Origin: an uncultured Opitutaceae bacterium
GTDB taxonomy: Bacteria; Verrucomicrobiota; Verrucomicrobiia; Opitutales; Opitutaceae
Reading direction: 5' to 3'
NCBI GenBank assembly: GCA_903929355.1
Contig: CAIYUN010000038.1
Span: 1 to 64,000, forward strand
Length of the DNA: 64,000 nucleotides
The notes under the pieces are model-generated. The model worked only from the letters and a program-made list of their open reading frames with translations, had not been told where the DNA came from and made no database searches. The position numbers and the translations under genes are program-made. Below, in pieces: positions 1 through 64,000 of the stretch (positions are counted from its first letter, which is position 1; each line of letters begins with the position of its first letter).

Positions 1-500
1 AAGGTGGAGCGCGTTGACCCCAACGCGCTTTCCGGCAACTCATGCTCCCCAAGCGCGTTGGGGTCAACGCGCTCCACCTCCTTCAACCCACACCGTGTGA
101 AAATCTGCACCCCGGCTTTGGCGGCGGCGGCCTGGAGGCAATTGATGATCGTGGCCGAGTCATCGGTCACCGGAAACATCCGGCCATCCGCCTCGGTCTT
201 GAGCTCGACGCCGCGCGCGGCGAACCAGGCGACGGTGTCGCGCGGCCCGAAACGGGTGAGCGGGCCGAGCAGCTCGCGCGCGCCGCGCGGGTAGCGGGTG
301 ACCAGCTCGCGCGGCTCGAAGCAGGCATGGGTGACGTTGCAGCGCCCGCCGCCGGAGACCCGCACCTTGGCGAGCGGGTGGGCGGTCGCCTCATACAGGC
401 GCACCTCGGCGGAGGGATCGGCCTCCGCGCAGGCGATGGCCGCAAAAAATCCCGCCGCGCCCCCGCCGGCGATGACAATACGTCTGGGGGGGATTGCCAT
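1..500 (-). CDS. NAD(P)/FAD-dependent oxidoreductase, HI0933/BaiN-like (partial, 5' part)
   Basis: The frame opens with ATG at 500 and runs off the left edge, so only the N-terminal 166 residues are visible. It begins with a hydrophobic strand and the dinucleotide-binding motif GGGAAG at about residues 12-17, followed by an RVSGGGRCNVTH segment, which is the hallmark of the HI0933-like flavoprotein family (FAD-binding Rossmann fold). The reaction is unknown in most members. About 140 residues in, the normal sequence is interrupted in frame by a palindromic repeat (positions 2-79) that encodes a VERVDPNALG-like peptide; whether the protein tolerates it cannot be judged without the rest of the gene. 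The VapC-like gene lies 8 bp upstream on the same strand. Family call is firm; function is not. Confidence 0.8.
   Translation of the reverse strand, partial: MAIPPRRIVIAGGGAAGFFAAIACAEADPSAEVRLYEATAHPLAKVRVSGGGRCNVTHACFEPRELVTRYPRGARELLGPLTRFGPRDTVAWFAARGVELKTEADGRMFPVTDDSATIINCLQAAAAKAGVQIFTRCGLKEVERVDPNALGEHELPESALGSTRST
2..79. repeat. Palindromic repeat element inside a coding frame
   Basis: Two 29-bp arms (2-30 and 51-79) are perfect reverse complements around a 20-bp spacer. The arm core gcgttgaccccaacgcgc is itself nearly self-complementary. A degenerate relative lies at 4317-4382 in the 5' part of ureF. In both genes the element is read in the same frame and gives the peptide VERVDPNAL, as in Rickettsia palindromic elements, which also insert in coding frames. 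Confidence 0.85.
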
Positions 501-508
501 TTTCAGAA

Positions 509-940
509 CTAGGCGAGGATGACGGGCGTCAAACCCAACGCTGCCGCCCCCTTGATTTGGTGGGCGTCATGCGTGTGGATTTCCACAAAGCCGTGATGGA
601 CGGCCGTGACGAGATGCAGGCAATCGGCCGTGCGGAGGAATACTTCGGCGGGCAGGGTGGTGTAGGTTTTCGCCGCCTGCTCCACCACCAACCGGTCGAG
701 CGGAGCCCAAGCCCAGAAACCGCCCAGGTCGTCCTGGTCAAACTGCCGTACGACCGCCTGAAATTCATCGCGCGACCATTTTCGCTCGCGCAGGCGGCGG
801 TGGAAAACCCCCATCAACTCGGCCCGTGCAAGCTCGGACAAGACGACCCGGTCCTCCGCATCGAGCCGGGCGCGCACGGCGGCGGATTCGCTTTCCGGGA
901 CGTAAAACTTCGCAAGGGTGGAGGTGTCGCAAAACACCAT
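509..940 (-). CDS. PIN-domain ribonuclease toxin, VapC-like
   Basis: The 143-residue protein has the PIN-domain layout: an N-terminal strand with D5 (VFCDTSTL), E41, D106 in TADCLHL and D125, which together would coordinate Mg2+ for RNA cleavage. Length is normal for VapC toxins. Its start lies 2 bp downstream of the stop of the Phd-like antitoxin gene, so the two are almost certainly co-transcribed and translationally coupled. Known VapC enzymes cut tRNA or rRNA and are held inactive by the antitoxin; the target here is not predictable. All four acidic positions are present, so the toxin appears intact. Confidence 0.85.
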   Translation of the reverse strand: MVFCDTSTLAKFYVPESESAAVRARLDAEDRVVLSELARAELMGVFHRRLRERKWSRDEFQAVVRQFDQDDLGGFWAWAPLDRLVVEQAAKTYTTLPAEVFLRTADCLHLVTAVHHGFVEIHTHDAHQIKGAAALGLTPVILA

Positions 941-942
941 GG

Positions 943-1194
943 TCAGCGGTCACCCCGCACGGCGTTGAGGTCGGCAAGGACATCCTGGCCCGGGGCTTTC
1001 GCCAGCAACGCGGCGTAGGCCGGCAGCAATGTGCGCCGGCGGCGCGGCATCTGCAGGTGCGTCCCCGCGAGCACGGCGACCAGCCGGCCCCTGTCCGTGA
1101 CCGGCAGGGGCGTCCTGGATTTGCCGGCACGGCGAACCCATTCGCCGGTTTTGGCGTGGAGCTGCTTGATCGAAATGGCGGTGGTGGACGGCAC
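943..1194 (-). CDS. Antitoxin, Phd/YefM-like (prevent-host-death type)
   Basis: This 83-residue protein precedes the PIN toxin on the same strand. The N-terminus (AISIKQLHAKTGEWVRRA, then PLPVTDRGRLVAVL) has the Phd/YefM pattern of a short helix, a TGEW-like turn and a beta strand ending in a hydrophobic LVAVL stretch. The C-terminal part is Arg- and Ala-rich, as expected for a toxin-neutralising tail. The chosen start is GTG; no ATG lies in frame nearby. Phd-type antitoxins bind their own promoter and repress the operon, so regulation is probably at the intergenic region 1195-1348. Confidence 0.75.
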   Translation of the reverse strand: MPSTTAISIKQLHAKTGEWVRRAGKSRTPLPVTDRGRLVAVLAGTHLQMPRRRRTLLPAYAALLAKAPGQDVLADLNAVRGDR

Positions 1195-1348
1195 GAGTGT
1201 AACAGAGACACAATTTCCGTATTCTGTCGAGCAGGATTTTCCCGGTCGTCCCGGCCAAAAATCGCTTCCTCCCGGCCCCCGCTTCCGCTAGCAAACCGAC
1301 GCCCAAATGCGCCGCCAGATGGCGCGAAAACTGCTGACTTCCCCCCTC

Positions 1349-1926
1349 ATGAAACCCTCCCACCGCCTCGCGCTGCTTGGCGCCCTCGCTCTCCTCTTCC
1401 CGTGCTCGCCCAGGCGCATCCGGGCCATGACCTGACTTGGGATTTTGGCGGCGGTTTCGCCCACCCGCTTTCGGGGTGGGACCACCTGCTCACCATGATC
1501 GCAGTCGGCCTGTGGGCGGCGCAACTGGGTGGCCGGGCGCGCTGGCTAGTGCCGATGGCCTTCGTCGGCGTGATGGCTCTCGCCACCGCCTACGGGCATT
1601 TCATGGGCGCCATCCCCGGGACCGAGCAGGGCATCGCCGCCTCCATCCTCGTCCTCGGTCTGCTCATCGCCACCACCACGCGCATGCCCGTGGCCGCCGG
1701 CATGGTTTTGGTCGGCAGCTTCGCGGTTTTCCACGGAGTGGCGCACGGAGCGGAGATGGGGTCGACCGCGGGAGGTTTCAGCTATGGGGCCGGTTTTATG
1801 CTCGCCACCGCGCTCCTGCATGCCACCGGGCTGCGCCTCGGATTCGCCTTGAAATCCAGTCCAAAGCTTGAAGCGCTGGCCGGGGGTGCCGTGGCGGTGG
1901 TGGGTGGCCTGGCTTTGATCTACTGA
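1349..1926 (+). pseudogene. hupE: HupE/UreJ-type nickel permease, apparent frameshift after signal peptide
   Basis: HupE/UreJ proteins are small multi-pass membrane proteins that import Ni2+ for urease or hydrogenase. The body from about 1403 reads LAQAHPGHDLTWDF and continues through several hydrophobic helices with the family sequences HPLSGWDHLL and GWAAQLGG-like. The ATG at 1349 opens a clean signal peptide (MKPSHRLALLGALALLF), but that frame hits a stop shortly after. One extra C in the CCC run at 1399-1401 would join the two into LLFPVLAQAHPGH, matching LLFPALAQAHPGH in the intact copy at 41752-42348. It is therefore either a frameshifted gene or a sequencing error. A GTG at 1401 could start a form without a signal. 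It converges on ureD. Confidence 0.75.
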
Positions 1927-1935
1927 TCGAGTTGG

Positions 1936-1995
1936 GGCGCGTTGTCCCCAACGCGCCGTGCCGCTAAGAATTGGCGGGTTGGGGACAACCCCGCC
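1936..1995. repeat. Double hairpin between convergent hupE and ureD
   Basis: Two hairpins lie between the convergent genes: arms 1936-1944/1949-1957 (ggcgcgttg) and 1973-1981/1986-1995 (ggcgggttg with caaccccgcc, one bulge). They sit just past both stop codons and have no clear T-tract. They resemble the repeat family seen at 2-79 and 4317-4382 and may also act as a two-way terminator. Confidence 0.6.
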
Positions 1996-2003
1996 CTACC
2001 CGC

Positions 2004-2828
2004 TCACAGCTTCCGCGGGTCGCAGGCGAGCCGGGGAAAGGCGGTCGCCAGGGCCCGGCGCATGTCGCGCAGCCCGCGCCGCAGTTTCACGCCGTCGGAG
2101 GCGACCAATTTCAGGTTCCAGCCGCCGAGCCGCAACGGGCTGACGCCCACCCACAGCCCATCGCCGTGCAGCGCCTCCACGGCCTTCCGCCAACCTGCGT
2201 CGCTTTCGCCAGCAGGTGCCACCAGCACAGCGTTGCCAAAGCAAGCAGCCGGTCCGGAGCCGGCGAAGTCGGCGAGCGCCCGCAGTTCCTCCCCGGATTG
2301 CGCCAGCCGCTCGCGCAGGATCAGCTCGCCACCGAGGCGCACCTCGATTTCCAGACACAGCTTCTCCCACTCCCAGGCCTCGCCGTGGGCGACGCGACCG
2401 GGCATCAGCAGGTCGGCGAAAAACATCCCGCCCCCCGGCGCCACCTCGATGCGCGTGGTCTGCCGAAAACGGCAACCGCGGTGCGGCACGAGCGGTTCGG
2501 GCATCATTTCCAGCCACCCGCCTGCCGCGACCGAGAAATGCTGGTGGCACTCGGCCGTGCCACCCTTCATCTGGAAAACCCGGCTCGCGCTTGGGGTTGT
2601 CACGAGCAGCGCCGCGCCCGCGCCCACCGCGATGGCCGACTCCAGCCGGTCCCCAGCGAGGATGCCGGCCGTGGGATTCACGACCTGCACGAGCAGGGTG
2701 CGGGTGTCCGTGTCCCAGTAGGGCTTGCTGATGTGGTAGGGCGCGCGAAACGACTGCGCGGCCAGGGCCGTGCGACCGTTGGCGCGGGCCGCGGCCTGGA
2801 GTAAAAGATGGCCGGAGAATTCAGACAT
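2004..2828 (-). CDS. ureD: Urease accessory protein UreD
   Basis: UreD (UreH) binds apo-urease and, with UreF and UreG, forms the complex that passes nickel into the active site. The 274-residue protein begins MSEFSGHLLLQAA and carries family features such as YWDTDTRTLLVQVVNPTAGILAGD, PSASRVFQMKGG and the PEPLVPHRGCRF block. Length is normal. It is the last gene of the urease cluster, downstream of ureG by 44 bp. The start at 2828 is preferred to longer in-frame options because the conserved sequence begins there. Confidence is high because the complete ureABC-EFGD set is adjacent. Confidence 0.92.
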   Translation of the reverse strand: MSEFSGHLLLQAAARANGRTALAAQSFRAPYHISKPYWDTDTRTLLVQVVNPTAGILAGDRLESAIAVGAGAALLVTTPSASRVFQMKGGTAECHQHFSVAAGGWLEMMPEPLVPHRGCRFRQTTRIEVAPGGGMFFADLLMPGRVAHGEAWEWEKLCLEIEVRLGGELILRERLAQSGEELRALADFAGSGPAACFGNAVLVAPAGESDAGWRKAVEALHGDGLWVGVSPLRLGGWNLKLVASDGVKLRRGLRDMRRALATAFPRLACDPRKL

Positions 2829-2872
2829 CAGTTTGTTTGTTGTGGGGGGGTGCCCTCCTTGTCGCGCCGAAG

Positions 2873-3517
2873 CTATTGGCGAAGGTGGGACCCCGCATGG
2901 GCTTTCCGCGCAAACAGCACCTCGTGTTCGACCCAGTTGATGACGGCGGCGAGGTTGTGCTCGCGCTTCAGATCGCAAAACAAGAACGGCCGCGCGCCGC
3001 GCTGGATCTTGGCGTCGCGCTCCATCACGCCGAGATCGGCGCCCACCAGCGGGGCGAGATCGATTTTATTGATGATCAGCAGGTCGCTGAACCGGATCGC
3101 CGGGCCGCCCTTGCGCGGGATTTTGTCCCCCTCGGCCACATCAATCACATAAATGAACGCGTCCACCAGCTCGGGCGAAAACGTGGCGGTCAGGTTGTCG
3201 CCGCCGCTCTCGACGAGCAGGAGATCCAGGTCGGGAAACTTGGCCTCCAGCGCCCGGCAGGCCTGCTCGTTCATGGTGGTGTCGTCCCGGATGGCCGTGT
3301 GCGGGCACCCGCCGGTCTCGACGCCCGCGATGCGCTCCGCCGGCAGCGCGCTTTGGGCAATGAGGAACTGCGCGTCCTCGGAGCAATAGATGTCGTTGGT
3401 GACAACCGCCATCGAGCGTCGCGCGCGCAACTGCTGGCAGAGTTTGAGGCACAGCATGGTCTTGCCGGAGCCAACCGGGCCGCCAATGCCAATTCGAGGG
3501 GGACGATTGAGTGACAT
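2873..3517 (-). CDS. ureG: Urease accessory GTPase UreG
   Basis: UreG is the SIMIBI-class GTPase that drives nickel delivery to urease. The 214-residue product has the P-loop GPVGSGKT at about residues 11-18, the nickel-binding CPH motif within [12 protein letters not shown], the VESGGDNL block and NKIDLAP for guanine recognition. ATG at 3517 was chosen because the conserved start ([13 protein letters not shown]) begins there; an upstream in-frame Met at 3553 adds only unconserved residues. It is followed by ureD and preceded by ureF at 99 bp. No residues are missing. Confidence 0.96.
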
Positions 3518-3616
3518 GGAAAACGGATTAAGCGCAAAGCAGCCAAGGTGCAAAGAACAGAAAACAGAAGAGCAGGGCTTGGGAACTTCGCGGCCTGGCG
3601 TCTCTGCGTTGAAAAA

Positions 3617-4435
3617 TCAGGAAATAAACATGCGGGCATCCGCAGATTCGTGGCGGGCGGCGGCGATGTCGTGCCAGGGATTGAACCAGCCGATTTCGGC
3701 CAAGGGCACGGATTCGGCGGCGGCGATCAGCGCTGGCGCCGTGGCCAGCGCCTCGGTGAGCAGCGACTGGCAGGCGTTCTGGCCGAGGCGCAGCAGCTTC
3801 ATGGCGGCCGACAGCAGCGCCGCGAGGGTCGAGTAGGTGAGACCCGCGAGCACGGCGGGGAGTGGCGCCCCCAACACCCGGCCCTCCAACGCGGCGGAGA
3901 CGGCCGACGAATGCGGCCAAGCCCTGGCCGCAACCCGCGTGAGGTATTCCTGCGCGAGGGGATGGTGGTGCAGCGCCGCCATGAGCTCGGCGCGCTGGCG
4001 GCCGATGCTCCCGGCGGCGGCGCGGAGTTCGCGGGCGGGCTTCAGCGCGGCGGAAAGCACGCAGATCTCGCCGACCTGGGACCAGTCCGGTGCAGCCAAC
4101 GCCCGCCAGGCATGGGCGGCGAGCGGCAGCTCGGTGTGCTGGAGCGCAGGCAGCGCTGAGCGCAGCACAAACTCCCGCAGCGTGGCACGGTCGCGCACCA
4201 CCCCCTCCTGCACCAGCCCCTCAAGTCCGAGCGAATGCGCATAACCCCCCGTAGGATAAAAGGAATCACCCGCCTGCAACAGGCCGACCAACCAGGCGAC
4301 ATCTTGGGTCCGAGGCGGTGGAGCGGCTTGACCCCAAGACGCTGCTGGGGCGGCAAGCGCGTTGGGGTCAACGCGCTCCACCCCGCAGGCCGGCCCGGCG
4401 CCCGGCGCGTTTCCTCCTCCGATTTCATCCTTCAT
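3617..4435 (-). CDS. ureF: Urease accessory protein UreF, with repeat-derived N-terminus
   Basis: UreF is the all-helical gate between UreG and UreD in nickel insertion. The conserved body starts at about residue 45 (DVAWLVGLLQAGDSFYPTGGYAHSLGLEG) and continues to the C-terminal NPWHDIAAARHE. The first 40-odd residues are not UreF-like: they include VERVDPNALA, encoded by a degenerate copy of the palindromic element at 4317-4382. The true start may be further downstream, or the element may have been taken into the protein. The ATG at 4435 is 24 bp from the ureE stop, which supports coupling. Family assignment is secure; only the N-terminus is doubtful. Confidence 0.9.
   Translation of the reverse strand: MKDEIGGGNAPGAGPACGVERVDPNALAAPAASWGQAAPPPRTQDVAWLVGLLQAGDSFYPTGGYAHSLGLEGLVQEGVVRDRATLREFVLRSALPALQHTELPLAAHAWRALAAPDWSQVGEICVLSAALKPARELRAAAGSIGRQRAELMAALHHHPLAQEYLTRVAARAWPHSSAVSAALEGRVLGAPLPAVLAGLTYSTLAALLSAAMKLLRLGQNACQSLLTEALATAPALIAAAESVPLAEIGWFNPWHDIAAARHESADARMFIS
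4317..4382. repeat. Degenerate palindromic element at the 5' end of ureF
   Basis: The right arm (4355-4382) matches the 29-bp arm of the element at 51-79 almost base for base (aagcgcgttggggtcaacgc...). The left arm (4317-4342) is an eroded complement. It lies inside the ureF frame and explains the non-conserved N-terminal residues. Confidence 0.75.
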
Positions 4436-4459
4436 GATTCATCCTTCATCCATTTCCGC

Positions 4460-4924
4460 TCAATGCCGGTGCCCCGGCCCCAGCTCCTGGGTGGGAAGAT
4501 TGCCCCGGGCGAAACGGCCCGGGCGGAAGACCGCGGTGGTGGCCTTGAACGGCACCTTGAGCCGGTCGAGCAACTGGCGCACCGCGGGCTCGTCGGGTGC
4601 GAGCAGGCGCGTGGGCTCGGCCGAAAGCTCAAGGTGCAGGTTACCGATGGCCCACCCGATCCCGGCTGCGGCGGACGGCGCGACCTCGAGCGAGACCTCC
4701 ACGACGGCCTCGGGATGCTGGCGGACGACATAGCGCGCCGTGGACGTTTGCCAAAACGGGTCGCCGTCCTTCAGCGGCCCGGCCAGCTCAAAACCGAACT
4801 CGGTGCCATCCTCGGCGATGCCACGCCAGAGCCGTTTAGCCAAGGTGAGACGCTCGACCCGCAGCGCGACTTCTGCCGGCAGGGGGTCCGGTTTTTCGAG
4901 TGGGACGTGAATGAGTTGTAGCAT
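4460..4924 (-). CDS. ureE: Urease accessory nickel chaperone UreE
   Basis: UreE is a dimeric metallochaperone that hands Ni2+ to UreG. The 154-residue protein has the N-terminal peptide-binding-like domain (RLWRGIAEDGTEFGFEL) and the C-terminal metal-binding domain with the GNLHLEL motif, whose His is the dimer-interface nickel ligand. The tail is short (GHRH) and lacks the His-rich extension of the Klebsiella protein. It is the first gene of the second half of the urease cluster; 865 bp, including an opposite-strand gene, separates it from ureC. Confidence 0.92.
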   Translation of the reverse strand: MLQLIHVPLEKPDPLPAEVALRVERLTLAKRLWRGIAEDGTEFGFELAGPLKDGDPFWQTSTARYVVRQHPEAVVEVSLEVAPSAAAGIGWAIGNLHLELSAEPTRLLAPDEPAVRQLLDRLKVPFKATTAVFRPGRFARGNLPTQELGPGHRH

Positions 4925-5013
4925 GGGAAATGCGTGGCCTACCTATGGGGCAACCCTCCCACGAGGGAAAGCTTTTGCGATACGCACCGGTGGTGGGTTA
5001 GTTTGGCTATATC

Positions 5014-5063
5014 GTAGGTTGCGAGCTTGCCTCGCAACGTGGCGCGACAAGTGCGCCACCTAC
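5014..5063. repeat. Compound palindromic repeat upstream of ureE
   Basis: The 50-bp block begins gtaggt and ends acctac. Inside are two hairpins, gttgcgag/ctcgcaac (5018-5038) and gtggcgc/gcgccac (5039-5059). Nearby sequence (4925-5170) shows no coding potential. It looks like a dispersed intergenic element rather than a terminator, since no T-tract follows. Confidence 0.65.
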
Positions 5064-5170
5064 CCCGGCTAAGGCAAACTGAACCACTACCCACGCACCA
5101 CGTTGCCCTCCACGCCCCTTCCTTTCCGTCTGCCAAGGCAATGCGGCCACAAAAAGCTTGCCTAAATTAC

Positions 5171-5187
5171 GTCAACTATTAGTTGAC
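5171..5187. promoter_or_regulatory. Palindromic operator candidate, left copy
   Basis: GTCAACTATTAGTTGAC is a perfect 8-bp inverted repeat around one base. It ends 7 bp before the ATG of the HTH gene at 5195. A near-identical copy lies just past that gene at 5582-5597. The position suggests autoregulation by the encoded HTH protein. Confidence 0.6.
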
Positions 5188-5194
5188 ATGGCTG

Positions 5195-5560
5195 ATGGAC
5201 ACTTCCCTCCCGGTGCACCCGAAAATTGAACTCCACCTGGAGTTCGCCAAGATCCTGGCCGAGGCCGCGACGACGTTCGCCGCTGATCAACGCCGCAGTT
5301 TCCGCCTCGCCCGCCGGCCCCGCCAGGGCCGGACGCTTCGTCCCGGTGCTGACACTCCACTCTGGAATGCGCTGGTTGCCGAGGTCCGCCCGCATTTGCG
5401 CAAATACGGCGCGCAGGTGAATCTCGCGCGGGTGCTGGGTTTGGACCGCCAGACCATCAACGCCTATTTTGTCGCACGCACGCGAATGCCGGACGCCGAG
5501 CGCACCCTGCAGCTGCTGGTCTGGCTGATCGCGTCCCGCACGGACCGAACCCCTTCCTGA
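5195..5560 (+). CDS. Small HTH (Xre-like) DNA-binding protein
   Basis: The protein has 121 residues from the ATG at 5195; a TTG at 5183 is also in frame but lies inside the palindrome. The C-terminal half reads NLARVLGLDRQTINAYF followed by PDAERTLQLLVWL, a pattern typical of a Cro/Xre helix-turn-helix with a dimerising last helix. The N-terminal half (LEFAKILAEAATTFAADQRR, then Arg-rich) is unassigned. The gene is on the strand opposite to the urease operon and splits it between ureC and ureE. It lies between two copies of a 16-bp palindrome, a plausible autoregulatory site. I cannot place it in a named family. Confidence 0.65.
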   Translation: MDTSLPVHPKIELHLEFAKILAEAATTFAADQRRSFRLARRPRQGRTLRPGADTPLWNALVAEVRPHLRKYGAQVNLARVLGLDRQTINAYFVARTRMPDAERTLQLLVWLIASRTDRTPS

Positions 5561-5581
5561 CGGTCCTGTCCAACAAAACAT

Positions 5582-5597
5582 GTCAACTATTAGTTGA
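5582..5597. promoter_or_regulatory. Palindromic operator candidate, right copy
   Basis: GTCAACTATTAGTTGA matches the first 16 bases of the site at 5171-5187. It starts 21 bp after the HTH gene's stop codon. The two copies bracket the gene like a cassette. Confidence 0.6.
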
Positions 5598-5699
5598 TAT
5601 TGTCACGGCGGGATTTAGGTTGAATGTAGGCGGGGTTCCCTGGCGCTCCGCCCACATCGGAATAACAGGACGGCCCGTCGGCCCACGCTCCCACGCGCC

Positions 5700-5750
5700 T
5701 CAAAACAGGAAATACCGCTGCGCCATCGGCAAAACTTTGGCCGGCTCACC
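5700..5750 (-). pseudogene. Fossil 3' end of a second ureC
   Basis: Read on the minus strand, this stretch encodes [15 protein letters not shown] and a stop. The functional ureC next to it ends [15 protein letters not shown]. The DNA differs at several wobble positions, so it is not a recent exact copy, and its YFLF ending is closer to the usual UreC terminus. No upstream ureC sequence remains attached; a short GC-rich palindromic segment separates it from the intact ureC stop at 5790. It looks like the remnant of an older ureC replaced or displaced by recombination. Confidence 0.75.
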
Positions 5751-5789
5751 CGCCTTCGCCAAGGCTTCGGCGCGCCAAGCACGTGAGGA

Positions 5790-7556
5790 TTAAAAGAGAA
5801 AGAATCTTTGGGCCATTGGCAAAACTTTGGCGGGCTCGCAGGTGAGTATGCGACCGTCGGCCTTCACGGTGTAGGTCTCGGGGTCCACCTCAATCTTCGG
5901 AAGCGCATCATTGAGCACCATGTCTTTCTTTCCGATCTTGCGGCAGCTCTTCACCGGCTCAAGTCGGCGCGACAAACCGAGCTGTTTCGGCCCGGTCTTG
6001 CTACGGAGCGAGGCTTCGCTGACGAACGTCAGGCAGGTGCGCCCGAGCGCCTTGCCGGCGGCGCCAAACTGCGGGCGGTAGAAGGTCGGCTGGGGTGTCG
6101 GGATTGAAGCGTTGGGGTCGCCCATGTTGGCCCAGGCAATAAACCCGCCCTTGAGCACCGTCTCGGGCTTCACCCCGAAGAGCGCGGGCTTGAACACCAC
6201 CAGATCCGCCAGCTTGCCCACCGCGACCGAGCCCACGAGGTGGCTGATGCCGTGCGCGATCGCCGGGTTGATGGTGTATTTGGCCAGATAGCGGAGCGCG
6301 CGAAAGTTGTCGGCGGCCGGGTGGGACCGGCCGGCCAGCGGACCGAACTGCTGCTTCATCTTGTGCGCGGTCTGCCAGGTCCGGATGATGACCTCCCCGA
6401 TCCGCCCCATGGCCTGCGAGTCGGATGACATCATTGAGATCGCCCCAAGGTCGTGCAGGCAGTCCTCGGCGGCGATGGTCTCGGGGCGGATGCGCGACTC
6501 GGCAAACGCGACGTCCTCGGGGATTTTCGCGTCCAGATGGTGGCAGACCATGAGCATGTCGAGATGCTCGTCGATGGTGTTGACCGTGTAGGGCCGCGTG
6601 GGGTTGGTGGACGACGGGAGCACATTGGGCTCGCCGCAGACGCGGATGATGTCGGGCGCGTGCCCGCCGCCGGCGCCCTCGGAGTGAAACGTGTGGATGG
6701 TGCGGCCCCGGAAGGCGCGGATGGAGTCGTCCACGAAGCCGGACTCGTTGAGCGTGTCGGTGTGGATCGCCACCTGCACGTCGAACTCCTCGGCGACGCC
6801 GAGGCAGACATCAATGGCGGCGGGGGTGGTGCCCCAATCCTCGTGGAGCTTGAGCCCGATGGCCCCGGCCAGAATCTGTTCGCGCAGGGGCGCGGCGGTG
6901 CCGCAGTTGCCCTTGCCGAGAAAACCGAGGTTCATCGGGTAGGCCTCGGCCGCCTCGAGCATGCGGTGGAGATTCCACGTGCCGGGCGTGCAGGTGGTGG
7001 CGTAGGTGCCATGCGCGGGGCCGGTGCCGCCGCCCAGCATCGTCGTGATGCCGGCGCTGATCGCCTCGTCAATCTGCTGCGGGCAGATGAAATGGATGTG
7101 CGTGTCAATTCCCCCCGCGGTGATGATGCAACCCTCGCCCGCGAGGACCTCGGTGCCCGCCCCGACGATCATGGGGTTCTTCTTTTTGGTCCGCGGGTCG
7201 GGATAGACCGAGCCAAGCCCGCTCTGGATGCCCGGGTTGCCGGCGTGGCCGATGCCGACAATCAGCCCGTGCTTGATCCCGATGTCGGCCTTGATGACGC
7301 CCAGCCCGGCGTCGAGGATGAGGGCGTTGGTGATGACGAGATCCAGACACTCGGCGTCGAGGGCCGTCGGCGACTGGCCCATGCCATCGCGGATCACCTT
7401 GCCGCCGCCAAACTTGATCTCATTGCCGTAGCCTCCCCCCTCGGCGATCAGGTCGCGCTCGACCTGGACAAACAGGTCCGTGTCCGCGAGACGCACGCGG
7501 TCACCCACGGTGGGTCCGAACATCTCGGCATATTGGCGGCGGGAAAGTTTGAGCAT
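5790..7556 (-). CDS. ureC: Urease subunit alpha (catalytic)
   Basis: The catalytic subunit hydrolyses urea to ammonia and carbamate at a di-nickel centre in the cytoplasm. The 588-residue protein shows the metal ligands in order: HIHFICPQQ (two His), the lysine to be carbamylated in [19 protein letters not shown] and [12 protein letters not shown] (His), the flap MVCHHLD (Cys/His) and MSSDSQAMG (Asp). It ends in the usual MAQRFFLF. It is about 20 residues longer than the Klebsiella enzyme, mainly from a basic stretch near residues 520-540. Preceded by ureB; ureE follows only after the inserted HTH gene. Confidence 0.98.
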
Positions 7557-7572
7557 GGAGAGAAGGTGATGG

Positions 7573-7636
7573 GGAACTCAGGAAATCAGGAAGTGGAGAC
7601 AATCATCGGGACTTCTTTCGTGATTTCCTGAGTTCC
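7573..7636. repeat. Inverted repeat between ureC and ureB, partly coding
   Basis: The 16-bp arms GGAACTCAGGAAATCA (7573-7588) and its exact complement (7621-7636) form a hairpin across the ureB stop codon. The right arm lies inside ureB and supplies its last residues. It may modulate the ratio of ureB to ureC message, or be a mobile palindrome that has captured the end of ureB. Confidence 0.7.
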
Positions 7637-7977
7637 ACATTTTTCGGTTTTTGCCGTGGTCCCGCATCGAGCCGGCCGTTGATTTTGGCGTTGAGTCCGA
7701 AGACCTCCCGGCTGCCGGCGAGGGCCACCAGCTCGACCTCCTTGGTGTCGCCCGCCTCGAACCGCACGGCGGTGCCGGCCGGGATGTTCAGGCGGAAGCC
7801 GCGGGCGGCGGCCCGGTCGAAGCGCAGGGCCGCGTTGGTCTCGAAAAAATGATAGTGCGAGCCGACCTGGATGGGGCGGTCGCCGGTGTTGGCGACCGTG
7901 AGCGTGTGCGTGGCCAGACCCGGGTTGGCGTCGAGCGCAGGCGCATCGGGCGCGGGGATAATTTCGCCGGGAATCAT
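7603..7977 (-). CDS. ureB: Urease subunit beta
   Basis: UreB is a structural subunit packing on the alpha subunit. The N-terminus MIPGEIIPA, the [11 protein letters not shown] motif and [23 protein letters not shown] are diagnostic. The conserved part ends at about residue 104 ([11 protein letters not shown]); the last ~20 residues are a basic tail ([16 protein letters not shown]) read from an inverted repeat arm at 7621-7636, and are not typical of UreB. It lies between ureA and ureC in the usual order. Confidence 0.95.
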
Positions 7978-7987
7978 GGTGAAAAAG

Positions 7988-8018
7988 GCTGAAGGGCTGA
8001 AAGGCTGAAGGGCTGAAT
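7988..8018. repeat. ctgaagg-type low-complexity repeat
   Basis: Tandem variants of gctgaagg and gctgaaag fill the gap between ureB and ureA. The same words recur at 8431-8480 and, inverted, at 8521-8570. They look like a dispersed simple-sequence family found only in this genome's intergenic spaces. Confidence 0.6.
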
Positions 8019-8118
8019 CCCGGGCCTGAGCGACGGAATCGCCCGCAAGCAGGCTCCTAAATCTAACGAGAAGGAGGCGGTCAACGCCATGGTTCGAGAG
8101 ATTTTCATTTTCAGCCTT

Positions 8119-8421
8119 TCACCGGATGGGATGATGCACGGTCACCAGCTTGGTGCCGTCGGGGAACGTGGCCTCGACCTGCACGTCATGGATCATCTCG
8201 GCGACCCCCTCCATCACATCGGCCAGCTTGAGGATGGTGGTGCCGTGGCTCATGAGGTCGGCCACCGACCGGCCGTCGCGGGCGCCCTCGATGATCTCGT
8301 AGGTGATGATCGCAATCGCCTCCGGATAATTGAGCTTCAGCCCGCGCGCCTGGCGGCGCCGGGCGAGGTCGGCGGCGGTGACAATCAGCAGCTTTTCGCG
8401 TTCGCGCGGGGTGAGGTGCAT
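8119..8421 (-). CDS. ureA: Urease subunit gamma
   Basis: UreA is the small structural subunit. The 100-residue product starts [23 protein letters not shown] and contains [23 protein letters not shown] and the C-terminal [14 protein letters not shown], all invariant family features. It is the first urease structural gene, 137 bp downstream of urtE. That spacer is filled by the simple repeat described at 8431-8570, so whether ureA shares the urt transcript is uncertain. Confidence 0.97.
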
Positions 8422-8430
8422 GAGGGAAGA

Positions 8431-8570
8431 AAGGCTGTAAGTCTGAAGGGCTGAAAGGCTGAATGCTGAAGTCAGAAGGGATAGAAATTTATTTGATGGT
8501 CATGTTAGAGTGAAGGGGGCTCAGGTTTCAGCCCTTCAGCTTTTCAGTCCTTCTGCCCTTAGACTTGAAG
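8431..8570. repeat. Inverted pair of ctgaagg repeats between urtE and ureA
   Basis: The block 8431-8480 (gtctgaagggctgaaaggctg) and 8521-8570 (its approximate complement) can pair over about 35 bases. The right part runs into the urtE stop codon at 8559. No gene lies here. The structure could attenuate read-through from urt into ure. Confidence 0.5.
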
Positions 8571-9332
8571 GTGTTGCTTGACCACCTCGTCCGTGAGGGT
8601 GGCGATCGCGCCGGAGATGACCACGGCCCCGCGATCCATCGCGTAAAAGCGGTCGGCGACCTCGCGGCAGAAATCCACATACTGCTCCACCAGCAGGATG
8701 GAAAGTGAACCCTCGGTCTTGAGGGTTTTCACCGCGTTCGCGATCTCCTGGGCGTAGTCGTGGCCGAGACCCTCGGTCTTGAGCTTCTTCAACGTGTCGC
8801 CGATCTGCTCGATGATGGAAGGCTGGATGCCCTCGGTGGGCTCGTCGAGGATGAGCAGTTTGGGGTTGGTGAGCAGGGCGCGGCCGATGGCCAGCTGCTG
8901 CTGCTGCCCGCCGGAGAGGACGCCCCCCTTGCGCTTGAGCATCTCCTTGAGCACCGGGAAGAGCGTGAACACGCGCTCCAACGCGGCCTTGGCGGCCGGG
9001 CCCTTGCGGCCGTGGACCACCAGGCCGACCTGGAGATTTTCCTCAATGGTGAGGTGCGGAAAGATGTCGCGGCCCTGCGGGACGTAGCCGATGCCGGCGC
9101 GGGCCCGCTCATCGGCGGGAAGCTGGTCGATGCGCCGGCCGGCAAAGGTAATCGTCCCGGCGCGCACGGGCAGCACCCCGGTGATCGAGCGGAGGGTGGT
9201 GGTCTTGCCCACCCCGTTGCGGCCCATCAGCGCAACCACCTCCCCCGGGTTCATCTCGAGGTTCACCCCCCGGAGAATCCGGGAGCCGCCGATGTCGGTT
9301 TCCACCGCGGTGAGTTGGAGCAGGGTGCTCAT
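8559..9332 (-). CDS. urtE: Urea ABC transporter ATP-binding protein UrtE
   Basis: One of two ATPases of the high-affinity urea importer. The Walker A GRNGVGKTT, Q-loop, signature LSGGQQQQLAIGRAL, Walker B LLILDEP and the UrtE-typical EPTEGIQPSIIEQIGD are all present. ATG at 9332 starts the conserved MSTLLQLTAVETDIGGSRIL; the longer frame upstream is not conserved. The helix after the D-loop has about 20 extra residues bounded by a repeated (K)LKTEG, matching a 15-bp direct repeat (8709-8723 and 8769-8783), so it looks like an in-frame duplication or insertion. Confidence 0.95.
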   Translation of the reverse strand: MSTLLQLTAVETDIGGSRILRGVNLEMNPGEVVALMGRNGVGKTTTLRSITGVLPVRAGTITFAGRRIDQLPADERARAGIGYVPQGRDIFPHLTIEENLQVGLVVHGRKGPAAKAALERVFTLFPVLKEMLKRKGGVLSGGQQQQLAIGRALLTNPKLLILDEPTEGIQPSIIEQIGDTLKKLKTEGLGHDYAQEIANAVKTLKTEGSLSILLVEQYVDFCREVADRFYAMDRGAVVISGAIATLTDEVVKQHLQV

Positions 9333-9426
9333 AGGGGCTGACCAGAGGTCAGAAGGGAAAGTGGGGCCACCGCCGGCCCGGATGGCAGGGGCTGATATCT
9401 GACGTCCGATCTCTGACTTCGGGTGC

Positions 9427-10203
9427 TCATCGGGTGCCGTGTTTGCCGCGGCCGAGGTAGACCTCGCGGACCTTGGGGTTGGCTTGCACTTCCTCAAACT
9501 TTCCCTCGCAAAGCACATGGCCCTGATGGAGGACGGTGACCGGGTTGTCGCGGGCGATCTGCTTGACGAAAGCCATGTCGTGTTCGATGACCACAATGCT
9601 GTGCCTGCCCGCGAGGCTGATCAGCAGCTCCCCCGTGCGGTGCGTCTCCTCGTCGGTCATCCCGGCGGCGGGCTCGTCCACCAGCAGCACCTTGGGTTCC
9701 TGGGCCAGCAGCATGCCGATCTCCAGCCATTGTTTTTCGCCGTGGGCCAGCAGGCCGGATTTCCAATTCCGCTTATTGTCGAGCCGGATGAGCTTGAGCA
9801 GCTCGTCGATCCGGTCGCGCTCGGTCGAGGAGAGGCGGTGAAACAACGAGGCGAAAACCCCGCGGTTGCCCTTGATGGACAACACCAAATTATGGTACAC
9901 CGTGTGCTCGACGAAGACGCTGGGGGTCTGAAATTTCCGCCCGATGCCGAGCCGGTTGATCTCATATTCGCTGTAATTGGTCAGGTCCTTGTTGGGGCCG
10001 GCCTCGGCCCCGAATTCGATCTTGCCCTTGTCCGGCCGCGCGCGGCCGGTGATCAGGTCGAAGAAGGTGGATTTGCCCGCGCCGTTCGGCCCGATGACCG
10101 TGCGGAGTTCGCCCGGATAAAGATAGAACGTCAGGTCCGAGATGGCCTTGAAGCCATCGTAGGTCTTGGAGACGTCTTCGACGAGGAGGATGGGATGGCT
10201 CAT
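9427..10203 (-). CDS. urtD: Urea ABC transporter ATP-binding protein UrtD
   Basis: The second ATPase of the urea importer, 258 residues. It has Walker A GPNGAGKST, the LivG/UrtD insertion between Walker A and signature, a degenerate signature (LLAHGEKQWLEIGMLL, typical of UrtD), Walker B VLLVDEPAAGMT and switch His in VIEHDMAF. Its ATG overlaps the urtC stop (ATGA), which indicates coupling. Downstream, about 95 bp separate it from urtE; that gap carries a ctgacctctga-type repeat like the one inside the NRPS gene at 59.5 kb. Confidence 0.96.
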   Translation of the reverse strand: MSHPILLVEDVSKTYDGFKAISDLTFYLYPGELRTVIGPNGAGKSTFFDLITGRARPDKGKIEFGAEAGPNKDLTNYSEYEINRLGIGRKFQTPSVFVEHTVYHNLVLSIKGNRGVFASLFHRLSSTERDRIDELLKLIRLDNKRNWKSGLLAHGEKQWLEIGMLLAQEPKVLLVDEPAAGMTDEETHRTGELLISLAGRHSIVVIEHDMAFVKQIARDNPVTVLHQGHVLCEGKFEEVQANPKVREVYLGRGKHGTR

Positions 10204-11381
10204 GCGCGGTCGGGGGCGGGTTTCGTCACTCCGGTGGCTGGCGCGGTGGCCGGACGGCGGCGGCGCCACAGCTCCGCGAGCCTGGCCGGCAGGCTGACCA
10301 CCCCACCCGGCAGGAACATCACCACCATGAGGGAGATCAGCCCGAGGATGATCAGCCACGAGTCCGGATAGGCGTGGGTGGCCCAGCTCTTGAGCGCGTT
10401 GACCCCAATCGCCCCGATGATCGGGCCGATCAGGGTGCCACGGCCGCCGACCGCCACCCAGATGACGGCCTCGATCGACTTATCGGGGGTCATTTGGTCC
10501 GGATTGATGATCCCGGCCTGCGGGACAAACAGCGCGCCGCCCACCGCCGCGATCATCGCCGCCGCGACAAAGACGAAGAGCTTGTAGTTTGCCGTGGCAT
10601 AGCCGCTGAACAGCACGCGGTTCTCGCCGTCGCGGATCGCCTGGCGAACCAGGCCGAACTTGGTGCCGTTGAGCCAATGGCAGCCCAGACAGACCAGCAG
10701 CAGCAGGACCGCCGTCACCACAAACAATCCGCGCATGGTCGCCGGCCCACTGCCTTTCTCCACCAGCGAGTGCCCCAGGATGAACTTGAAATCAGTGAAG
10801 CCGTTGTTGCCGCCCATGGTGAAATCATTGCGGAAGAACATGAGCGCGGCACCGTAGGTCAGCGCCTGGGTGAGGATCGAGAAATAGACCCCCTTGATGC
10901 GCGAGCGGAAGGCGAGGAAGCCAAAGACCAAGGCGAGCAGCCCCGGCAGGACAAACACCATGCTGACCGCAAAGCTGAAGGATTGGAAGGGCCGCCAGAA
11001 GGCGGGCAGGAAGGTGTGCCCGAGAAAAACCATGAAATCCGGCAGTCCGTTCGGATTCTGCCCCGACTTGGCGTAGCTGCCGAGCATCCCGATTTGCAAC
11101 ATCAGGTACATCCCGAACATGTAGCCGCCGAGGCTGAAAAACAGCGCCTGGCCGAGGCTCAGCAGGCCGGTGTAACCCCACAGCAGATCCACCGAGACGG
11201 CGAGCAAAGCGTAGCAAAGATATTTGCCCCAGAGCGTGATGGTAAAGTCGTCCATCCAACCATGGGCATTCGACAGCGGAAAACCCACGGCGAGCAGCCC
11301 CAAGATGCTCCCAACCACCAAAAACTCCCGGTGGCGGGAGCGAACGAGGGGGCGGAGGGGGACGGTGGGGGGTGAACTCAT
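10200..11381 (-). CDS. urtC: Urea ABC transporter permease UrtC
   Basis: A 393-residue inner-membrane permease of the LivM family. About ten hydrophobic segments are visible. Family blocks include LLWGYTGLLSLGQALFFSLGGY near the N-terminus, the EAA-like segment and AVGGRGTLIGPIIGAIGVN near the C-terminus. ATG at 11381 precedes the first conserved residues. It pairs with UrtB to form the channel. The gene overlaps urtD by 4 bp and follows urtB by 29 bp. Confidence 0.95.
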   Translation of the reverse strand: MSSPPTVPLRPLVRSRHREFLVVGSILGLLAVGFPLSNAHGWMDDFTITLWGKYLCYALLAVSVDLLWGYTGLLSLGQALFFSLGGYMFGMYLMLQIGMLGSYAKSGQNPNGLPDFMVFLGHTFLPAFWRPFQSFSFAVSMVFVLPGLLALVFGFLAFRSRIKGVYFSILTQALTYGAALMFFRNDFTMGGNNGFTDFKFILGHSLVEKGSGPATMRGLFVVTAVLLLLVCLGCHWLNGTKFGLVRQAIRDGENRVLFSGYATANYKLFVFVAAAMIAAVGGALFVPQAGIINPDQMTPDKSIEAVIWVAVGGRGTLIGPIIGAIGVNALKSWATHAYPDSWLIILGLISLMVVMFLPGGVVSLPARLAELWRRRRPATAPATGVTKPAPDRA

Positions 11382-11410
11382 GCGGGGGATGGGCGGTAGG
11401 CGGCGGACCC

Positions 11411-13147
11411 TCAATCCAAGCTGCGGCTCTTGGCCGCGAACAGGCCGGTGGGCCGCCATTGCAGGAAAAGGATGATGGCGAGCAGCACGAGGATCTTGCC
11501 GAGCACCGGGTTCAGGAGGATTTGCTGGAGGGACTGGTCAGACAGGCCGATCCCCAGCGCGCTCACGACGGTGCCGAAGATGCTCCCGACCCCGCCCACC
11601 ACGACGGTCATGAAGCTGTCCACGATGTACTCCTGACCCATCGACGGACCCACGGTGCCGAGCTGGCTCACGAACACACCCGCCAGCCCGGCCAGCCCGC
11701 TGCCCAGGCCGAAGGTAAGCATGTTCACCCGCTCCGTGCGCACCCCCATGCACGCGGCCATGGTCCGGTTCTGCATCACGCAGCGGATGAGCAGGCCGAG
11801 CGGCGTCTTCGTCAGCGCCAGCCAGACGCCTAGGACGATCAAGATGGCGAAACCGATCACGAACACCCGGTTCCAGTCGAAGGTGACGTCGTAGATCGTC
11901 CAGTTGCTGCTCAAGTACACCGGTGTCGCCACATCCACGTTGTTGGAGCCGAAGGTGAGCTTGAATAACTGCTGCAGGATGAGCGAGACGCCCCAGGTCG
12001 CGAGCAGGCTGTCGAGGGGGCGCCGGTAGAGGAAGCGGATGACGCTCCGTTCGAGGGCGACGCCGACCAGCGCCGCGCTCAGGAAGCCGGCCGGAATGGC
12101 GGCCACGAAAAACATCTGATAGCCCCAGCCGGTGAGGTGCATCCCAGGCAGGTGGATCGCGAGCCGCACAAAGGGGATGGTGAAATTCATGCCCTCGCCA
12201 AAAATATGCTGCGTGATGTAGGTCGCATAGGCGCCGACCGTGATCATCTCGCCGTGGGCCATGTTGATGACCCCCATCAGGCCGAAGGTAATGGCGAGGC
12301 CCAGCGCCACCACCAGCAGGATGCTGCCGGCACTGAGGCCGCGGAAGAGGGTGCCGTAGAAATTGACCACCGCCTTGTGCTGGTCGATGGCCGCCAGCGC
12401 CGCCGTCGCCGCCTTAGCGACCGCCGGCTGGGCCGCCGTTTCCGCCTTGTCCCGTGCAACCTTGATCAAGTCGTAGCAGGACGCCGGATGCAGCTCCCGC
12501 AGCTCGGCCAATCCCTTGAGCTTCACGTCGTCGCTGGGATCGGCCAGTTCGATGACCGCAATCGCCGCGCGCAGGGCGTCCTTGGCCTTGGGCTCCGTCT
12601 CGACCCGACCGCGCGCCTCGAGCACCGGAATTTTGTCGGCCTTCTGGGCCGCCCCGATGGTCTGGATGGCCCGCAGGCGCTTGGCGAGCAGCGGCGAACC
12701 GAGGTCGAGCAGGTCGACCACGTTCTTCATGGCGAGCCGCAGCCGGGCATCATGTCCCACCGCCGTGAGCTTGGCGGCCGCAAGCGGGAGCGCGTGGCCC
12801 GTGGCATCCTGCAACGATTCCCCGTTGTCCACGCGCACCGCCGTCTGCGCGCCGGCGCTGTTTTTGGTGCCGGTCAGCTCGACCGGGATCTTCGTCCCGT
12901 CCGGGGCGGTGTAGACAAACAGGTCGTCCTCACGCCACGCCGTGAAAATTTCCCGGATCGCCTCGTCGCCCTGCCCGACCAGGGAGCCGATGAGGTCCCG
13001 CTTCTGGGTGTCATCCGTCGTGAGAATCGCCCGGACGATGGTCGCCCGCGGGCTTTCCGACGCCGCCCAAGCCCGGCCTGAGGCCAGCAGGCCGATGCCG
13101 ACGACGAGAGCCCGCAGTAGCGGACGGAAGATGGAATTCCATGACAT
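11411..13147 (-). CDS. urtB: Urea ABC transporter permease UrtB, with N-terminal periplasmic domain
   Basis: The 578-residue protein has two parts. Residues 1-28 form a signal peptide. Residues ~30-280 are a soluble, helical, Ala/Leu-rich domain with HEAT-like repeats (for example AAIAVIELADPSDDVKLKGLAEL), known from many UrtB proteins. The rest is a LivH-type permease beginning FRGLSAGSILLVVALGLAITFGLMGVINMAHGE. A terminator-like hairpin separates it from urtA upstream, so urtA message should exceed that of urtBCDE. Confidence 0.94.
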   Translation of the reverse strand: MSWNSIFRPLLRALVVGIGLLASGRAWAASESPRATIVRAILTTDDTQKRDLIGSLVGQGDEAIREIFTAWREDDLFVYTAPDGTKIPVELTGTKNSAGAQTAVRVDNGESLQDATGHALPLAAAKLTAVGHDARLRLAMKNVVDLLDLGSPLLAKRLRAIQTIGAAQKADKIPVLEARGRVETEPKAKDALRAAIAVIELADPSDDVKLKGLAELRELHPASCYDLIKVARDKAETAAQPAVAKAATAALAAIDQHKAVVNFYGTLFRGLSAGSILLVVALGLAITFGLMGVINMAHGEMITVGAYATYITQHIFGEGMNFTIPFVRLAIHLPGMHLTGWGYQMFFVAAIPAGFLSAALVGVALERSVIRFLYRRPLDSLLATWGVSLILQQLFKLTFGSNNVDVATPVYLSSNWTIYDVTFDWNRVFVIGFAILIVLGVWLALTKTPLGLLIRCVMQNRTMAACMGVRTERVNMLTFGLGSGLAGLAGVFVSQLGTVGPSMGQEYIVDSFMTVVVGGVGSIFGTVVSALGIGLSDQSLQQILLNPVLGKILVLLAIILFLQWRPTGLFAAKSRSLD

Positions 13148-13240
13148 GGTTTTGTGGCTGAAGCCTCCGACTATGACGAAAACTCATCTAGCAGACGGAA
13201 TGCCAGCGTGCGTCAAACGGCGCTCTTCGTCGTAAGTTTG

Positions 13241-13277
13241 CAAAAAAGAGGGGCGGATCCCGTCGGAGCCGCCCCTC
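13241..13277 (-). terminator. Rho-independent terminator between urtA and urtB
   Basis: On the minus strand a 9-bp stem gaggggcgg/ccgcccctc (13248-13277) is followed by TTTTTTG. It lies 55 bp after the urtA stop. It probably acts as a partial terminator that sets a higher level of the binding protein than of the membrane components. Confidence 0.8.
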
Positions 13278-13332
13278 GCTGATCAGCTGAGGCCGGGGCA
13301 CCCGGTGCAGACCAGGTGCCCGGCCGGAACCC

Positions 13333-14601
13333 TTAGTTCGCAGCTTTGAAGGTGCCCTTCAGGTGCGGCTCGCCGTAGACGTCGGGGAAGGACTTCAGGA
13401 TCTTGAACTGTCCGTCCGCCTTGGACTCGCCGATGTACACGGTCTTGGTCAGATGCATGTTGGGCTGGGTGGTCACTTTGCCACCGGGACCGTCGAAGGA
13501 GACGCCGGCCTTCCAAACCTTGCGGACCGCGTCCACATCAAACGTGCCCGCTTTCTCGACGCACGCCTTCCACAGGTAGACGCCATCGTAACTCAGCACC
13601 ATGGGGGAGTCCACCACGCGGCCTTCCTTGACGACGCCGTCGGCCTTGGTGGCCGAGAGCCAAGTCTGGAAGTTGGCGAGGAAGGTCTTGTTCGCATCGG
13701 TGTCAATGGACATGAAGTAGGTCCAGCAGCCGACCTGGCCCACGAGATCCTTGGCCGGGAGGCTGCGGAATTCGTCCTCCGCGATGGAGTAGGAAACCAC
13801 GGGGCAGGTGTCGGCGGTGAGGCCGGCGGCCGCGTATTCCTTGAAGAACGGCGGGTTGGTGTCGCCGTTGAGCGTGCTGATTACGCAGGCGTCGCCGCTG
13901 GCGGAGAAGTCCTTGATTTCGGCGACGATCTGCTGGTAGTCCTTATGGCCGAATGGCGTGTATTTTCCGGCCGAGATGATCTTGCCCGTCTCGTCCTTCT
14001 TGAAGCCACCGCCGATGTTGGCCAGGGGCACGCCTTTGCTGCGGAGATACTCCAGCAGCACGAGGTTGGTCGTCTGCGGATAGACGTAGTCCGTCCCCAG
14101 CAGGTAGAACTTCTTTTTGCCCTGGGCGATGAAGTAATCGACCGCCGGGATGGCCTGCTGATTCACCGCCTCGGCGGTGTAGCACACATTCTGGCTCTCC
14201 TCCTCACCCTCGTATTGCACGGGGTAGAAGAGCAGGCCGTTGTCTTTCTCATAGACCGGGAGGCAGGATTTGCGGCTGACCGAAGTCCAGCAACCAAACG
14301 TCACCGCCACTTTTTCCTGCTCAAGCAGCACCTTGGCTTTTTCGGCAAAGGTGGGCCAGTCGGAACCGGGATCCTCGATCACGGGGACGATCTTTTTGCC
14401 CATGACGCCACCCTTGGCGTTGATCTCGTCGAAGGTGAACAGGAGGATGTCACGCAGCGAGGTTTCGCTGATTGCCATCGTCCCGGAGAGGTCGTGGAGG
14501 ATGCCGACTTTGACGGTGTCGTCGGCCGCCCGGGCGAGGCCGGAGCCCAGCCCGAGGGCGAGGACGCCGGTGGTGAATAATTTACTGAATGAGGAGCGCA
14601 T
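13333..14601 (-). CDS. urtA: Urea ABC transporter substrate-binding protein UrtA
   Basis: A 422-residue periplasmic binding protein. Signal peptide at residues 1-25 ([12 protein letters not shown]). Conserved UrtA blocks follow: [55 protein letters not shown] and [15 protein letters not shown] at 14601 gives the complete signal peptide. It is the promoter-proximal gene of urtABCDE. A sigma-54-like promoter lies 90-105 bp upstream. Substrate is urea by family. Confidence 0.96.
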
Positions 14602-15001
14602 GACGTTTGGTTGTTTTCTAAGGTTAGGTTTGATGTGTGCGGCTTCCACCGCGCAGAGCGATGATTGGCCAGCGGGACGGGGCTCATTCAGCAGGTTGCT
14701 TGCCAACGTGTGCCAAACCGGACGCCAAGGGTGGTTTTATGAAGTCATCCGGCGGCGCCCGCAGGCTCCAGCCTCGTGAGAAGCATCGGCTCCCTCACGC
14801 GGGAAGGGTCGATCAACCGGCCATTTGGCCCGGGCGGAAACGGCTCCGAGCTTACGCCCACCGCGTAAATCGCCGGTCTGGAGCTGTCTGGCCTTATCCA
14901 GGCGGTTTCCGGCCGTTTTTGTCCGATGGTGATTCAGCTTTTCCATCCCTCCCAGCGGTTTGGCTTGAACATCTGCCGCAGGCATCTTTTGTGTCCAGAC
15001 G
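14602..15001. other. Divergent intergenic region urtA / sensor kinase
   Basis: This 400-bp gap separates the divergent urtA and histidine kinase genes. Apart from the sigma-54-like site at 14690-14706 I see no gene and no RNA. It must hold the promoters of both units. Confidence 0.6.
14690..14706 (-). promoter_or_regulatory. Sigma-54 (RpoN) promoter candidate for urtA
   Basis: The minus strand reads TTGGCAAGCAACCTGCT. Against the consensus TGGCACG-N4-TTGCW it keeps the GG and GC dinucleotides at the required spacing and differs at two other positions. It lies 89 bp upstream of the urtA start, a sensible place for nitrogen-controlled expression. The match is by eye only. Confidence 0.4.
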
Positions 15002-17200
15002 ATGTCTGGCCGTAACGACACCCTGGGCCGCTGGCTCCTCGTCTGCCTCTCGGGCTGGTGGGCGCTGGCATGGCCGGCGGAGGGGCGCGCGGCGGAGACG
15101 CCGGCCGCGAATCTAGACCACGTGACGCTGCAGTTAAAATGGAAGCACCAGTTTCAGTTTGCCGGTTACTATGCCGCAGTCGCACAAGGCTACTACCGCG
15201 AGGCGGGGCTGGCGGTGACGTTGCGCGAAGCCGTGGCGGACCATGATCCGGTGGACGAGGTGCGACAGGGCCGGGCCGAATTCGGCGTGGGCACGTCGGA
15301 CTTGGTGCTGTTGCGCGGCCAGGGCAAGCCCGTGGTCGCGCTCGCCGTGATCTACCAGCACTCCCCCTTGGTGCTCCTCGCGCGGAAGGCGGCGGGCGCC
15401 GACGACCTCCAGGCGCTGGCGATGCGGCCCGTGATGATCGAGCCCCAGGCGGCGGAGCTGTTCGCCTATTTCAAAGCCGAGGGGATCAATCCGGCCAAGC
15501 TCCAGGTGGTGACCCACACCTTTGATGTGCAGGACCTGATCGGCGGCAAAGTCGCCGCCATGTCGGCCTACTCCACCGACGAGCCGTTTCAGCTCAAGTC
15601 CGCCGGCGTGGAATACCTCACCTTCACGCCCCGCGCCGGCGGCGTCGATTTCTACGGCGACAACCTTTTCACCACGGAGGCGCAGATCCGCGCGCATCCG
15701 GCCCGGGTGGCCGCGTTCCGGCGGGCCAGCCTGCGCGGCTGGGAATACGCGCTGGCGCACCCGGAGGAACTGGCCGACCGCATCCTCCGCGACTTTGGTC
15801 AGCGCAAATCCCGCGCGGCGCTGCTCTTCGAGGCGCAACAGACCACGGCGCTCGTGCACCCGGAGCTGATCGAGGTCGGCCACATGAACCCGGGCCGGTG
15901 GCGGCACATTGCGGACACCTATGCGGAGTTCGGCCTGCTGCCGGCCGGCTTTCCCCTCGACCGCTTTCTCTACGACCCCAACCCGCAGCCCGATTACGGC
16001 TGGGTTTACTGGACGCTGGGCATCATCTCGGCCGTCGCGCTGGCCGCGCTCGGCTGGGCACTCCCGCTCCTGCGGCTGAACCGCCGGCTGCGCCGGAGCG
16101 AGAAGCAATACCGCGATCTCGTCGAGCAGGCGCCGTTTCCGGTGTCGGTCAGCGACGCCGAGACCAACCGGATCGTGTTCGCCAACCGCTCCGCGGCGGC
16201 CGTGATGACGGCCCCCCTGACGGCGATCGAGGGCGAGATGGTGCGGGGGTTTTATGACGACCCCGCCGACCGCGAGCGGCTGCTCACCGGATTGCGGGCC
16301 GGCCAGCCCGTGACCGGATTTGAAGTGCGACTGCGCACACCGGGCGGACGGCCGGTGTGGGTGCTGATGTCGGCGGCCAACGTCGAGTTTGCCGGGCGGC
16401 GGAGCGTGCTGGTGGCGTTTCAGGACATCACCCAGCGGCGCGAGATGCAGGACGAACTGCGGCGCGCGAAGGAGGCGGCCGAGGCGGCCGATGCCGCCAA
16501 GGGCCACTACCTCGCCGTGATGGCGCACGAGGTGCGCACGCCGCTCAGCGGCATCATCGGGCTGGTGCAGCTCCTGCAGGAGGAGGCGCTCACGCGCGAG
16601 CAGCGGGAGAACGCGGGGCTGATCGAGGCCACCGGGCAAAGCCTGCTCGCGCTCATCGGCAACATCCTCGACTACTCCAAGATCGAGGCCGGGCGGATGG
16701 AGGTGGAGCAGACCCCCATGGAAGTCGCGCCCCTGCTTGATGACCTGCGCCGGCTGTTCTCGGCCGCGGCCCAGGCGAAAAATCTCTCGCTCACGGTGCG
16801 CGTGGATCCCGGTGTTCCCGCGGTGGTGCTCACCGACCCGGCCCGGCTGCGGCAGATCCTCGGCAACCTGCTGTCCAATGCGATCAAGTTCACCGCCGTG
16901 GGCGGGATCGAGCTGGGGGTGACCGCTGGGTGCCGCCCGGACGGCGGCTGGACCATGCTCTTTCAGGTGCGGGACAGCGGGACCGGCATCGCCGCCGCCC
17001 AGCTGGCGGGGCTGTTCCAACCCTACCAGCAGGCCGACAGCTCCATCGCCCGCCGCCATGGGGGCACCGGACTGGGTCTGGCGATTTCACGCCAGCTCGC
17101 CCGCTTGCTGGGCGGTGACCTGACCGCCACGAGCTCGCCCGGTTCCGGCTCGACTTTCAAGGTCGAGATCACCGCCGCTGCGGTCGCCCCTCCGGCCTGA
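15002..17200 (+). CDS. Sensor histidine kinase with NMT1/Thi5-like periplasmic binding domain
   Basis: The 732-residue protein has a signal peptide (to about 30), an NMT1/Thi5-type substrate-binding domain (about 40-255; LKWKHQFQFAGYYAA is diagnostic), a transmembrane helix (about 335-358), a PAS domain (about 373-485), a HisKA domain with the phospho-acceptor His in MAHEVRTPL (about 509) and a HATPase domain with N-box LSNAIKF, G1 DSGTGI and G2 GGTGLGL. It has no receiver domain and no response regulator beside it. Thi5-type sensors detect small ligands through the binding domain; the ligand is unknown. Its divergence from urtA suggests, but does not prove, a nitrogen-related signal. Confidence 0.9.
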   Translation: MSGRNDTLGRWLLVCLSGWWALAWPAEGRAAETPAANLDHVTLQLKWKHQFQFAGYYAAVAQGYYREAGLAVTLREAVADHDPVDEVRQGRAEFGVGTSDLVLLRGQGKPVVALAVIYQHSPLVLLARKAAGADDLQALAMRPVMIEPQAAELFAYFKAEGINPAKLQVVTHTFDVQDLIGGKVAAMSAYSTDEPFQLKSAGVEYLTFTPRAGGVDFYGDNLFTTEAQIRAHPARVAAFRRASLRGWEYALAHPEELADRILRDFGQRKSRAALLFEAQQTTALVHPELIEVGHMNPGRWRHIADTYAEFGLLPAGFPLDRFLYDPNPQPDYGWVYWTLGIISAVALAALGWALPLLRLNRRLRRSEKQYRDLVEQAPFPVSVSDAETNRIVFANRSAAAVMTAPLTAIEGEMVRGFYDDPADRERLLTGLRAGQPVTGFEVRLRTPGGRPVWVLMSAANVEFAGRRSVLVAFQDITQRREMQDELRRAKEAAEAADAAKGHYLAVMAHEVRTPLSGIIGLVQLLQEEALTREQRENAGLIEATGQSLLALIGNILDYSKIEAGRMEVEQTPMEVAPLLDDLRRLFSAAAQAKNLSLTVRVDPGVPAVVLTDPARLRQILGNLLSNAIKFTAVGGIELGVTAGCRPDGGWTMLFQVRDSGTGIAAAQLAGLFQPYQQADSSIARRHGGTGLGLAISRQLARLLGGDLTATSSPGSGSTFKVEITAAAVAPPA

Positions 17201-17215
17201 AGGCCGGAGGGGGCT

Positions 17216-18004
17216 TCACGTCAACCGGCCGATATGGAGCTCGGTGCGATAGAGCAAGGCAACCCGGCCCTGCTGTTGATGGCGCGCGAAGAGACCGGCC
17301 AACGCTGCCATCATCGCGTCATGGCCTGGCTGGCCGACGTTGGGCGCGTACGACGAGGAGAGCAACCGCCCTTCGAGTCCGACCAAATCAAAGTGCTGCT
17401 CATTGGGGAATTCGGCGGTGAACAAGCCGGCCGGACCAAAGAAGGCGCTTAAGGCGGTCTCGTCCACCCTGGTGTGGTCCACCTGCGCATAATCGGTCGC
17501 GTGCTTCCGGAGCAGTTCCTCGTAATCCATGAGAAACGGGCTGGCATCAGTCAGTCGTTCGTTCCAGATCAGCGCCACCCGGCCGCCGGGGCGCAGGATG
17601 CGGGCAAACTCCCGGCGGCAGGCCGGAACCTCGAACCAGTGAAACGCCTGGGCGGCTGTGATCAGGTCCACGGACCCATCGGACAGGCCGGTGGCCTCGG
17701 CCGTCCCGGACTGGCTGGTGAAATTGGGCACCCCGGCGAGCAGGTTTTCGGCCGCGCCGCGCATGGCCGCGTTGGGCTCGACCCCGAAAACCCGCAGGCA
17801 GTGCGGCAGGAGGAGTTGGGCAAAAATACCCGTGCCCGAACCCACGTCGGCGACCACCGCACCGGGCCCAAGGCCGGCCCGCTCACGCAGCGTGGCGATC
17901 ACGCCGGCGGGATAGGACGGTCGGTACCGGACATAGTTCTCCACCCGGTCGGAAAACCGCCGGGTCGGCTCCGGCGAGACCTGAGATTGGTCGCCCACGG
18001 TCAA
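17216..18004 (-). CDS. Class I SAM-dependent methyltransferase
   Basis: The 262-residue protein carries motif I (VADVGSGTGIFAQLL), the acidic strand end (FGVEPN), motif II/III (VDLITAAQAFHWF) and post-motif RILRPGGRVALIWNER, as in the UbiE/Tam-like Methyltransf_11 family. Substrate unknown. The start is TTG at 18004, with GTG at 17998 as an alternative; no ATG is in frame before the conserved RFSDRVENYVRYRPSYP. It converges with the histidine kinase, with 15 bp between the stops. Confidence 0.85.
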   Translation of the reverse strand: MTVGDQSQVSPEPTRRFSDRVENYVRYRPSYPAGVIATLRERAGLGPGAVVADVGSGTGIFAQLLLPHCLRVFGVEPNAAMRGAAENLLAGVPNFTSQSGTAEATGLSDGSVDLITAAQAFHWFEVPACRREFARILRPGGRVALIWNERLTDASPFLMDYEELLRKHATDYAQVDHTRVDETALSAFFGPAGLFTAEFPNEQHFDLVGLEGRLLSSSYAPNVGQPGHDAMMAALAGLFARHQQQGRVALLYRTELHIGRLT

Positions 18005-18049
18005 GACCCGGATGATTTTCCCTCGTTGGCGTCCGCCGTCTGCCCGGCC

Positions 18050-20185
18050 TCAGTTCGCCGGCCCTTTCAGCTGCCACGACTCGTCGAAGAATCCCACCGG
18101 GCCGACCGCCGCCGTCGGCAGGTTGATGTCGCCCGGCTTCGTGATGTCCACCACCGCCCAGTCCGGCAGCTTGGGGTTCATCTTGTCGTTGTTGTCCAGG
18201 TCGTGGAACGTGAAGCCGCTGTTGAGCACCACATATTTTTTCGGGTTCAGCGGATTCGGGAAAATCATCAGCGGCACCGATGAGGCCGCCGGATAGTTTT
18301 TGTCCCCGACCGTCACGCCGTCCGCCGTCCATTTGATCGGGAGGCTCGGCGCGATGCGTTTCAGGACCGCGTTGCTCGCGGGGTCGCCGAAGAGCACCAG
18401 GTTGTGGGCGGCGATGTCGGCGTCGGTGATCTCCGTGTCGGTTTTCACCCGTGCGTCGCCGCGGAAGGACTGGCGCCAGTCGAGGATCGCGCGGTCGCAC
18501 TCCCCCACGGTCCATCGGCCCACGGCGGCGTTGAACGCCGTGCCGGTCGGGCGCACGATCATGAAGGAGTCCAGGAAGGCGTCGTCAATCGGGCCCTGCA
18601 GGCCGGGCCCTTTGTGCAGGCCGCCAACCGGGAGGGTGCCGAGCCGCCACTGGCCGTTGGTTTTCACCAGCCCGGCGTTCAGGGATTGGTCGGCCGCCAC
18701 GGCGGGGAGGCTGACGGCGGTGCCGTCCACCGTCAGGGTGGGCTTGGTGCCGGCGGCAAACGGGGCCAGGCCCGCCGCCCAGTCCAGATGCAGCGCGGAA
18801 ATGTTGCTGGTGGTGAGGGTCACGTTGCTGCCCTCCACCTTGGCCACCGCCCGGGCGCGCACCCATTGCTGCTCCATCCCGTCCAGCTTGACCCAGAAGC
18901 TCTGATTGTAGCGCAGCATCCAGGTCGTAAAATGGACCTCCTTGGGTGCAGGGTCGCGGCCCTGGGCGGCCAATTCGTCCAGCCGGGCGATGAGCTGCAG
19001 CCGCGCGCCGGGCTCGTAGGTGTGACCGACCATGGGGCCGTCAATGCGCTCCATCTCCAGCCCTTCTTTGGCCATGGCCGCCTTCATGGCCTCGGAAGCC
19101 TGCCGCTGCGGGTCGATGGTCCCGGCATAGGCAACCATGTGATCGTTGAACAGATTGGCGGCGTAGTCCACCGAGTCATACATGTGCCAGAGCGTCTGCT
19201 GGTAGGCCGGCGGCATCCGGTTGGGGCGGATGTTCAGAAACACCGTCGTCTCGGTAAAACCCGCTCCCGCCGAGGTGGCGGCCCAGCGGTCGGGATAATG
19301 CGTGGCATACAGCCAGCCCGACGCGCCGCCCATTGAGAAGCCGGTCATCACAATCCGATTGTGGTCAATCGGGTAGGCGGCCTGCACCGAGGCGATGGCC
19401 TCCAGGCTGTCGATCTCGCCGGCAAACCGGGTCGCGTTGCACCAACGGCCCCAGGGCTGGAGGATGAACCGGGTGGCATCGGGCGCAAAAGGGCGTTGGT
19501 TGAAGTCTCGGGCGGCGGTGAATCCCCCGTTGATGAATCCCATCTCCGTCCCGGCCTGTCCTCGGCCGTGCTCAAAAATGTCGAGCCGGTAGGGCTTGGG
19601 CGAATCCGCGTTGTAGCCAACCGGCAGCGTCAACAGATAGGGTTGGGCCGAACCGTCGATCTTCGAGTAATAGCCGCGCACGCTGGAAACCGCCATCCAG
19701 GGAGCCTGCCCTTGGGCCAGCTCGGTCGCGCGTTGCCCGCCGGTGGTCAACGCAGCGCGACCCTGGGTCAGGTTCAAACCGGCAAACGGGGCGTTGGCGT
19801 AGGGGTTGGGCGTCCCCGCGTCCTCCATCGTGAATTTGACGGCATTCAGGTAAATCTCCACATCGGCGATGCGGTCATAAAGCTTCTGCCCGGCGTATTG
19901 CTTTTTGAGGGCGGTGATCTGGCCCGCCAGCGTGTCCATGCCCGCCGTGATCTCCGCGCGATTCTCCGCCGTCAGCGGGGTGTTGCCGCCCCGCCCGCCG
20001 CGGCGCGCGCCTCCACCCGGCGGGGTGGCCGGGGCGGCGGGCGTGGCCGGACCCGGAGCCGGCACCACCGGGTTGGCCGGGGCGTTTTGCGCGTTGGCGT
20101 TCAGCGCGCCGACCAACAGCCCAATGGCGCCAGCGGATCGGAGTTGACGGGAAAAAGCGGGGTAGTTGCGCATGGTGAGCTTCAT
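18050..20185 (-). CDS. Secreted alpha/beta hydrolase, prolyl-oligopeptidase-like
   Basis: The 711-residue protein has a signal peptide (about 1-32), a Pro/Gly-rich linker with a GGGARRGGRGG stretch and then an alpha/beta-hydrolase. The nucleophile elbow GFSMGGASGW (Ser) is clear, and a plausible catalytic His lies in MVGHTYEP. A C-terminal region after about 430 (alternating short strands, DWAAGLAPF, DGTAVSLPA) looks beta-rich and may bind polymer. It could be a peptidase S9 relative or a polysaccharide esterase; the sequence does not decide. It stands alone, with no adjacent co-directional partner within 300 bp. Confidence 0.75.
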   Translation of the reverse strand: MKLTMRNYPAFSRQLRSAGAIGLLVGALNANAQNAPANPVVPAPGPATPAAPATPPGGGARRGGRGGNTPLTAENRAEITAGMDTLAGQITALKKQYAGQKLYDRIADVEIYLNAVKFTMEDAGTPNPYANAPFAGLNLTQGRAALTTGGQRATELAQGQAPWMAVSSVRGYYSKIDGSAQPYLLTLPVGYNADSPKPYRLDIFEHGRGQAGTEMGFINGGFTAARDFNQRPFAPDATRFILQPWGRWCNATRFAGEIDSLEAIASVQAAYPIDHNRIVMTGFSMGGASGWLYATHYPDRWAATSAGAGFTETTVFLNIRPNRMPPAYQQTLWHMYDSVDYAANLFNDHMVAYAGTIDPQRQASEAMKAAMAKEGLEMERIDGPMVGHTYEPGARLQLIARLDELAAQGRDPAPKEVHFTTWMLRYNQSFWVKLDGMEQQWVRARAVAKVEGSNVTLTTSNISALHLDWAAGLAPFAAGTKPTLTVDGTAVSLPAVAADQSLNAGLVKTNGQWRLGTLPVGGLHKGPGLQGPIDDAFLDSFMIVRPTGTAFNAAVGRWTVGECDRAILDWRQSFRGDARVKTDTEITDADIAAHNLVLFGDPASNAVLKRIAPSLPIKWTADGVTVGDKNYPAASSVPLMIFPNPLNPKKYVVLNSGFTFHDLDNNDKMNPKLPDWAVVDITKPGDINLPTAAVGPVGFFDESWQLKGPAN

Positions 20186-20507
20186 GGGGGTTGTGGCGCC
20201 AACGCGGACGCCGGGGTGACAGAACCAAGACCGAGAACCCGTAGTAGAGGCGGCTTAACCTCCCTGCGTCAACCGCCCTTTGCTTTTCATTTCAAGTCAC
20301 AGGCCACGCTCCACCCCTGCTAGTTGCAACAGTTTGGCGATGGCGAAAAAAGGGGGTTGCGATGGAACTTCGCGTCCCCGCCGTCGTCATATTCACCGTG
20401 CGCGTGGTGGCGTTGTTCTTTCTCCAATTCCCGGAGGTGCGACTTCCGGGATTGTTAGTTGAAGCTGGACCTGGCGGGGTTGCCTTTGGGCAGCCCCGCC
20501 TTGGCTT
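20186..20507. other. Intergenic region with one short ORF and a hairpin
   Basis: An ATG at 20360 (+) opens a 49-residue frame ending at 20509 that starts with a hydrophobic stretch (VVIFTVRVVALFFLQF). It has no recognisable family. Its 3' end runs through the hairpin ggcggggttgcc/ggcagccccgcc. I rate it unlikely to be a gene. The hairpin may serve the MFS gene that ends at 20508. Confidence 0.35.
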
Positions 20508-21758
20508 TTAATGGGTCCCGCCAGCGGGCTGGCCGCCGGGCCGGGCGGCGTGCGGCGCCAGCGCCCGCAAACGCGCCGCCAGAAAATAAGTCACCGCAAA
20601 CGCGGCCACCGCCACCAGACCCGTCCGCTCATAGCCATGCAGCGGGCCGTTCGTCGGGGGGTCCTGCACCACCAGATACCCGGCCACGATGTTCGCCAGC
20701 CCCATGGCCGACTGCTGGATCGCGGAGTTGACGCTCATGAACCCGCCCCGGTGGCGCGGCTCGACCGCGTTGGTGACCAAGGCCATCGCGGGGGTGAAGC
20801 GGCCCGACATCGTCACCATGAACAACGCGATGACGAGCATCGCGACCGGCAGCGGCACGGGCGGCAGTCGGGTGATGAGCAACGCCACGAACGAAGCACC
20901 CAGCGTCAGCCACCCGAGGAGATGCAGCTTGTCATGATGGTCGGACAGCCGGCCGACGACGGGGGTGGTGAGAAACGTGCAAACCCCGCCCGCCAGATAG
21001 AGCAGCCAGATTTGGTTTTCCTGAAGGCCGACATTGACGACCATGGAGGTGGCGATGAATGGCGTGATGCAGGCCCCGCCAAAAACCAGGGCCGCGCTCA
21101 TCAAAAACCCTCGTTGGTTCACGGGGTGCGAAAGGATCGCGCGCATCTGCCGCCACGGGTGCGTCGCCGGATGCAGGGGCCGGAACGAGGGCAAGGTGCG
21201 CCACACCAGGACGAGGATCAGCGCGCTCGACCCCGACAGAAAGAAAAAGGGCCCGTGCCAGTTGAACCGGTCCGCCAGCCACAGGCCGGTCGGCAGGCCG
21301 AGCACGGAGGCGAGCGGAAAGGACTGCATGATCACCCCCATCGCCCGGCCGCGCCGGGCCGGGGGGATGACATCGCCCACCATCGCCATGACAATCGAGC
21401 TCGCCACCCCGCCGCATGCCCCGGCGCCCAGCCGGGCCGCCATCAGCAATCCATAGCTGGGAGCCAGCGCACAGGCCAGCGTCGACAGGACAAACCCGCT
21501 GTAGAGAAAGAGCAGCGCGTGCTTGCGGTCGAAGCGGTCCAGGACAAACCCGCCCAGCAGGCCGGTCGCGGCCGCCGCCACCCCGTAGGCGGCGACCAAA
21601 AAGCTGAACTGCTTGGGGGTGATGGCGAAGACGTTGAGCAGATACGGCCCGAGCGGCATCATGATCATGAAGTCCATCACATGGGTGAACTGCACCGCCA
21701 CCAGGGTGAACAGCAGGGCGCGCTCGTTCGCGGTCGGGCGGTGGGCGGTGGCGGACAT
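20508..21758 (-). CDS. MFS transporter
   Basis: A 416-residue, 12-helix transporter of the major facilitator superfamily. Between helices 2 and 3 is the motif-A relative GGFVLDRFDRKHALL, and it recurs in the second half as VVGRLSDHHDK. The central loop (LRTLPSFRPL..., about 200-215) is cytoplasmic. The start MSATAHRPTANERALL at 21758 was chosen because the first helix follows at once; the longer upstream frame is Arg-rich and not credible. The closest family is drug or sugar efflux (AraJ-like), but the substrate cannot be read from sequence. Confidence 0.85.
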   Translation of the reverse strand: MSATAHRPTANERALLFTLVAVQFTHVMDFMIMMPLGPYLLNVFAITPKQFSFLVAAYGVAAAATGLLGGFVLDRFDRKHALLFLYSGFVLSTLACALAPSYGLLMAARLGAGACGGVASSIVMAMVGDVIPPARRGRAMGVIMQSFPLASVLGLPTGLWLADRFNWHGPFFFLSGSSALILVLVWRTLPSFRPLHPATHPWRQMRAILSHPVNQRGFLMSAALVFGGACITPFIATSMVVNVGLQENQIWLLYLAGGVCTFLTTPVVGRLSDHHDKLHLLGWLTLGASFVALLITRLPPVPLPVAMLVIALFMVTMSGRFTPAMALVTNAVEPRHRGGFMSVNSAIQQSAMGLANIVAGYLVVQDPPTNGPLHGYERTGLVAVAAFAVTYFLAARLRALAPHAARPGGQPAGGTH

Positions 21759-21853
21759 GAAGCCCGGCAGCGTCGGGGTTTTTGGCCCGCGTGCAACTCC
21801 GAGTCGTCGCAACCGTGCTTGCCGATTGCCGTTCGCTGGCCATGTTTCACCCC

Positions 21854-22357
21854 ATGAAAGCCTTCCCCGCCCTTTTTGGCGCCGGCCTCCTGGCCGCCGC
21901 GCTCTCCGTTCCAACCGGGCTGCTCCAGGCGCAATATCAACCCACGCCCGCCCCGGCCATGCCGTCCACCCCGCCGCCCGCCGCGCCCACCGCCCCTGGG
22001 GGCGGCAAAGCGGAGGGGAAGGCCGAGCCGGCGGATGGGACGATTGTGGGCATGGAGCTCGCCCGCAAAGACGGCCACTGGCTCGGCCTCGCGATCGAGG
22101 ACGGCAACTTCAAGCTGCGGTTTTACGACAAGCACAAAAAACCGGAGAAGCCGGATGTCGCCCGCGCCGCCGCCCACTGGAGCCCGGTCGGCAAGCTGGG
22201 TGAACTGCACACGGTGCTCAACCCCGAGGGCGACGGTCTGGTGCTGCGCGGACCCCAGTTCGTGTCCCCGCCTTTCACGTTCAAGCTCTTCGTCACGCTT
22301 TTGTCCGCCGACGACCAGGTGGTGGAGACCTTTGTGGTGGATGAACACGCGCCGTGA
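21854..22357 (+). CDS. Secreted protein of unknown function
   Basis: The 167-residue product starts MKAFPALFGAGLLAAALSVPTG, a signal peptide with likely cleavage after LLQAQ, then a Pro/Ala linker to about residue 50 and a compact domain (GMELARKDGHWLGLAIEDGNFKL to TFVVDEHAP). The domain has alternating strands and no motif I recognise. ATG 21842 is also possible, but 21854 gives the better signal peptide. It diverges from the MFS gene; a membrane protein gene follows at 65 bp. Confidence 0.7.
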   Translation: MKAFPALFGAGLLAAALSVPTGLLQAQYQPTPAPAMPSTPPPAAPTAPGGGKAEGKAEPADGTIVGMELARKDGHWLGLAIEDGNFKLRFYDKHKKPEKPDVARAAAHWSPVGKLGELHTVLNPEGDGLVLRGPQFVSPPFTFKLFVTLLSADDQVVETFVVDEHAP

Positions 22358-22421
22358 GCGCCGGCTGCGCCCCCAACAATTCCTTGCGCCCTCCGGCCCC
22401 GGGGCGTAACCGCTCGGGGGC

Positions 22422-23627
22422 ATGAAGCCGCCCGATTCCGCTGCGTCCCCGTCCGCCGATCCCGGCGTGGTCCGGTGGCGGCGTGCCATTTACGCGCTGG
22501 TCATCGGATTTTTTGTGTTCGGGGTCGCGGCGCGTTGGCGGCCGGACAGCGGGTTCACCCCGCTCCTCCGGTTCGGCCGGCAGTTCGAGGCCGTCCGCCT
22601 CCCGGAGCTGGCCGGCCTGAAAATTGCGACCGTGCCCGGCAGCGGCTATGACGGCCAGTTCTATGCCCAGCTCGCGGTCAACCCGGACGTGACCGCCCCC
22701 GCCGTGCAACGCGCGCTGGACAACCCGACCTATCGGGCCCGCCGCATCCTGCTCCCGCTCGTCGCCCACCTCCTCGGGGCGGGCCGGCCCGGGCTGACCC
22801 TGCAAATCTACGCTTTGCTCAACGTGGTCGCCTGGGGCCTGCTTGCCTGGCTGCTGCACCGGGTCACCGGCGGAGCCGGCGTGGCCGGCGCCGCCATCTG
22901 GGCGGTGTGCCTGCTGAACCTCGGCACGCTCGACAGCGTGCGGGAGTCGCTCACCGACCTGCCGGCTCTGCTGCTCCTCGCCACGGCTGTCTGGCTGCTG
23001 GAGCGGGCCCCGGGGCGAGCCTGGCCGGCCGCACTCCTGCTCGCGGCTGCCGGACTGGTGCGCGAGACCGCCGTCCTCGCCGTCACCCTGTTCACCCCGG
23101 CACGCACCGGAGCCCCCCGCGGCGGGCGCGGATGGTTCGGTCCGGCCGTCCTCACGCTGCTGCCGGCCGCCGCCTGGATGTTGTGGCTGGCCCGGGTGTC
23201 GCCGGCCGGCAACACGGCCGGGTCGGCAAACTTCGGCTGGCCCGGCGCGGCGTTCCTGCGCCATTTCCGCGAATGTGGCGCGGCGCTGCTTGCCGGCCCG
23301 TTCCATTGGCAGTTCATCTTTGGCCCGGTCGCCGCCCTGGGTCTGGCCTGGCAGTCCGGCACGGTCATCCGGCGGGCCCTGGCCGGCCCTTCCGTCTGGG
23401 ACCGCGCCGCGCTCCCATTTGCGCTGCTGTTTTGGTTCCTCGGCAACGCGGAGTGGGGCGACCGGGTCGGCGGCGGCTACATGGCGGTCGCGCGGGTGTG
23501 CCTGCCCCTGACGCTGGTCTATTGCCTCCGCCTGCGCCGCGACCGGTGGTTCTGGTGGGGGCTCGCCCTGCCCAACCTCTGCCTGTTGCACGCGATCATG
23601 CGTTTCTGGCCTGATTTTACGTCGTGA
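22422..23627 (+). CDS. Polytopic membrane protein, GT-C-like
   Basis: This 401-residue protein has about nine hydrophobic segments. After the first helix comes a periplasmic loop with GSGYDGQFYAQLAVNPD and YRARRILLPL, motifs shared by a widespread family of uncharacterised integral membrane proteins that resemble GT-C glycosyltransferases. No catalytic residue can be assigned with confidence. Its last codons overlap the in-frame 5' extension of the topoisomerase reading frame, so the next gene follows within 65 bp. Confidence 0.6.
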   Translation: MKPPDSAASPSADPGVVRWRRAIYALVIGFFVFGVAARWRPDSGFTPLLRFGRQFEAVRLPELAGLKIATVPGSGYDGQFYAQLAVNPDVTAPAVQRALDNPTYRARRILLPLVAHLLGAGRPGLTLQIYALLNVVAWGLLAWLLHRVTGGAGVAGAAIWAVCLLNLGTLDSVRESLTDLPALLLLATAVWLLERAPGRAWPAALLLAAAGLVRETAVLAVTLFTPARTGAPRGGRGWFGPAVLTLLPAAAWMLWLARVSPAGNTAGSANFGWPGAAFLRHFRECGAALLAGPFHWQFIFGPVAALGLAWQSGTVIRRALAGPSVWDRAALPFALLFWFLGNAEWGDRVGGGYMAVARVCLPLTLVYCLRLRRDRWFWWGLALPNLCLLHAIMRFWPDFTS

Positions 23628-23692
23628 CCAGCCCCCCCGCCAAAAACAAGTTCTTGCACCCGCGGCCCGCGCCGCCTAACCGCTCGCACTTC

Positions 23693-26491
23693 ATGAAGTC
23701 ACTCATCATCGCCGAAAAGCCCTCCGTCGCCGCCGATCTCGCGCGCGCCCTGGGCAAAATCCCCAAGGTGGGCGACCACTACGAAAATGATGAGCTGGTC
23801 ATCTCGTTCGCCCTCGGCCACCTCGTGGAACTCGAGATGCCCGAGGATATTGACAAGAAAAAATACGGCTTCTGGCGGCTGGAGACCCTGCCCATCATCC
23901 CCGCCAAATTCGGCCTCAAACCCATCGCGGGCTCCAAGGAGCGCTTCGATGCGCTCAAGAAACTGCTCGCCCGCAAAGACCTGGGCGCCGTCATCAACGC
24001 CTGCGACGCCGGCCGCGAGGGCGAGCTGATTTTCACCTACCTCTACCAGCTCACCAAGTGCAAGCTGCCCGTGAAGCGCGCCTGGATGCAGACCATGACC
24101 ACCGGCGGCATCCAGGAGGCGTTCAAGAAGCTCCGCGACGGCGCCCAGATGGCCGGCCTGGCCGACGCCGCCCGCTGCCGCAGCGAGAGCGACTGGCTCA
24201 TCGGGATCAACGGCACCCGCGCGTTCACCAAGCGCATGTTCGGCTCGCGCGCGGGCAATGTCGCCAGTGTCGGCCGCGTGCAGACCCCCACCCTCGCCAT
24301 CGTCTATGCGCGCGAGCTGGAGATCCGTGGTTTCAAGCCGCGCGATTACTGGCGCGTGACCGCGACGTTCGAGCTCGCCAAGGGCCGCTATGAGGGGGTC
24401 TATCACCAGCCGAACTTCAAGAAGGCGGCGGGCGACGAGCACGACCGCATTGACCGGCTGTGGGCCAAGGCGCGCGCCGAGGCCGTGCTGGCGGCCTGCG
24501 CGGGCCACCCGCCCGCCCGCGTGACCGACGAGAAGAAGGGGAGCACCTCCGCCGCGCCGCGCCTCTATGATCTCACCACCCTCCAGCGCGAGGGCAACAC
24601 CCGCTTCGGCCTGCCCGCCCGCCGCACGCTCCAGATCGCCCAGGCCCTTTACGAGCGGCACAAGGTCATCACCTACCCCCGCACCGATTCGCGCGCGCTG
24701 CCCGAGGATTACCTCCCCACCTGCCGGCAGACGCTGACGAACCTGCCGGGGGATCTCGCAGGCCACGCGGCCAAGGTTTTGGCGGAGGGCTGGCTCCGCC
24801 CCAACAAACGCATCTTCAACAACGCCCAGATTTCGGACCATTTCGCCATCATCCCCACCACCACCGAGCCCCACAACCTCGACGAGATGGAGGCCAAGAT
24901 CTACGACATGATCGCCCGGCGGTTTGTCGCGGCCTTTTACCCTGCGGCGGAGTTCGACGTGACCACGCGCACCAGCACCATCGCACCCGGCCATGAGTTC
25001 AAGACCGAGGGGAAGGTCCTCACCGCGCCCGGCTGGCTCGCCGTCTATGGCAAGTCCACCGTGGACGAGGACTCGCCCGACTCGAAGGCGCTGCCCGCGC
25101 TCACCCCGCCCGACCAGGACACGGCGAAGACCGTGGAGGCCATCCTCCATGCCGAAACCACCAAGCCGCCCCCGCGCTACACCGAGGCCACCCTGCTCTC
25201 CGCCATGGAGGGCGCCGGCAAACTGGTGGATGACGAGGACATGGCCGAGGCGATGAAGGAGCGCGGCCTCGGCACCCCCGCCACGCGGGCGGACACGATC
25301 GACGGCCTCATCAACCAAAAATACATGGAGCGCCTCCAGCGCGAGCTGGCCCCCACCACCAAGGCCGAGGCGCTCATGCAGTTCCTCGCCGCCGTCAAGG
25401 CCGAGGAGCTCACCAAGCCCGACATGACCGGCGAGTGGGAGTTCAAGCTGCGCCAGATGGAGCACGGAAAATTCTCCCGGGAAAAATTCATGGAGGAGAT
25501 CGTCGCCGTCACCACCGGCATTGTCGGCCGGGTGAAGACCTTCGAGGAGAACGACGCCGACGCGCGCGTCACTGACATCATCTCCCCCACCGACGGCAAA
25601 CCGATGCTCGAGACCCTGCGCGGTTACAAGACGCAGGACGGCACCCTCACGGTCTACAAGATCATGACCGGCCGCAAAATCGAGGAGGCCGAGATTCGCG
25701 CGCTCGTCACGCACGGCGAGGTCGGCCCGCTCGACGGCTTTGTGTCCCCGCGCACGGGGAACCGCTTCCCGGCGAAGCTCGTCATCGTGGACGACCCGAA
25801 GCATGAGGGCAAACGCCGCGCCTCCCTCGACTTTGGCAACAAATTCGAGCTCGCTGAGTTGACCCCGTTTTGGACCGACCCGGCCACGCAGGCCGAGCTC
25901 TGCGAGGCACCCACCAGCTACGTGCTCCGCGAACGCGAGGGGGAGGGATGGAAGCAAACCTTCAGTGTCGGCCGGTTGATGTGCCAGAAGCCCATTCCCC
26001 GGGAAGCCGCCATCCAGCTCGTCACGACCGGGAAAAGCGACCTCATCCAGGCGTTTACCTCCAAAAAGGGCCGACCGTTTGACGCTTTTCTGGTGCGCCA
26101 GGGTCCAAAAATCTCCTGGGAGTTCCCGCCGCGGAAGCCCCGGGTGGGCAAAGACGGCAAACCGATCGCGCGCAAGGCCAGGACCCCGGCCGATCTCACC
26201 CAAGCCCGGCCGCTGGGCCTGAGCCGGCTCCACGACGGCGACCTGCTGGAAACGCCCGAAGCCTATTACGTGCGAAAACCCGCCGGCGATTCCACCGGTC
26301 GCATTGTATTCGAGCTCAAGCGGATGCTATGCCAGAAGGAGATTCCCGTGGATGAGGTCCAACGCCTTTGCGAGACCGGACGGACCGGCCTGATCGAGGG
26401 TTTTGTCTCCAAGCGCGGCTCCGACTTCAGCGCCTATCTTGTGCTCTCCAAGGACAAGAAGAAGGCTGAGTTCGAATTCCCCCCCCGCTAA
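23693..26491 (+). CDS. topB: DNA topoisomerase III (type IA), with C-terminal repeats
   Basis: Relaxes and decatenates DNA through a 5'-phosphotyrosine intermediate. The 932-residue protein has an N-terminal Toprim domain (SLIIAEKPSVA, then DAGREGELIF), the type IA core with active-site Tyr in VITYPRTDSR, and HFAIIPT. The last ~270 residues hold three related blocks (FVSPRTGNRFPAKL, FTSKKGRPFDAFL, FVSKRGSDFSAYL), matching the repeated Toprim-associated C-terminal domain of TopB-like enzymes, each ending in a conserved Gly-Arg/Phe motif. No zinc cysteines are seen. Start at 23693 is set by MKSLIIAEKPS. Confidence 0.92.
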   Translation: MKSLIIAEKPSVAADLARALGKIPKVGDHYENDELVISFALGHLVELEMPEDIDKKKYGFWRLETLPIIPAKFGLKPIAGSKERFDALKKLLARKDLGAVINACDAGREGELIFTYLYQLTKCKLPVKRAWMQTMTTGGIQEAFKKLRDGAQMAGLADAARCRSESDWLIGINGTRAFTKRMFGSRAGNVASVGRVQTPTLAIVYARELEIRGFKPRDYWRVTATFELAKGRYEGVYHQPNFKKAAGDEHDRIDRLWAKARAEAVLAACAGHPPARVTDEKKGSTSAAPRLYDLTTLQREGNTRFGLPARRTLQIAQALYERHKVITYPRTDSRALPEDYLPTCRQTLTNLPGDLAGHAAKVLAEGWLRPNKRIFNNAQISDHFAIIPTTTEPHNLDEMEAKIYDMIARRFVAAFYPAAEFDVTTRTSTIAPGHEFKTEGKVLTAPGWLAVYGKSTVDEDSPDSKALPALTPPDQDTAKTVEAILHAETTKPPPRYTEATLLSAMEGAGKLVDDEDMAEAMKERGLGTPATRADTIDGLINQKYMERLQRELAPTTKAEALMQFLAAVKAEELTKPDMTGEWEFKLRQMEHGKFSREKFMEEIVAVTTGIVGRVKTFEENDADARVTDIISPTDGKPMLETLRGYKTQDGTLTVYKIMTGRKIEEAEIRALVTHGEVGPLDGFVSPRTGNRFPAKLVIVDDPKHEGKRRASLDFGNKFELAELTPFWTDPATQAELCEAPTSYVLREREGEGWKQTFSVGRLMCQKPIPREAAIQLVTTGKSDLIQAFTSKKGRPFDAFLVRQGPKISWEFPPRKPRVGKDGKPIARKARTPADLTQARPLGLSRLHDGDLLETPEAYYVRKPAGDSTGRIVFELKRMLCQKEIPVDEVQRLCETGRTGLIEGFVSKRGSDFSAYLVLSKDKKKAEFEFPPR

Positions 26492-26567
26492 GCCCCCCCC
26501 GGCCTGCCCAAAATAGTGTTTTTCCGGCACGAAACCAGCCGGCCCGCAGGAGCGTCTTCATCGCCGT

Positions 26568-26897
26568 ATGAGCCCCCACGCAAAAAACTACCTGCTCATC
26601 TTCCTGTTCCTTGCCACCATTATCGCCGGCTCCCTTGCCTGGCAGAATTACAGCAAGTTGGCCGATCTCACCGCGAACTATCAGACGCTCTCACGGGAAC
26701 TTGCCCAGGCCCGGACCCTGGCGACGGCGCGGGCGGTCCGCCAGCCGATCACGGTCATCAACAACCCGGATCTCTCCGCCGCCGACCCGACCGCGCCCGC
26801 CAATGGTCGCGCCCGGCGTGGTGCCAACGGAGCCAACGGCGTCAATGGGCGCCGGAATGCCAATGGTGGCGCTGGTGGTTATGCCGGCGGCGGCTGA
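26568..26897 (+). CDS. Small membrane-anchored Gly/Asn/Arg-rich protein (copy 1)
   Basis: The 109-residue protein has one N-terminal transmembrane helix (YLLIFLFLATIIAGSLAW), a short coiled-coil-like stretch (YSKLADLTANYQTLSRELAQA) and a low-complexity Gly/Asn/Arg tail. The helix region matches that of the next gene (KNxLxIxLLAT...AWQN), so the two are tandem paralogues. No family name applies. The topology suggests a cytoplasmic N-terminus of 8 residues and the tail in the periplasm. Confidence 0.6.
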   Translation: MSPHAKNYLLIFLFLATIIAGSLAWQNYSKLADLTANYQTLSRELAQARTLATARAVRQPITVINNPDLSAADPTAPANGRARRGANGANGVNGRRNANGGAGGYAGGG

Positions 26898-27008
26898 TCC
26901 CGGCCCACGACGACACCCCACTGATTTTCTCCCCCCACAACTCCCCCCACCACCATGGCCACATACACCTCCCAGCCGGTCAAAGTATCCAGAAACGAAT
27001 CCCCCGAC

Positions 27009-27557
27009 ATGAATCCCAACTCCAAAAACACGCTCTTCATCATTCTCCTGCTCGCGACCTTGGGGGTTGGCGGCTATGCTTGGCAAAATTTGAACACCCG
27101 GGTGGTGGTCTTGGAGACCCAGGCGGCAACCCGGGTTACGGCCACGGGTGGCCGACGCGGCGGCAATCCTGCCACTACTGCCGTTGGCGGAGTGAATGCG
27201 GCCGGCGCAGGGTTCCAAGCGGGTGGTCCGGGCGGCCCAGGTGGCGGTCGGCGTGGCGGGGGCAACAATACGGCCAACATCATTGCGAATCTGGGTCTCG
27301 ACGATGCCACAGCCACTCAGCTCACCGAATTGGCGACCCAGCGGCAGGCTGCCATGGCCCAGGCCCAGTTGGATGCCCAAAACCAGGGAATCAATCGCCG
27401 GGGCGACCCGCAGGGTTACCAAGCCATTCTGGATGCCGCCACCGCCACCATTGATGCGCAAATCGGTCAGGTCAGTCCGGATGCGCTCGCCGCTTTGCAG
27501 GCTGCCGCCAATCGTGGCGGTGGTCGTCGTGGCGGTGGTGGTGGCGGCGGCGGCTGA
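27009..27557 (+). CDS. Small membrane-anchored Gly-rich protein (copy 2)
   Basis: The 182-residue protein shares the N-terminal helix of its neighbour (KNTLFIILLLATLGVGGYAWQN). A Gly/Arg/Asn-rich segment (about 45-95) separates it from a helical Gln/Ala-rich domain with LGLDDATATQLTELATQRQAAMAQAQLDA, which resembles the helical hairpin of periplasmic Spy/CpxP-like proteins, though this is only a resemblance. It ends in a run of glycines. ATG 27009 was taken; ATG 26955 in the same frame adds 18 residues with no helix. Confidence 0.6.
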   Translation: MNPNSKNTLFIILLLATLGVGGYAWQNLNTRVVVLETQAATRVTATGGRRGGNPATTAVGGVNAAGAGFQAGGPGGPGGGRRGGGNNTANIIANLGLDDATATQLTELATQRQAAMAQAQLDAQNQGINRRGDPQGYQAILDAATATIDAQIGQVSPDALAALQAAANRGGGRRGGGGGGGG

Positions 27558-27700
27558 GCTCTTCTAACGGGCTTCCCGTCACGCTCTCCCAGAGATTTTT
27601 CCTGACCCACACCCTTCGGATTCAGGCTTAGGTCTGGATCGCTCCTCCAACCTGTTCTGGGTTTACTTTGGGTCGCAATTCACCTTGTGATCTCAGGCGC

Positions 27701-28195
27701 ATGGAATCGTCCGCCGTCCTTGGTGCCCGGCCACCCTCCTCCGCGCCGCCCTTGGCCGGTCAGGTGCTTTATTTTGCGTATGGGGCGAATATGCGGCGCG
27801 CGGCCTTCTGCCAGCTATGTCCAGGCGCGGACTGGCTGGGCGTCGCACGGCTGGAAAGACATCGGATCGTCATCGCCTGGCATGGCTATGCCAGTGTGAG
27901 GCCCGACCCGGACTCCACGGTCTGGGGCATTCTCTGGCTCGTCCCGGCGGCGCAGCTGCCCGGACTCGATGGCTTTGAGGAGGTGGCGGCGGGCTGGTAT
28001 GTCCGGACAACGGCCCGGGTCGTCACCCCCGCCGGCCCGCGCGCCGAGGCCATGCTCTATCTGACGCCGCGCCCCGAGACGGGCCCGGCTCATCCGGGTT
28101 ACCTCGACGAGCTGATCGCGGCCGCGCGGGCCAACAAACTGCCCGCCACCTACCTGGCCGCCCTCGCCCGCCTCGCGCGCGCCGACCGGATTTAA
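27701..28195 (+). CDS. Gamma-glutamylcyclotransferase-like protein
   Basis: The 164-residue protein has the GGCT/AIG2 fold signature YFAYGANM near residue 25 (the usual YGSN-type loop), the WGILWLV segment and GFEEVAAGWY with the Glu expected for catalysis. Members release 5-oxoproline from gamma-glutamyl peptides or amines. Length and motif order agree. The exact substrate cannot be given. ATG at 27701 is preferred to a GTG-like start upstream. It is followed by the SRP RNA gene at 36 bp. Confidence 0.8.
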   Translation: MESSAVLGARPPSSAPPLAGQVLYFAYGANMRRAAFCQLCPGADWLGVARLERHRIVIAWHGYASVRPDPDSTVWGILWLVPAAQLPGLDGFEEVAAGWYVRTTARVVTPAGPRAEAMLYLTPRPETGPAHPGYLDELIAAARANKLPATYLAALARLARADRI

Positions 28196-28231
28196 GTTGC
28201 GCCACCCGGCCGGCCGCCCACTGTCCGCCTT

Positions 28232-28327
28232 GGCCGGGCGCCATGCATGGGCAGGCGCGTGAACTCCGCCAGGGCCGGAAGGCAGCAACGGCAACGACGT
28301 CCTACCAGTGCCGTGGAGGGCCCGGCC
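28232..28327 (+). ncRNA. ffs: Signal recognition particle RNA, small bacterial (4.5S) type
   Basis: The transcript folds as one long hairpin: ggccgggc (28232-) pairs with ...ggcccggcc at 28319-28327. The apical region carries the conserved SRP54-binding sequence ccggaaggcagcaacgg with its GGAA and AGCA internal loops. A T6 run follows at 28329-28335, which fits a terminator. Length is about 96 nt. Placement just before dnaX matches the neighbourhood in many other bacteria. Confidence 0.9.
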
Positions 28328-28342
28328 ACTTTTTTCCTCCCC

Positions 28343-29493
<1,151 letters not shown>

Positions 29494-29494
<1 letters not shown>

Positions 29495-29817
29495 TGGGTC
29501 GCCTGGATGAGCGGCTGGGCGCTTTGCGCCGGGCCGGAGCGGAGGCATCAGGACCTGCCCCCAGCGCGCCAGTGGAGGGCGATCCCGAGGCCGGCGCACC
29601 AGTGGGTCCGGCGGCGGACGAAGAGGCGGCCATTCTCGCCACCCAGCGCGAAGCCACCCCCGCCGCGTCGGCACCGCGCGAGGAACCGCCCCAAAAGCTG
29701 CCGCCCTTGGAGGGATTGGTCGCCCGCATTCCCCCCGTGGTGCGTGAAACCCTCGACGAGCTGTTCCGGGCGAAATTCACGGTCGTCCGCCGCGTACCAC
29801 CGTCCGCCCTCAAATAA
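29494..29817 (+). CDS. dnaX -1 frame extension (tau-like C-terminal domain)
   Basis: The frame opens with an ATG that overlaps the dnaX stop (TGATG) and codes 107 residues. Most of it is Pro/Ala/Glu-rich linker; the last 35 residues (LVARIPPVVRETLDELFRAKFTVVRRV) look like a small folded helical domain. Read from the A10 run without a stop, it would be continuous with DnaX (…[12 protein letters not shown]). It may be made only as a fusion to gamma, only by re-initiation, or both. Confidence 0.65.
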
Positions 29818-30380
29818 GTTGCCCGCCACGGGGATGAATTCATCGATGCATCAGGAGTAATGCCAACGTCTGTTGTGATTTAGACTTTGTGTTTGCTCCG
29901 GGGGTAGGGCGCGACCGCCTGGTCGCGCCGCAGGCTTGCTTGCCGCGCCAAAGCCATGCGACGGCGGGGCGAAGGCGGATGGGCGCGCCGCTCCGGGTTG
30001 GAGCTGCGGCGACCTCGCCGCAGCTTACATTGGCTATCGTCTAAAGATTACCAGGCGTTGGCATAAAGCGCGAAGACGCAACGGGGCAAAGAGGGCGGGA
30101 CGGGGCAGCCAACCCGCAATGTGAAGCAAACCATCCACCACGGAGGGATGATTTTACACGAAGTTCGCAAATACCGGCTGATCCGGTGGATCGTGTTACG
30201 CACTGGCTGAAAGACGGTTTGGGGCGATGGGGTGTTGCCCTGTGCCGCCAAAGATCGCAGCGGATGGGGTGGAGGGCAACACCCCATAGTGTTTGCGGAG
30301 GCAAAAGCGCATCATCCTCCACGTCTCACGGCTGAACTCATTCCGACGCTTTCCGGTGCCCGGGCCGGACGCGGAAATAG
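29818..30380. other. Repeat-rich intergenic region
   Basis: No gene is seen in about 560 bp. It holds GC-rich palindromes around 29900-30030 (gcgcgaccgcctggtcgcgcc; gctgcggcgacctcgccgcagc) and the perfect inverted repeat at 30227-30287. The second half is less GC-rich. Reading frames here are short and read through the palindromes. Confidence 0.6.
30227..30287. repeat. 15-bp perfect inverted repeat
   Basis: ATGGGGTGTTGCCCT (30227-30241) and its exact complement AGGGCAACACCCCAT (30273-30287) are separated by 31 bp. No T-tract follows on either side. It could be a mobile palindrome or a hairpin in a long untranslated leader of the DUF2934 genes. Confidence 0.6.
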
Positions 30381-30599
30381 ATGAACCGCCGCGATGACGC
30401 CTTCCGCATTTTATCCTCCATGACCTCCCCCCATTCCGTCCGCACCCTGCCCGTCATTGATAACGTGCCGCTCCACGCGGCCATCGTCGCCCGCGCCCAG
30501 GATCTCTGGGTCAGACACGGGCGCCCTGAAGATCGGGACGAAGCCATCTGGATAGAAGCCGCCCGGTTCATTTTTTTCCTCACCCCTGTCCTCCACTAG
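30381..30599 (+). CDS. DUF2934-type small protein (copy 1)
   Basis: The 72-residue protein contains HAAIVARAQDLWVRHGRPEDRDEAIWIEAAR, the pattern of DUF2934 (I-x-x-RA-x-x-LW-x-x-xGRP-x-x-xD-x-x-W-x-x-A). Such proteins are common in soil bacteria and have no known function. The first ~15 residues are unconserved, so the ATG at 30420 is an alternative start. The next gene is a paralogue 9 bp downstream. Confidence 0.7.
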   Translation: MNRRDDAFRILSSMTSPHSVRTLPVIDNVPLHAAIVARAQDLWVRHGRPEDRDEAIWIEAARFIFFLTPVLH

Positions 30600-30608
30600 A
30601 TTTCCTTC

Positions 30609-30836
30609 ATGAACAAGACCCGCCCAACCAGCTTGGCTGCTCCCGTCCCCACCCAGCCCATCAGCAAAGTTGCGCCACCGCCCCATGAAGCCATCGCCGT
30701 CCGCGCCCACGAACTGTGGGTCGCGCAGGGTCACCCCGAAAACTGCGACAAGGCCATCTGGCTGGAGGCCGAGGGCCAGCTCGGCGCGGCCCAGCCCTCA
30801 CCGCCGTGCAACCTGGCCCTGTCCACCGACAGCTGA
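30609..30836 (+). CDS. DUF2934-type small protein (copy 2)
   Basis: A 75-residue paralogue of the previous gene: HEAIAVRAHELWVAQGHPENCDKAIWLEAEGQL keeps the LW, GHP and W-x-EAE residues of DUF2934. The N-terminus is a Pro/Thr-rich leader. The tandem pair opens a run of small stress- or storage-type genes (ferritin-like, dodecin). Confidence 0.75.
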   Translation: MNKTRPTSLAAPVPTQPISKVAPPPHEAIAVRAHELWVAQGHPENCDKAIWLEAEGQLGAAQPSPPCNLALSTDS

Positions 30837-30864
30837 CGCCAGCCCCACACCCGTCTTTCCCTCC

Positions 30865-31320
30865 ATGAAACAAATCCGACCCATCACCCGCAAAGAAATG
30901 ATCACGCTGCTGAACGAAGATCTCGCCCGTGAGTATCAGGCCATCATTGGTTACGTCGTCTACAGCCAGACGATCAAGGGCGCGAAATACCAGCACATCG
31001 CCGCCGAGCTGGCGCGCCATGCCACCGAGGAGCTGGACCACGCCGTGCAAATCGCCAGGCAGATCGACTATTTCAACGGGACGCCGACTGTGACCGCGAA
31101 AACGGTGAAGATGTCGGACAAGGCCGAGGACATGCTGCGCTTCGATCTCGAAAACGAACGGGCGACCATCATCCATTATCGGCAGCGGATCCGTCAGGCC
31201 GAGGCGATGGGTGAGTTCGCACTCAGCGAAGTCCTCCGGAAGATCACCGTGCAGGAACAGGAGCATCTCACTGACCTGGCCAACGCGCTGGGAATCGAAA
31301 ATCCCGAGATCAACGATTAA
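30865..31320 (+). CDS. Ferritin-like (bacterioferritin-type) protein
   Basis: A 151-residue, four-helix protein with the diiron ligands expected of ferritin-like oxidases: Glu in LNEDLAREYQA, Glu and His in ATEELDHAVQIA, Glu in ENERATIIHY and Glu-x-x-His in VQEQEHLTDL. It probably binds and oxidises iron. It lacks an obvious haem-binding Met position, so it is better called a ferritin-like protein than a true bacterioferritin. It sits 48 bp upstream of dodecin, probably in one operon. Confidence 0.85.
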   Translation: MKQIRPITRKEMITLLNEDLAREYQAIIGYVVYSQTIKGAKYQHIAAELARHATEELDHAVQIARQIDYFNGTPTVTAKTVKMSDKAEDMLRFDLENERATIIHYRQRIRQAEAMGEFALSEVLRKITVQEQEHLTDLANALGIENPEIND

Positions 31321-31368
31321 GGAGGAGGCGGCCCGCGAACACCGAACATCCCGCCGAGAAAGCCCCCC

Positions 31369-31578
31369 ATGAAAGACCACGTCTACAAACTCATCGAACT
31401 CACCGGCACCTCGACCACGTCCATCGAGGACGCCATCGAAAAAGCCCTCAAGCGCGCCCACAAAACCGTGAAGAACCTGTGCTGGTTCCAAATGATCGAA
31501 ACGCGCGGCAACATCGCAAAGGAAAAGGTGCAGCATTGGCAGGTGACCATCAAGGTCGGCTTCACCATGGAAGGCTGA
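31369..31578 (+). CDS. Dodecin-like flavin-binding protein
   Basis: The 69-residue protein is the size of dodecins, which form hollow dodecamers that store flavin. The sequence VYKLIELTGTSTTSIEDAIEKALKRAHKTVKNL and VQHWQVTIKVGF fits the family, with the Trp near residue 59 (HWQVTIKV) that stacks on flavin. It lies between the ferritin-like gene and a membrane protein gene. Confidence 0.9.
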   Translation: MKDHVYKLIELTGTSTTSIEDAIEKALKRAHKTVKNLCWFQMIETRGNIAKEKVQHWQVTIKVGFTMEG

Positions 31579-31596
31579 GCCCGGGGGAAACGCCTC

Positions 31597-32040
31597 ATGA
31601 ATTACCTGCTCACTTCGGCGGCGGCCGGCATCCTGGGCGTGGCGGCGATGGAACTGGCCATGTGGTTGATGACGAGCAACGGCCTGGCGCGCGGCAACAT
31701 GATCCTGGCGCTGGGGGGTTTGCTGACCGGCAAGCGGGCGCATGCCTTCCGCACCGGCCTCACGGTGCAACTGATCGCGGGCGTCGCGTTCGCCCTGCTT
31801 TACCTCTGGGGGCTGCGGTCGTTCGGGATGACCCACCTTCCGGTGGTGCTGGTCGCCAGCGCCGGCTTCGGCGTCTTTCACGGCCTGGTCGTCAGCCTGC
31901 TGCTGGTGTGGATCGCGTCCGACCATCATCCGCTGAAAGAATTCAAAGGGGCCGACCTGGCCATCGGTCTGAGCCATTTCCTCGGCCATGTGGCCTACGG
32001 CGTGACGGTGGGTCTGGTCGTGGGCCTCGCCTCCCTGTGA
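31597..32040 (+). CDS. Small integral membrane protein of unknown function
   Basis: The 147-residue protein has four predicted hydrophobic segments, with a conserved-looking YGVTVGLVVG near the end and HFLGHVAYG before it. No family is recognised. It begins 19 bp after the dodecin stop, and MarC follows by 29 bp, so it belongs to the same cluster. Confidence 0.65.
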   Translation: MNYLLTSAAAGILGVAAMELAMWLMTSNGLARGNMILALGGLLTGKRAHAFRTGLTVQLIAGVAFALLYLWGLRSFGMTHLPVVLVASAGFGVFHGLVVSLLLVWIASDHHPLKEFKGADLAIGLSHFLGHVAYGVTVGLVVGLASL

Positions 32041-32069
32041 GGCCGACCAGGCAGGTGTCATCCCGCCAC

Positions 32070-32717
32070 ATGTCCCTCCATGAATACATCTTCCTCGCGA
32101 CGAGCTCGCTGTTCGTAATCGTGGATCCACTGGCGGCGGTGCCGGCGTTTATTGCGATGACTCCGTCCAACACGCCGGCCGACCGCGTTCGCATGGCCCG
32201 GCTGGCGACCTTGGTCATGGTCGGCGTGCTGTTGGCGTTTGCCCTGACCGGTCGGTGGATTTTTCGGTTTCTCGGCATCACGATGTCCGCCTTTGAGATC
32301 GCCGCCAGCATCGTGCTGCTGCTGGTCGCGCTCGACATGCTGCGGGCGCAGCGTTCACGGGTGCTGGAAACCCGCGAGGAAACCGCCGCCGGGATCGAAA
32401 AGCTCGACATCGCCGTCACCCCGCTGGCCATTCCGATGCTGTCCGGGCCTGGCGCCATTTCCACTGTCATTCTCCTGCAAAACCAGGCGCAGGGACTGTC
32501 GCAGCAAATCGCCCTGGGCCTGAGCATCGTGGCTGTTTCCGCGGCAACCTATGTCATCCTGCGGATGTCGGCGCATGGCATGAAATGGCTCAGTCCCATC
32601 GCGATGAACATCTCCATCCGCATCATGGGCCTGATGCTCGCGGCGGTGGCCGTGCAATTCATGCTCAACGGCCTTGCGGCGGCGCACGCCGACTGGCTGG
32701 CCCGGCCACCGGGATGA
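32070..32717 (+). CDS. MarC family membrane protein
   Basis: The 215-residue protein has six hydrophobic helices and the MarC hallmarks LFVIVDPLAAVPAFIAMT near the start and VTPLAIPMLSGPGAIST in the middle. MarC proteins were first linked to multiple antibiotic resistance, but the role is not settled. ATG at 32070 is immediately before the first helix; the longer frame upstream overlaps the previous gene and is rejected. Confidence 0.9.
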   Translation: MSLHEYIFLATSSLFVIVDPLAAVPAFIAMTPSNTPADRVRMARLATLVMVGVLLAFALTGRWIFRFLGITMSAFEIAASIVLLLVALDMLRAQRSRVLETREETAAGIEKLDIAVTPLAIPMLSGPGAISTVILLQNQAQGLSQQIALGLSIVAVSAATYVILRMSAHGMKWLSPIAMNISIRIMGLMLAAVAVQFMLNGLAAAHADWLARPPG

Positions 32718-32853
32718 AATCCACCCGGGGCGGCTTGCGGCCACCGTGGCCAAGGAACTCCCGGCCATACCGGCTTGGAATGCCGCCGCCTCGGGCCGGA
32801 CAAAGACCGGCTGACTCGGTGGATCGTGCGGCGACAGGGGAACTAGGCCCGGG

Positions 32854-33231
32854 CTAGGCCAGCGCCCGAAGCGCTTCGGTCCGATTCTCACATGTGATGA
32901 TCTTCAGACCGCGCGGGTAATGGAAAATCGACATGATGCCCAAACCGATGTCCTTGCTCGGGTCGGGAATGATCCGGACCACGCGCGCCACGCCACGGCT
33001 CCGATATAGGTCCATCGCCTTCCCCACGGCTGGCACCAACCGAAGATCCATGGAATCCAAGTGGGTCAGATCGATCAACAAATGGAACCCGGCGGATAGC
33101 GGCACCAACGCCTGCTCAAGCGCCACTTCGAAACGCGCGTATTCAGCGGGACCGATGTCGCCCACGAAGACGCATTCCAGCAGATTGGATGTCGGATCGG
33201 ACGTGACCAGAACTTGGTTGGGCGTGGCCAT
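32854..33231 (-). CDS. STAS-like / anti-anti-sigma-type protein
   Basis: This 125-residue protein has the alternating strand-helix order of STAS domains: LLIDLTHLDSMDLRLVPAVGKAMDLYRSRGVARVV, with the conserved position after DLTHLDSMD normally phosphorylated here occupied by Met-Asp. The upstream frame from 33282 is less likely. No anti-sigma partner lies next to it. Assignment to STAS is tentative. Confidence 0.55.
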   Translation of the reverse strand: MATPNQVLVTSDPTSNLLECVFVGDIGPAEYARFEVALEQALVPLSAGFHLLIDLTHLDSMDLRLVPAVGKAMDLYRSRGVARVVRIIPDPSKDIGLGIMSIFHYPRGLKIITCENRTEALRALA

Positions 33232-33544
33232 GGGCCTGCGGCTTTGGGTTGCTTCAGTCCTATGGTCGCTTGGTTCGAGCACGAAGGAAATGGTTGAAGG
33301 GCTGAAGGCAAGGCAAGGCTGACGCGGTTCAGGTTGGAGAATGGCAACGCAGCGCTGCCATTCGACCGACGCGATGCTCCCGGCTTGTGGCGGCCCGCGC
33401 CCACAGATTAAACGTTAAATCCTGACCCCGTGGATCAGGTTCGAGCAGCTTTCGAGGATGACGGACAGCCGCAACCGCAGGGGATGACATCCGCCCCCCC
33501 CGGTGCCGAATGCCCGGCGGACGTCAAAAATCGCGCCGTACGGC
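33232..33544. other. Intergenic region, nothing recognised
   Basis: About 310 bp between two minus-strand genes. It includes a short hairpin (ctgaccccgtggatcagg, near 33422) and a run of eight C near 33495. I see no coding frame or RNA. Confidence 0.5.
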
Positions 33545-33670
33545 TTATTTGCCGCAAATCTTGGCGATGATAAAAATGATGACGGCACCACCGAGGCCGC
33601 CGCCGAGCAGCAGATAAATCAGGGAATAGCCGGCAGCGGCGAGGGGGAATAGGGTGGCGAGGTCGTGCAT
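33545..33670 (-). CDS. Very small membrane protein (41 residues)
   Basis: ATG at 33670 opens a 41-residue frame ending at the TAA at 33545. The sequence begins MHDLATLFPLAAAGYS and has one long hydrophobic stretch with a GGGLGG break (LIYLLLGGGLGGAVIIFIIA) and a short charged end (KICGK). It is too small for most gene finders. It lies 51 bp downstream of the YciF-like gene on the same strand and may share its transcript. Confidence 0.5.
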   Translation of the reverse strand: MHDLATLFPLAAAGYSLIYLLLGGGLGGAVIIFIIAKICGK

Positions 33671-33721
33671 GGTCGTGGTGCTTGAGGATGGAATTTCTCG
33701 GAATGGAAGGCGGCGCAGAGG

Positions 33722-34216
33722 TCAGGCGGCGAGCGCGGCGGCATTCACCGCTCCGGCGATTTCGATGAGCTTTTTATTCGTCTCCCCTTCTTCATCGAGG
33801 GTCGCCTGCAGCAGGGCGGCCACTTCGTTTTCGCCGAGGGCCTGGGCGAAGGCGCGGGCGGTGCCATAACCGGCCATTTCATAGTGCTCCACGCGCTGGG
33901 CGGCGCCGATCAATGCGGCATCGCGCACGGCGGCGGGGCCTTCGATGCCGATGGCCTCGCCGCCTTCCTCGACCAAGCCGAGCATTGCGTGGCAAACCTT
34001 GCCTTTCACGGGGAGGCCAAGGGATTTAAAGCATTCGGCGAGCCGAGTCACATGGCCGCGGGTTTGCGCCAAGTGGCCGGTGAAGCCGGCCTTGAGCGCG
34101 GGGTTGGTGGCGGCCTTCGCCATTTTGGGCAGCGCCTTGAGCAACTGGTTTTCGGCGTGGTAGAGGTCTTTGATTTCGTCAATGAGCAGGGCGTGTAAGT
34201 CAGGGATGGAGGACAT
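33722..34216 (-). CDS. YciF-like ferritin-like protein (DUF892)
   Basis: The 164-residue protein matches the DUF892 family: LIDEIKDLYHAENQLLKALPKMAKAA at the start, QRVEHYEMAGYGTARAFAQ in the middle and LQATLDEEGETNKKL near the end. The conserved acidic and His positions (E, H in YHAE; E and H in VEHYE; E in DEEG) are the likely iron ligands. The family is stress-induced in enterobacteria, which fits with the dodecin and ferritin-like genes nearby. Confidence 0.88.
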   Translation of the reverse strand: MSSIPDLHALLIDEIKDLYHAENQLLKALPKMAKAATNPALKAGFTGHLAQTRGHVTRLAECFKSLGLPVKGKVCHAMLGLVEEGGEAIGIEGPAAVRDAALIGAAQRVEHYEMAGYGTARAFAQALGENEVAALLQATLDEEGETNKKLIEIAGAVNAAALAA

Positions 34217-34344
34217 GGTGCCTGCTACGGTAGCACCCCGCCGGAGCCATTCCCAGGGGGTCTTCACCCACCGGATCGATTCCGTCTCGTCGTCCAAGAG
34301 CGTGACGCGCTTTACCGAAATCGCCGTCGTGACCTCCGAACGTA

Positions 34345-34614
34345 ATGCGAAGGATCGATTTTGTCGGGACCAAGTTCACGGCCAACGCCCGCATGAGCCG
34401 CGCGCAGGTGCGCGCGCATGTCCCGCTCGATGCCGCGCCGGCCGTAATGCTCCAACAGGTGATGGAGCAACTCTCGCTCAGCGCCCGCGCCTACGACCGC
34501 ATCCTGAAGGTCTCCCGCACCAACGCCGATCTCGCCGCCAGCGACCGTGTCGAGCAGCCGCATCTCCTGGAAGCCATCCAATACCCCTCGCTCGACCGGA
34601 ATGTTTTCTACTGA
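34345..34614 (+). pseudogene. 3' fragment of a comM/yifB (Mg-chelatase-like ATPase) gene
   Basis: The 89-residue frame matches only the C-terminal end of ComM/YifB, a ~500-residue AAA+ helicase of natural transformation: [35 protein letters not shown] and [14 protein letters not shown]. The Walker motifs and the rest of the protein are missing. The remnant lies 300 bp before a tRNA gene that hosts a genomic island, so it may be the end of a gene lost by an earlier integration or deletion. Confidence 0.8.
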
Positions 34615-34919
34615 CAACCTAGTATGCGGCACGATGCGTGCACGCAAATGCTACCTTGAAGCCATCCCCTGATCCTGCCTTTGCGTCCTTTGCGACCTTC
34701 CTGTAAAACTCTGGGGCGTTTCCGTGCATTGCCCCATAATTCCGCCTTTCCGCTGCTCCGTTCTCTCCGTTTCCTCCTGTTCAATCCTCAGGTCCAGCCC
34801 GTCTTATTTGGTCGCCAGTGCTGTTTTACCCTAGATTGAGATGCGCCGTCTGGTGGGGTCAAAAACTGCGCTTGACTCGCACGGGCCTGATTTTACGGTT
34901 CACCCCTTGCTTAGGCCAC
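34615..34919. other. Intergenic region upstream of tRNA-Asp
   Basis: About 305 bp without genes. It holds the tRNA promoter (-35 TTGACT at 34872-34877, -10 TACGGT at 34894-34899) and a pyrimidine-rich stretch (34660-34800) of uncertain nature. Confidence 0.5.
34872..34899 (+). promoter_or_regulatory. Sigma-70-type promoter of tRNA-Asp
   Basis: TTGACT, a 16-bp spacer and TACGGT lie 20 bp before the tRNA 5' end. The -35 box differs from consensus at one position. The -10 box is a weaker match. Confidence 0.55.
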
Positions 34920-34996
34920 GGGGTGGTAGCTCAGTTGGTTAGAGCGTCTGCCTGTCACGCAGAAGGTCGCGGGTTCGAGTCCCGTCCATCCCGCCA
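34920..34996 (+). tRNA. tRNA-Asp (anticodon GTC)
   Basis: A 77-base cloverleaf with acceptor stem ggggtgg/ccatccc, D-loop agctcagttggttagagc, anticodon loop ctgtcac (GTC), T-loop gttcgagt and encoded CCA. The last 27 bases (34970-34996) are repeated at 45019-45045 as the downstream att site of the genomic island, so the tRNA is intact after integration. Confidence 0.97.
34970..34996. repeat. attL: 27-bp repeat in the tRNA-Asp 3' end
   Basis: CGGGTTCGAGTCCCGTCCAT plus TCCCGCCA occurs here and exactly again at 45019-45045. Outside the 27 bases the two copies differ at once. This is the usual target for tyrosine integrases. Confidence 0.9.
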
Positions 34997-35016
34997 GTTT
35001 ATCAAGCACTTACGAA

Positions 35017-35038
35017 ATTCCTCTCAGATTCCTCTCAA
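35017..35038. repeat. Candidate integrase arm sites, left
   Basis: Two tandem 11-mers, ATTCCTCTCAG and ATTCCTCTCAA, lie between the att core and the integrase gene. A similar pair (TACTCCTCTC twice) is at 44875-44894, inside the right end. Both share TCCTCTC, as expected for arm-type binding sites of a lambda-like integrase. Confidence 0.5.
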
Positions 35039-35043
35039 GGAGG

Positions 35044-36315
35044 GTGACACTGAGAGCACCGTCCGGCACCCGCCGGAAACGGACGGCACGGACCGGCAAG
35101 AATTTTTTGCGACGCTGGCATTATCCGGCAGGGAGCGGCATCACCGTCAGCGAAATCATCAATCGCAGCGAAGGGGCCAAGTTTGGCCGTTCCTACCGTG
35201 TGACCGTGCCAGCGCGCCTCGCAGGGGTGCGCCGGTTCAAGCAGTTCGCATCCATTGAGACCGCCGAGCAGTGGGCGGCCGAGCAGAACGCTGGCATCCA
35301 GCAGGACGGGAAAAAGCACTTCCAACTCACCCCCGCCCAGCGCGAGGCAGCCATCGCCGCCTTCTCCCTGCTTGAAGGCACTGGCCTTTCCCTCGCCGAG
35401 GCCGTCAGCCTTGCCAAGAAGCACCATCAGCCCTCCGCAGGTGCCCTTACCGTCACGCAAGTCGTTGAAAAGCTCTTGGTCGAAAAAGAGGCCGAGAACC
35501 TTCGCGAGCGTTCCGTGCGCGATCTGCGCAACCGCTTGGACATCTTCTGCCAGACCTTTGGCGACCGCCCGGTCAAAGACATCAGCCGCGCCGACATCGA
35601 AGAATGGCTGAAAGACCTGCGCAGCGTGTCCGCCAAGAGTGCCGATGGGCTTTCCGCCCGCTCCCGCAAAAACTACCTCGTCACCATCCGCACGTTTTTT
35701 AATTACGCGATTTTCAAAGGCTATCGCACGGCGGACAATCCGGCCACCAAGATCAGCATGCCCAAGATTGACTGGCAGGCACCGTCCATCCTCACCGTCC
35801 CGGAAGCTCGGCAACTCTTGGCTGCTGCGCAACAGGAGCAAAACGGCCAGTTGCTGGAATCCGTCGTCATCGGCCTGTTTGCCGGCATCCGTTCCAACGA
35901 AATAATGCGGCTAGACTGGAGCGCGATAGACCTCGACGAGGGCATCCTCACCATCGGCCCGCAAATCGCAAAGAAACGCCGTCTGCGCGTCCTTGAGCTC
36001 ATGCCCAACTGCATCGCATGGCTCAAATCCTGTACCAACCGCGAAGGACGTGTGGCCCCGGGCAAATACACCGTGCGGTGGCTGGCGTTCGTCAAGGCAG
36101 CCGGCTTCCCCGATTGGGGCGAGAACCGCACAAACGCCATGCGTCACAGCTTTGGTTCCTACCACTACGCTCTCAATTCCGATGCCGCCAAGACGGCCGC
36201 AATGCTGGGCCACCGCGCCAACGATCAGGTGCTCTTTGACAGCTACCGTTCCCTTGCCCGAAAAAAGGACGCGGAGGAATATTTCGGGATTCTACCAAGC
36301 GGTGTGAAGACATAA
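35044..36315 (+). CDS. Tyrosine-type site-specific integrase
   Basis: The 423-residue protein integrates and excises the island. The N-terminal arm-binding and core-binding parts are followed by the catalytic domain: R in FAGIRSNEIMRLDW, H-x-x-R in MRHSFGSYHY and the Tyr nucleophile in FDSYRSLARK, 16-30 residues from the end. The start is GTG at 35044; the AAGGAGG at 35037-35043 touches it, so a later start is possible, but no good one is visible. It is transcribed away from the tRNA. Confidence 0.95.
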   Translation: MTLRAPSGTRRKRTARTGKNFLRRWHYPAGSGITVSEIINRSEGAKFGRSYRVTVPARLAGVRRFKQFASIETAEQWAAEQNAGIQQDGKKHFQLTPAQREAAIAAFSLLEGTGLSLAEAVSLAKKHHQPSAGALTVTQVVEKLLVEKEAENLRERSVRDLRNRLDIFCQTFGDRPVKDISRADIEEWLKDLRSVSAKSADGLSARSRKNYLVTIRTFFNYAIFKGYRTADNPATKISMPKIDWQAPSILTVPEARQLLAAAQQEQNGQLLESVVIGLFAGIRSNEIMRLDWSAIDLDEGILTIGPQIAKKRRLRVLELMPNCIAWLKSCTNREGRVAPGKYTVRWLAFVKAAGFPDWGENRTNAMRHSFGSYHYALNSDAAKTAAMLGHRANDQVLFDSYRSLARKKDAEEYFGILPSGVKT

Positions 36316-36438
36316 AAGAGCCCACGATGACTGAGGAGTGCGATGGACACTTTTATCACGATTAGTCCGTCTTCTTTTCTGCGGCCTCATAATCGCGCGC
36401 TTGCCATCTCAGCCCAAACGAGTGCTCCCTTGGCCGCG

Positions 36439-36822
36439 ATGTGGCGAAAATTCCAAATCTCTGCCGTCCTGCTCGCGTGGCTCCTTGCCACGGGCAGCCA
36501 GTGGGATATGGCGCAGGTTTTCGCATGGGGCCGCATGATCGCCAGCTACTCGCGCACGATGCCACTGAGCGAGGCCATCCACATGACGTTCACACCGGGT
36601 AATGAGTGCAGCATTTGCGTGGCCGTTGGCGAAGCCAAACAGCAGCAAGACAGTCCAACCACCCCTGCCGCCAAAGCCCCCGGTAAAATCCTCCTTGTTT
36701 TCCAGCCGGTGCCAGTGATCGTCATTGTCGTGCCGGAATTTTCCCCGTGGCCGTCTGACGGCCAGACCATGCTGGGCGCGTCACGCGCCAGCCCGCCCGT
36801 CCCGCCCCCACGGGTGGCCTGA
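36439..36822 (+). CDS. DUF2946-like small protein of metal-resistance loci
   Basis: The 127-residue protein has an N-terminal helix (ISAVLLAWLLATGSQWDMAQVF), a Cys pair in NECSICVAVGEAKQ and a hydrophobic LLVFQPVPVIVIVVP stretch. This layout recurs next to copper- and heavy-metal-related TonB receptors in Gram-negative bacteria. The CxxC pair could bind metal. An in-frame ATG at 36343 is also possible. Function not known; the resemblance to DUF2946 is by pattern only. Confidence 0.55.
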   Translation: MWRKFQISAVLLAWLLATGSQWDMAQVFAWGRMIASYSRTMPLSEAIHMTFTPGNECSICVAVGEAKQQQDSPTTPAAKAPGKILLVFQPVPVIVIVVPEFSPWPSDGQTMLGASRASPPVPPPRVA

Positions 36823-36995
36823 GACCCCATCTGTCGTCCGCGTGCGCGCGGACGTAGTTCAACTGTTTGGAGGCGCTGCGGCACCGCTGCGCGTCATTCC
36901 GCACCGGGGTCGGTGCGGCTCCATTCGCAAACCATGCGCGCCCGTCCTTGGCCGTGCCCATCCGTCTTGATCTGTCTGCTTTTATTTTGTTTCCC

Positions 36996-38735
36996 ATGAA
37001 TTCGCGTTTTCTTCCCGTCCTCGTTCTCACGCTCGCCGTCGCACTTCGCGCATCGGGAGCCGAATCCGCCCCAGCTGCGCCGCCGCCGGCATCCACCGAG
37101 CCAACCGTGCAGCTCCCGCCCTACACCGTCACGGGCGAGCCAGCCGCCGACCCTTCCTCGCTCGCGGCGAAGACCGGCGTGCCCCAACGCCTGTCCGCGC
37201 AATCCGCTCAGGTCGTCCCCCGCGCGGTGCTCGACGACCAGAATGCCCTCACCCTCGCCGATGCCACGCGCAACGTCTCCGGCGTCGCGACCGACTTCGG
37301 CTTCAACGGCAGCAGCCAGCCGCTCCTCATCCTGCGCGGCTTTCAATCCACCTCGATGACGGCGATGGGCATGATGTCGGGCATGTCCAGCTATTACCTC
37401 AACGGCTCCAAGGTGCAGGGCGTGCCGATCAACATGGCCAACGTGCAAAACGTCGAGGTCATCAAGGGCCCCGACTCCGTGCTCTTCGGGCGCGGCGAGC
37501 CGGGCGGCCTCGTCAACATCGTCTCCCGTCCCGTGAGCGACACGCCCAAGCTCAGCCTGGAGTCCACCGTGGCCAGCTTCGGCACCTATCGCGCCATCGC
37601 CGAGGCCAGCGGGCCCCTCGTCGCCGACAAGTCGCTGCTCGGCCGCTTCGAGGTTTCCAACACAAACACCGGGAGCAACCGCGATTTCGTCGTGGAGCGG
37701 CTGGGCGGGGTGAGCGGGGGGCTCGTCTGGCTCCCGAACGCCAAGACCCGCGTCAGCCTCACCCTTGACTACCTCGACCAGAAATACCGCAACGATTTCG
37801 GCGTGCCCGCCCTCGGCAACCGCCCCGCCAACCTCCCTGACTCGCGCCAGTTCAACGACTCGCCGGACCTGTCGAGCGTCAAAAACTTCACCTCCCGGCT
37901 CGAACTACAGCGCGAGCTCAACGCCGACTGGAAGCTGTCAGCCCGGCTCCTCACGGTGGTGGCCGACGTGCACGAGGTGGACATCTGGCCCTACCGCATT
38001 GACCTGACCACCGGGCAGGATCGGATGTTTGATTGCGTCTACCTCGGTAATACCGGCCGCAAGCCGTTCAAGCTCTACACGGTCGCCGCGACCAAGGAGC
38101 CGGTCGAGGTTTCCGGCGGCATGACCGTCGTGCCCAACCACACTTTCGCCGACGCGCCCGTGCCTGATGTCATCGTCGTCCCCGCCCTCGACACCGCCCA
38201 GCTCACCCCGGCCGCGCTCGACTGGTTGCGGGCGGCGCAGCAGAAAACGCAGCTGACGATGTCGGTGTGCAACGGGTCGCTCGTGCTCGGCCGGGCCGGC
38301 CTCCTCGACGGCAAGTCCGCCACCGCCCATCACAGCGGCTACATCTTGTTGCGCGCGGAATTCCCCAAGGTGAAGGTCATCCGCGGCGTGCGCTATGTGG
38401 AGGACGGGAAAATCGCCACCGCCGGCGGTCTGACCTCGGGCACCGACCTCGCCCTGCGGGTCGTCGAACGCTACTTCGGCCGGGAGGTCACGAAGCAAAC
38501 CGCCTTTCTCCTCGAATACCAAGGCACCGGCTGGATGCATCCGGAGAGCAACGCCGCGTTCGCGCAAAGGCCCGCCGTCACCGCAGATCACCCCGTCTGC
38601 CCGGTCTGCGGGATGCCGGTCAACCCCGCCACGGCGCCATCGTGGGATTATCATGGCAAGACCTACTATTTCTGCTCCGACGACGACAAAAAGACCTTCA
38701 TGGGTCATCCCGAGCGTTTCCTGGAAACACCCTGA
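36996..38735 (+). CDS. Chimera: truncated TonB-dependent receptor joined to DJ-1/PfpI and YHS domains
   Basis: One uninterrupted 579-residue frame holds three unrelated parts. Residues 1-22 are a signal peptide; ~40-350 are the plug and first strands of a TonB-dependent receptor (VEVIKGPDSVLFGRGEPGGLVNIVSRP). The barrel then stops. From about 358 the sequence is a DJ-1/PfpI domain (YTVAATKEPVEVSGGMTVVP, nucleophile Cys in MSVCNGSLVLG), without its first strands and the usual N-terminal Glu. Residues 530-579 are a YHS metal-binding domain (HPVCPVCGM, KTYYFCSDDDKKTF). The junction is near 38040. It probably arose by deletion of the receptor's 3' half and the DJ-1 gene's 5' end, in frame. Either a scar or a new fusion. 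Confidence 0.85.
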   Translation: MNSRFLPVLVLTLAVALRASGAESAPAAPPPASTEPTVQLPPYTVTGEPAADPSSLAAKTGVPQRLSAQSAQVVPRAVLDDQNALTLADATRNVSGVATDFGFNGSSQPLLILRGFQSTSMTAMGMMSGMSSYYLNGSKVQGVPINMANVQNVEVIKGPDSVLFGRGEPGGLVNIVSRPVSDTPKLSLESTVASFGTYRAIAEASGPLVADKSLLGRFEVSNTNTGSNRDFVVERLGGVSGGLVWLPNAKTRVSLTLDYLDQKYRNDFGVPALGNRPANLPDSRQFNDSPDLSSVKNFTSRLELQRELNADWKLSARLLTVVADVHEVDIWPYRIDLTTGQDRMFDCVYLGNTGRKPFKLYTVAATKEPVEVSGGMTVVPNHTFADAPVPDVIVVPALDTAQLTPAALDWLRAAQQKTQLTMSVCNGSLVLGRAGLLDGKSATAHHSGYILLRAEFPKVKVIRGVRYVEDGKIATAGGLTSGTDLALRVVERYFGREVTKQTAFLLEYQGTGWMHPESNAAFAQRPAVTADHPVCPVCGMPVNPATAPSWDYHGKTYYFCSDDDKKTFMGHPERFLETP

Positions 38736-38760
38736 GCGTCCGCTGCCCCTCTCTCTCCCC

Positions 38761-39264
38761 ATGAACTCGTGGAAATTCGCTCTCAAAAACACGGCCGTCA
38801 CGGTCTATGTCTTCTTTCTCATCATCGCCCTCGGCTACGCGGTTGGCTACGCCGCACACGAGCAGGTGCTGGTCAAGATCGCCCTGCCTCTTGGGGTCGG
38901 CATGATTCTGGCGGTGTGCTGGCTGGGGCGTATCGCCGAGCTGCTCGCCTGGGCCGGTCTCACCGTCTGGCTGGGCATGACCTACGCCCATACTGGCCCG
39001 CCGTTTGAGATCGCGGTCTTCTTCCTCTACATCGCCTGCGCTGCGCTCGGCGTGTTTCGTTCGCCGTGGTTCCTGGCCATCCCCTGGCTGGCCCACATCG
39101 GATGGGATTACCTGCCGCGCACCCTGCCGGAGATGTATCACGAGCTGCCGCCGGCCTGCGCGCTCTTCGACGGCCCCGTCGGGCTCTACCTCGCGTGGTT
39201 CTCCTGGAAAGGCCGCTGGCGACCCTTCGTCCCGGTCCCGGCCACAACCCTATCCTCGCCCTGA
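38761..39264 (+). CDS. Small integral membrane protein
   Basis: A 167-residue protein with five hydrophobic helices and a C-terminal loop WDYLPRTLPEMYHELPPACALFDG that may be functional. A DUF6010-like arrangement is possible, but I cannot confirm it. It starts 25 bp after the chimera's stop and is probably in the same transcript. Confidence 0.65.
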   Translation: MNSWKFALKNTAVTVYVFFLIIALGYAVGYAAHEQVLVKIALPLGVGMILAVCWLGRIAELLAWAGLTVWLGMTYAHTGPPFEIAVFFLYIACAALGVFRSPWFLAIPWLAHIGWDYLPRTLPEMYHELPPACALFDGPVGLYLAWFSWKGRWRPFVPVPATTLSSP

Positions 39265-39278
39265 CTTCATTTGCACCC

Positions 39279-39365
39279 ATGAAAAACCAACTCCGCCGCC
39301 TCCTTCCGCTTGTGATCGCCGCCGGCTGGACGCGCTGGCCCGCTCAGACCAAGCCCCGCCCATGA
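39279..39365 (+). pseudogene. 28-codon remnant with signal-peptide-like start
   Basis: ATG at 39279 opens MKNQLRRLLPLVIAAGW, a good signal peptide, but the frame ends after 28 codons at 39365. Its stop overlaps the ATG of the next gene (ATGA). Such a truncated secreted-protein start suggests a deleted gene, like the chimera just before it. It could also be a short leader peptide coupled to the next gene. Confidence 0.35.
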
Positions 39366-39826
39366 AACCAGAAATCCAAGTTCTGACGCTCGCCCCTGTT
39401 CTCACCCTAGCGATCCTGCTCCTCGCCACGGCGAGCGCATGGCGCGCGCGCCGCGAATGGGTGGAAAGGATCGGCCTCGCGACCGGGATATTCTCCCTCA
39501 CCGCCGCGCTCAGCCGCCTCCCCCCGGCCGTGTTCGCCGCCACGTTCCTGCCGGCCAGCGTCATCGTCACGCTCGTTGTGTTCGCTGCGAGCGAGTGGCG
39601 CTTCGCTCCGGATTGCGGCCAGACCGGTTTCACTTGGGCGATCCAAGCTGCCGCCCGCCCCACGCTGTTGGCCGCGCTCGGAGCAGCAGCCGGCCTCGCC
39701 GCGCTGCGGTTGCTCCCGACGGATCACGCCCGCCCGTGGCTCTGCGCGCTGGCCGTTTTCATCGGCCTGCTCACCGCCGAATCTCTCGCCCAAGCCACCC
39801 GTTTTCCCTTCAAATCCTTCGCCTGA
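39362..39826 (+). CDS. Integral membrane protein of unknown function
   Basis: The 154-residue protein has four hydrophobic segments, the first at 5-25, and short charged loops. No family is recognised. It is coupled by a 4-bp overlap to the preceding remnant and followed 9 bp later by the lipoprotein gene, so all belong to the island's metal-type operon. Confidence 0.6.
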   Translation: MKPEIQVLTLAPVLTLAILLLATASAWRARREWVERIGLATGIFSLTAALSRLPPAVFAATFLPASVIVTLVVFAASEWRFAPDCGQTGFTWAIQAAARPTLLAALGAAAGLAALRLLPTDHARPWLCALAVFIGLLTAESLAQATRFPFKSFA

Positions 39827-39835
39827 AAATCTCCC

Positions 39836-40564
39836 ATGAAAAAAATCAGCCATACCCTCCCCACCATTCTCGGCATCCTCGGCCTGCTCACGCTCTGCGC
39901 GTGCGGACAATCTTCCGCCCCCATGGCGGACAAAATGCCAAAAGAGGCAGTTGCGAAAATTGACTACAAACCCTACCCCTTTCATACGTCAGTGGTTAGT
40001 GATACCAAACTCGATGCCCAAGCCGTCGTTTTTGTCCAAGACGGTTACGAAGTGAAGGTCTCAAACCAAGACGAGGCCAAAACTTATAAAAAGGCCCCTG
40101 CCCAATTTTTGGCTAAAATCCGGCAGGCTTATGCTGACGCCAAACCCTATCCTCTCTCAAAATGCGTGGTGTGCGACATGAAGCTGGAGGACGACGCACT
40201 GTTCTTTGTTTACGAAGGCCGACAGTTCAAGGTTTGCAGTGATGAAGACTGCTACCAAGTGTTCCAAAAAGATCCGGCCAAGTATGTGAAGCTGTGGGAT
40301 GTGGCGGCCAAGTCCGCCGCCACCGTCACCGCGCGTTACCCGTTCACCGGCCGCGTCGTCGCTGTTGTCCCTGAACGCCATGCCCTGCTCATCGCCAATG
40401 AAGCCGTCGCGGGCCTCATGGGCGCGATGACGATGGAGTTCACCGTGGACGACCCCGCGCTGAAAGCCGCCGCCAAGGACGCCAACCTCACCGCCGAGCT
40501 TGTGCGTGAGGGCGACTCATTGCAGTTGAAAAACATCAAGTTCTCTCCCCCTCCCTCTCTCTGA
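39836..40564 (+). CDS. Lipoprotein with two YHS-like repeats and a CusF-like copper-binding domain
   Basis: The 242-residue protein has a lipobox (LTLCAC, cleaved before Cys near residue 24). Two tandem repeats follow: the first (YPFHTSVVSDTKL) has Ser-x-x-Ser where the second (YPLSKCVVCDMKL ... KVCSDEDCY) has Cys-x-x-Cys, so only the second can bind metal in the YHS manner. The C-terminal part (FTGRVVAVVP, then VAGLMGAMTMEFTVDDP) resembles CusF/copper-binding domains with a Met pair. It is probably an outer-membrane-anchored periplasmic copper or nickel chaperone. Base composition in the first repeat is AT-rich compared with its neighbours. Confidence 0.75.
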   Translation: MKKISHTLPTILGILGLLTLCACGQSSAPMADKMPKEAVAKIDYKPYPFHTSVVSDTKLDAQAVVFVQDGYEVKVSNQDEAKTYKKAPAQFLAKIRQAYADAKPYPLSKCVVCDMKLEDDALFFVYEGRQFKVCSDEDCYQVFQKDPAKYVKLWDVAAKSAATVTARYPFTGRVVAVVPERHALLIANEAVAGLMGAMTMEFTVDDPALKAAAKDANLTAELVREGDSLQLKNIKFSPPPSL

Positions 40565-40609
40565 CCCACCACACTCCTCATCAACGTTCCCTCAACATCA
40601 CCGAATCCC

Positions 40610-41620
40610 ATGAAAACATCCCTGCCCGTCCGCTTGCTCGTCAACCGCCATCGTCCACTCGTCGCGCTGGCGCTCGCGTTTGCCCTCGCCCCTCTCACCA
40701 GTCCCGCCTGCTCGATCTGCGGCTGCTCCCTCATCTCCGATTGGGCCACGCAGAGCATTAGCGAAGATTCCGGCCTGCTCGCCAGCTTGCGCTTTGAATA
40801 CATCAGCCAGTCCAATCTGCGCAGCGGCACGGGCAGCGCCGACACCGCCGCGTTCACCTTTCCCAACGCCGACGAGATTCAGCTCAGCACCATCAGTCGC
40901 AACACCACGCTCGACCTCGACTACAACAGCGGCGGCGCGTGGGGGCTGTCGTTGTCGGTGCCTTTCGTCAACCGTAGCCACAGCACCCTTGCCCCCGGTG
41001 CCACCGCCCTCACCGATGTGTCTAATGTGGACACCTCTCACGCGAGTGGCCTAGGCGATGTGCGCGTCAACGCACGTTACCAGTGGCTGACGCCTGGCCA
41101 CACCAGCGGCGTGATCTTTCAGCTCGGCCTCAAGCTGCCGACCGGCCGTTTCGACCAGAACTTCGCCACCGGGCCGGATGCCGGCACGCCGCTGGACCGT
41201 GGATTGCAGCTCGGCACTGGCACCACCGACCTGCTCGCGAGTATCTCCGCTTTCACGCGGCCCGGCCTGTATTGGAGCTGGTTTGCACAGGCGCAGCTTA
41301 CGCAGCCGCTCGATTCGCGCGACGGCTTCCGTCCCTCGTCCAGCCTCGGAGTCAATCTTGGCGTGCGCCGCCTCACCTCGGGCTGGCTCACGCCGCAGTT
41401 GCAGGTCAACGCCCGCTGGGACGGCCGCGAGGCTGGCGTCAACAGCGACGTGCCAAACAGCGGCGGCACGTTCGTCTATCTCAGCCCCGGCCTGACCGCC
41501 GAACTCGGCACGCGAACGAGCGCGTTTGCCTTCGTTCAGGTGCCGTTGTATCAGCGCGTCAATGGCCTTCAGCTTGAGCCGCGCTGGCTGCTTTCGACCG
41601 GCGTGCGTTGGAAATTCTGA
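40610..41620 (+). CDS. Outer-membrane beta-barrel protein (MetA-pathway/transporter type)
   Basis: The 336-residue protein has a signal peptide, then ACSICGCSL at the mature N-terminus, and a series of amphipathic strands with Asp/Gly turns (RFEYISQSNLRSG, LGDVRVNARYQWL, FQLGLKLPTGRFDQ) ending in Trp-Lys-Phe, typical of outer-membrane barrels. Proteins of this kind lie beside copper and heavy-metal genes; the CxxC-x-C may bind metal. Substrate unknown. A terminator follows 11 bp after the stop. Confidence 0.72.
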   Translation: MKTSLPVRLLVNRHRPLVALALAFALAPLTSPACSICGCSLISDWATQSISEDSGLLASLRFEYISQSNLRSGTGSADTAAFTFPNADEIQLSTISRNTTLDLDYNSGGAWGLSLSVPFVNRSHSTLAPGATALTDVSNVDTSHASGLGDVRVNARYQWLTPGHTSGVIFQLGLKLPTGRFDQNFATGPDAGTPLDRGLQLGTGTTDLLASISAFTRPGLYWSWFAQAQLTQPLDSRDGFRPSSSLGVNLGVRRLTSGWLTPQLQVNARWDGREAGVNSDVPNSGGTFVYLSPGLTAELGTRTSAFAFVQVPLYQRVNGLQLEPRWLLSTGVRWKF

Positions 41621-41630
41621 CCCTCTCAAA

Positions 41631-41658
41631 ATGCGGGCCGGCAACAGCCCGCATTTTT
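41631..41658 (+). terminator. Rho-independent terminator after the outer-membrane gene
   Basis: ATGCGGGC (41631-41638) pairs with GCCCGCAT (41647-41654), followed by TTTTT. The stem is perfect. It closes the metal-type operon; hupE then has its own transcript. Confidence 0.85.
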
Positions 41659-41751
41659 GCTGGCGTTGCCTGCTTATGGCCGAACACCAATGCTGAAATG
41701 CGATTGCCAAACAAAGAAGCTGGCACGAAAAATGCGGGTCTTTCACCCCCA

Positions 41752-42348
41752 ATGATCCGCCCTCCCCGATTCACCCAAATTTGTGCCGCAGTCCTTTTAT
41801 TCCCCGCGCTCGCCCAAGCGCATCCTGGGCACGAAGGCGGGGACGTGACATGGGATTTCAGCGCCGGCTTCGCTCATCCGCTCACGGGAATTGACCATAT
41901 TTTGGCGATGGTCGCCGTCGGGCTTTGGGCCGCGCAGCTTGGCGGTCATGCGCGATGGCTCGTGCCATCGGCCTTCGTTAGCGTGATGATTCTCGGGGCG
42001 GCGCTCGGGCACACTGGCGCGGTCGTTCCCGGAGTCGAGCAAGGTATCGCCGCCTCCGTGCTCGTGCTTGGCCTGTTGATTGCAGCCAATGCCCGGCTGC
42101 CGGTTGCCGCCGGCATGGGACTGGTCGGCCTTTTCGCCCTGTTCCACGGTTTTGCCCATGGAGCCGAGATGCCCGCCTCTGTGAGCGGGCTTAGCTACGG
42201 CGTGGGGTTTGTTTTCGCCACGGCCCTGTTGCACGCTGCCGGGGTCGGCCTAGGGTTGCTTGCGGGCCATACGTCCGCTCGGGTGGCAAAATGTGCGGGT
42301 TGGGCTATCGCTGCCGCCGGAGTGGTTCTTTTTATCGTGCCAGCTTGA
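41752..42348 (+). CDS. hupE: HupE/UreJ-type nickel permease (intact copy on the island)
   Basis: A 198-residue permease that probably brings Ni2+ to urease. It has a clean signal peptide (to LLFPALAQA), the metal-binding start HPGHEGGDVTWDF, HPLTGIDHILAM and the WAAQLGGHARWLVPSAF helix, and ends in a hydrophobic helix. It is close in sequence to the frameshifted copy beside ureD (1349-1926), so the island copy may serve the urease. The extended upstream frame runs into the terminator and is not used. Confidence 0.92.
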   Translation: MIRPPRFTQICAAVLLFPALAQAHPGHEGGDVTWDFSAGFAHPLTGIDHILAMVAVGLWAAQLGGHARWLVPSAFVSVMILGAALGHTGAVVPGVEQGIAASVLVLGLLIAANARLPVAAGMGLVGLFALFHGFAHGAEMPASVSGLSYGVGFVFATALLHAAGVGLGLLAGHTSARVAKCAGWAIAAAGVVLFIVPA

Positions 42349-42584
42349 TCCGCGCGGGTTGTTTTTGGCGGACGCCGCGATTCAGTCCTCGCCGTCTTTT
42401 TTTCAGGTCCTTTCAGCATGAATATTCCACTCCCCACCGGTAAGGCACAGGGCGACCAATTCGGCATCGGGTTGGTTCGCTTCAGGAAAGGCTGGGCTGG
42501 TGCTCATGCCACCCGGACGCCCGAGATTCCTCTCCGCGCCCCCATGGTTTCAGTCGGAATTCGTGTCGAGAAGCAGGACGCAAT
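42349..42584. other. Gap holding a possible toxin remnant
   Basis: On the minus strand, just downstream of the AbrB stop, the sequence reads VLLLDTNSD and a stop (about 42579-42550). VLLLDTN is how many PIN-domain VapC toxins start. The rest is absent, so if this is a VapC remnant it has been deleted. It is a short match and should be treated as tentative. Confidence 0.3.
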
Positions 42585-42842
42585 TTATACGGTTCTCGGC
42601 AGATACCGAACAAGCCGTGCCGCCCGTGCACCTTCCCGCTCAGCTTTTTTGCCGACGTGAGGAACACTCGTTTTGAAACTGCCAGCGAGTTCCGCGATGG
42701 ACAGGCTCGCCCGCCGCACGACGACAGAATCGCCCTTGCATTGGAGGAGGACGCGCCCATGGGCCTTGATGCCCAAAGCGTCCCGAAGCCGCTTAGGAAT
42801 GGTCATCTGACCCTTGACGGTGATGGTGGAGAACAGGGGCAT
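42585..42842 (-). CDS. AbrB/SpoVT-type antitoxin-like protein
   Basis: The 85-residue protein starts with a swapped-hairpin AbrB domain: STITVKGQMTIPKRLRDALGIKAHGRVLLQCKGDSVVVRR. The C-terminal half (SLSIAELAGSFKTSVP, KKAEREGARAARL) resembles the tail of VapB-type antitoxins that partner PIN toxins. It lies 18 bp downstream of the Fic gene on the same strand. No intact toxin follows it; a possible remnant is described for 42349-42584. It may be an orphan antitoxin, or the regulator of the Fic gene. Confidence 0.75.
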   Translation of the reverse strand: MPLFSTITVKGQMTIPKRLRDALGIKAHGRVLLQCKGDSVVVRRASLSIAELAGSFKTSVPHVGKKAEREGARAARLVRYLPRTV

Positions 42843-42860
42843 GGTGAGCTGGGTTTTCGG

Positions 42861-44405
42861 TCAACTCCGATCCGTTGGCTTGAGCTTGGCCGACGCTTTC
42901 ATCTCGGCAGCGACGAATTTTGCAAAATCTGCGATCTTCCCATGGACGGAGGCTTGTTCGAGCGCGGCCATATACGCGGCCCGCCGCTCGACGCGAATCA
43001 CCGTCCAGTTGTAGCCCCCCGAGGACAGCATGAGGTTCAAGAGGAACCGTCCGATGCGGCCGTTGCCGTCGGAGTAAGGGTGGATAAACACGAAGATAAA
43101 ATGCCCCAGCACCGCGCGCACCGCCGGCGAGGGTTCTTTTTCCAGCATGGCAAACAGCGCGTCCATCAGCATCGGAACCGCCTCGACGGACGGAGGCACA
43201 TGCTCGGAGCCACGAATGAACACCCGCTGTTCACGATACCCGGCCAGTGCCGAGGCAGGGATGATGCTGGCCTGAACCGAAGGGCTGAACAGTGCGCGAT
43301 ACCAGTCTTGCAAATCGCGCTTGGCCACGGCTGCCGGCGACATTGCGGCCAGCACATCCCCAAGGCTCACCACCACCCGCTTGAACGCCTCATGGTAGCC
43401 TTTCGCCGCCATCGCGTTGACTTGCGACTGGTCTGCCGGGTTCGAGTCCGGCTCCCAGCCACCGCTGGCGATCTTTTCAATCAATTCTGGCGTCACTTGG
43501 TAGCCCTCGATGCTCAGCGAGTGATAGGCGTCATGCGTGTAAATCTCGTTCACCCGGCGCAGATAGGCGGCACGGCTCGGCTTGGAGCGCGACGCTGGCG
43601 GAAAATGCGCCAGCACGTCATCACGCAGGTCGTTCCACATCGCCTCAATGCGGCCCGCATACGGGGAGGGCAGGGAAACCCCTCCCATCAGCCGTGCGGG
43701 GCGCTGAAACGGGTTTTGCGGCTTGAGCGACACGCCAGCCGCCTTGAGGTCCGCCGCCAGTCGCGCGGCAGATTCCGCGAGGCCAAGATGCTGCAATCCG
43801 CCGACCATCCGGCCCGCCGCGACCACGTTCGCTTCGTTGCCAAGCAACGCGCGCGACAAATCCTCAACCCTGACCGAGCGCAAGGCCAGCTCCGCGTTGG
43901 TCGCCGACAGCGTGAAGTAGCTTGGCGTGGCGCGAATCAGGGCGAGCGCCAGCGGCATGACCTGAACGCCGTTGCGGCTTTCCCCGCCCGTTGGCAGCGT
44001 CTTGCGCGCCGGATAGACCAAGATCGAGCTTCCATTCGGAAGTCTGAGGGTGAAAACGCCGCTGCGCGTTGTCATCACGACGAGTTGCTTTGGCGTCTGC
44101 GCGCTGTCCGTCCACAGGTCGAGCGAATGCTCGGCGGAAAGGCAGTAGCGATCGGCGTAGCGTTGGCGGAGATAGGCCGACACGAAGGCCCAGAAATGCA
44201 GGTGCCAGAATGTCGTGTCTCCCGGTTGCGCCTGTGGCGTGGTCAGCGCATACCAGCCCTTGATGACCTCGACGAGAAACCCGCGTTCTTGCAGCAAGGT
44301 GCGGTCTTGGCGGGTCAACTGCTGCGTGCGCAGAATATGCGACGGCGCGGCGGCTTGGGCGCGGCGCAGCACGGCGGCGAGTTCGCGTTGCGGGTTGGCT
44401 GGCAT
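42861..44405 (-). CDS. Fic-domain protein with AbiEi-like N-terminal winged helix
   Basis: The 514-residue protein has a Fic domain with the full active-site loop HPYSDGNGR (about 442-450), which transfers AMP or similar groups to target hydroxyls. An inhibitory motif of the (S/T)xxxE(G/N) type, SLSIEG, lies at about 296-301, before the Fic core, so it is self-inhibited. The N-terminal ~200 residues begin LTRQDRTLLQERGFLVEVIKGWYAL, a winged-helix pattern shared with AbiEi antitoxins. Three 23-bp iterons precede the start codon. It looks like a regulator-plus-enzyme of a toxin-antitoxin or phage-defence kind. Confidence 0.85.
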   Translation of the reverse strand: MPANPQRELAAVLRRAQAAAPSHILRTQQLTRQDRTLLQERGFLVEVIKGWYALTTPQAQPGDTTFWHLHFWAFVSAYLRQRYADRYCLSAEHSLDLWTDSAQTPKQLVVMTTRSGVFTLRLPNGSSILVYPARKTLPTGGESRNGVQVMPLALALIRATPSYFTLSATNAELALRSVRVEDLSRALLGNEANVVAAGRMVGGLQHLGLAESAARLAADLKAAGVSLKPQNPFQRPARLMGGVSLPSPYAGRIEAMWNDLRDDVLAHFPPASRSKPSRAAYLRRVNEIYTHDAYHSLSIEGYQVTPELIEKIASGGWEPDSNPADQSQVNAMAAKGYHEAFKRVVVSLGDVLAAMSPAAVAKRDLQDWYRALFSPSVQASIIPASALAGYREQRVFIRGSEHVPPSVEAVPMLMDALFAMLEKEPSPAVRAVLGHFIFVFIHPYSDGNGRIGRFLLNLMLSSGGYNWTVIRVERRAAYMAALEQASVHGKIADFAKFVAAEMKASAKLKPTDRS

Positions 44406-44416
44406 CCCTCATCGCT

Positions 44417-44476
44417 AACTTTGCTTTGGTTTCGTGTCAAACTTTGCTTTGGTATTCTGCTCAACTTTGCTTTGGT
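44417..44476. repeat. Three 23-bp iterons upstream of the Fic gene
   Basis: AACTTTGCTTTGGT occurs at 44417, 44440 and 44463, exactly 23 bp apart, just upstream of the Fic start (44405). The period is close to two helical turns. It is a likely binding site for the AbiEi-like domain. Confidence 0.75.
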
Positions 44477-44518
44477 TTCTTGCACAGAGTAAGGCTTGAT
44501 CGGTCATTTACCCCCGCC

Positions 44519-44749
44519 GTGTTCACGGCAACGAGCTTGAAGAAGCTCTTGCGCGAGTCTTGCCCCCTCACCCTCAACCAGACCATTCGTGCCGTGCAGG
44601 AGTTGGAGAAGGCCAAACTCATCGCTACCGTCGAGACCATCTGGCGAAGCCATGCCTATGCCCCTACGCAGGCCGGCGTGCGCCTTGTGGCGTATTTGGA
44701 GGCGTCCAAGCATCTTGCCCAGCCGACAATCCCGTCTAGGGAAGTTTAG
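44519..44749 (+). CDS. Winged-helix DNA-binding fragment
   Basis: From GTG at 44519 the 76-residue product has a winged-helix-like order: LKKLLRESCPLTLNQTIRAVQELEKAKLIATVETIW, a wing, and a last helix. No ATG is in frame, so the real start may be missing. It lies between two copies of the Fic promoter repeats and on the opposite strand to Fic. It may be a truncated regulator. Confidence 0.4.
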   Translation: MFTATSLKKLLRESCPLTLNQTIRAVQELEKAKLIATVETIWRSHAYAPTQAGVRLVAYLEASKHLAQPTIPSREV

Positions 44750-44774
44750 GGGATGGCCGGCATCCCCAATCGCT

Positions 44775-44811
44775 AACTTTGCTTTGGTATTCTGCTCAAC
44801 TTTGCTTTGGT
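44775..44811. repeat. Two further 23-bp iterons (duplicated Fic promoter)
   Basis: AACTTTGCTTTGGT at 44775 and 44798, again 23 bp apart. The flanking sequence (ggcatcccc, cgctaactttg) matches that before the Fic gene, so a promoter-plus-start-codon segment has been copied. Confidence 0.7.
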
Positions 44812-44874
44812 TTCATGCACGGATTTGCCGTGGCAGGAGGCACCCCAAACAGCCGCAAGGTTAGAGCGGTGATT

Positions 44875-44894
44875 TACTCCTCTCTACTCCTCTC
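44875..44894. repeat. Candidate integrase arm sites, right
   Basis: TACTCCTCTC is repeated in tandem. Together with the left pair (35017-35038) it could make the arms needed for excision. Confidence 0.4.
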
Positions 44895-45018
44895 AACTAG
44901 GGTGTTGTTAAGTGCCGTTTTATTCCATTTTCCTAAAACATTTATCTTGCTGTTTACAGAGGCTATTCTACCTCTGTAGCCATGATCTCCACCGTCAATT
45001 CCGACGCTGGGGGACAGA

Positions 45019-45045
45019 CGGGTTCGAGTCCCGTCCATCCCGCCA
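45019..45045. repeat. attR: 27-bp copy of the tRNA-Asp 3' end
   Basis: Identical to 34970-34996. It is not part of a second tRNA, since the preceding sequence (gacgctgggggacaga) cannot form the rest of a cloverleaf. Confidence 0.9.
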
Positions 45046-45076
45046 CTTAACCCGCGAATACATCGCTGGTTAAGTT

Positions 45077-45142
45077 TTGGGTCTACACCAAAGTTTGGGG
45101 AGGGGCATGATTGGGTTGATGGTTGGGTCTACACCAAAGTTT
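45077..45142. repeat. 20-bp direct repeats just outside the island
   Basis: TTGGGTCTACACCAAAGTTT is at 45077-45096 and 45123-45142, 46 bp apart. They precede the beta-propeller gene by 80 bp and may be operators or recombination scars. Confidence 0.6.
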
Positions 45143-45222
45143 CCTTGAACTCAGGAGGGAACCCCGTCGTATTCCAGCACAGATCGGCGGCCAGCTCAAA
45201 AACCGACCCCACCCCATTATTT

Positions 45223-46809
45223 ATGAGCAAGATTTTGAAATGCCTGGGATTGCTCCTGGCCTCGCCCGTTCTTGGTTCCGGGTGGGCGCACGCGGAGGAG
45301 AATTGGCCGCAGGCGGCGGGGCCCCATGGCTCATGGATGACCGCCGGCGCCAACGTGCCGTTGCATTGGAGCGTCGCGAACAACCAAAACATCGTGTGGC
45401 ACACAACCTTGCCCGAGGAGGGGCAGAGCGGCATCGCCGTGTGGGGCAACCGCCTGTTCCTGACCACGATGAAGCCGCTGGCGGCCGATGCGGCCAAGAA
45501 GGTGGGGCATGAGGTGGTGGGATACTGCCTGGACAGCACCAACGGAAAGATCCTCTGGACCGTGGATTTGCCCGGCTCGGTGGACAGCAACTACGCCTAC
45601 GGTTTCAGCGACTCCACCACCCCCACCCCCATCACGGACGGGCAGCATGTCTGGTTCTACAATTCCAGCGGCTCCGTGGGCTGCTGGGATTTCAGCGGCA
45701 GGCCGGTCTGGCTGCGCGAGTGGCGGCCCACTGAGGGCCGGCCGTTCAACAAGCAGTTCGAGCCGATGCTGGTCGGCGACACCGTGGTGAACATGGAACC
45801 GCGCGACTTGAACGACCCCAAGCGCGAAGCAAAAGACCCTTGGAACTATTTGCGCGGCCTCGACAAGCTGACCGGGAAGACGCTCTGGATCGCGGACGAC
45901 GCGCTGACGCATTATAACACGCCAATGGCCGGCACGCTACCGGACGGCACCCCGGCGGTGCTGCAGGGCCGCGGGGCCTACCACGATGCCCCGGAAGCCC
46001 CCGCGGGCCTGAGCCTGACGAGCCTGGCCGACGGCCACGCCGGCCAGACCCTCTGGCGTTTCGAGGGCAAGGGCCGCGCCCTTTACACGATGCAATGGGA
46101 CCAGCAAAACGCCTACTGGCTGACCGAGGACGGCGGCGAACACCAGGTGCTCGACGCGCGGACCGGTAAGCTGCTGCGGACGCAGTCGCTGTCGGAAAAG
46201 GTGGATTGGCGGCGTTTCGACCCGGCCACGGGCGATTATATTTTGCAGGCCGAAGTGAATTTGAAGCAGTTGAACCCACCCCTCAACGTTTTCCCCGCCT
46301 GGTTCACCAACATCGTGGTGGAGGGCTGCCATTACTTTCTGTGCTTCACCGATGCCGCCAAGAAGGTCGGACCGCCGCACTGTGTGGGGCGCGTCAACAT
46401 TGCCACCGGCAAGGTCGAGTATCTGGAGCTCCCCGTCCAGGTGGTCAGCCATCCCGGGGCCGCCGACAGTTACGTCTGGGGGAAGTCCGAGCCGTCCTCG
46501 ACCGTGGATTCACGGGGGGTGGACGTGGCGGGGGACACCCGTTCCAAACGCGACGGCTGGTACTGGATCATGCTGCCGCATCCCACGGCGGTGGAGGGCA
46601 GGATTTTCTTCACCACGATGCCGGGCCTCACCTACGTCATTGACGGCCGGGCCAAGGTGCTCGACCGCCATGCGCTCCTGGCGGTGAACGACCTCGGCCC
46701 CGCCGGCCAGACGTGGAGTCTCAACTCCATCAGCTACGCCAACGGCCGGTTATACCACCGCAGCATGAAAGAGGTCGTCTGCATCGGGACGCCCTCCTTC
46801 GGCCAATAG
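45223..46809 (+). CDS. Secreted PQQ-like beta-propeller protein
   Basis: The 528-residue protein has a signal peptide (to about 24) and a beta-propeller of PQQ/YVTN type: blades with GxVxALDxxTG-like repeats, for example YCLDSTNGKILWTVDLPG, RGLDKLTGKTLWIADDAL, LDARTGKLLRTQSL and VNIATGKVEYLELP. Such proteins act as periplasmic scaffolds or alcohol dehydrogenase-like enzymes; the catalytic PQQ residues are not clear. It stands alone, with a repeat pair upstream. ATG at 45223 gives the best signal peptide. Confidence 0.75.
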   Translation: MSKILKCLGLLLASPVLGSGWAHAEENWPQAAGPHGSWMTAGANVPLHWSVANNQNIVWHTTLPEEGQSGIAVWGNRLFLTTMKPLAADAAKKVGHEVVGYCLDSTNGKILWTVDLPGSVDSNYAYGFSDSTTPTPITDGQHVWFYNSSGSVGCWDFSGRPVWLREWRPTEGRPFNKQFEPMLVGDTVVNMEPRDLNDPKREAKDPWNYLRGLDKLTGKTLWIADDALTHYNTPMAGTLPDGTPAVLQGRGAYHDAPEAPAGLSLTSLADGHAGQTLWRFEGKGRALYTMQWDQQNAYWLTEDGGEHQVLDARTGKLLRTQSLSEKVDWRRFDPATGDYILQAEVNLKQLNPPLNVFPAWFTNIVVEGCHYFLCFTDAAKKVGPPHCVGRVNIATGKVEYLELPVQVVSHPGAADSYVWGKSEPSSTVDSRGVDVAGDTRSKRDGWYWIMLPHPTAVEGRIFFTTMPGLTYVIDGRAKVLDRHALLAVNDLGPAGQTWSLNSISYANGRLYHRSMKEVVCIGTPSFGQ

Positions 46810-46849
46810 CTTCGGAGGGCCGGGCGGGGACGCTGCCGCCCGGAAGGGC

Positions 46850-47635
46850 TCAAGAGCCGCCGGCACCGCTGCCGCCCCGGGAGCTGCCCCGACCGCCGGG
46901 AGTGCCGGCGGTCGTCTCGTCGGCGGGATCCTCGGTCGTGGGGCGGGCGGAGCTGGTGGCGGTCTCCAGCGTGCTGAAAATCTGGATGGCCGGCAGTGTC
47001 CCGGGGTTCTGCTTGATCGCCTTGCCGTTCACCACGACCATGTAGAGCGTGGTCTTGGTCTGCAGGTTGAGCCCAAACACGTTGCTGGCGACCTCGGTCT
47101 GGGTGTCCGCCTTGGGCACGAACACATGGAGCTCGCAACGGTTGGTGTCGGCCGGCTTGGACATGACCTTGAACTCGCCGGGATTCAGGGCCAGCTTTTG
47201 CGTGTTGAACTCTAGGGCCAGCGGGACCCCCGCCGCGTTGACCAAGCGCACCTGGCCCATCCCAAAGGAGGCATTGGTGTCGGGGATGCCCTGCCCCGCG
47301 ATCTCTGCCGCCGGGATCAAGAGGGCGAGATAATTCCCGGAGACGGCGGGGAAGGAGACCGCGCCGGCGTGCACATAGGGGATTTTGGGGTCCCGTTGGG
47401 GATTGCGCTTAAACAGCTCCATCGCGGGGACCCCGGTGTAACTGTAGCTGGTGTTGGGCAGCTGGTTGGCCACCGCCTTGATGGGCTTGTAGGCCCCACC
47501 CGTGAGGTAAAAAAGTCCGTCAATGCTGCCACCCAAGGCCAGCACGCGGAAGGTGACGGTGATGTTCGCGGACGCACCCAGGAGACCGGGGGTGAGGAGG
47601 ACGGCGGCCAGGAGCAGAGTGAGGATTTTTTTCAT
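46850..47635 (-). CDS. Secreted protein of unknown function, in the Verru_Chthon cluster
   Basis: The 261-residue product has a signal peptide (MKKILTLLLAAVLLTPGLLGAS). The mature part is beta-rich, with SYTGVPAMELFKRNPQ, GNYLALLIPAAEIAG and a C-terminal Ser/Gly-rich low-complexity tail (GGRGSSRGGSGAGG). It begins 13 bp after the stop of the large prepilin-like gene. An ATG at 47659 is in frame but overlaps that gene. It may be an accessory of the cassette; no family is recognised. Confidence 0.6.
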   Translation of the reverse strand: MKKILTLLLAAVLLTPGLLGASANITVTFRVLALGGSIDGLFYLTGGAYKPIKAVANQLPNTSYSYTGVPAMELFKRNPQRDPKIPYVHAGAVSFPAVSGNYLALLIPAAEIAGQGIPDTNASFGMGQVRLVNAAGVPLALEFNTQKLALNPGEFKVMSKPADTNRCELHVFVPKADTQTEVASNVFGLNLQTKTTLYMVVVNGKAIKQNPGTLPAIQIFSTLETATSSARPTTEDPADETTAGTPGGRGSSRGGSGAGGS

Positions 47636-47648
47636 GGGGCGAGGTTGG

Positions 47649-50600
47649 TCAGATGTCATTGGAGGTCAGCCAGCGGAAAGAGACCACCCGAAACTTGCGG
47701 CCAAAGCTTTTGTTGGCGGCCGTGAAGGTGGAGTCATTGGGGGACAGGGTTGGCGCATTGGTGGGATCGGAATAATCGGGCATCCGCTGCACCACGGCCT
47801 CACACCAGGCGCGGGCCTGGATCGAGGCGGGGGCCGGCCCCTGCGTCGTGCTGGTGGCATTGGCGTCGAACGGATCCACCACCTCACCATAGGCCCGGAC
47901 CAAAAAGGTGTCGGAACGGGCGGCGATGACGGGGCCGAGCGCCTGCAGCACATCGGCCTGGGTCAGCCAGCCGGGGATGCCCTCTGAACGGTTGGCCGAT
48001 TCCTTGGTGATGTCAAAGTCGGGATAGATGGTCGCGTCGTTGGGACTGAATTTCACCAGCTCGGGGGTGTTGGTCAGGGTGGCAGAGGTATTCGCGACCG
48101 TGTTGAGGGCGCTCTGCAGGAGCCCCACGCTGCTGGCGGGGTCGGTGACCGCGCCAAGCTTGCGGTTGACAAACTGCGCCAGGGACAGGAACGGCCCGCG
48201 GGAGCGGATTTCCTGCACAATGCGGACCGCGAGGGCGTCGATCTGCGGGTCGGTCAGCTTGCGAAACCCGGCGAAGGACGGCGATTCGATCCCGGTGCCG
48301 GTGGCGGCAAAAACCGAGCTGGACAGCAGCGCGCTGCTGAAGCTGGCGTTGCCGGAAAACGAAGGCGGGGGCAGGGAACGGGGGAAAGGGGTCTCGCCGT
48401 TCGGGGCGGCGGTGGTCGTGCTCACGGCATTGTTCAGGCCGATGGCCCGCAGGGATGACAGCACCGCCCGCCAGGCCTCGACCGACGTGGAGTTGATGTT
48501 GAAAGCACCGTTGACGAGGAGGAAGCGCGCAGCCGCATAGGGGGTGGGCAGATTCTTCGTGGCATTGCCCGGATCGGTCGGTTCCGGCACGGTGGTGGGC
48601 TTGGTCCCCGCCAGACTGATGCCGAGCTGCGCGACGGAGGGGGTGAAACCGGCGGCAAAGTTCAGACGATTGTTGGCCGGCAGGCCTGCCGTGGCCCCGG
48701 TCTGCCGCAAGGTGGAGAAGAAATAGCGGTCCCACAGCGCCGCGTTCAAGAGGTAGCTGATGTCATAGACGCCGGTCCCGGCGGGCAGCGCGGCGTTGGG
48801 CAAGTTGCCGGTCATCGGGCGGGGGTCGGATTTCACTGTGATGCTTTTCCGCAGGCTGGTGGTGCGGGCCACATAGGGCGAGAACCAGGAGTTGCCCACG
48901 GCGTTGCCCGGCTGGTAGCCGACCGAGGCGAACAGGTCGTCGGCCGTGGCATCCGCATGCTGAAACTGGCCGAGGGAATACAGGGGCATCTCCGAGGTGC
49001 CGGGCGTCCGGGCCGGGCTGTTGAACAGGATGACATTTTTCACCGGATTGGCCCCGCTGTTCATCGTGCCGCCGGTGCTGTGGCCCCAGTACGACAGGGT
49101 GGTGAGGTCGGTGAATTGCTCGCTGGTGGCGGTGACCGGCGGCGTGCTGCTGTCCGGCCCAATGACCTGATCGAACATGCTCTCATACGGTGGCACCGTG
49201 GGGAAGCCGTTCGTGTTGGTGTAAATGACCGGCGTGCTGCCATCCTGGTTGAACTGAAAGGTGCCCGGCCGCATGAGGGGCACCCCGAGCGGCGCGGTGG
49301 GCGTCAGCGCCAGGTTGCTGGCGCGAAGGTTGTAGTCGGCAAAACTGCGGTAACTGACCCGGTTGCTGAGATTGTCGGTGTTGAAAAAGGACAGTTCCAG
49401 CGGGGTCGGACCATTCGCCCGATGATGGGTGAGCCAAACCGTTTCCGGCGACGCGAGGATGAAATAGAACTCAGTCACCCGCATCGGCCAGATGGTCGCC
49501 CGGTTCCGGCGGTAGCCATCGTTCGGCACCGCCTCCACCAGCGGGCTGCCGGTGGGAAACGAGGCGCCACCATTGGTCTCCGCGACCGTGCCGACTGTCG
49601 TAGGCAGGTTGCTGGTGCCCCGGGGATAGCCGGTCAGATCCATGTTCAGCACCGATTTAATCACGTTTTGTCCGGGGGCGCTGCCGCCTTGCCGCATTTC
49701 CAAGGTGCACGCGGGAGCCGGATACACCACCATCAGCATGGCCAGGTTGTCAGGATAGACCGGGGCCGTGCCCGCCACCCCTCCGGCCACCGCCTGCACA
49801 TTGGGCTGCGAGGTGTCGCGCAGGAAATAGGCCGGGTTGAAGACCGGGTCGAGGTTGAGGATCCGGGCCGGCACAGTGTTGCCGGGCGTGTCCGGTCCCG
49901 AGACAATCGCGGCACAAAGGTCCGGAGTTATGGCGTTGGCGCTGAACCCACCCTGGGGATAAGCATCGTTGGCAATCGGCGCCGGGTTCGGGGCGGGGCC
50001 GTCCACGGCCTTGTAGGCGAGCGAGAAGATCTTGACCTCGCCGGGCTGAAACGTGGTGGCGGGTGATTGGCTGATGCGGAAGGCCACCGAGCCCAACAAG
50101 CTGGGGTCGGTGTCGAAGCCGAAGGCGGCGTTGTTTTTCAAGATGGGAAAGTAGCCGTTGAGATGATGTTTCGAATCCAACGTCCCATAATGGGCCAGCG
50201 TGGTGCCGTCGCTGAGGACCGGCTTGTTGCGCAGCCCGGGATACATATCCATGTCAAACGGACTGTCGAAATGTCCGTTGGGATAGGCTCCGGAGGCCAC
50301 CTCGGTGTCCTGATGGATCCCCGGGCCAACCACCTTGGCAAGCCCGTTGCCCCAGCGAATGTTGACGGCGATGCCCCAGTCGAAGGAAGTGCGGCTGCCG
50401 GCGGTGGGGCCGGAAATGCCCGCAGAGTCGGGCGCGCTGGTGTTGATCACATACTGCAGGTCCAGCCCGGCGGTGGGAACCGAGATGGGAAAGTTGTAGG
50501 GATTGGCGAGCACAAACACCGGGGCACAGGAAACGTAAAACGGATAAGGAGGGGTGCCCTGGCTCGCCCCGGCCGCCATGAACAGGCCGAACCGCAGGCG

Positions 50601-52124
50601 CGTTTGCACGACGACGGGGGCGATCGGCTGCTGCGGGTTGCCCGCTGCATCGATGGGACCACGCATGAGCACGGCCCCGGCATTGGCCTGCACCGTTCCG
50701 TTCAGCGTGACCGTTCCGCTGGTGGTGGCGGTGAGCGCGGAAAGATCGTGAAAGGATTTGAGCGTGTCCCACTTCGGCCCCTTGGCCGGGCTGACCGCCG
50801 GCCCGCCGGGCTCCGTCGTCGTCACGGAACCCGCGGCCAAAGTCCCCGTGCCGTCGGGCAGGATGAGCTTGCCCTTCAACCCGGTGGTCGCGGTCACCGT
50901 GGAATACAGCGGGTTGGCGGTCGTCAGGGTGGCCTGGTCGAAGGCGGCGGTCAGGTCATAACGCAGCCCACCCCGCATCGAGTCCGCCAGCACGCCATAG
51001 GAATAGGTGGTGAAGTCGTGGAAATGGCCCTGCCAGATGGTCTGGCTGGCGGTGGTGCTGACGCTCAGAGTGCTGTCAGCAAAGCGGGCCTGGGACGGGG
51101 CCAGGGTGTTCGACGCGCTGAGCGTGTTGATCGGATAACCGGCGAAGCCCTGCATCCGCTCCATCCCGTTGCGTTGGGCGGCGAGGAACCGCTGCCGCGT
51201 CTGCGGGATCACGGCCGTCGCGAGCGTGCTCGAGGTGCTGTTGGTGTCGCGCAAATTGTATTTGGCCTTCACGCCCTCATCCAACACCACATAGGCGAGG
51301 CGGCCGATCCGGTAGCTGCTGCTGCCGCCGAGGCCGGGCACCTGGGCGCCCGCCGCCGTGATATCCACCAAGGGGGCCACCACATAACGCGCCACGGCCT
51401 GCGTCGTGACGCTGACTCCGGAGAGGGTGGTCGAGATCGCGGTGGTGCCGGCCGAGTTGGGCCCGACCATGAGCATGGCCGGTTTGGCCCCGCCGGATGA
51501 GTTGATCGTCAGATTCGAGGTGAGCGCCGACACGGTCGCCGACAGGCCGGTCACCGCCTGGTTGGGTTGGAACACCGGTTTGCCCGCGGCCGGGATGACC
51601 TGACCACCGGTGCCGAGGGTGTAGGCGGTGGCCTCGTTGCCACTCACGAGCCAGTTCAAGAGGACGGGCGAGGGCGTGGAGGTGTAGGCCTGGGCGCCGA
51701 TGGTGGTGGTGGTGCCCCAGCCAAACACGCCGGTCCACTGGCGCGTGCCCCCGCTGGTATTGGGGGCGACCAGCCCGATGGCCGGCCCGGGGGTGGTGAA
51801 GCCGGTGGGGACGGCGGTGGTGGGGTCGCCGTCGTTGCTGCGGCCGAGATCCGCCGGGGCGGTCACCCGCTGGTCGGGACCGGCAAACTTTTCCAACTGG
51901 CCGATGGCCAGATTCAGCGCGACGAGCGCGTTCTGCCGGGCCGAGGCGTCCTTCAGGGTGTTGGCGGACATCTGGGTGCTGACCCGGGTGAGCATCGTCA
52001 TCGCCAGCAACAGCAGAACCAAAAAGGACAGCAGCGCGATGGTGATGAGAATCGCGAATCCGCGCCGGGGGACGGGACGGCGCAGACGGGCGGCAGGGGG
52101 AAGGGAGGAGCGGGAAGTTTTCAT
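47649..52124 (-). CDS. Verru_Chthon cassette protein A
   Basis: A 1491-residue protein with an N-terminal prepilin-like segment (RRGFAILITIALLSFLVLLLLAMTML, about residues 20-45). The rest is a long beta-rich, Ser/Thr/Pro-rich extracellular region with many short repeats. This matches the family known only from Verrucomicrobiota (Verru_Chthon cassette A). It is thought to be exported by a type IV-pilin-like pathway; the function is not known. The neighbouring gene at 52251 is cassette protein C. Cassette B and D are not in this window. Confidence 0.8.
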   Translation of the reverse strand: MKTSRSSLPPAARLRRPVPRRGFAILITIALLSFLVLLLLAMTMLTRVSTQMSANTLKDASARQNALVALNLAIGQLEKFAGPDQRVTAPADLGRSNDGDPTTAVPTGFTTPGPAIGLVAPNTSGGTRQWTGVFGWGTTTTIGAQAYTSTPSPVLLNWLVSGNEATAYTLGTGGQVIPAAGKPVFQPNQAVTGLSATVSALTSNLTINSSGGAKPAMLMVGPNSAGTTAISTTLSGVSVTTQAVARYVVAPLVDITAAGAQVPGLGGSSSYRIGRLAYVVLDEGVKAKYNLRDTNSTSSTLATAVIPQTRQRFLAAQRNGMERMQGFAGYPINTLSASNTLAPSQARFADSTLSVSTTASQTIWQGHFHDFTTYSYGVLADSMRGGLRYDLTAAFDQATLTTANPLYSTVTATTGLKGKLILPDGTGTLAAGSVTTTEPGGPAVSPAKGPKWDTLKSFHDLSALTATTSGTVTLNGTVQANAGAVLMRGPIDAAGNPQQPIAPVVVQTRLRFGLFMAAGASQGTPPYPFYVSCAPVFVLANPYNFPISVPTAGLDLQYVINTSAPDSAGISGPTAGSRTSFDWGIAVNIRWGNGLAKVVGPGIHQDTEVASGAYPNGHFDSPFDMDMYPGLRNKPVLSDGTTLAHYGTLDSKHHLNGYFPILKNNAAFGFDTDPSLLGSVAFRISQSPATTFQPGEVKIFSLAYKAVDGPAPNPAPIANDAYPQGGFSANAITPDLCAAIVSGPDTPGNTVPARILNLDPVFNPAYFLRDTSQPNVQAVAGGVAGTAPVYPDNLAMLMVVYPAPACTLEMRQGGSAPGQNVIKSVLNMDLTGYPRGTSNLPTTVGTVAETNGGASFPTGSPLVEAVPNDGYRRNRATIWPMRVTEFYFILASPETVWLTHHRANGPTPLELSFFNTDNLSNRVSYRSFADYNLRASNLALTPTAPLGVPLMRPGTFQFNQDGSTPVIYTNTNGFPTVPPYESMFDQVIGPDSSTPPVTATSEQFTDLTTLSYWGHSTGGTMNSGANPVKNVILFNSPARTPGTSEMPLYSLGQFQHADATADDLFASVGYQPGNAVGNSWFSPYVARTTSLRKSITVKSDPRPMTGNLPNAALPAGTGVYDISYLLNAALWDRYFFSTLRQTGATAGLPANNRLNFAAGFTPSVAQLGISLAGTKPTTVPEPTDPGNATKNLPTPYAAARFLLVNGAFNINSTSVEAWRAVLSSLRAIGLNNAVSTTTAAPNGETPFPRSLPPPSFSGNASFSSALLSSSVFAATGTGIESPSFAGFRKLTDPQIDALAVRIVQEIRSRGPFLSLAQFVNRKLGAVTDPASSVGLLQSALNTVANTSATLTNTPELVKFSPNDATIYPDFDITKESANRSEGIPGWLTQADVLQALGPVIAARSDTFLVRAYGEVVDPFDANATSTTQGPAPASIQARAWCEAVVQRMPDYSDPTNAPTLSPNDSTFTAANKSFGRKFRVVSFRWLTSNDI

Positions 52125-52250
52125 CCCAAGTAACGGTGAGGAATCATCGGGGTCGACACGGCCGGCGGGTGCCGGCGGGAAATGAAGGCGAAGGTCATCG
52201 GGGTTGGGGTGGGAGGGAAACTCGGCCGATTCCGGCCGGGATGCAACGGC

Positions 52251-53600
52251 TCACATGGGCGCGGCGAGCAGCGCGACCCGCCGGGTGTAGATTTCCGAGT
52301 GGGCGGCGGCCGTCGTCCACCAATAGTCATTGGGCGTCACTCCGGCGGGCGGCTGCGCGAGGCCGCTTTCAATGGCATTGATCAGCTGCGCGCCCTGCTC
52401 GTCGAGAATGCGCAGGAAGATGTCGGCGAAGACCGGGGTGGCGGATTTGTCGGGCGCGCCGGTGCCGCCGGTGCTGCGGTAGCTGTAGCCCCAGGTCATG
52501 AGCCCTCCCGTGGTCCAACCCGAGCTGGCCGGCGGCTGGACGCCGGGGACAACGGTCCCGGTGGTGTCGTCGCGGCGGGTGAGGCCGTCCTCGGTGCTGA
52601 CCGCAAAGCCCAGGTTGGGGTTGCTGGTGGGATTATTGGACGCCGGGAACAGGAGCACGCTCATGGGATTACCGCTGCTGTCATAGGCCAGGCCCCAAAA
52701 ACGCACCCCAAAATCTATGACGTTGTTCCCCAGCAACTGCTGCAGATTGGGGCGGCGGATGTTGCCGGCGGCATCCGCCGCAGCCGGGCCATCGGCGGTC
52801 ACCGGGACGTTGTAGTTGGACGCGATGGCGGTGTGATTCGTGTTGGGACTGCTGGTGGTGAGGGTGTAAAAAAAATCGTAGCCGGACCCAAACGTGGACT
52901 GGTCCTGGGTGCTGCCGGTGTTGGTCGTGGCGTAAGGCCGGACCGCCGAACGGAACAGGTAGTAGTGGTAGGCGGTGCTGGTGGCCGTCAGTTTCACCCG
53001 CAGGATCTGATAGCCGACGGCGCGGGGCGCGGAGGCATTGGCCACATTGGTGTCATTGGCCCCGGGCAGGGTGGTGAACAGCCGCAGCCACACGCCCGCC
53101 TGGCCGAAGCGGTAGGTCGTCAGGTCCGGGGAGAAGGTCGGGCTCGCCGCCAGCGCCGCCGTGGCGGGCGCCGTGTAAGCCGGCAGAAAGAGGGAGGATC
53201 CGGAGGTGTTGGGCGTGGCGTTGCCCGGCTTGATGATGCCGTTGTTGGCGGCCGTCCACAGGGTCGCGTTGGGATTGCTGGCGCCGACACTGTTGCTCCC
53301 GACGCCGCCGGCGTCCCCGGCGCCCGTCTGGGTGTTCTGGATGGTGGCGGCCAGCCACACGCGACCGTCGCGCTTCATCATGGCTCCGCGCAAATCCGAT
53401 GTGACCAGGTCCATGATCAACGCGGCCTGGCTGTCGATCGCCAGCCGGCCGGTCTGCCGGGTCCAAAGATTGAGCACATTCGTGGTGAGACTCAGCATCA
53501 ACGCGACGAGCACGGTGGTGATGCTGATCGCCACCAGCAGCTCGACCAGGGTGAAGCCCGGGCGCGCCGGCACGGGACGGGGTGGACCGTGGGATTTCAT
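52251..53600 (-). CDS. Verru_Chthon cassette protein C
   Basis: The 449-residue protein starts with a type IV prepilin-like N-terminus: a short leader, then GFTLVELLVAISITTVLVALMLSL with the Glu at +5. A variable, beta-rich part follows. This is the pattern of Verru_Chthon cassette protein C. It lies upstream of protein A, separated by 126 bp with no gene, and both are transcribed leftwards. Confidence 0.85.
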   Translation of the reverse strand: MKSHGPPRPVPARPGFTLVELLVAISITTVLVALMLSLTTNVLNLWTRQTGRLAIDSQAALIMDLVTSDLRGAMMKRDGRVWLAATIQNTQTGAGDAGGVGSNSVGASNPNATLWTAANNGIIKPGNATPNTSGSSLFLPAYTAPATAALAASPTFSPDLTTYRFGQAGVWLRLFTTLPGANDTNVANASAPRAVGYQILRVKLTATSTAYHYYLFRSAVRPYATTNTGSTQDQSTFGSGYDFFYTLTTSSPNTNHTAIASNYNVPVTADGPAAADAAGNIRRPNLQQLLGNNVIDFGVRFWGLAYDSSGNPMSVLLFPASNNPTSNPNLGFAVSTEDGLTRRDDTTGTVVPGVQPPASSGWTTGGLMTWGYSYRSTGGTGAPDKSATPVFADIFLRILDEQGAQLINAIESGLAQPPAGVTPNDYWWTTAAAHSEIYTRRVALLAAPM

Positions 53601-53777
53601 CTAGGGTAGGTGATGGGGCCGCGGCGGCGCCGGAAGCAGAGTCGCAAGGACAAGCATCTGGAGATTGGGGTGGGGGTGGAACGGCTGCGGCATTGAAGAT
53701 GCAATGCATGGGCCATCATTTAAAAAACCTTCTGTCCGCCTTTTTGCAACCCTCGATCTCCCGCCCTCCCCACCCCC

Positions 53778-55142
53778 CTATTTTCCAATGCAAAAGCTGG
53801 CGAAAAGGCGGTCGAGCATCTGCTCGTTGTCCACCCGGCCGGCGACCTCCCCCAATGCCGCCAGGGCCTCGCGCAAATCGCTCGCCAGCAGCTCGGCCGG
53901 GCCACCCGCCGCCAGCCTGGCCAGGGCCTCGGCGAGGCCGGCCCTGGCACGGTCAAGCGCGTGGGCATGGCGGGCATTGATGGTCACCAGGTCCTCACCG
54001 GTGTCCTGGCGAAACGCCTCCGCCCGCCGCGCAATTTCCGCCCGCAACTCCTCCACCCCCGCGCCGGTGAGCGCGGAGACCGTCACGGTCGTCAGTCCTG
54101 CCGGCCCGCCCGCCGTGGGTGGATCGCCGGGCGCGAGCAGATCCCCCTTGTTGAGCACCACCAGGGTGGTCGCGGGGCGGAGCAAGGCGCGCACTTCATC
54201 GGCCAGCGGCGGGGCCGGGCGGGTCGCGTCGAGCACGAGCAGCAGCAGATCCGCCGCGGCGGCGCGTTCAAGGGCCTTGGCGATGCCGAGTTGCTCCAGG
54301 GGCGCGGGCGCCGGGTTCAGGCCGGCGGTGTCCGTCAACCGCAGCCAGTGCGGGCCGGCCGCCACCCGTTCCTCGATGAAATCGCGCGTCGTGCCCGGTT
54401 CGGGGCTCACCAGGGCGCGCTCATGGCCGACCAGCCGGTTGAGCAGGGAGCTCTTGCCGGCGTTGGGCGCGCCGATGATCACGGTCCTGATGCCGTCGCG
54501 CAGCAGCTCGCCGTAACGTTCGGTGGCGAGCAGCCGGTTGGCCCCCTGGAGCACCTGTTCCAGCGCGGCGCGCACCCGGTCGCGGTCTTCCGGCGGCAGG
54601 TCCTCTTCGGGGAAATCGATGTAGGCCTCGACCCGGGCAAGGGCGTCGAGCAGCCCGCCGGTCAGTTCCGCCATCCGCTGGCCCAGCGCGCCGCGCAGTT
54701 GCTGCCGCGCGGCCGTCAGCGCCCGTTCGCCCCGCGCCTGGATCAGGTCCATCACCGCCTCGGCCTGGCTCAGGTCCATCCGTCCGTTCAGAAACGCGCG
54801 CTGCGTGAACTCGCCCGGCTCCGCCGGCCGGCAGCCGCGCGCCCACAGGTCGGACAGGATTTTTTGCGCGATCCACGGGTTGCCATGACAGGAGATTTCC
54901 AGCGCGTCCTCCCCCGTGTAGGAGTGGGGCGACGCGAACCACGTCGCGAGCACATCGTCCACCACCGCGCCGTCCCGGTCCCGGTAGTCCGCGTACCGCA
55001 CGGTGCGGGGCGGAAGGGCGGCCCCAAAAATCTCCCGCACCAGCCCGGCGCACGCCGGCCCGCTCGCGCGCACGAGGGCGAGGGCGGCGGTGCCGGTGGG
55101 CGTGGCCAGGGCGGCGATGGTGTCGGCGGGAGCGCGGGGCAT
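53778..55142 (-). CDS. mnmE: tRNA modification GTPase MnmE
   Basis: MnmE with MnmG makes 5-carboxymethylaminomethyl-uridine at tRNA position 34. The 454-residue protein starts PADTIAALATPTGTAALALVRASGP, has the G domain with GAPNAGKSS (G1), TTRDFIEE (G2), DTAG (G3) and NKGD (G4), and ends in FCIGK, where the Cys is essential. ATG at 55142 begins the conserved sequence; the much longer frame to the right lies antisense to the next gene and is not real. Confidence 0.95.
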   Translation of the reverse strand: MPRAPADTIAALATPTGTAALALVRASGPACAGLVREIFGAALPPRTVRYADYRDRDGAVVDDVLATWFASPHSYTGEDALEISCHGNPWIAQKILSDLWARGCRPAEPGEFTQRAFLNGRMDLSQAEAVMDLIQARGERALTAARQQLRGALGQRMAELTGGLLDALARVEAYIDFPEEDLPPEDRDRVRAALEQVLQGANRLLATERYGELLRDGIRTVIIGAPNAGKSSLLNRLVGHERALVSPEPGTTRDFIEERVAAGPHWLRLTDTAGLNPAPAPLEQLGIAKALERAAAADLLLLVLDATRPAPPLADEVRALLRPATTLVVLNKGDLLAPGDPPTAGGPAGLTTVTVSALTGAGVEELRAEIARRAEAFRQDTGEDLVTINARHAHALDRARAGLAEALARLAAGGPAELLASDLREALAALGEVAGRVDNEQMLDRLFASFCIGK

Positions 55143-55247
55143 CCCGGCGAAGCAACGCGGCGGCGACGTGAATGCCAAACCAAAACCCCGGGCCCTTGCT
55201 CCGGGCTTGCCCCCGCGGGCTGCGGCCCGTTTGCTGGCCGGCTTCCG

Positions 55248-57791
55248 ATGTCCAGCCCGTCCGCGTTTCCGTCGCTGCCGCCCGCGCAGGCCCGCCTGCT
55301 GCGGAGCCGGCTGCGCCTTTCGATCCGCGACGCCGGCCTCACCGACCTCACCCCCACGGTCGGCGAGACGCCGGCCGACGCCGCGCCGTTCTGGGAGCTT
55401 GAGCCCACCCCGCTGGTCATCGACGCCGACGAATGGTCCCGGCTCGAGGCCGCGCTCTGCCAGCGCGCCCGCTTCGTCAACGCGCTCCTGGTGGACCTCT
55501 ACTCCGAGCGGCGGGTGCTGCAGGAGAACCTGCTCCCGCCCGAGGTCGTGCTGGGCGACCCCTACTACCGCCGCCCCTGCATCGGCCTCGAGCCCGCCCG
55601 GGCCAGTCCCGCGACGATGCTGCGGTTCGACCTGGTGCGGACGGCGGGCGGCTGGATGTTTGCCGGCACCCGCGCCAACACCCCGGCGGGCTTTGGTTAC
55701 GCCGTGCAAAACCGGCGCTTCCTCACCCTTGAGGCGGCGGAGCCCTACCGCACCCTGCCCGACTACCAGAGCGTCGTCAATTTTCCGCTCCAGCTCCTGG
55801 ACACCCTGCGCGCCCTCGCCCCCGCCGCCGACCACCCGCCGTCCATCGTGGTGCTCACGGCCGGGCCGCACGACCCGTTTTACTCCGAGCACAGCTTTCT
55901 CGCGCGCAAGATGGGCCTGCCGCTCGCCCGCGGCAACGACCTCCTCGTGCTCGACAACCGGGTCTGGTTCAAGACCATCGGCGGGCTCGAGCCGGTGGAC
56001 GTGCTGTATCGGCGCCTCAATGACGCCCACATCGACCCGGTCGTCTTCTCGACCGACCGCGAGACCGCCGGCATCCCGGGCCTGCTCCAGTGCATCCGGG
56101 CGGGCCGCGTCGTGGTCGCCAACGCCATCGGGACCGGGATCGCGGAGAGCCGCGCGCTCGATGCCTACCTCCCGCGGCTCATGCGCTTCTACCTGGGCGA
56201 GAAGCCGCTCCTGCCCTCGCTGCCCACCTACACCTGCGGCGACACCGACCAGCTCGACTGCATCCTCGACCAGCGCGACACCCTCCGCGTCCGGCCCGCC
56301 CACGACCCGCGCATCGGCGACCCCCGCCTCCACGCGCCCGCGCCCGTGCTCCTCGACCAGCACGGCCTCGCCGCGGCCGTCCGCGAAAACCCCCACGCCT
56401 ACGTCGCCCACCCCGCCACGATCCCCTTCCCGACCGGGCCGGATGGGAAAAAGTTTCCGCCATGCCGACTCGCGGCCTTCGTCCTCTCCGCAGGCCGGCA
56501 CTTCTCCGTCTTCCCGGGCGGACTCGTCCTGCTCGGCGCCGACGATCCGCCCATCGACCGGGTGGGTTCGACCACCGACGCCATTGTGCTCGCCGGCTCC
56601 GCCCGCGGCGATGACACCCCCGCCGACCTCGAGGCCACCGTCGCCAGCGGCGTGACCGAGCACACCCTCGGCTCCCGCGCGGCCGAGAGCCTGTTCTGGC
56701 TCGGGCGCTACCTGGAGCGCGCCGAATCCACCGCGCGGATGCTCTCCATCCTCGACGATGTCGCCCTCGAGGAAATCCCCGCGCGGGACCGGCGTCGCTG
56801 GCTCCCGCTCTGGCGCGGCCTGCTCGAGGCCACCGGCCACCAGGGCGAGGACCTCCCGGTCCGCGCCGGCCCCGCCACCTCCGCGCTCCCGCCCGAGCTG
56901 ATGTGGCGCATGGCGCTCGACCCGCGCAATCCGAGCTCCATCCACTCCTCCGTCCGTTCCGCCGGCGAAAACGCCCGCCAGCTCCGCGACCATGTGAGCC
57001 CCGAGGCCTGGTCCCCGCTGGGGCGTCTGCTCACCCGGTTGGAAAACCTCCACCGCCAGCGGCCCACCGACCCGGCCAACCGCGGCGCCCCCTCCCCCGT
57101 CGCCGCGCTCCAGGCCGTCCTGACGGACGTGAACGCCTTCCTGGGCACGGCCGAGCGCACCATGTTGCACGACGCCGGCTGGCACTTCCTGCGCCTCGGG
57201 CTCCACCTCGAGCGCGCGACCATGACCTGTGGCGCGCTCCGCCATATCCCGGCCGCGCTCGATCCCACGGCCGAGGCCGCCGATTCCCCGCTTTTCCCGC
57301 GCGACACGCCCGAGCTCTCCGCGTTTCTCCGCATGCTCGGCTCGCAGGACGCCTACCGCCGGCTCTACCAGACGCGGAGCGAGCCGCGGCTCGTGGCCGC
57401 GCTGTTTCTCCAGCGCATCGAGGCCCCCCGTGGCATCTTCCACAACCTCGACCAGATCGGCACCAGTCTCCGGGCCGTGCGCCTCGACGCCCATGGCCGC
57501 AACGACGACCCGCCGACCCAGACCGTGGCCGGCCTCCAGCAGTTCCTCGCGGGGCTCAAGCTCAGCCGCCACTTTGGCCCGGCCGTCCCCCCGGTCGGCG
57601 GGGTCGCCGCCCCGGCCCTCGCCGATCTGCTCACCCAGCTCCTCGACCAGTTGAACGCGCTGCACTCCCTGCTGAGTGACCACTATTTCAGCCACCAGGC
57701 CCGCCTCGCGCCGATGGAACCGAAAGGATCGGCCCCCGCGGTGGCCTCACCCCCCGCCCCGGTCCCGGACCAAACGCCCGTGCCGCAATAA
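55248..57791 (+). CDS. Circularly permuted ATP-grasp / alpha-E domain fusion
   Basis: The 847-residue protein joins two parts. The first ~480 residues are a circularly permuted ATP-grasp domain (DUF404/407 type): LRFDLVRTAGGWMFAGTRANTPAGFGYAVQNR, DVLYRRLNDAHIDPV and TIPFPTGP. The rest is the mostly helical alpha-E domain (DUF403), starting LGSRAAESLFWLGRYLERAESTARML. The two are usually neighbouring genes in peptide-ligase-like loci with transglutaminase-like proteins; here they are fused. The ligase substrate is unknown. It is divergent from mnmE, with about 105 bp between the starts. Confidence 0.85.
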   Translation: MSSPSAFPSLPPAQARLLRSRLRLSIRDAGLTDLTPTVGETPADAAPFWELEPTPLVIDADEWSRLEAALCQRARFVNALLVDLYSERRVLQENLLPPEVVLGDPYYRRPCIGLEPARASPATMLRFDLVRTAGGWMFAGTRANTPAGFGYAVQNRRFLTLEAAEPYRTLPDYQSVVNFPLQLLDTLRALAPAADHPPSIVVLTAGPHDPFYSEHSFLARKMGLPLARGNDLLVLDNRVWFKTIGGLEPVDVLYRRLNDAHIDPVVFSTDRETAGIPGLLQCIRAGRVVVANAIGTGIAESRALDAYLPRLMRFYLGEKPLLPSLPTYTCGDTDQLDCILDQRDTLRVRPAHDPRIGDPRLHAPAPVLLDQHGLAAAVRENPHAYVAHPATIPFPTGPDGKKFPPCRLAAFVLSAGRHFSVFPGGLVLLGADDPPIDRVGSTTDAIVLAGSARGDDTPADLEATVASGVTEHTLGSRAAESLFWLGRYLERAESTARMLSILDDVALEEIPARDRRRWLPLWRGLLEATGHQGEDLPVRAGPATSALPPELMWRMALDPRNPSSIHSSVRSAGENARQLRDHVSPEAWSPLGRLLTRLENLHRQRPTDPANRGAPSPVAALQAVLTDVNAFLGTAERTMLHDAGWHFLRLGLHLERATMTCGALRHIPAALDPTAEAADSPLFPRDTPELSAFLRMLGSQDAYRRLYQTRSEPRLVAALFLQRIEAPRGIFHNLDQIGTSLRAVRLDAHGRNDDPPTQTVAGLQQFLAGLKLSRHFGPAVPPVGGVAAPALADLLTQLLDQLNALHSLLSDHYFSHQARLAPMEPKGSAPAVASPPAPVPDQTPVPQ

Positions 57792-57879
57792 AGGCGATTG
57801 TAACAAGCCGCGCCCGGCGGCGTCACTCGTTGGAGCAGTTCGGGTCCGGCCGGCGGTGGCCCGCCCCATTCCCTCCTTC

Positions 57880-58365
57880 ATGCGCTCCTCCGTTTTTATT
57901 CGCTACCCGTCCGGCAAGTATGCCCGGGACCGGCCCGCCACCACCGCCCTGCGCCCCGCGCTACGGTTTGCCGCAAAGTTTTTCCTGCTCACCGTCGCGG
58001 TGCTTCTCGCCCTCTATTTCACCACCGTTGCCACCCGGGATCCGTTGCCGCCGGGACCGGGTCCGGCGGCCTGGCGGACCCCGGCCGCCAACCCGGACTT
58101 CATCCTGACCGACATCCGGAGCCGCTGGCCCTGGCGGCTGGTCCCGCCGGAATGGGTGATCCAGCCCGGGGCGGACGATCCCCTCGTGCCCGCCGAGGCC
58201 GCTTGGCTGCGGGTGGAAGGCCGGGCCCGGCTCTTCGTGATTGTGGCCGGGTATCTGCTGGCGGTTGGCTGCCTCTGCCGCCGCCACCGCCGCGCCAGCC
58301 CCGCCGTGGCCTCAACCGGCCGGACCGGCCCTGAGGGCCACACTGCCGGCCATCTCCCCCCCTAA
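57880..58365 (+). CDS. Small membrane protein
   Basis: The 161-residue protein has an N-terminal helix (FFLLTVAVLLALYFTTV), a periplasmic-like middle with PEWVIQPGADDPLVPAEAAWLRV and a second helix (FVIVAGYLLAVGCL). It overlaps the 3' end of the phosphopantetheinyl transferase gene on the other strand by 54 bp. No family is recognised. Confidence 0.55.
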   Translation: MRSSVFIRYPSGKYARDRPATTALRPALRFAAKFFLLTVAVLLALYFTTVATRDPLPPGPGPAAWRTPAANPDFILTDIRSRWPWRLVPPEWVIQPGADDPLVPAEAAWLRVEGRARLFVIVAGYLLAVGCLCRRHRRASPAVASTGRTGPEGHTAGHLPP

Positions 58366-58929
58366 CGCCAGGTCCAGCAACCACGTGTCGGGCCCGCTCG
58401 CGGTCCACCCCGGCAGCGGGGCCGCGCCGCCCGCCACACCCAGGGAGCCGCGGGCGTCCAGCGCGCGCACCCCCAGACCCGCCGCCTTCGCCCGCGCCTC
58501 CTGCCGCGTCCAGAGCCGGTAAAAAATCTGTCGCGCCGCGGCCTCATCCGGACCGGTGGCCAGCGTCGCGCGTTCCGTCGCGTGAAGCAACTCCGCCGCC
58601 ACGGTCCGCCAGTCCACCGCCACTTTCAGGTGCTCGCAGTCCACCCCGACCGCCGGACCGCAGGCCAGCGCCGCCAGCGCCAGCCCGTGGGTATACCCCA
58701 GACTGCAGGTGTAGCCCGGCGGCAGACCGGTCAGGACGGGCCGGCCGTCGGGGTCGCGGCGCACCGTCACCGACCCGGCCGGGACCCCCGCGTGCCCGGC
58801 AGCGGCCTCCACCAGCACCTGCTCCAACTCGCGCCGGACCGCCGACCGCGCCCCGACTGCGCGCCGCGGCCAGACGCGCAACCAGCCGGGGCACGGTGGC
58901 GGGGGCAGCGGCAGCGGTTCGCCCATCAT
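58312..58929 (-). CDS. 4'-Phosphopantetheinyl transferase (Sfp-like)
   Basis: The 205-residue protein transfers phosphopantetheine from CoA to carrier-protein Ser. It has GVDCEHLK (Mg-binding Asp) and FYRLWTRQEARAKAAGLG in place of the usual (W/F)xxKEAxxK; the Lys of the motif is Arg/Gln-shifted (WTRQEARAK). ATG 58929 and 58926 are adjacent in frame. It is divergent from the Pls-like NRPS 80 bp away, so it probably activates its carrier domain. Confidence 0.82.
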   Translation of the reverse strand: MMGEPLPLPPPPCPGWLRVWPRRAVGARSAVRRELEQVLVEAAAGHAGVPAGSVTVRRDPDGRPVLTGLPPGYTCSLGYTHGLALAALACGPAVGVDCEHLKVAVDWRTVAAELLHATERATLATGPDEAAARQIFYRLWTRQEARAKAAGLGVRALDARGSLGVAGGAAPLPGWTASGPDTWLLDLALGGEMAGSVALRAGPAG

Positions 58930-59009
58930 GGCGGTCTTCTGGCCGGCCTCGCCGCAATTGGCGAGCCTGCACGAAACTTTTCCCCGCGCCGCGCGTCGCA
59001 ACCAGTTCC

Positions 59010-62000
59010 ATGTCATCCCCCGCAACCCCGGCGGCGGTCGCCGGCCAGTCGTCGGCCGATCCCGACGCCAGCGCCTCGCGATCGCGTGCCGAGCTGTTGC
59101 ATGAAATCTTCGCCACCACCGCCCGACGGCTGCCGGACCAGGTTGCCGTGCGCTGGGGCACGCACCTGCTCACCTATGGGGAGTTGCAGGAGCGCGCGGG
59201 CGCCATCACCGGATGGTTGCGCGACCGCGGGCATGGCCGCGGCGACCGCGTGCTGGTGTGGCTGCCGCGCAGCCCCGACATGTATGCCGCCCAGCTCGGC
59301 ATCCTCGCCGCCGGCGCCACCTATGTGCCGCTCGACCCCGACACCCCGCGGGACCGTGCCGCCTTCATCGCCCAGGACTGCGGGGCGCGCACCGTGATCT
59401 GCTCATCCCTGAACGCCGCCGAGGCCGGCCACCTCCCGTGCCTGGTGCTCAATCTGGCCGAACTTGTTCAAGGGGCGGCGGGCGGAAGGCGGAGGCCAGA
59501 CGTCAGTGGTCAGACGTCAGCAGTCAGTGATCAGAGGTCGGAGACCGCGGGGGAGGTGACGGACAAAACTTCCTTGGTGAGTGACGCGGCGTGGCCCGGC
59601 CGGACCGACACCGGCGCCACGCCCGACGACTGCGCCTACATCATCTACACCTCGGGCACCACCGGCCGGCCCAAGGGCGTGATGATCTCCCATCGCAGCA
59701 TCTGCCACCTGGTGCGCTCCGAGGGGGCGGTGCTCGGCCTGCGCGAGAGCGATCTGGTGTTCCAGGGTTTCTCGCTCTCCTTCGACATGTCGCTCGAGGA
59801 AATCTGGCCCGCCTGGGCCGCCGGCGCAACCCTGCTGGGTGGCACCACCGAGATGATCCGCGCGGGCGGCGACCTCGCCGGGCTCCTCGCCGCTGCCGGT
59901 GTGACCGTCTGGAACTGTGTGCCGACCATGCTCGCGATGCAGGAGGCGGAGGTTCCCTCGCTGCGGCTGCTCAACCTTGGCGGCGAGACGTGCCCGCCCG
60001 ATCTGGTGCGCCGCTGGCACCGCCCCGGCCGGCGCATCCTCAACACCTACGGCCCCACCGAGACCACCATCACGGCGACCTTTGCCGAATGCGCCCCCGG
60101 CCGCCAGGTCACCATCGGCCATCCCCTGCCCGGCTACCGCATCGTGTTGCTCGACGAAAACTGCGCCCCCGTCCCACCGGGGGAACCGGGCGAGCTTTGC
60201 ATCGGCGGCCCGGGGGTCGCGCTCGGCTATGTCGGCCGCCCGGAGCTGGACCGGGAAAAATTTCCGCCCGACCCCGCCGCGCCGGCCGGCGGCCGGCTTT
60301 ACCGCAGCGGGGACCTGGCCCGACTCAATCCCGCCGGGGAGCTGGAGTTTCTCGGCCGCATCGACACGCAGGTGAAGATCCGCGGCTACCGGGTCGAACT
60401 CGCGGAGATCGAGGCGGTGCTGCTCGAATGCCCTGGCGTGCGCTCGGCCGCAGTGCAGCTGCACCGCGACGCGGCGGGGGTAGAGCTGCTGGCCGCCCAT
60501 GTCGTGCCCCGCGCCGGCTCCAAGGTGGACGCCCGCGACCTGCGGGCGCGCCTCCGCGCCCGCCTGCCGGGGTACATGGTGCCGTCGGTCATCGCGCCGC
60601 TGGCGGCGCTGCCGCTGCTGCCGAGCGGGAAGGTGGACCGGGCCCGCCTCCCGCCCCCGGGCGTGCACCCCCCACGCCCGGCGGCGACCCGGCCCGGAGA
60701 CGGCGTGGTCGATCCCACCGCGGCCGGCACGCCGACGGAGCGCCGGCTGCTGGCGATCTGGACCAAACTCTTTGCGGCCGACGTGGAATCGGCGGAGCAG
60801 GATTTCTTCACCGACCTCGGCGGCCACTCGCTGCTCGCCGCCGCGCTCGTCTCGCGCCTGCGCCGGGAACCGGACTTCCGCCACGTTTCGATGCTCGATC
60901 TCTACCGGCACCCGACCATCCGGCGGCTGGCCGCGCAGCTGGAAAAATCTCGCCCCGCGCCGGCCCCGGCGGCGGCCGGCGGGCCCACGCGGGCGGCCGC
61001 CTTCACGCCCACCCCCGCGCGGCGCTATTATCTCTGTGCCACGGCGCAGGCGGTCGCGCTGTTTGCGCTCTACGGCCTCACCGCGCTGGAGGTGTCGGTG
61101 CCGTTCCTCGCCTACTCCTGGCTGATCAACCACGACTGGGTGCCGCCCATCGCGCTCGCCGGCGCGATGGGAATTCTGTTCGTGCTGCTCGGGCTGATGC
61201 CGTTCATCGCCATCCTCGGCAAATGGCTCGTGCTCCCGCAGGCGCGGCCGGGCGAATACCCGCTGTGGGGCGCCTATTACTTCCGCTGGTGGTTCGCCCA
61301 GCGGATCATGGACACCGTCCCCGCCGACTATCTCTGCGGCACCACCCTCGCGCGCCGGTTCTTCCGCCTGCTCGGCGCGCGGATCGGGCGGAATGTCCAC
61401 CTTGGCTCCGACCTGATCGACCTGCCCGATCTGGTGACCATCGGCGACGACGTCGTGCTCTCGGCCGGCGCCATGCTCATCTGCTCGCGCGTCGAGGACG
61501 GCCGGCTCAAGCTGGCGCCCATCGTGCTTGAAAACGGCGCGTTCGTCGGCGCGGGCTCCCTGGTTTCGGGTGGCGCCACCATCGGCGCCGACGCGCACCT
61601 GGGCGATTTGTCGCTGCTGCCGCGCGGTGCCGCCATCCCGCCGGGCGAGCTCTGGCTGGGGTCGCCCGCGCGCCCGGCCGGCGCGGCCCCGCGCCGCCAC
61701 CACCCGCGCCCCTCCGCCGAGACGGAGGCGAACGCCGAGCTGCTCTACCTGCTGCTGGCACCGGTCTTCGCGCTCTTCGCGTTGCTGCCCATCGCGCCCG
61801 GGCTGCTGATTCTCAACGCGGCGGTCTTCGGCGAGAGCTGGCGGTTCCTCTGGTGGTCACCGGTCGCCGCCCTGCTTTATGTCGTCTTCATGTGCCTCGA
61901 GATCGCCGCGATGAAATGGGTGCTGCTCGGTCGCGTGGCCCCCGGCCGCTACCCGCTGCACAGCCGTCAATACATCGAGCATTGGTTTGTCGACCGCCTC

Positions 62001-63119
62001 ATGGAGATGAGCCTCGAGGTGGTGAAGCCGCTCTACGCCTCGCTCTACCTCAATCCCTGGTATCGGATGCTGGGCGTAAAGCTCGGCCCGCGCGCCGAGG
62101 TCTCGACCGCCTCGGCCATCGGCTACGACCTGCTCACCATCGGCGAGGAGGGGTTCATCGCCGACGCCGTCCTCCTCGGGCCGCCGCGCGTGTGGGACAA
62201 CGAGTTCATCCTCGAGCCCACCACCGTCGGCCGCCGCGCCTTCGTGGGCAACAGCGCGCTCGTCCCCGCCGGCACCGTCCTCGGCGACGAGGTGCTCGTC
62301 GGCTGCCTCTCCGTGCCGCCGCCCAACCCCTTGGACGCGGACCGGTTCGACTCCTCGTGGTTCGGCTCGCCGGCCGTGTTTCTGCCGTCGCGGCAAAAGT
62401 CCGCCGGCTTCGGCGAGGGGGCGACATTCAAACCAACCCGCTGGCTTTACGCCCAGCGCCTCGCCATCGAGGCCGTGCGGATCATCCTTCCGATGACCGT
62501 CATCATCACCGTCAACTCCTGCCTGCTGATGACGGCATTGAAATTTGAGTCGAGCTTCGACACCTGGCAGATCCTGGTGATCTTCCCCGCGCTCTACCTC
62601 TGGCTGGTCGCCGCCGCCGCGCTGCTCGTGGTCGCGCTGAAGTGGCTGGTGATCGGCGTTTACCGGCCGGTGGAGCAACCGCTCTGGAGCCGCTTTGTGT
62701 GGCGCAGCGAGCTCGTCACCTCGACCTACGAGAACCTGGCGGTGCCCTTTGCCGCCGAGCTGATGCGCGGCACGCCCTTCCTCAACGTCTACCTGCGCCT
62801 GCTCGGCTGTCAGATCGGCCAACGCGTCTTCACTGACACGACGGACCTCACCGAGTTCGACGTGGTGATGGTCGGCGACGAGGCCGCCCTCAATGCCGCC
62901 TGCGGTCTGCAGACCCACCTGTTCGAGGACCGCGTGATGAAGATCTCCCGCGTGCAGATCGGCGCCCGCGCGGTGGTGGGGTCGCTGGCCATTGTGCTCT
63001 ATGACTCAAAGATGGAGGACGGTTCCCGCCTCGACGACCTCTCGATGCTGATGAAAGGCGAGACGCTCCCGGCCGGCACCTCCTGGCGCGGTTCACCCGC
63101 GCAACCTGTTACTCAATAA
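59010..63119 (+). CDS. Pls/PosA-like non-ribosomal peptide synthetase (poly(amino acid) synthetase type)
   Basis: The 1369-residue protein has an adenylation domain (about 25-560; YIIYTSGTTGRPKG, GELCIGGPGVALGY, YRSGDLARL), a carrier domain with the phosphopantetheine Ser in LGGHSLLAAAL (about 607), and a C-terminal half with six hydrophobic segments alternating with three left-handed beta-helix domains (NVHLGSDLIDLPDLVTIGDDVVLS; SAIGYDLLTIGEEGF; FTDTTDLTEFDVVMVGDEAAL). This A-T-(TM-C)x3 plan is that of epsilon-poly-lysine synthetase and the terminal-domain NRPS family: there is no thioesterase or condensation domain. Residues ~166-192 are a repeat-derived in-frame insertion. The monomer is not predictable. 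Confidence 0.88.
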   Translation: MSSPATPAAVAGQSSADPDASASRSRAELLHEIFATTARRLPDQVAVRWGTHLLTYGELQERAGAITGWLRDRGHGRGDRVLVWLPRSPDMYAAQLGILAAGATYVPLDPDTPRDRAAFIAQDCGARTVICSSLNAAEAGHLPCLVLNLAELVQGAAGGRRRPDVSGQTSAVSDQRSETAGEVTDKTSLVSDAAWPGRTDTGATPDDCAYIIYTSGTTGRPKGVMISHRSICHLVRSEGAVLGLRESDLVFQGFSLSFDMSLEEIWPAWAAGATLLGGTTEMIRAGGDLAGLLAAAGVTVWNCVPTMLAMQEAEVPSLRLLNLGGETCPPDLVRRWHRPGRRILNTYGPTETTITATFAECAPGRQVTIGHPLPGYRIVLLDENCAPVPPGEPGELCIGGPGVALGYVGRPELDREKFPPDPAAPAGGRLYRSGDLARLNPAGELEFLGRIDTQVKIRGYRVELAEIEAVLLECPGVRSAAVQLHRDAAGVELLAAHVVPRAGSKVDARDLRARLRARLPGYMVPSVIAPLAALPLLPSGKVDRARLPPPGVHPPRPAATRPGDGVVDPTAAGTPTERRLLAIWTKLFAADVESAEQDFFTDLGGHSLLAAALVSRLRREPDFRHVSMLDLYRHPTIRRLAAQLEKSRPAPAPAAAGGPTRAAAFTPTPARRYYLCATAQAVALFALYGLTALEVSVPFLAYSWLINHDWVPPIALAGAMGILFVLLGLMPFIAILGKWLVLPQARPGEYPLWGAYYFRWWFAQRIMDTVPADYLCGTTLARRFFRLLGARIGRNVHLGSDLIDLPDLVTIGDDVVLSAGAMLICSRVEDGRLKLAPIVLENGAFVGAGSLVSGGATIGADAHLGDLSLLPRGAAIPPGELWLGSPARPAGAAPRRHHPRPSAETEANAELLYLLLAPVFALFALLPIAPGLLILNAAVFGESWRFLWWSPVAALLYVVFMCLEIAAMKWVLLGRVAPGRYPLHSRQYIEHWFVDRLMEMSLEVVKPLYASLYLNPWYRMLGVKLGPRAEVSTASAIGYDLLTIGEEGFIADAVLLGPPRVWDNEFILEPTTVGRRAFVGNSALVPAGTVLGDEVLVGCLSVPPPNPLDADRFDSSWFGSPAVFLPSRQKSAGFGEGATFKPTRWLYAQRLAIEAVRIILPMTVIITVNSCLLMTALKFESSFDTWQILVIFPALYLWLVAAAALLVVALKWLVIGVYRPVEQPLWSRFVWRSELVTSTYENLAVPFAAELMRGTPFLNVYLRLLGCQIGQRVFTDTTDLTEFDVVMVGDEAALNAACGLQTHLFEDRVMKISRVQIGARAVVGSLAIVLYDSKMEDGSRLDDLSMLMKGETLPAGTSWRGSPAQPVTQ
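59505..59545. repeat. gtcagacgtcagcag-type repeat within the NRPS gene
   Basis: The sequence cagacgtcagtggtcagacg, extended by tcagcagtcagtgatcagaggtcgg, lies in frame and codes SGQTSAVSDQRSE between the A2 and A3 motifs of the adenylation domain. Similar words occur between urtE and urtD at 9340-9420 (ccagaggtcagaag, tgatatctgacgtcc). It is a dispersed repeat. Confidence 0.7.
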
Positions 63120-63235
63120 GTTTTTGAATTTTGTTTTGCCAGCTGCATGCCAGATGCGACTCCGATGCGCGGTGGTCCATATATGATTTGCATTCATTGA
63201 ATCTTCCCAGAGGCTCGCACTTCAACCCCTCCTCC

Positions 63236-64000
63236 ATGCAAAACCTCCCCCGCAAACTCAGGGTGGCCGCCGTTGGCGTATCCCTCTGTCTTTTGTCCAC
63301 CACGGTCGCCTGGGCCCAGGCGACCGCCCCGGCCTCCGCCACCCCCGCCCCGGCGGTCCAAGCCACCCCGGTTCCCTCCCTGGAACAGCGGGTGGCGGGC
63401 GTCGAAGCCTACATTCTCAACGGCGATCCGACAGAGAGCCTGAAAACCGGCCCCAAGGACAGTTCTGGCAGCCCTTCGATCCCCGCCGGGCTCACCCTCC
63501 CCACGGTCGGCGTGCCCGGCCCCGGGCACAACGCCTGGCAGATGACCTCGGCCGCGCTGGTGCTGTTCATGACCCTGCCCGGCCTCGCCCTGTTCTACGG
63601 CGGACTGATGCGCCGGAAAAATGTGCTTTCCGTGATGGCCCAGTGCCTCCTGATCTGCGGCCTGGTGACCATCCTCTGGTGGCTGTGTGGCTATAGTCTG
63701 GTCTTTCACCGCGGCTCGGCCCTGCTTGGCGGCCTGGACCAGGCCCTGCTCAATGGCGTGACCTCCGCGCCCAACCCGGATTACGCCCCCTGGGTTTCGC
63801 AGAATGTGTTCTCGATGTATCAGCTCATGTTCGCGATCATCACCCCCGCGCTGATCATGGGCGCGGTGGCCGAGCGCATGAAGTTCTCCGCGGTCTTCCT
63901 CTTCACCATCCTCTGGATGTTTGTCGTTTACTTCCCCATCGCGCACATGGTTTGGGGCGTGGATGGGTTCATGAACGGGTTCGGCAACGCCACCGCCGGC
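63236..64000 (+). CDS. amt: Ammonium transporter (partial, N-terminal part)
   Basis: The frame starts at 63236 and runs off the right edge after 255 residues. A signal peptide (to about 27), a Pro/Ala-rich linker and a short helix (VPSLEQRVAGVEAYI) precede the Amt core: AWQMTSAALVLFMTLPGLALFYGGLMRRKNVLS (first helix and the conserved GG), then FAIITPALIMGAVAERMKFSA and the start of the next helix. Amt proteins are trimeric channels taking up ammonium. It fits the nitrogen theme of the urea locus but lies 49 kb away. Confidence 0.95.
   Translation, partial: MQNLPRKLRVAAVGVSLCLLSTTVAWAQATAPASATPAPAVQATPVPSLEQRVAGVEAYILNGDPTESLKTGPKDSSGSPSIPAGLTLPTVGVPGPGHNAWQMTSAALVLFMTLPGLALFYGGLMRRKNVLSVMAQCLLICGLVTILWWLCGYSLVFHRGSALLGGLDQALLNGVTSAPNPDYAPWVSQNVFSMYQLMFAIITPALIMGAVAERMKFSAVFLFTILWMFVVYFPIAHMVWGVDGFMNGFGNATAG

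Follow-up and report, generated by a model that had tools for sequence, protein, structure and literature searches.

What product, if any, is made by the divergent gene pair at 58312-63119 of the window, i.e. the whole stretch of 64,000 nucleotides from an uncultured Opitutaceae bacterium that was analysed? Our best explanation, with a probability of roughly two in three, is a membrane-bound synthetase making a cationic isopeptide homopolymer, most likely delta-poly-L-ornithine, where we infer the substrate, the bond type, the transferase pairing and polymer formation. The adenylation domain would activate L-ornithine with ATP and load it onto the carrier arm, which would be installed by the neighbouring Sfp-type transferase; a three-repeat membrane domain with a hexapeptide-acyltransferase fold would then couple the loaded ornithine to the side-chain amine of a free ornithine or of the growing chain, and the polymer would be joined without a condensation or thioesterase domain.

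Both open reading frames are present where a sequence-only reading had placed them, and the two genes are divergent. The gene of the Sfp-type 4'-phosphopantetheinyl transferase (205 aa) occupies 58312-58929 on the minus strand, and that of the Pls/PosA-family synthetase (1369 aa), predicted to be a delta-poly-L-ornithine synthetase, occupies 59010-63119 on the plus strand. The synthetase frame opens with GTG at 58896 and the transferase frame with TTG at 59025, while the likely starts are ATG at 59010 and ATG at 58929 (or 58926), respectively. With the starts at 59010 and 58929, the divergent gap is about 80 bases (58930-59009), and no sigma-70-like promoter was found in it.

The plus strand protein scores 663.7 bits against the NCBIfam model TIGR02353 (Pls/PosA family non-ribosomal peptide synthetase; cut-off 423.1). 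Its domain order according to Pfam is AMP-binding (PF00501), AMP-binding_C (PF13193) and PP-binding (PF00550), followed by the TIGR02353 polymerisation domain, and Pfam hexapeptide matches were found as well. The adenylation domain covers about residues 30-548 (59097-60653, plus strand; PF00501 and PF13193, and TIGR01733 with 419 bits, cut-off 317.4). The carrier (thiolation) domain (60741-60938, plus strand; PF00550, 44.9 bits) contains Ser607, which is Ser in all 32 alignment rows that have the column. The membrane polymerisation domain (61032-63116, plus strand) has a unit of one helix pair and one beta-helix repeated three times, as indicated by TIGR02353 and AlphaFold2. No condensation or thioesterase domain was found among the five Pfam matches, nor among the best 25 of 111 NCBIfam matches. 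The transferase obtains 39.4 bits for PF01648 (cut-off 25), or 40.4 bits in the scan of the whole genome, and the domain scores of both proteins are far beyond chance. The synthetase has the architecture of the Pls/PosA family, namely adenylation and carrier domains and then TIGR02353 over cut-off, and judging from its sequence it belongs to this already named family. The sequence-only reading, which had described a Pls-type synthetase beside a divergent Sfp-type transferase, with an A-T module, three membrane/beta-helix repeats and no thioesterase, is borne out on both counts by Pfam, TIGR02353 and the AlphaFold2 model.

For the monomer, the ten pocket positions were read from an alignment in which the Acinetobacter locus L079 served as control, together with an alignment to PDB entries. 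Nine of them are D259, M260, E263, N302, N322, G324, T346, I354 and T355 (59784-60077, plus strand), and the tenth is K541 (60630-60632, plus strand). In the 21-row alignment the resulting code is DMENNGTITK, compared with DMEHNGTVSK for PosA, the characterised delta-poly-L-ornithine synthetase; the control row gives exactly the latter, which is the code printed in PMC10522769. Seven of the ten positions are identical to PosA, including Met2, Glu3 and Thr7, and the differences fall at code positions 278, 330 and 331. The ornithine contacts given for PosA in PMC10522769 are Asp217, Met218, Glu221, Thr304 and Ser313; the Asp, Met, Glu and Thr are kept in our synthetase and the Ser becomes Thr, a conservative change. 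The Asp that binds the amino group (residue 259), whose lack had been named earlier as a point against the assignment, is present, and it is Asp in 32 of the 32 rows having the column. It is also proposed in PMC10522769 that code position 2 sets the chain length, with Phe for PDAP/PDAB, Met for ornithine and Ala for lysine. Met260 stands at this position, in place of the Ala of the lysine-specific Pls and of the Phe of the poly-diaminobutyrate/poly-diaminopropionate synthetases. Ornithine is favoured over lysine or diaminobutyrate/diaminopropionate because Met at position 2 is found with Glu at position 3. The 117-residue pocket stretch aligns without gaps to the adenylation domain of the Acinetobacter PosA (8G97, 8G95) with 109.2 bits, and more weakly to the epsilon-poly-L-lysine synthase 7WEW (82.1 bits). 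Delta-poly-L-ornithine is our best prediction and the most likely product from this code. The earlier statement that nothing in the sequence names the monomer is superseded, since the comparison with Pls and the characterised codes that it suggested has been made and the code, with Met2 and Glu3, points to ornithine.

The same machine may still use another monomer, such as L-2,4-diaminobutyrate, L-lysine, D-ornithine or a modified ornithine, which we consider unlikely. The code is identical to no published code with which it was compared, three positions differ from PosA, and D-Orn and L-Lys were also taken up in PosA crystals (PMC10522769). Against this, Met2, Glu3 and Thr7 are kept, and the genome context partly agrees with the position-2 rule. 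When the seven Phe-code rows were tallied (L074 being a short contig and L069 left out), a class III aminotransferase frame was found downstream of the synthetase in L070, L071 and L073 and upstream in L072, those of L071 and L072 being diaminobutyrate transaminases over the NCBIfam cut-off; none was found among the annotated neighbours of L081. Unlike these four loci, the window synthetase has no diaminobutyrate transaminase or other precursor gene among its recurrent neighbours, which fits a monomer taken from primary metabolism.

Turning to the polymerisation step, the AlphaFold2 model of residues 675-1369, built with 12 alignment rows, has a pLDDT of 86.9 and a pTM of 0.89. It contains three times a long helix pair followed by a beta-helix, the helix pairs being at 2-67, 229-298 and 470-541 of the model with the beta-helices between and after them. 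As modelled, six membrane helices in pairs and three soluble beta-helix units match the layout of the family; for PosA, a three-fold layout and a likeness to sugar-nucleotide acyltransferases are described in PMC10522769. The Foldseek E-values are modest (8.2e-05 at best), and the fold matches among the rows listed comprise hexapeptide acyltransferases and carbonic anhydrase-like chains, together with relatives of these that are designed or belong to complex I. When Foldseek's own list, and only that list, was re-ranked by VIA-align, the best match was a hexapeptide acetyltransferase, which superposes on 139 residues of the first repeat with an rmsd of 2.6 (Z 14.4). A search by sequence for a solved polymerisation domain found none and returned only weak hexapeptide matches. 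Residues 1-618 gave a weaker model (pLDDT 72.9, pTM 0.68), which matches many adenylation domains, with those of PosA and Pls within the best 50 rows and not at the top.

The synthetase retains each of the 53 positions listed as conserved in the polymerisation domain, and the sole His among them is His1303 (codon at 62916-62918, plus strand), located in QTHLFEDR of the third repeat. This position is His in all 32 rows that have the column, which are not independent of one another, and no His was seen by eye in the corresponding stretches of repeats 1 and 2. We propose His1303 as the candidate catalytic base of the condensation step. More tentatively, the polymerisation domain may be a hexapeptide-acyltransferase pseudo-trimer fused into one chain, with a single catalytic centre in which His1303, the invariant His of QTHxFEDR, would deprotonate the side-chain amine that attacks the carrier-bound amino acid, while repeats 1 and 2 would be structural. 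According to a 2022 review, little is known of the catalytic mechanism of the condensation step (PMC9205021). The invariant His offers a direct handle on this step, and the single-centre arrangement, if true, would explain how isopeptide bonds are made without a condensation domain across the whole Pls/PosA family.

We next consider whether the transferase serves this carrier domain. Asp97, Trp140, Thr141, Glu144 and Lys148 are identical in all five synthetase-adjacent transferases that were aligned, and the window transferase, through Asp97, Trp140, Glu144 and Lys148, fits W-x-x-x-E-x-x-x-K with a conserved Asp, which we take to be the motif of the Sfp type. A solved close relative was not found; there were two weak matches only, with E 0.006. 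The genome has two PF01648 matches over cut-off, namely the window's and one of 69.7 bits on another contig, while each of five same-genus genomes has a single match (67.9 to 69.5 bits) and lacks a synthetase over cut-off. Within these six genomes, the second transferase is found only together with the synthetase.

The recurrence of the pair was checked in 31 loci, consisting of those of 15 genomes, 10 further loci of one genus (g45), the same-family loci L167 and L168, and four annotated plasmid loci; the short contigs L067 and L074 are outside this count. The transferase adjoins the synthetase in 16 of the 31. In the first set, coordinates place the two genes side by side in our genome, in G132, in G339 and in the Akkermansiaceae genome G420. 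The fifth genome with the pair is G413, where a contig ends within synthetase L064; L170, a fragment located on a different contig, overlaps the cut end over 621 bases with 93% identity. Going by this overlap, L170 is either a variant form of the L064 gene or a gene very closely related to it, and it is directly followed by a transferase 30% identical to ours. In g45 the transferase is directly downstream of the synthetase in 10 out of 10 further loci, and on the plasmids in one out of four (Sphingomonas). No adjacent transferase was found at L167 or L168, the latter being a contig of 4.9 kb.

From gene content and this recurrence, the window transferase probably activates the carrier domain of the synthetase. 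The alternative is that it serves other carriers, and that the synthetase depends on the housekeeping transferase or on no transferase at all. Five PP-binding matches in the genome mean that other carriers exist, and in the near relatives L062 and L063/L086 no transferase adjoins the synthetase. Compared with ours, the adjacent transferases at different loci have only 21-28% identity, and their orientation varies, so several of the pairings probably arose independently. On the other hand, the adjacency recurs in about half of the loci, and the second transferase and the synthetase are absent together from the five same-genus genomes. We regard this alternative as unlikely. The expected role of the transferase as activator thus finds support in gene content and adjacency, and the expectation of the same pair in related genomes is confirmed only in part, as the pairing is not fixed and two of the nearest relatives are without it.

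We also consider whether the synthetase is a recently acquired gene that is decaying and makes nothing, an explanation we find improbable. The family is patchy in the order. In our genome and its close relatives (38 genomes), only ours passes the TIGR02353 cut-off, the synthetase being absent over cut-off from the 37 others. The corresponding counts, each including our genome, are 4 out of 387 genomes for a phylum sample and 15 out of 372 for an order sample, the other 14 all belonging to g45 (14 of its 55 genomes), and since many genomes are incomplete, some of the absences may be gaps. Direct proof of a recent insertion was sought as an empty site, but for the upstream neighbour the only match was to a stretch of G021 that is distant from the transporter of that genome. 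Of 133 positions with at least 95% conservation among the other rows, the synthetase has lost four. Glu990 replaces an Arg and Asn1064 a Gly, both invariant across the other 20 rows of the 21-row alignment; in the 33-row set, position 1064 is Gly in the 32 other rows, and position 990 is Arg in 25 and Trp in 7, the seven Trp rows being of g45, which weakens the case for Glu990 as damage. The adenylation domain has about 35 residues inserted in frame (about 164-199; 59499-59606, plus strand) over a degenerate 7-base tandem array at 59492-59543, and this insertion occurs in no other row of the 33-row alignment (L168 being without the region). However, the loop in which it lies is unstructured in the model of residues 1-618 (pLDDT below 50 for residues 159-199). 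Moreover, the frame is intact over 1369 codons with a third-position GC of 89.6%, similar to the neighbouring genes, and the pocket, the carrier Ser and His1303 are all kept.

Very improbable, finally, is a role in a larger assembly line or in making a capped peptide, for which no supporting point was found: the genome has no condensation domain over cut-off (one weak match, 22.7 bits), and the synthetase has no recurrent tailoring neighbour. A larger assembly line was the other point that had been named earlier as refuting the assignment. The suggestion, in the sequence-only reading, of a zwitterionic or capped product likewise receives no support, as a comparison of the surrounding 30 kb with 18 other loci (E 1e-6) gave no match for any frame except the synthetase. 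Conserved operon partners besides the transferase were not found, and the recurrent neighbours in g45 are housekeeping genes, e.g. yicC, hisS, murJ and an amidase. Nitrogen storage, suggested by an ammonium transporter gene downstream, was dropped since no neighbour recurs in the 18 loci. G002 and G004, both of the same genus, have the transporter with a shared gene some 1.1 kb downstream of it (identities 77% and 74%), and the stretch examined there contains no synthetase.

When compared with known systems, the predicted polyornithine synthetase has the same domain order as PosA of Acinetobacter baumannii (PMC10522769; PDB 8G95-8G98), with which it shares 37% identity; the PosA locus L079 has no transferase among its annotated neighbours, whereas ours has a divergent one. 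Domain order and membrane domain are also those of the Streptomyces epsilon-poly-L-lysine synthetase Pls, but the annotated pls of L080 has the lysine code DAESIGTVVK, with Ala at position 2, and is 36.6% identical. The Sphingomonas parapaucimobilis plasmid protein L082 is closer (46.9% identity, Met code DMEHNGTVTK), but its transferase is on the same strand, directly downstream and followed by a GNAT acetyltransferase. Closest are the uncharacterised verrucomicrobial L062, L064 and L063/L086 (55-57% identity, code DMETNGTITK), which are without the insertion; in this group an adjacent transferase was found only after the fragment L170. In a maximum-likelihood tree of 21 rows, whose deep forks are weak and which has long branches on L080 and L085, our synthetase groups with L062, L064 and L086 (98/97), L082 is the sister branch to that clade (89/89), and PosA is in a separate clade with two other Verrucomicrobiota, L083 and L084 (100/100). 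One branch splits the eight Met-code rows from the seven with a Phe code (100/99); the other six rows carry no label.

The product for which the family is best known, epsilon-poly-L-lysine, has approval as a food preservative in an increasing number of countries (PMC8117764), and before the Acinetobacter enzyme such polymers were known from actinomycetes and no other bacteria, as stated in PMC10522769. The main text of the latter contains no word starting with verruco, its list of homologues being in the supplement, and among the matches listed in the literature searched there was no published case of the family in Verrucomicrobiota. Polyornithine would gain a further phylum, one for which we found no published case, through a verrucomicrobial enzyme that has its own probable activating transferase, and the two-gene set is easy to express. 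We also observed that there are verrucomicrobial members of the family with unusual pocket codes.

The eleven g45 loci, all from one genus within Opitutales, constitute a second polyornithine-type synthetase lineage, which is closer to the Acinetobacter baumannii enzyme PosA than the synthetase of the window is. The pocket code was DMEHNGTVTK in all ten fetched loci (L157-L166) and DMEHNGSVTK in L083, and the Sfp-type transferase lies directly downstream of the synthetase in 11 out of 11. The synthetase is present in 14 of the 55 g45 genomes.

An Akkermansiaceae synthetase cluster (L072, 3915-9873) carries the Phe code DFECVSAVSK. Its synthetase is adjoined by an EctB-type diaminobutyrate transaminase and also stands beside a divergent transferase, and we regard the locus as a candidate poly-diaminobutyrate cluster.

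Two further verrucomicrobial synthetases, L085 (7185-11153) and L167 (4055-7627), have the unusual codes DSECYGGVTK and DSECFGDVTK, and their TIGR02353 scores, 407.3 and 351.4 bits respectively, are under the family cut-off of 423.1 bits. The L085 code is the same as the Bdellovibrionales code given in PMC10522769, according to which the Bdellovibrionales domain accepted L-arginine to a modest extent and none of the known diamino acids. Both loci are candidates for an unknown polymer.

Within the synthetase gene of the window, a degenerate 7-base tandem array (59492-59543, unit about GTCAGNN) is translated through in frame; a short stretch at 9401-9417 on the minus strand resembles it. A pair of tandem arrays that resemble each other, both with a 23-base unit, lies at 44417-44480 and 44778-44828, about 300 bases apart. 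Three consecutive minus-strand ORFs occupy 46850-53600, one of them 1491 aa long and hydrophobic over a segment at its N terminus; the third weakly matches Verru_Chthon cassette protein C (28.6 bits against a cut-off of 256.5).
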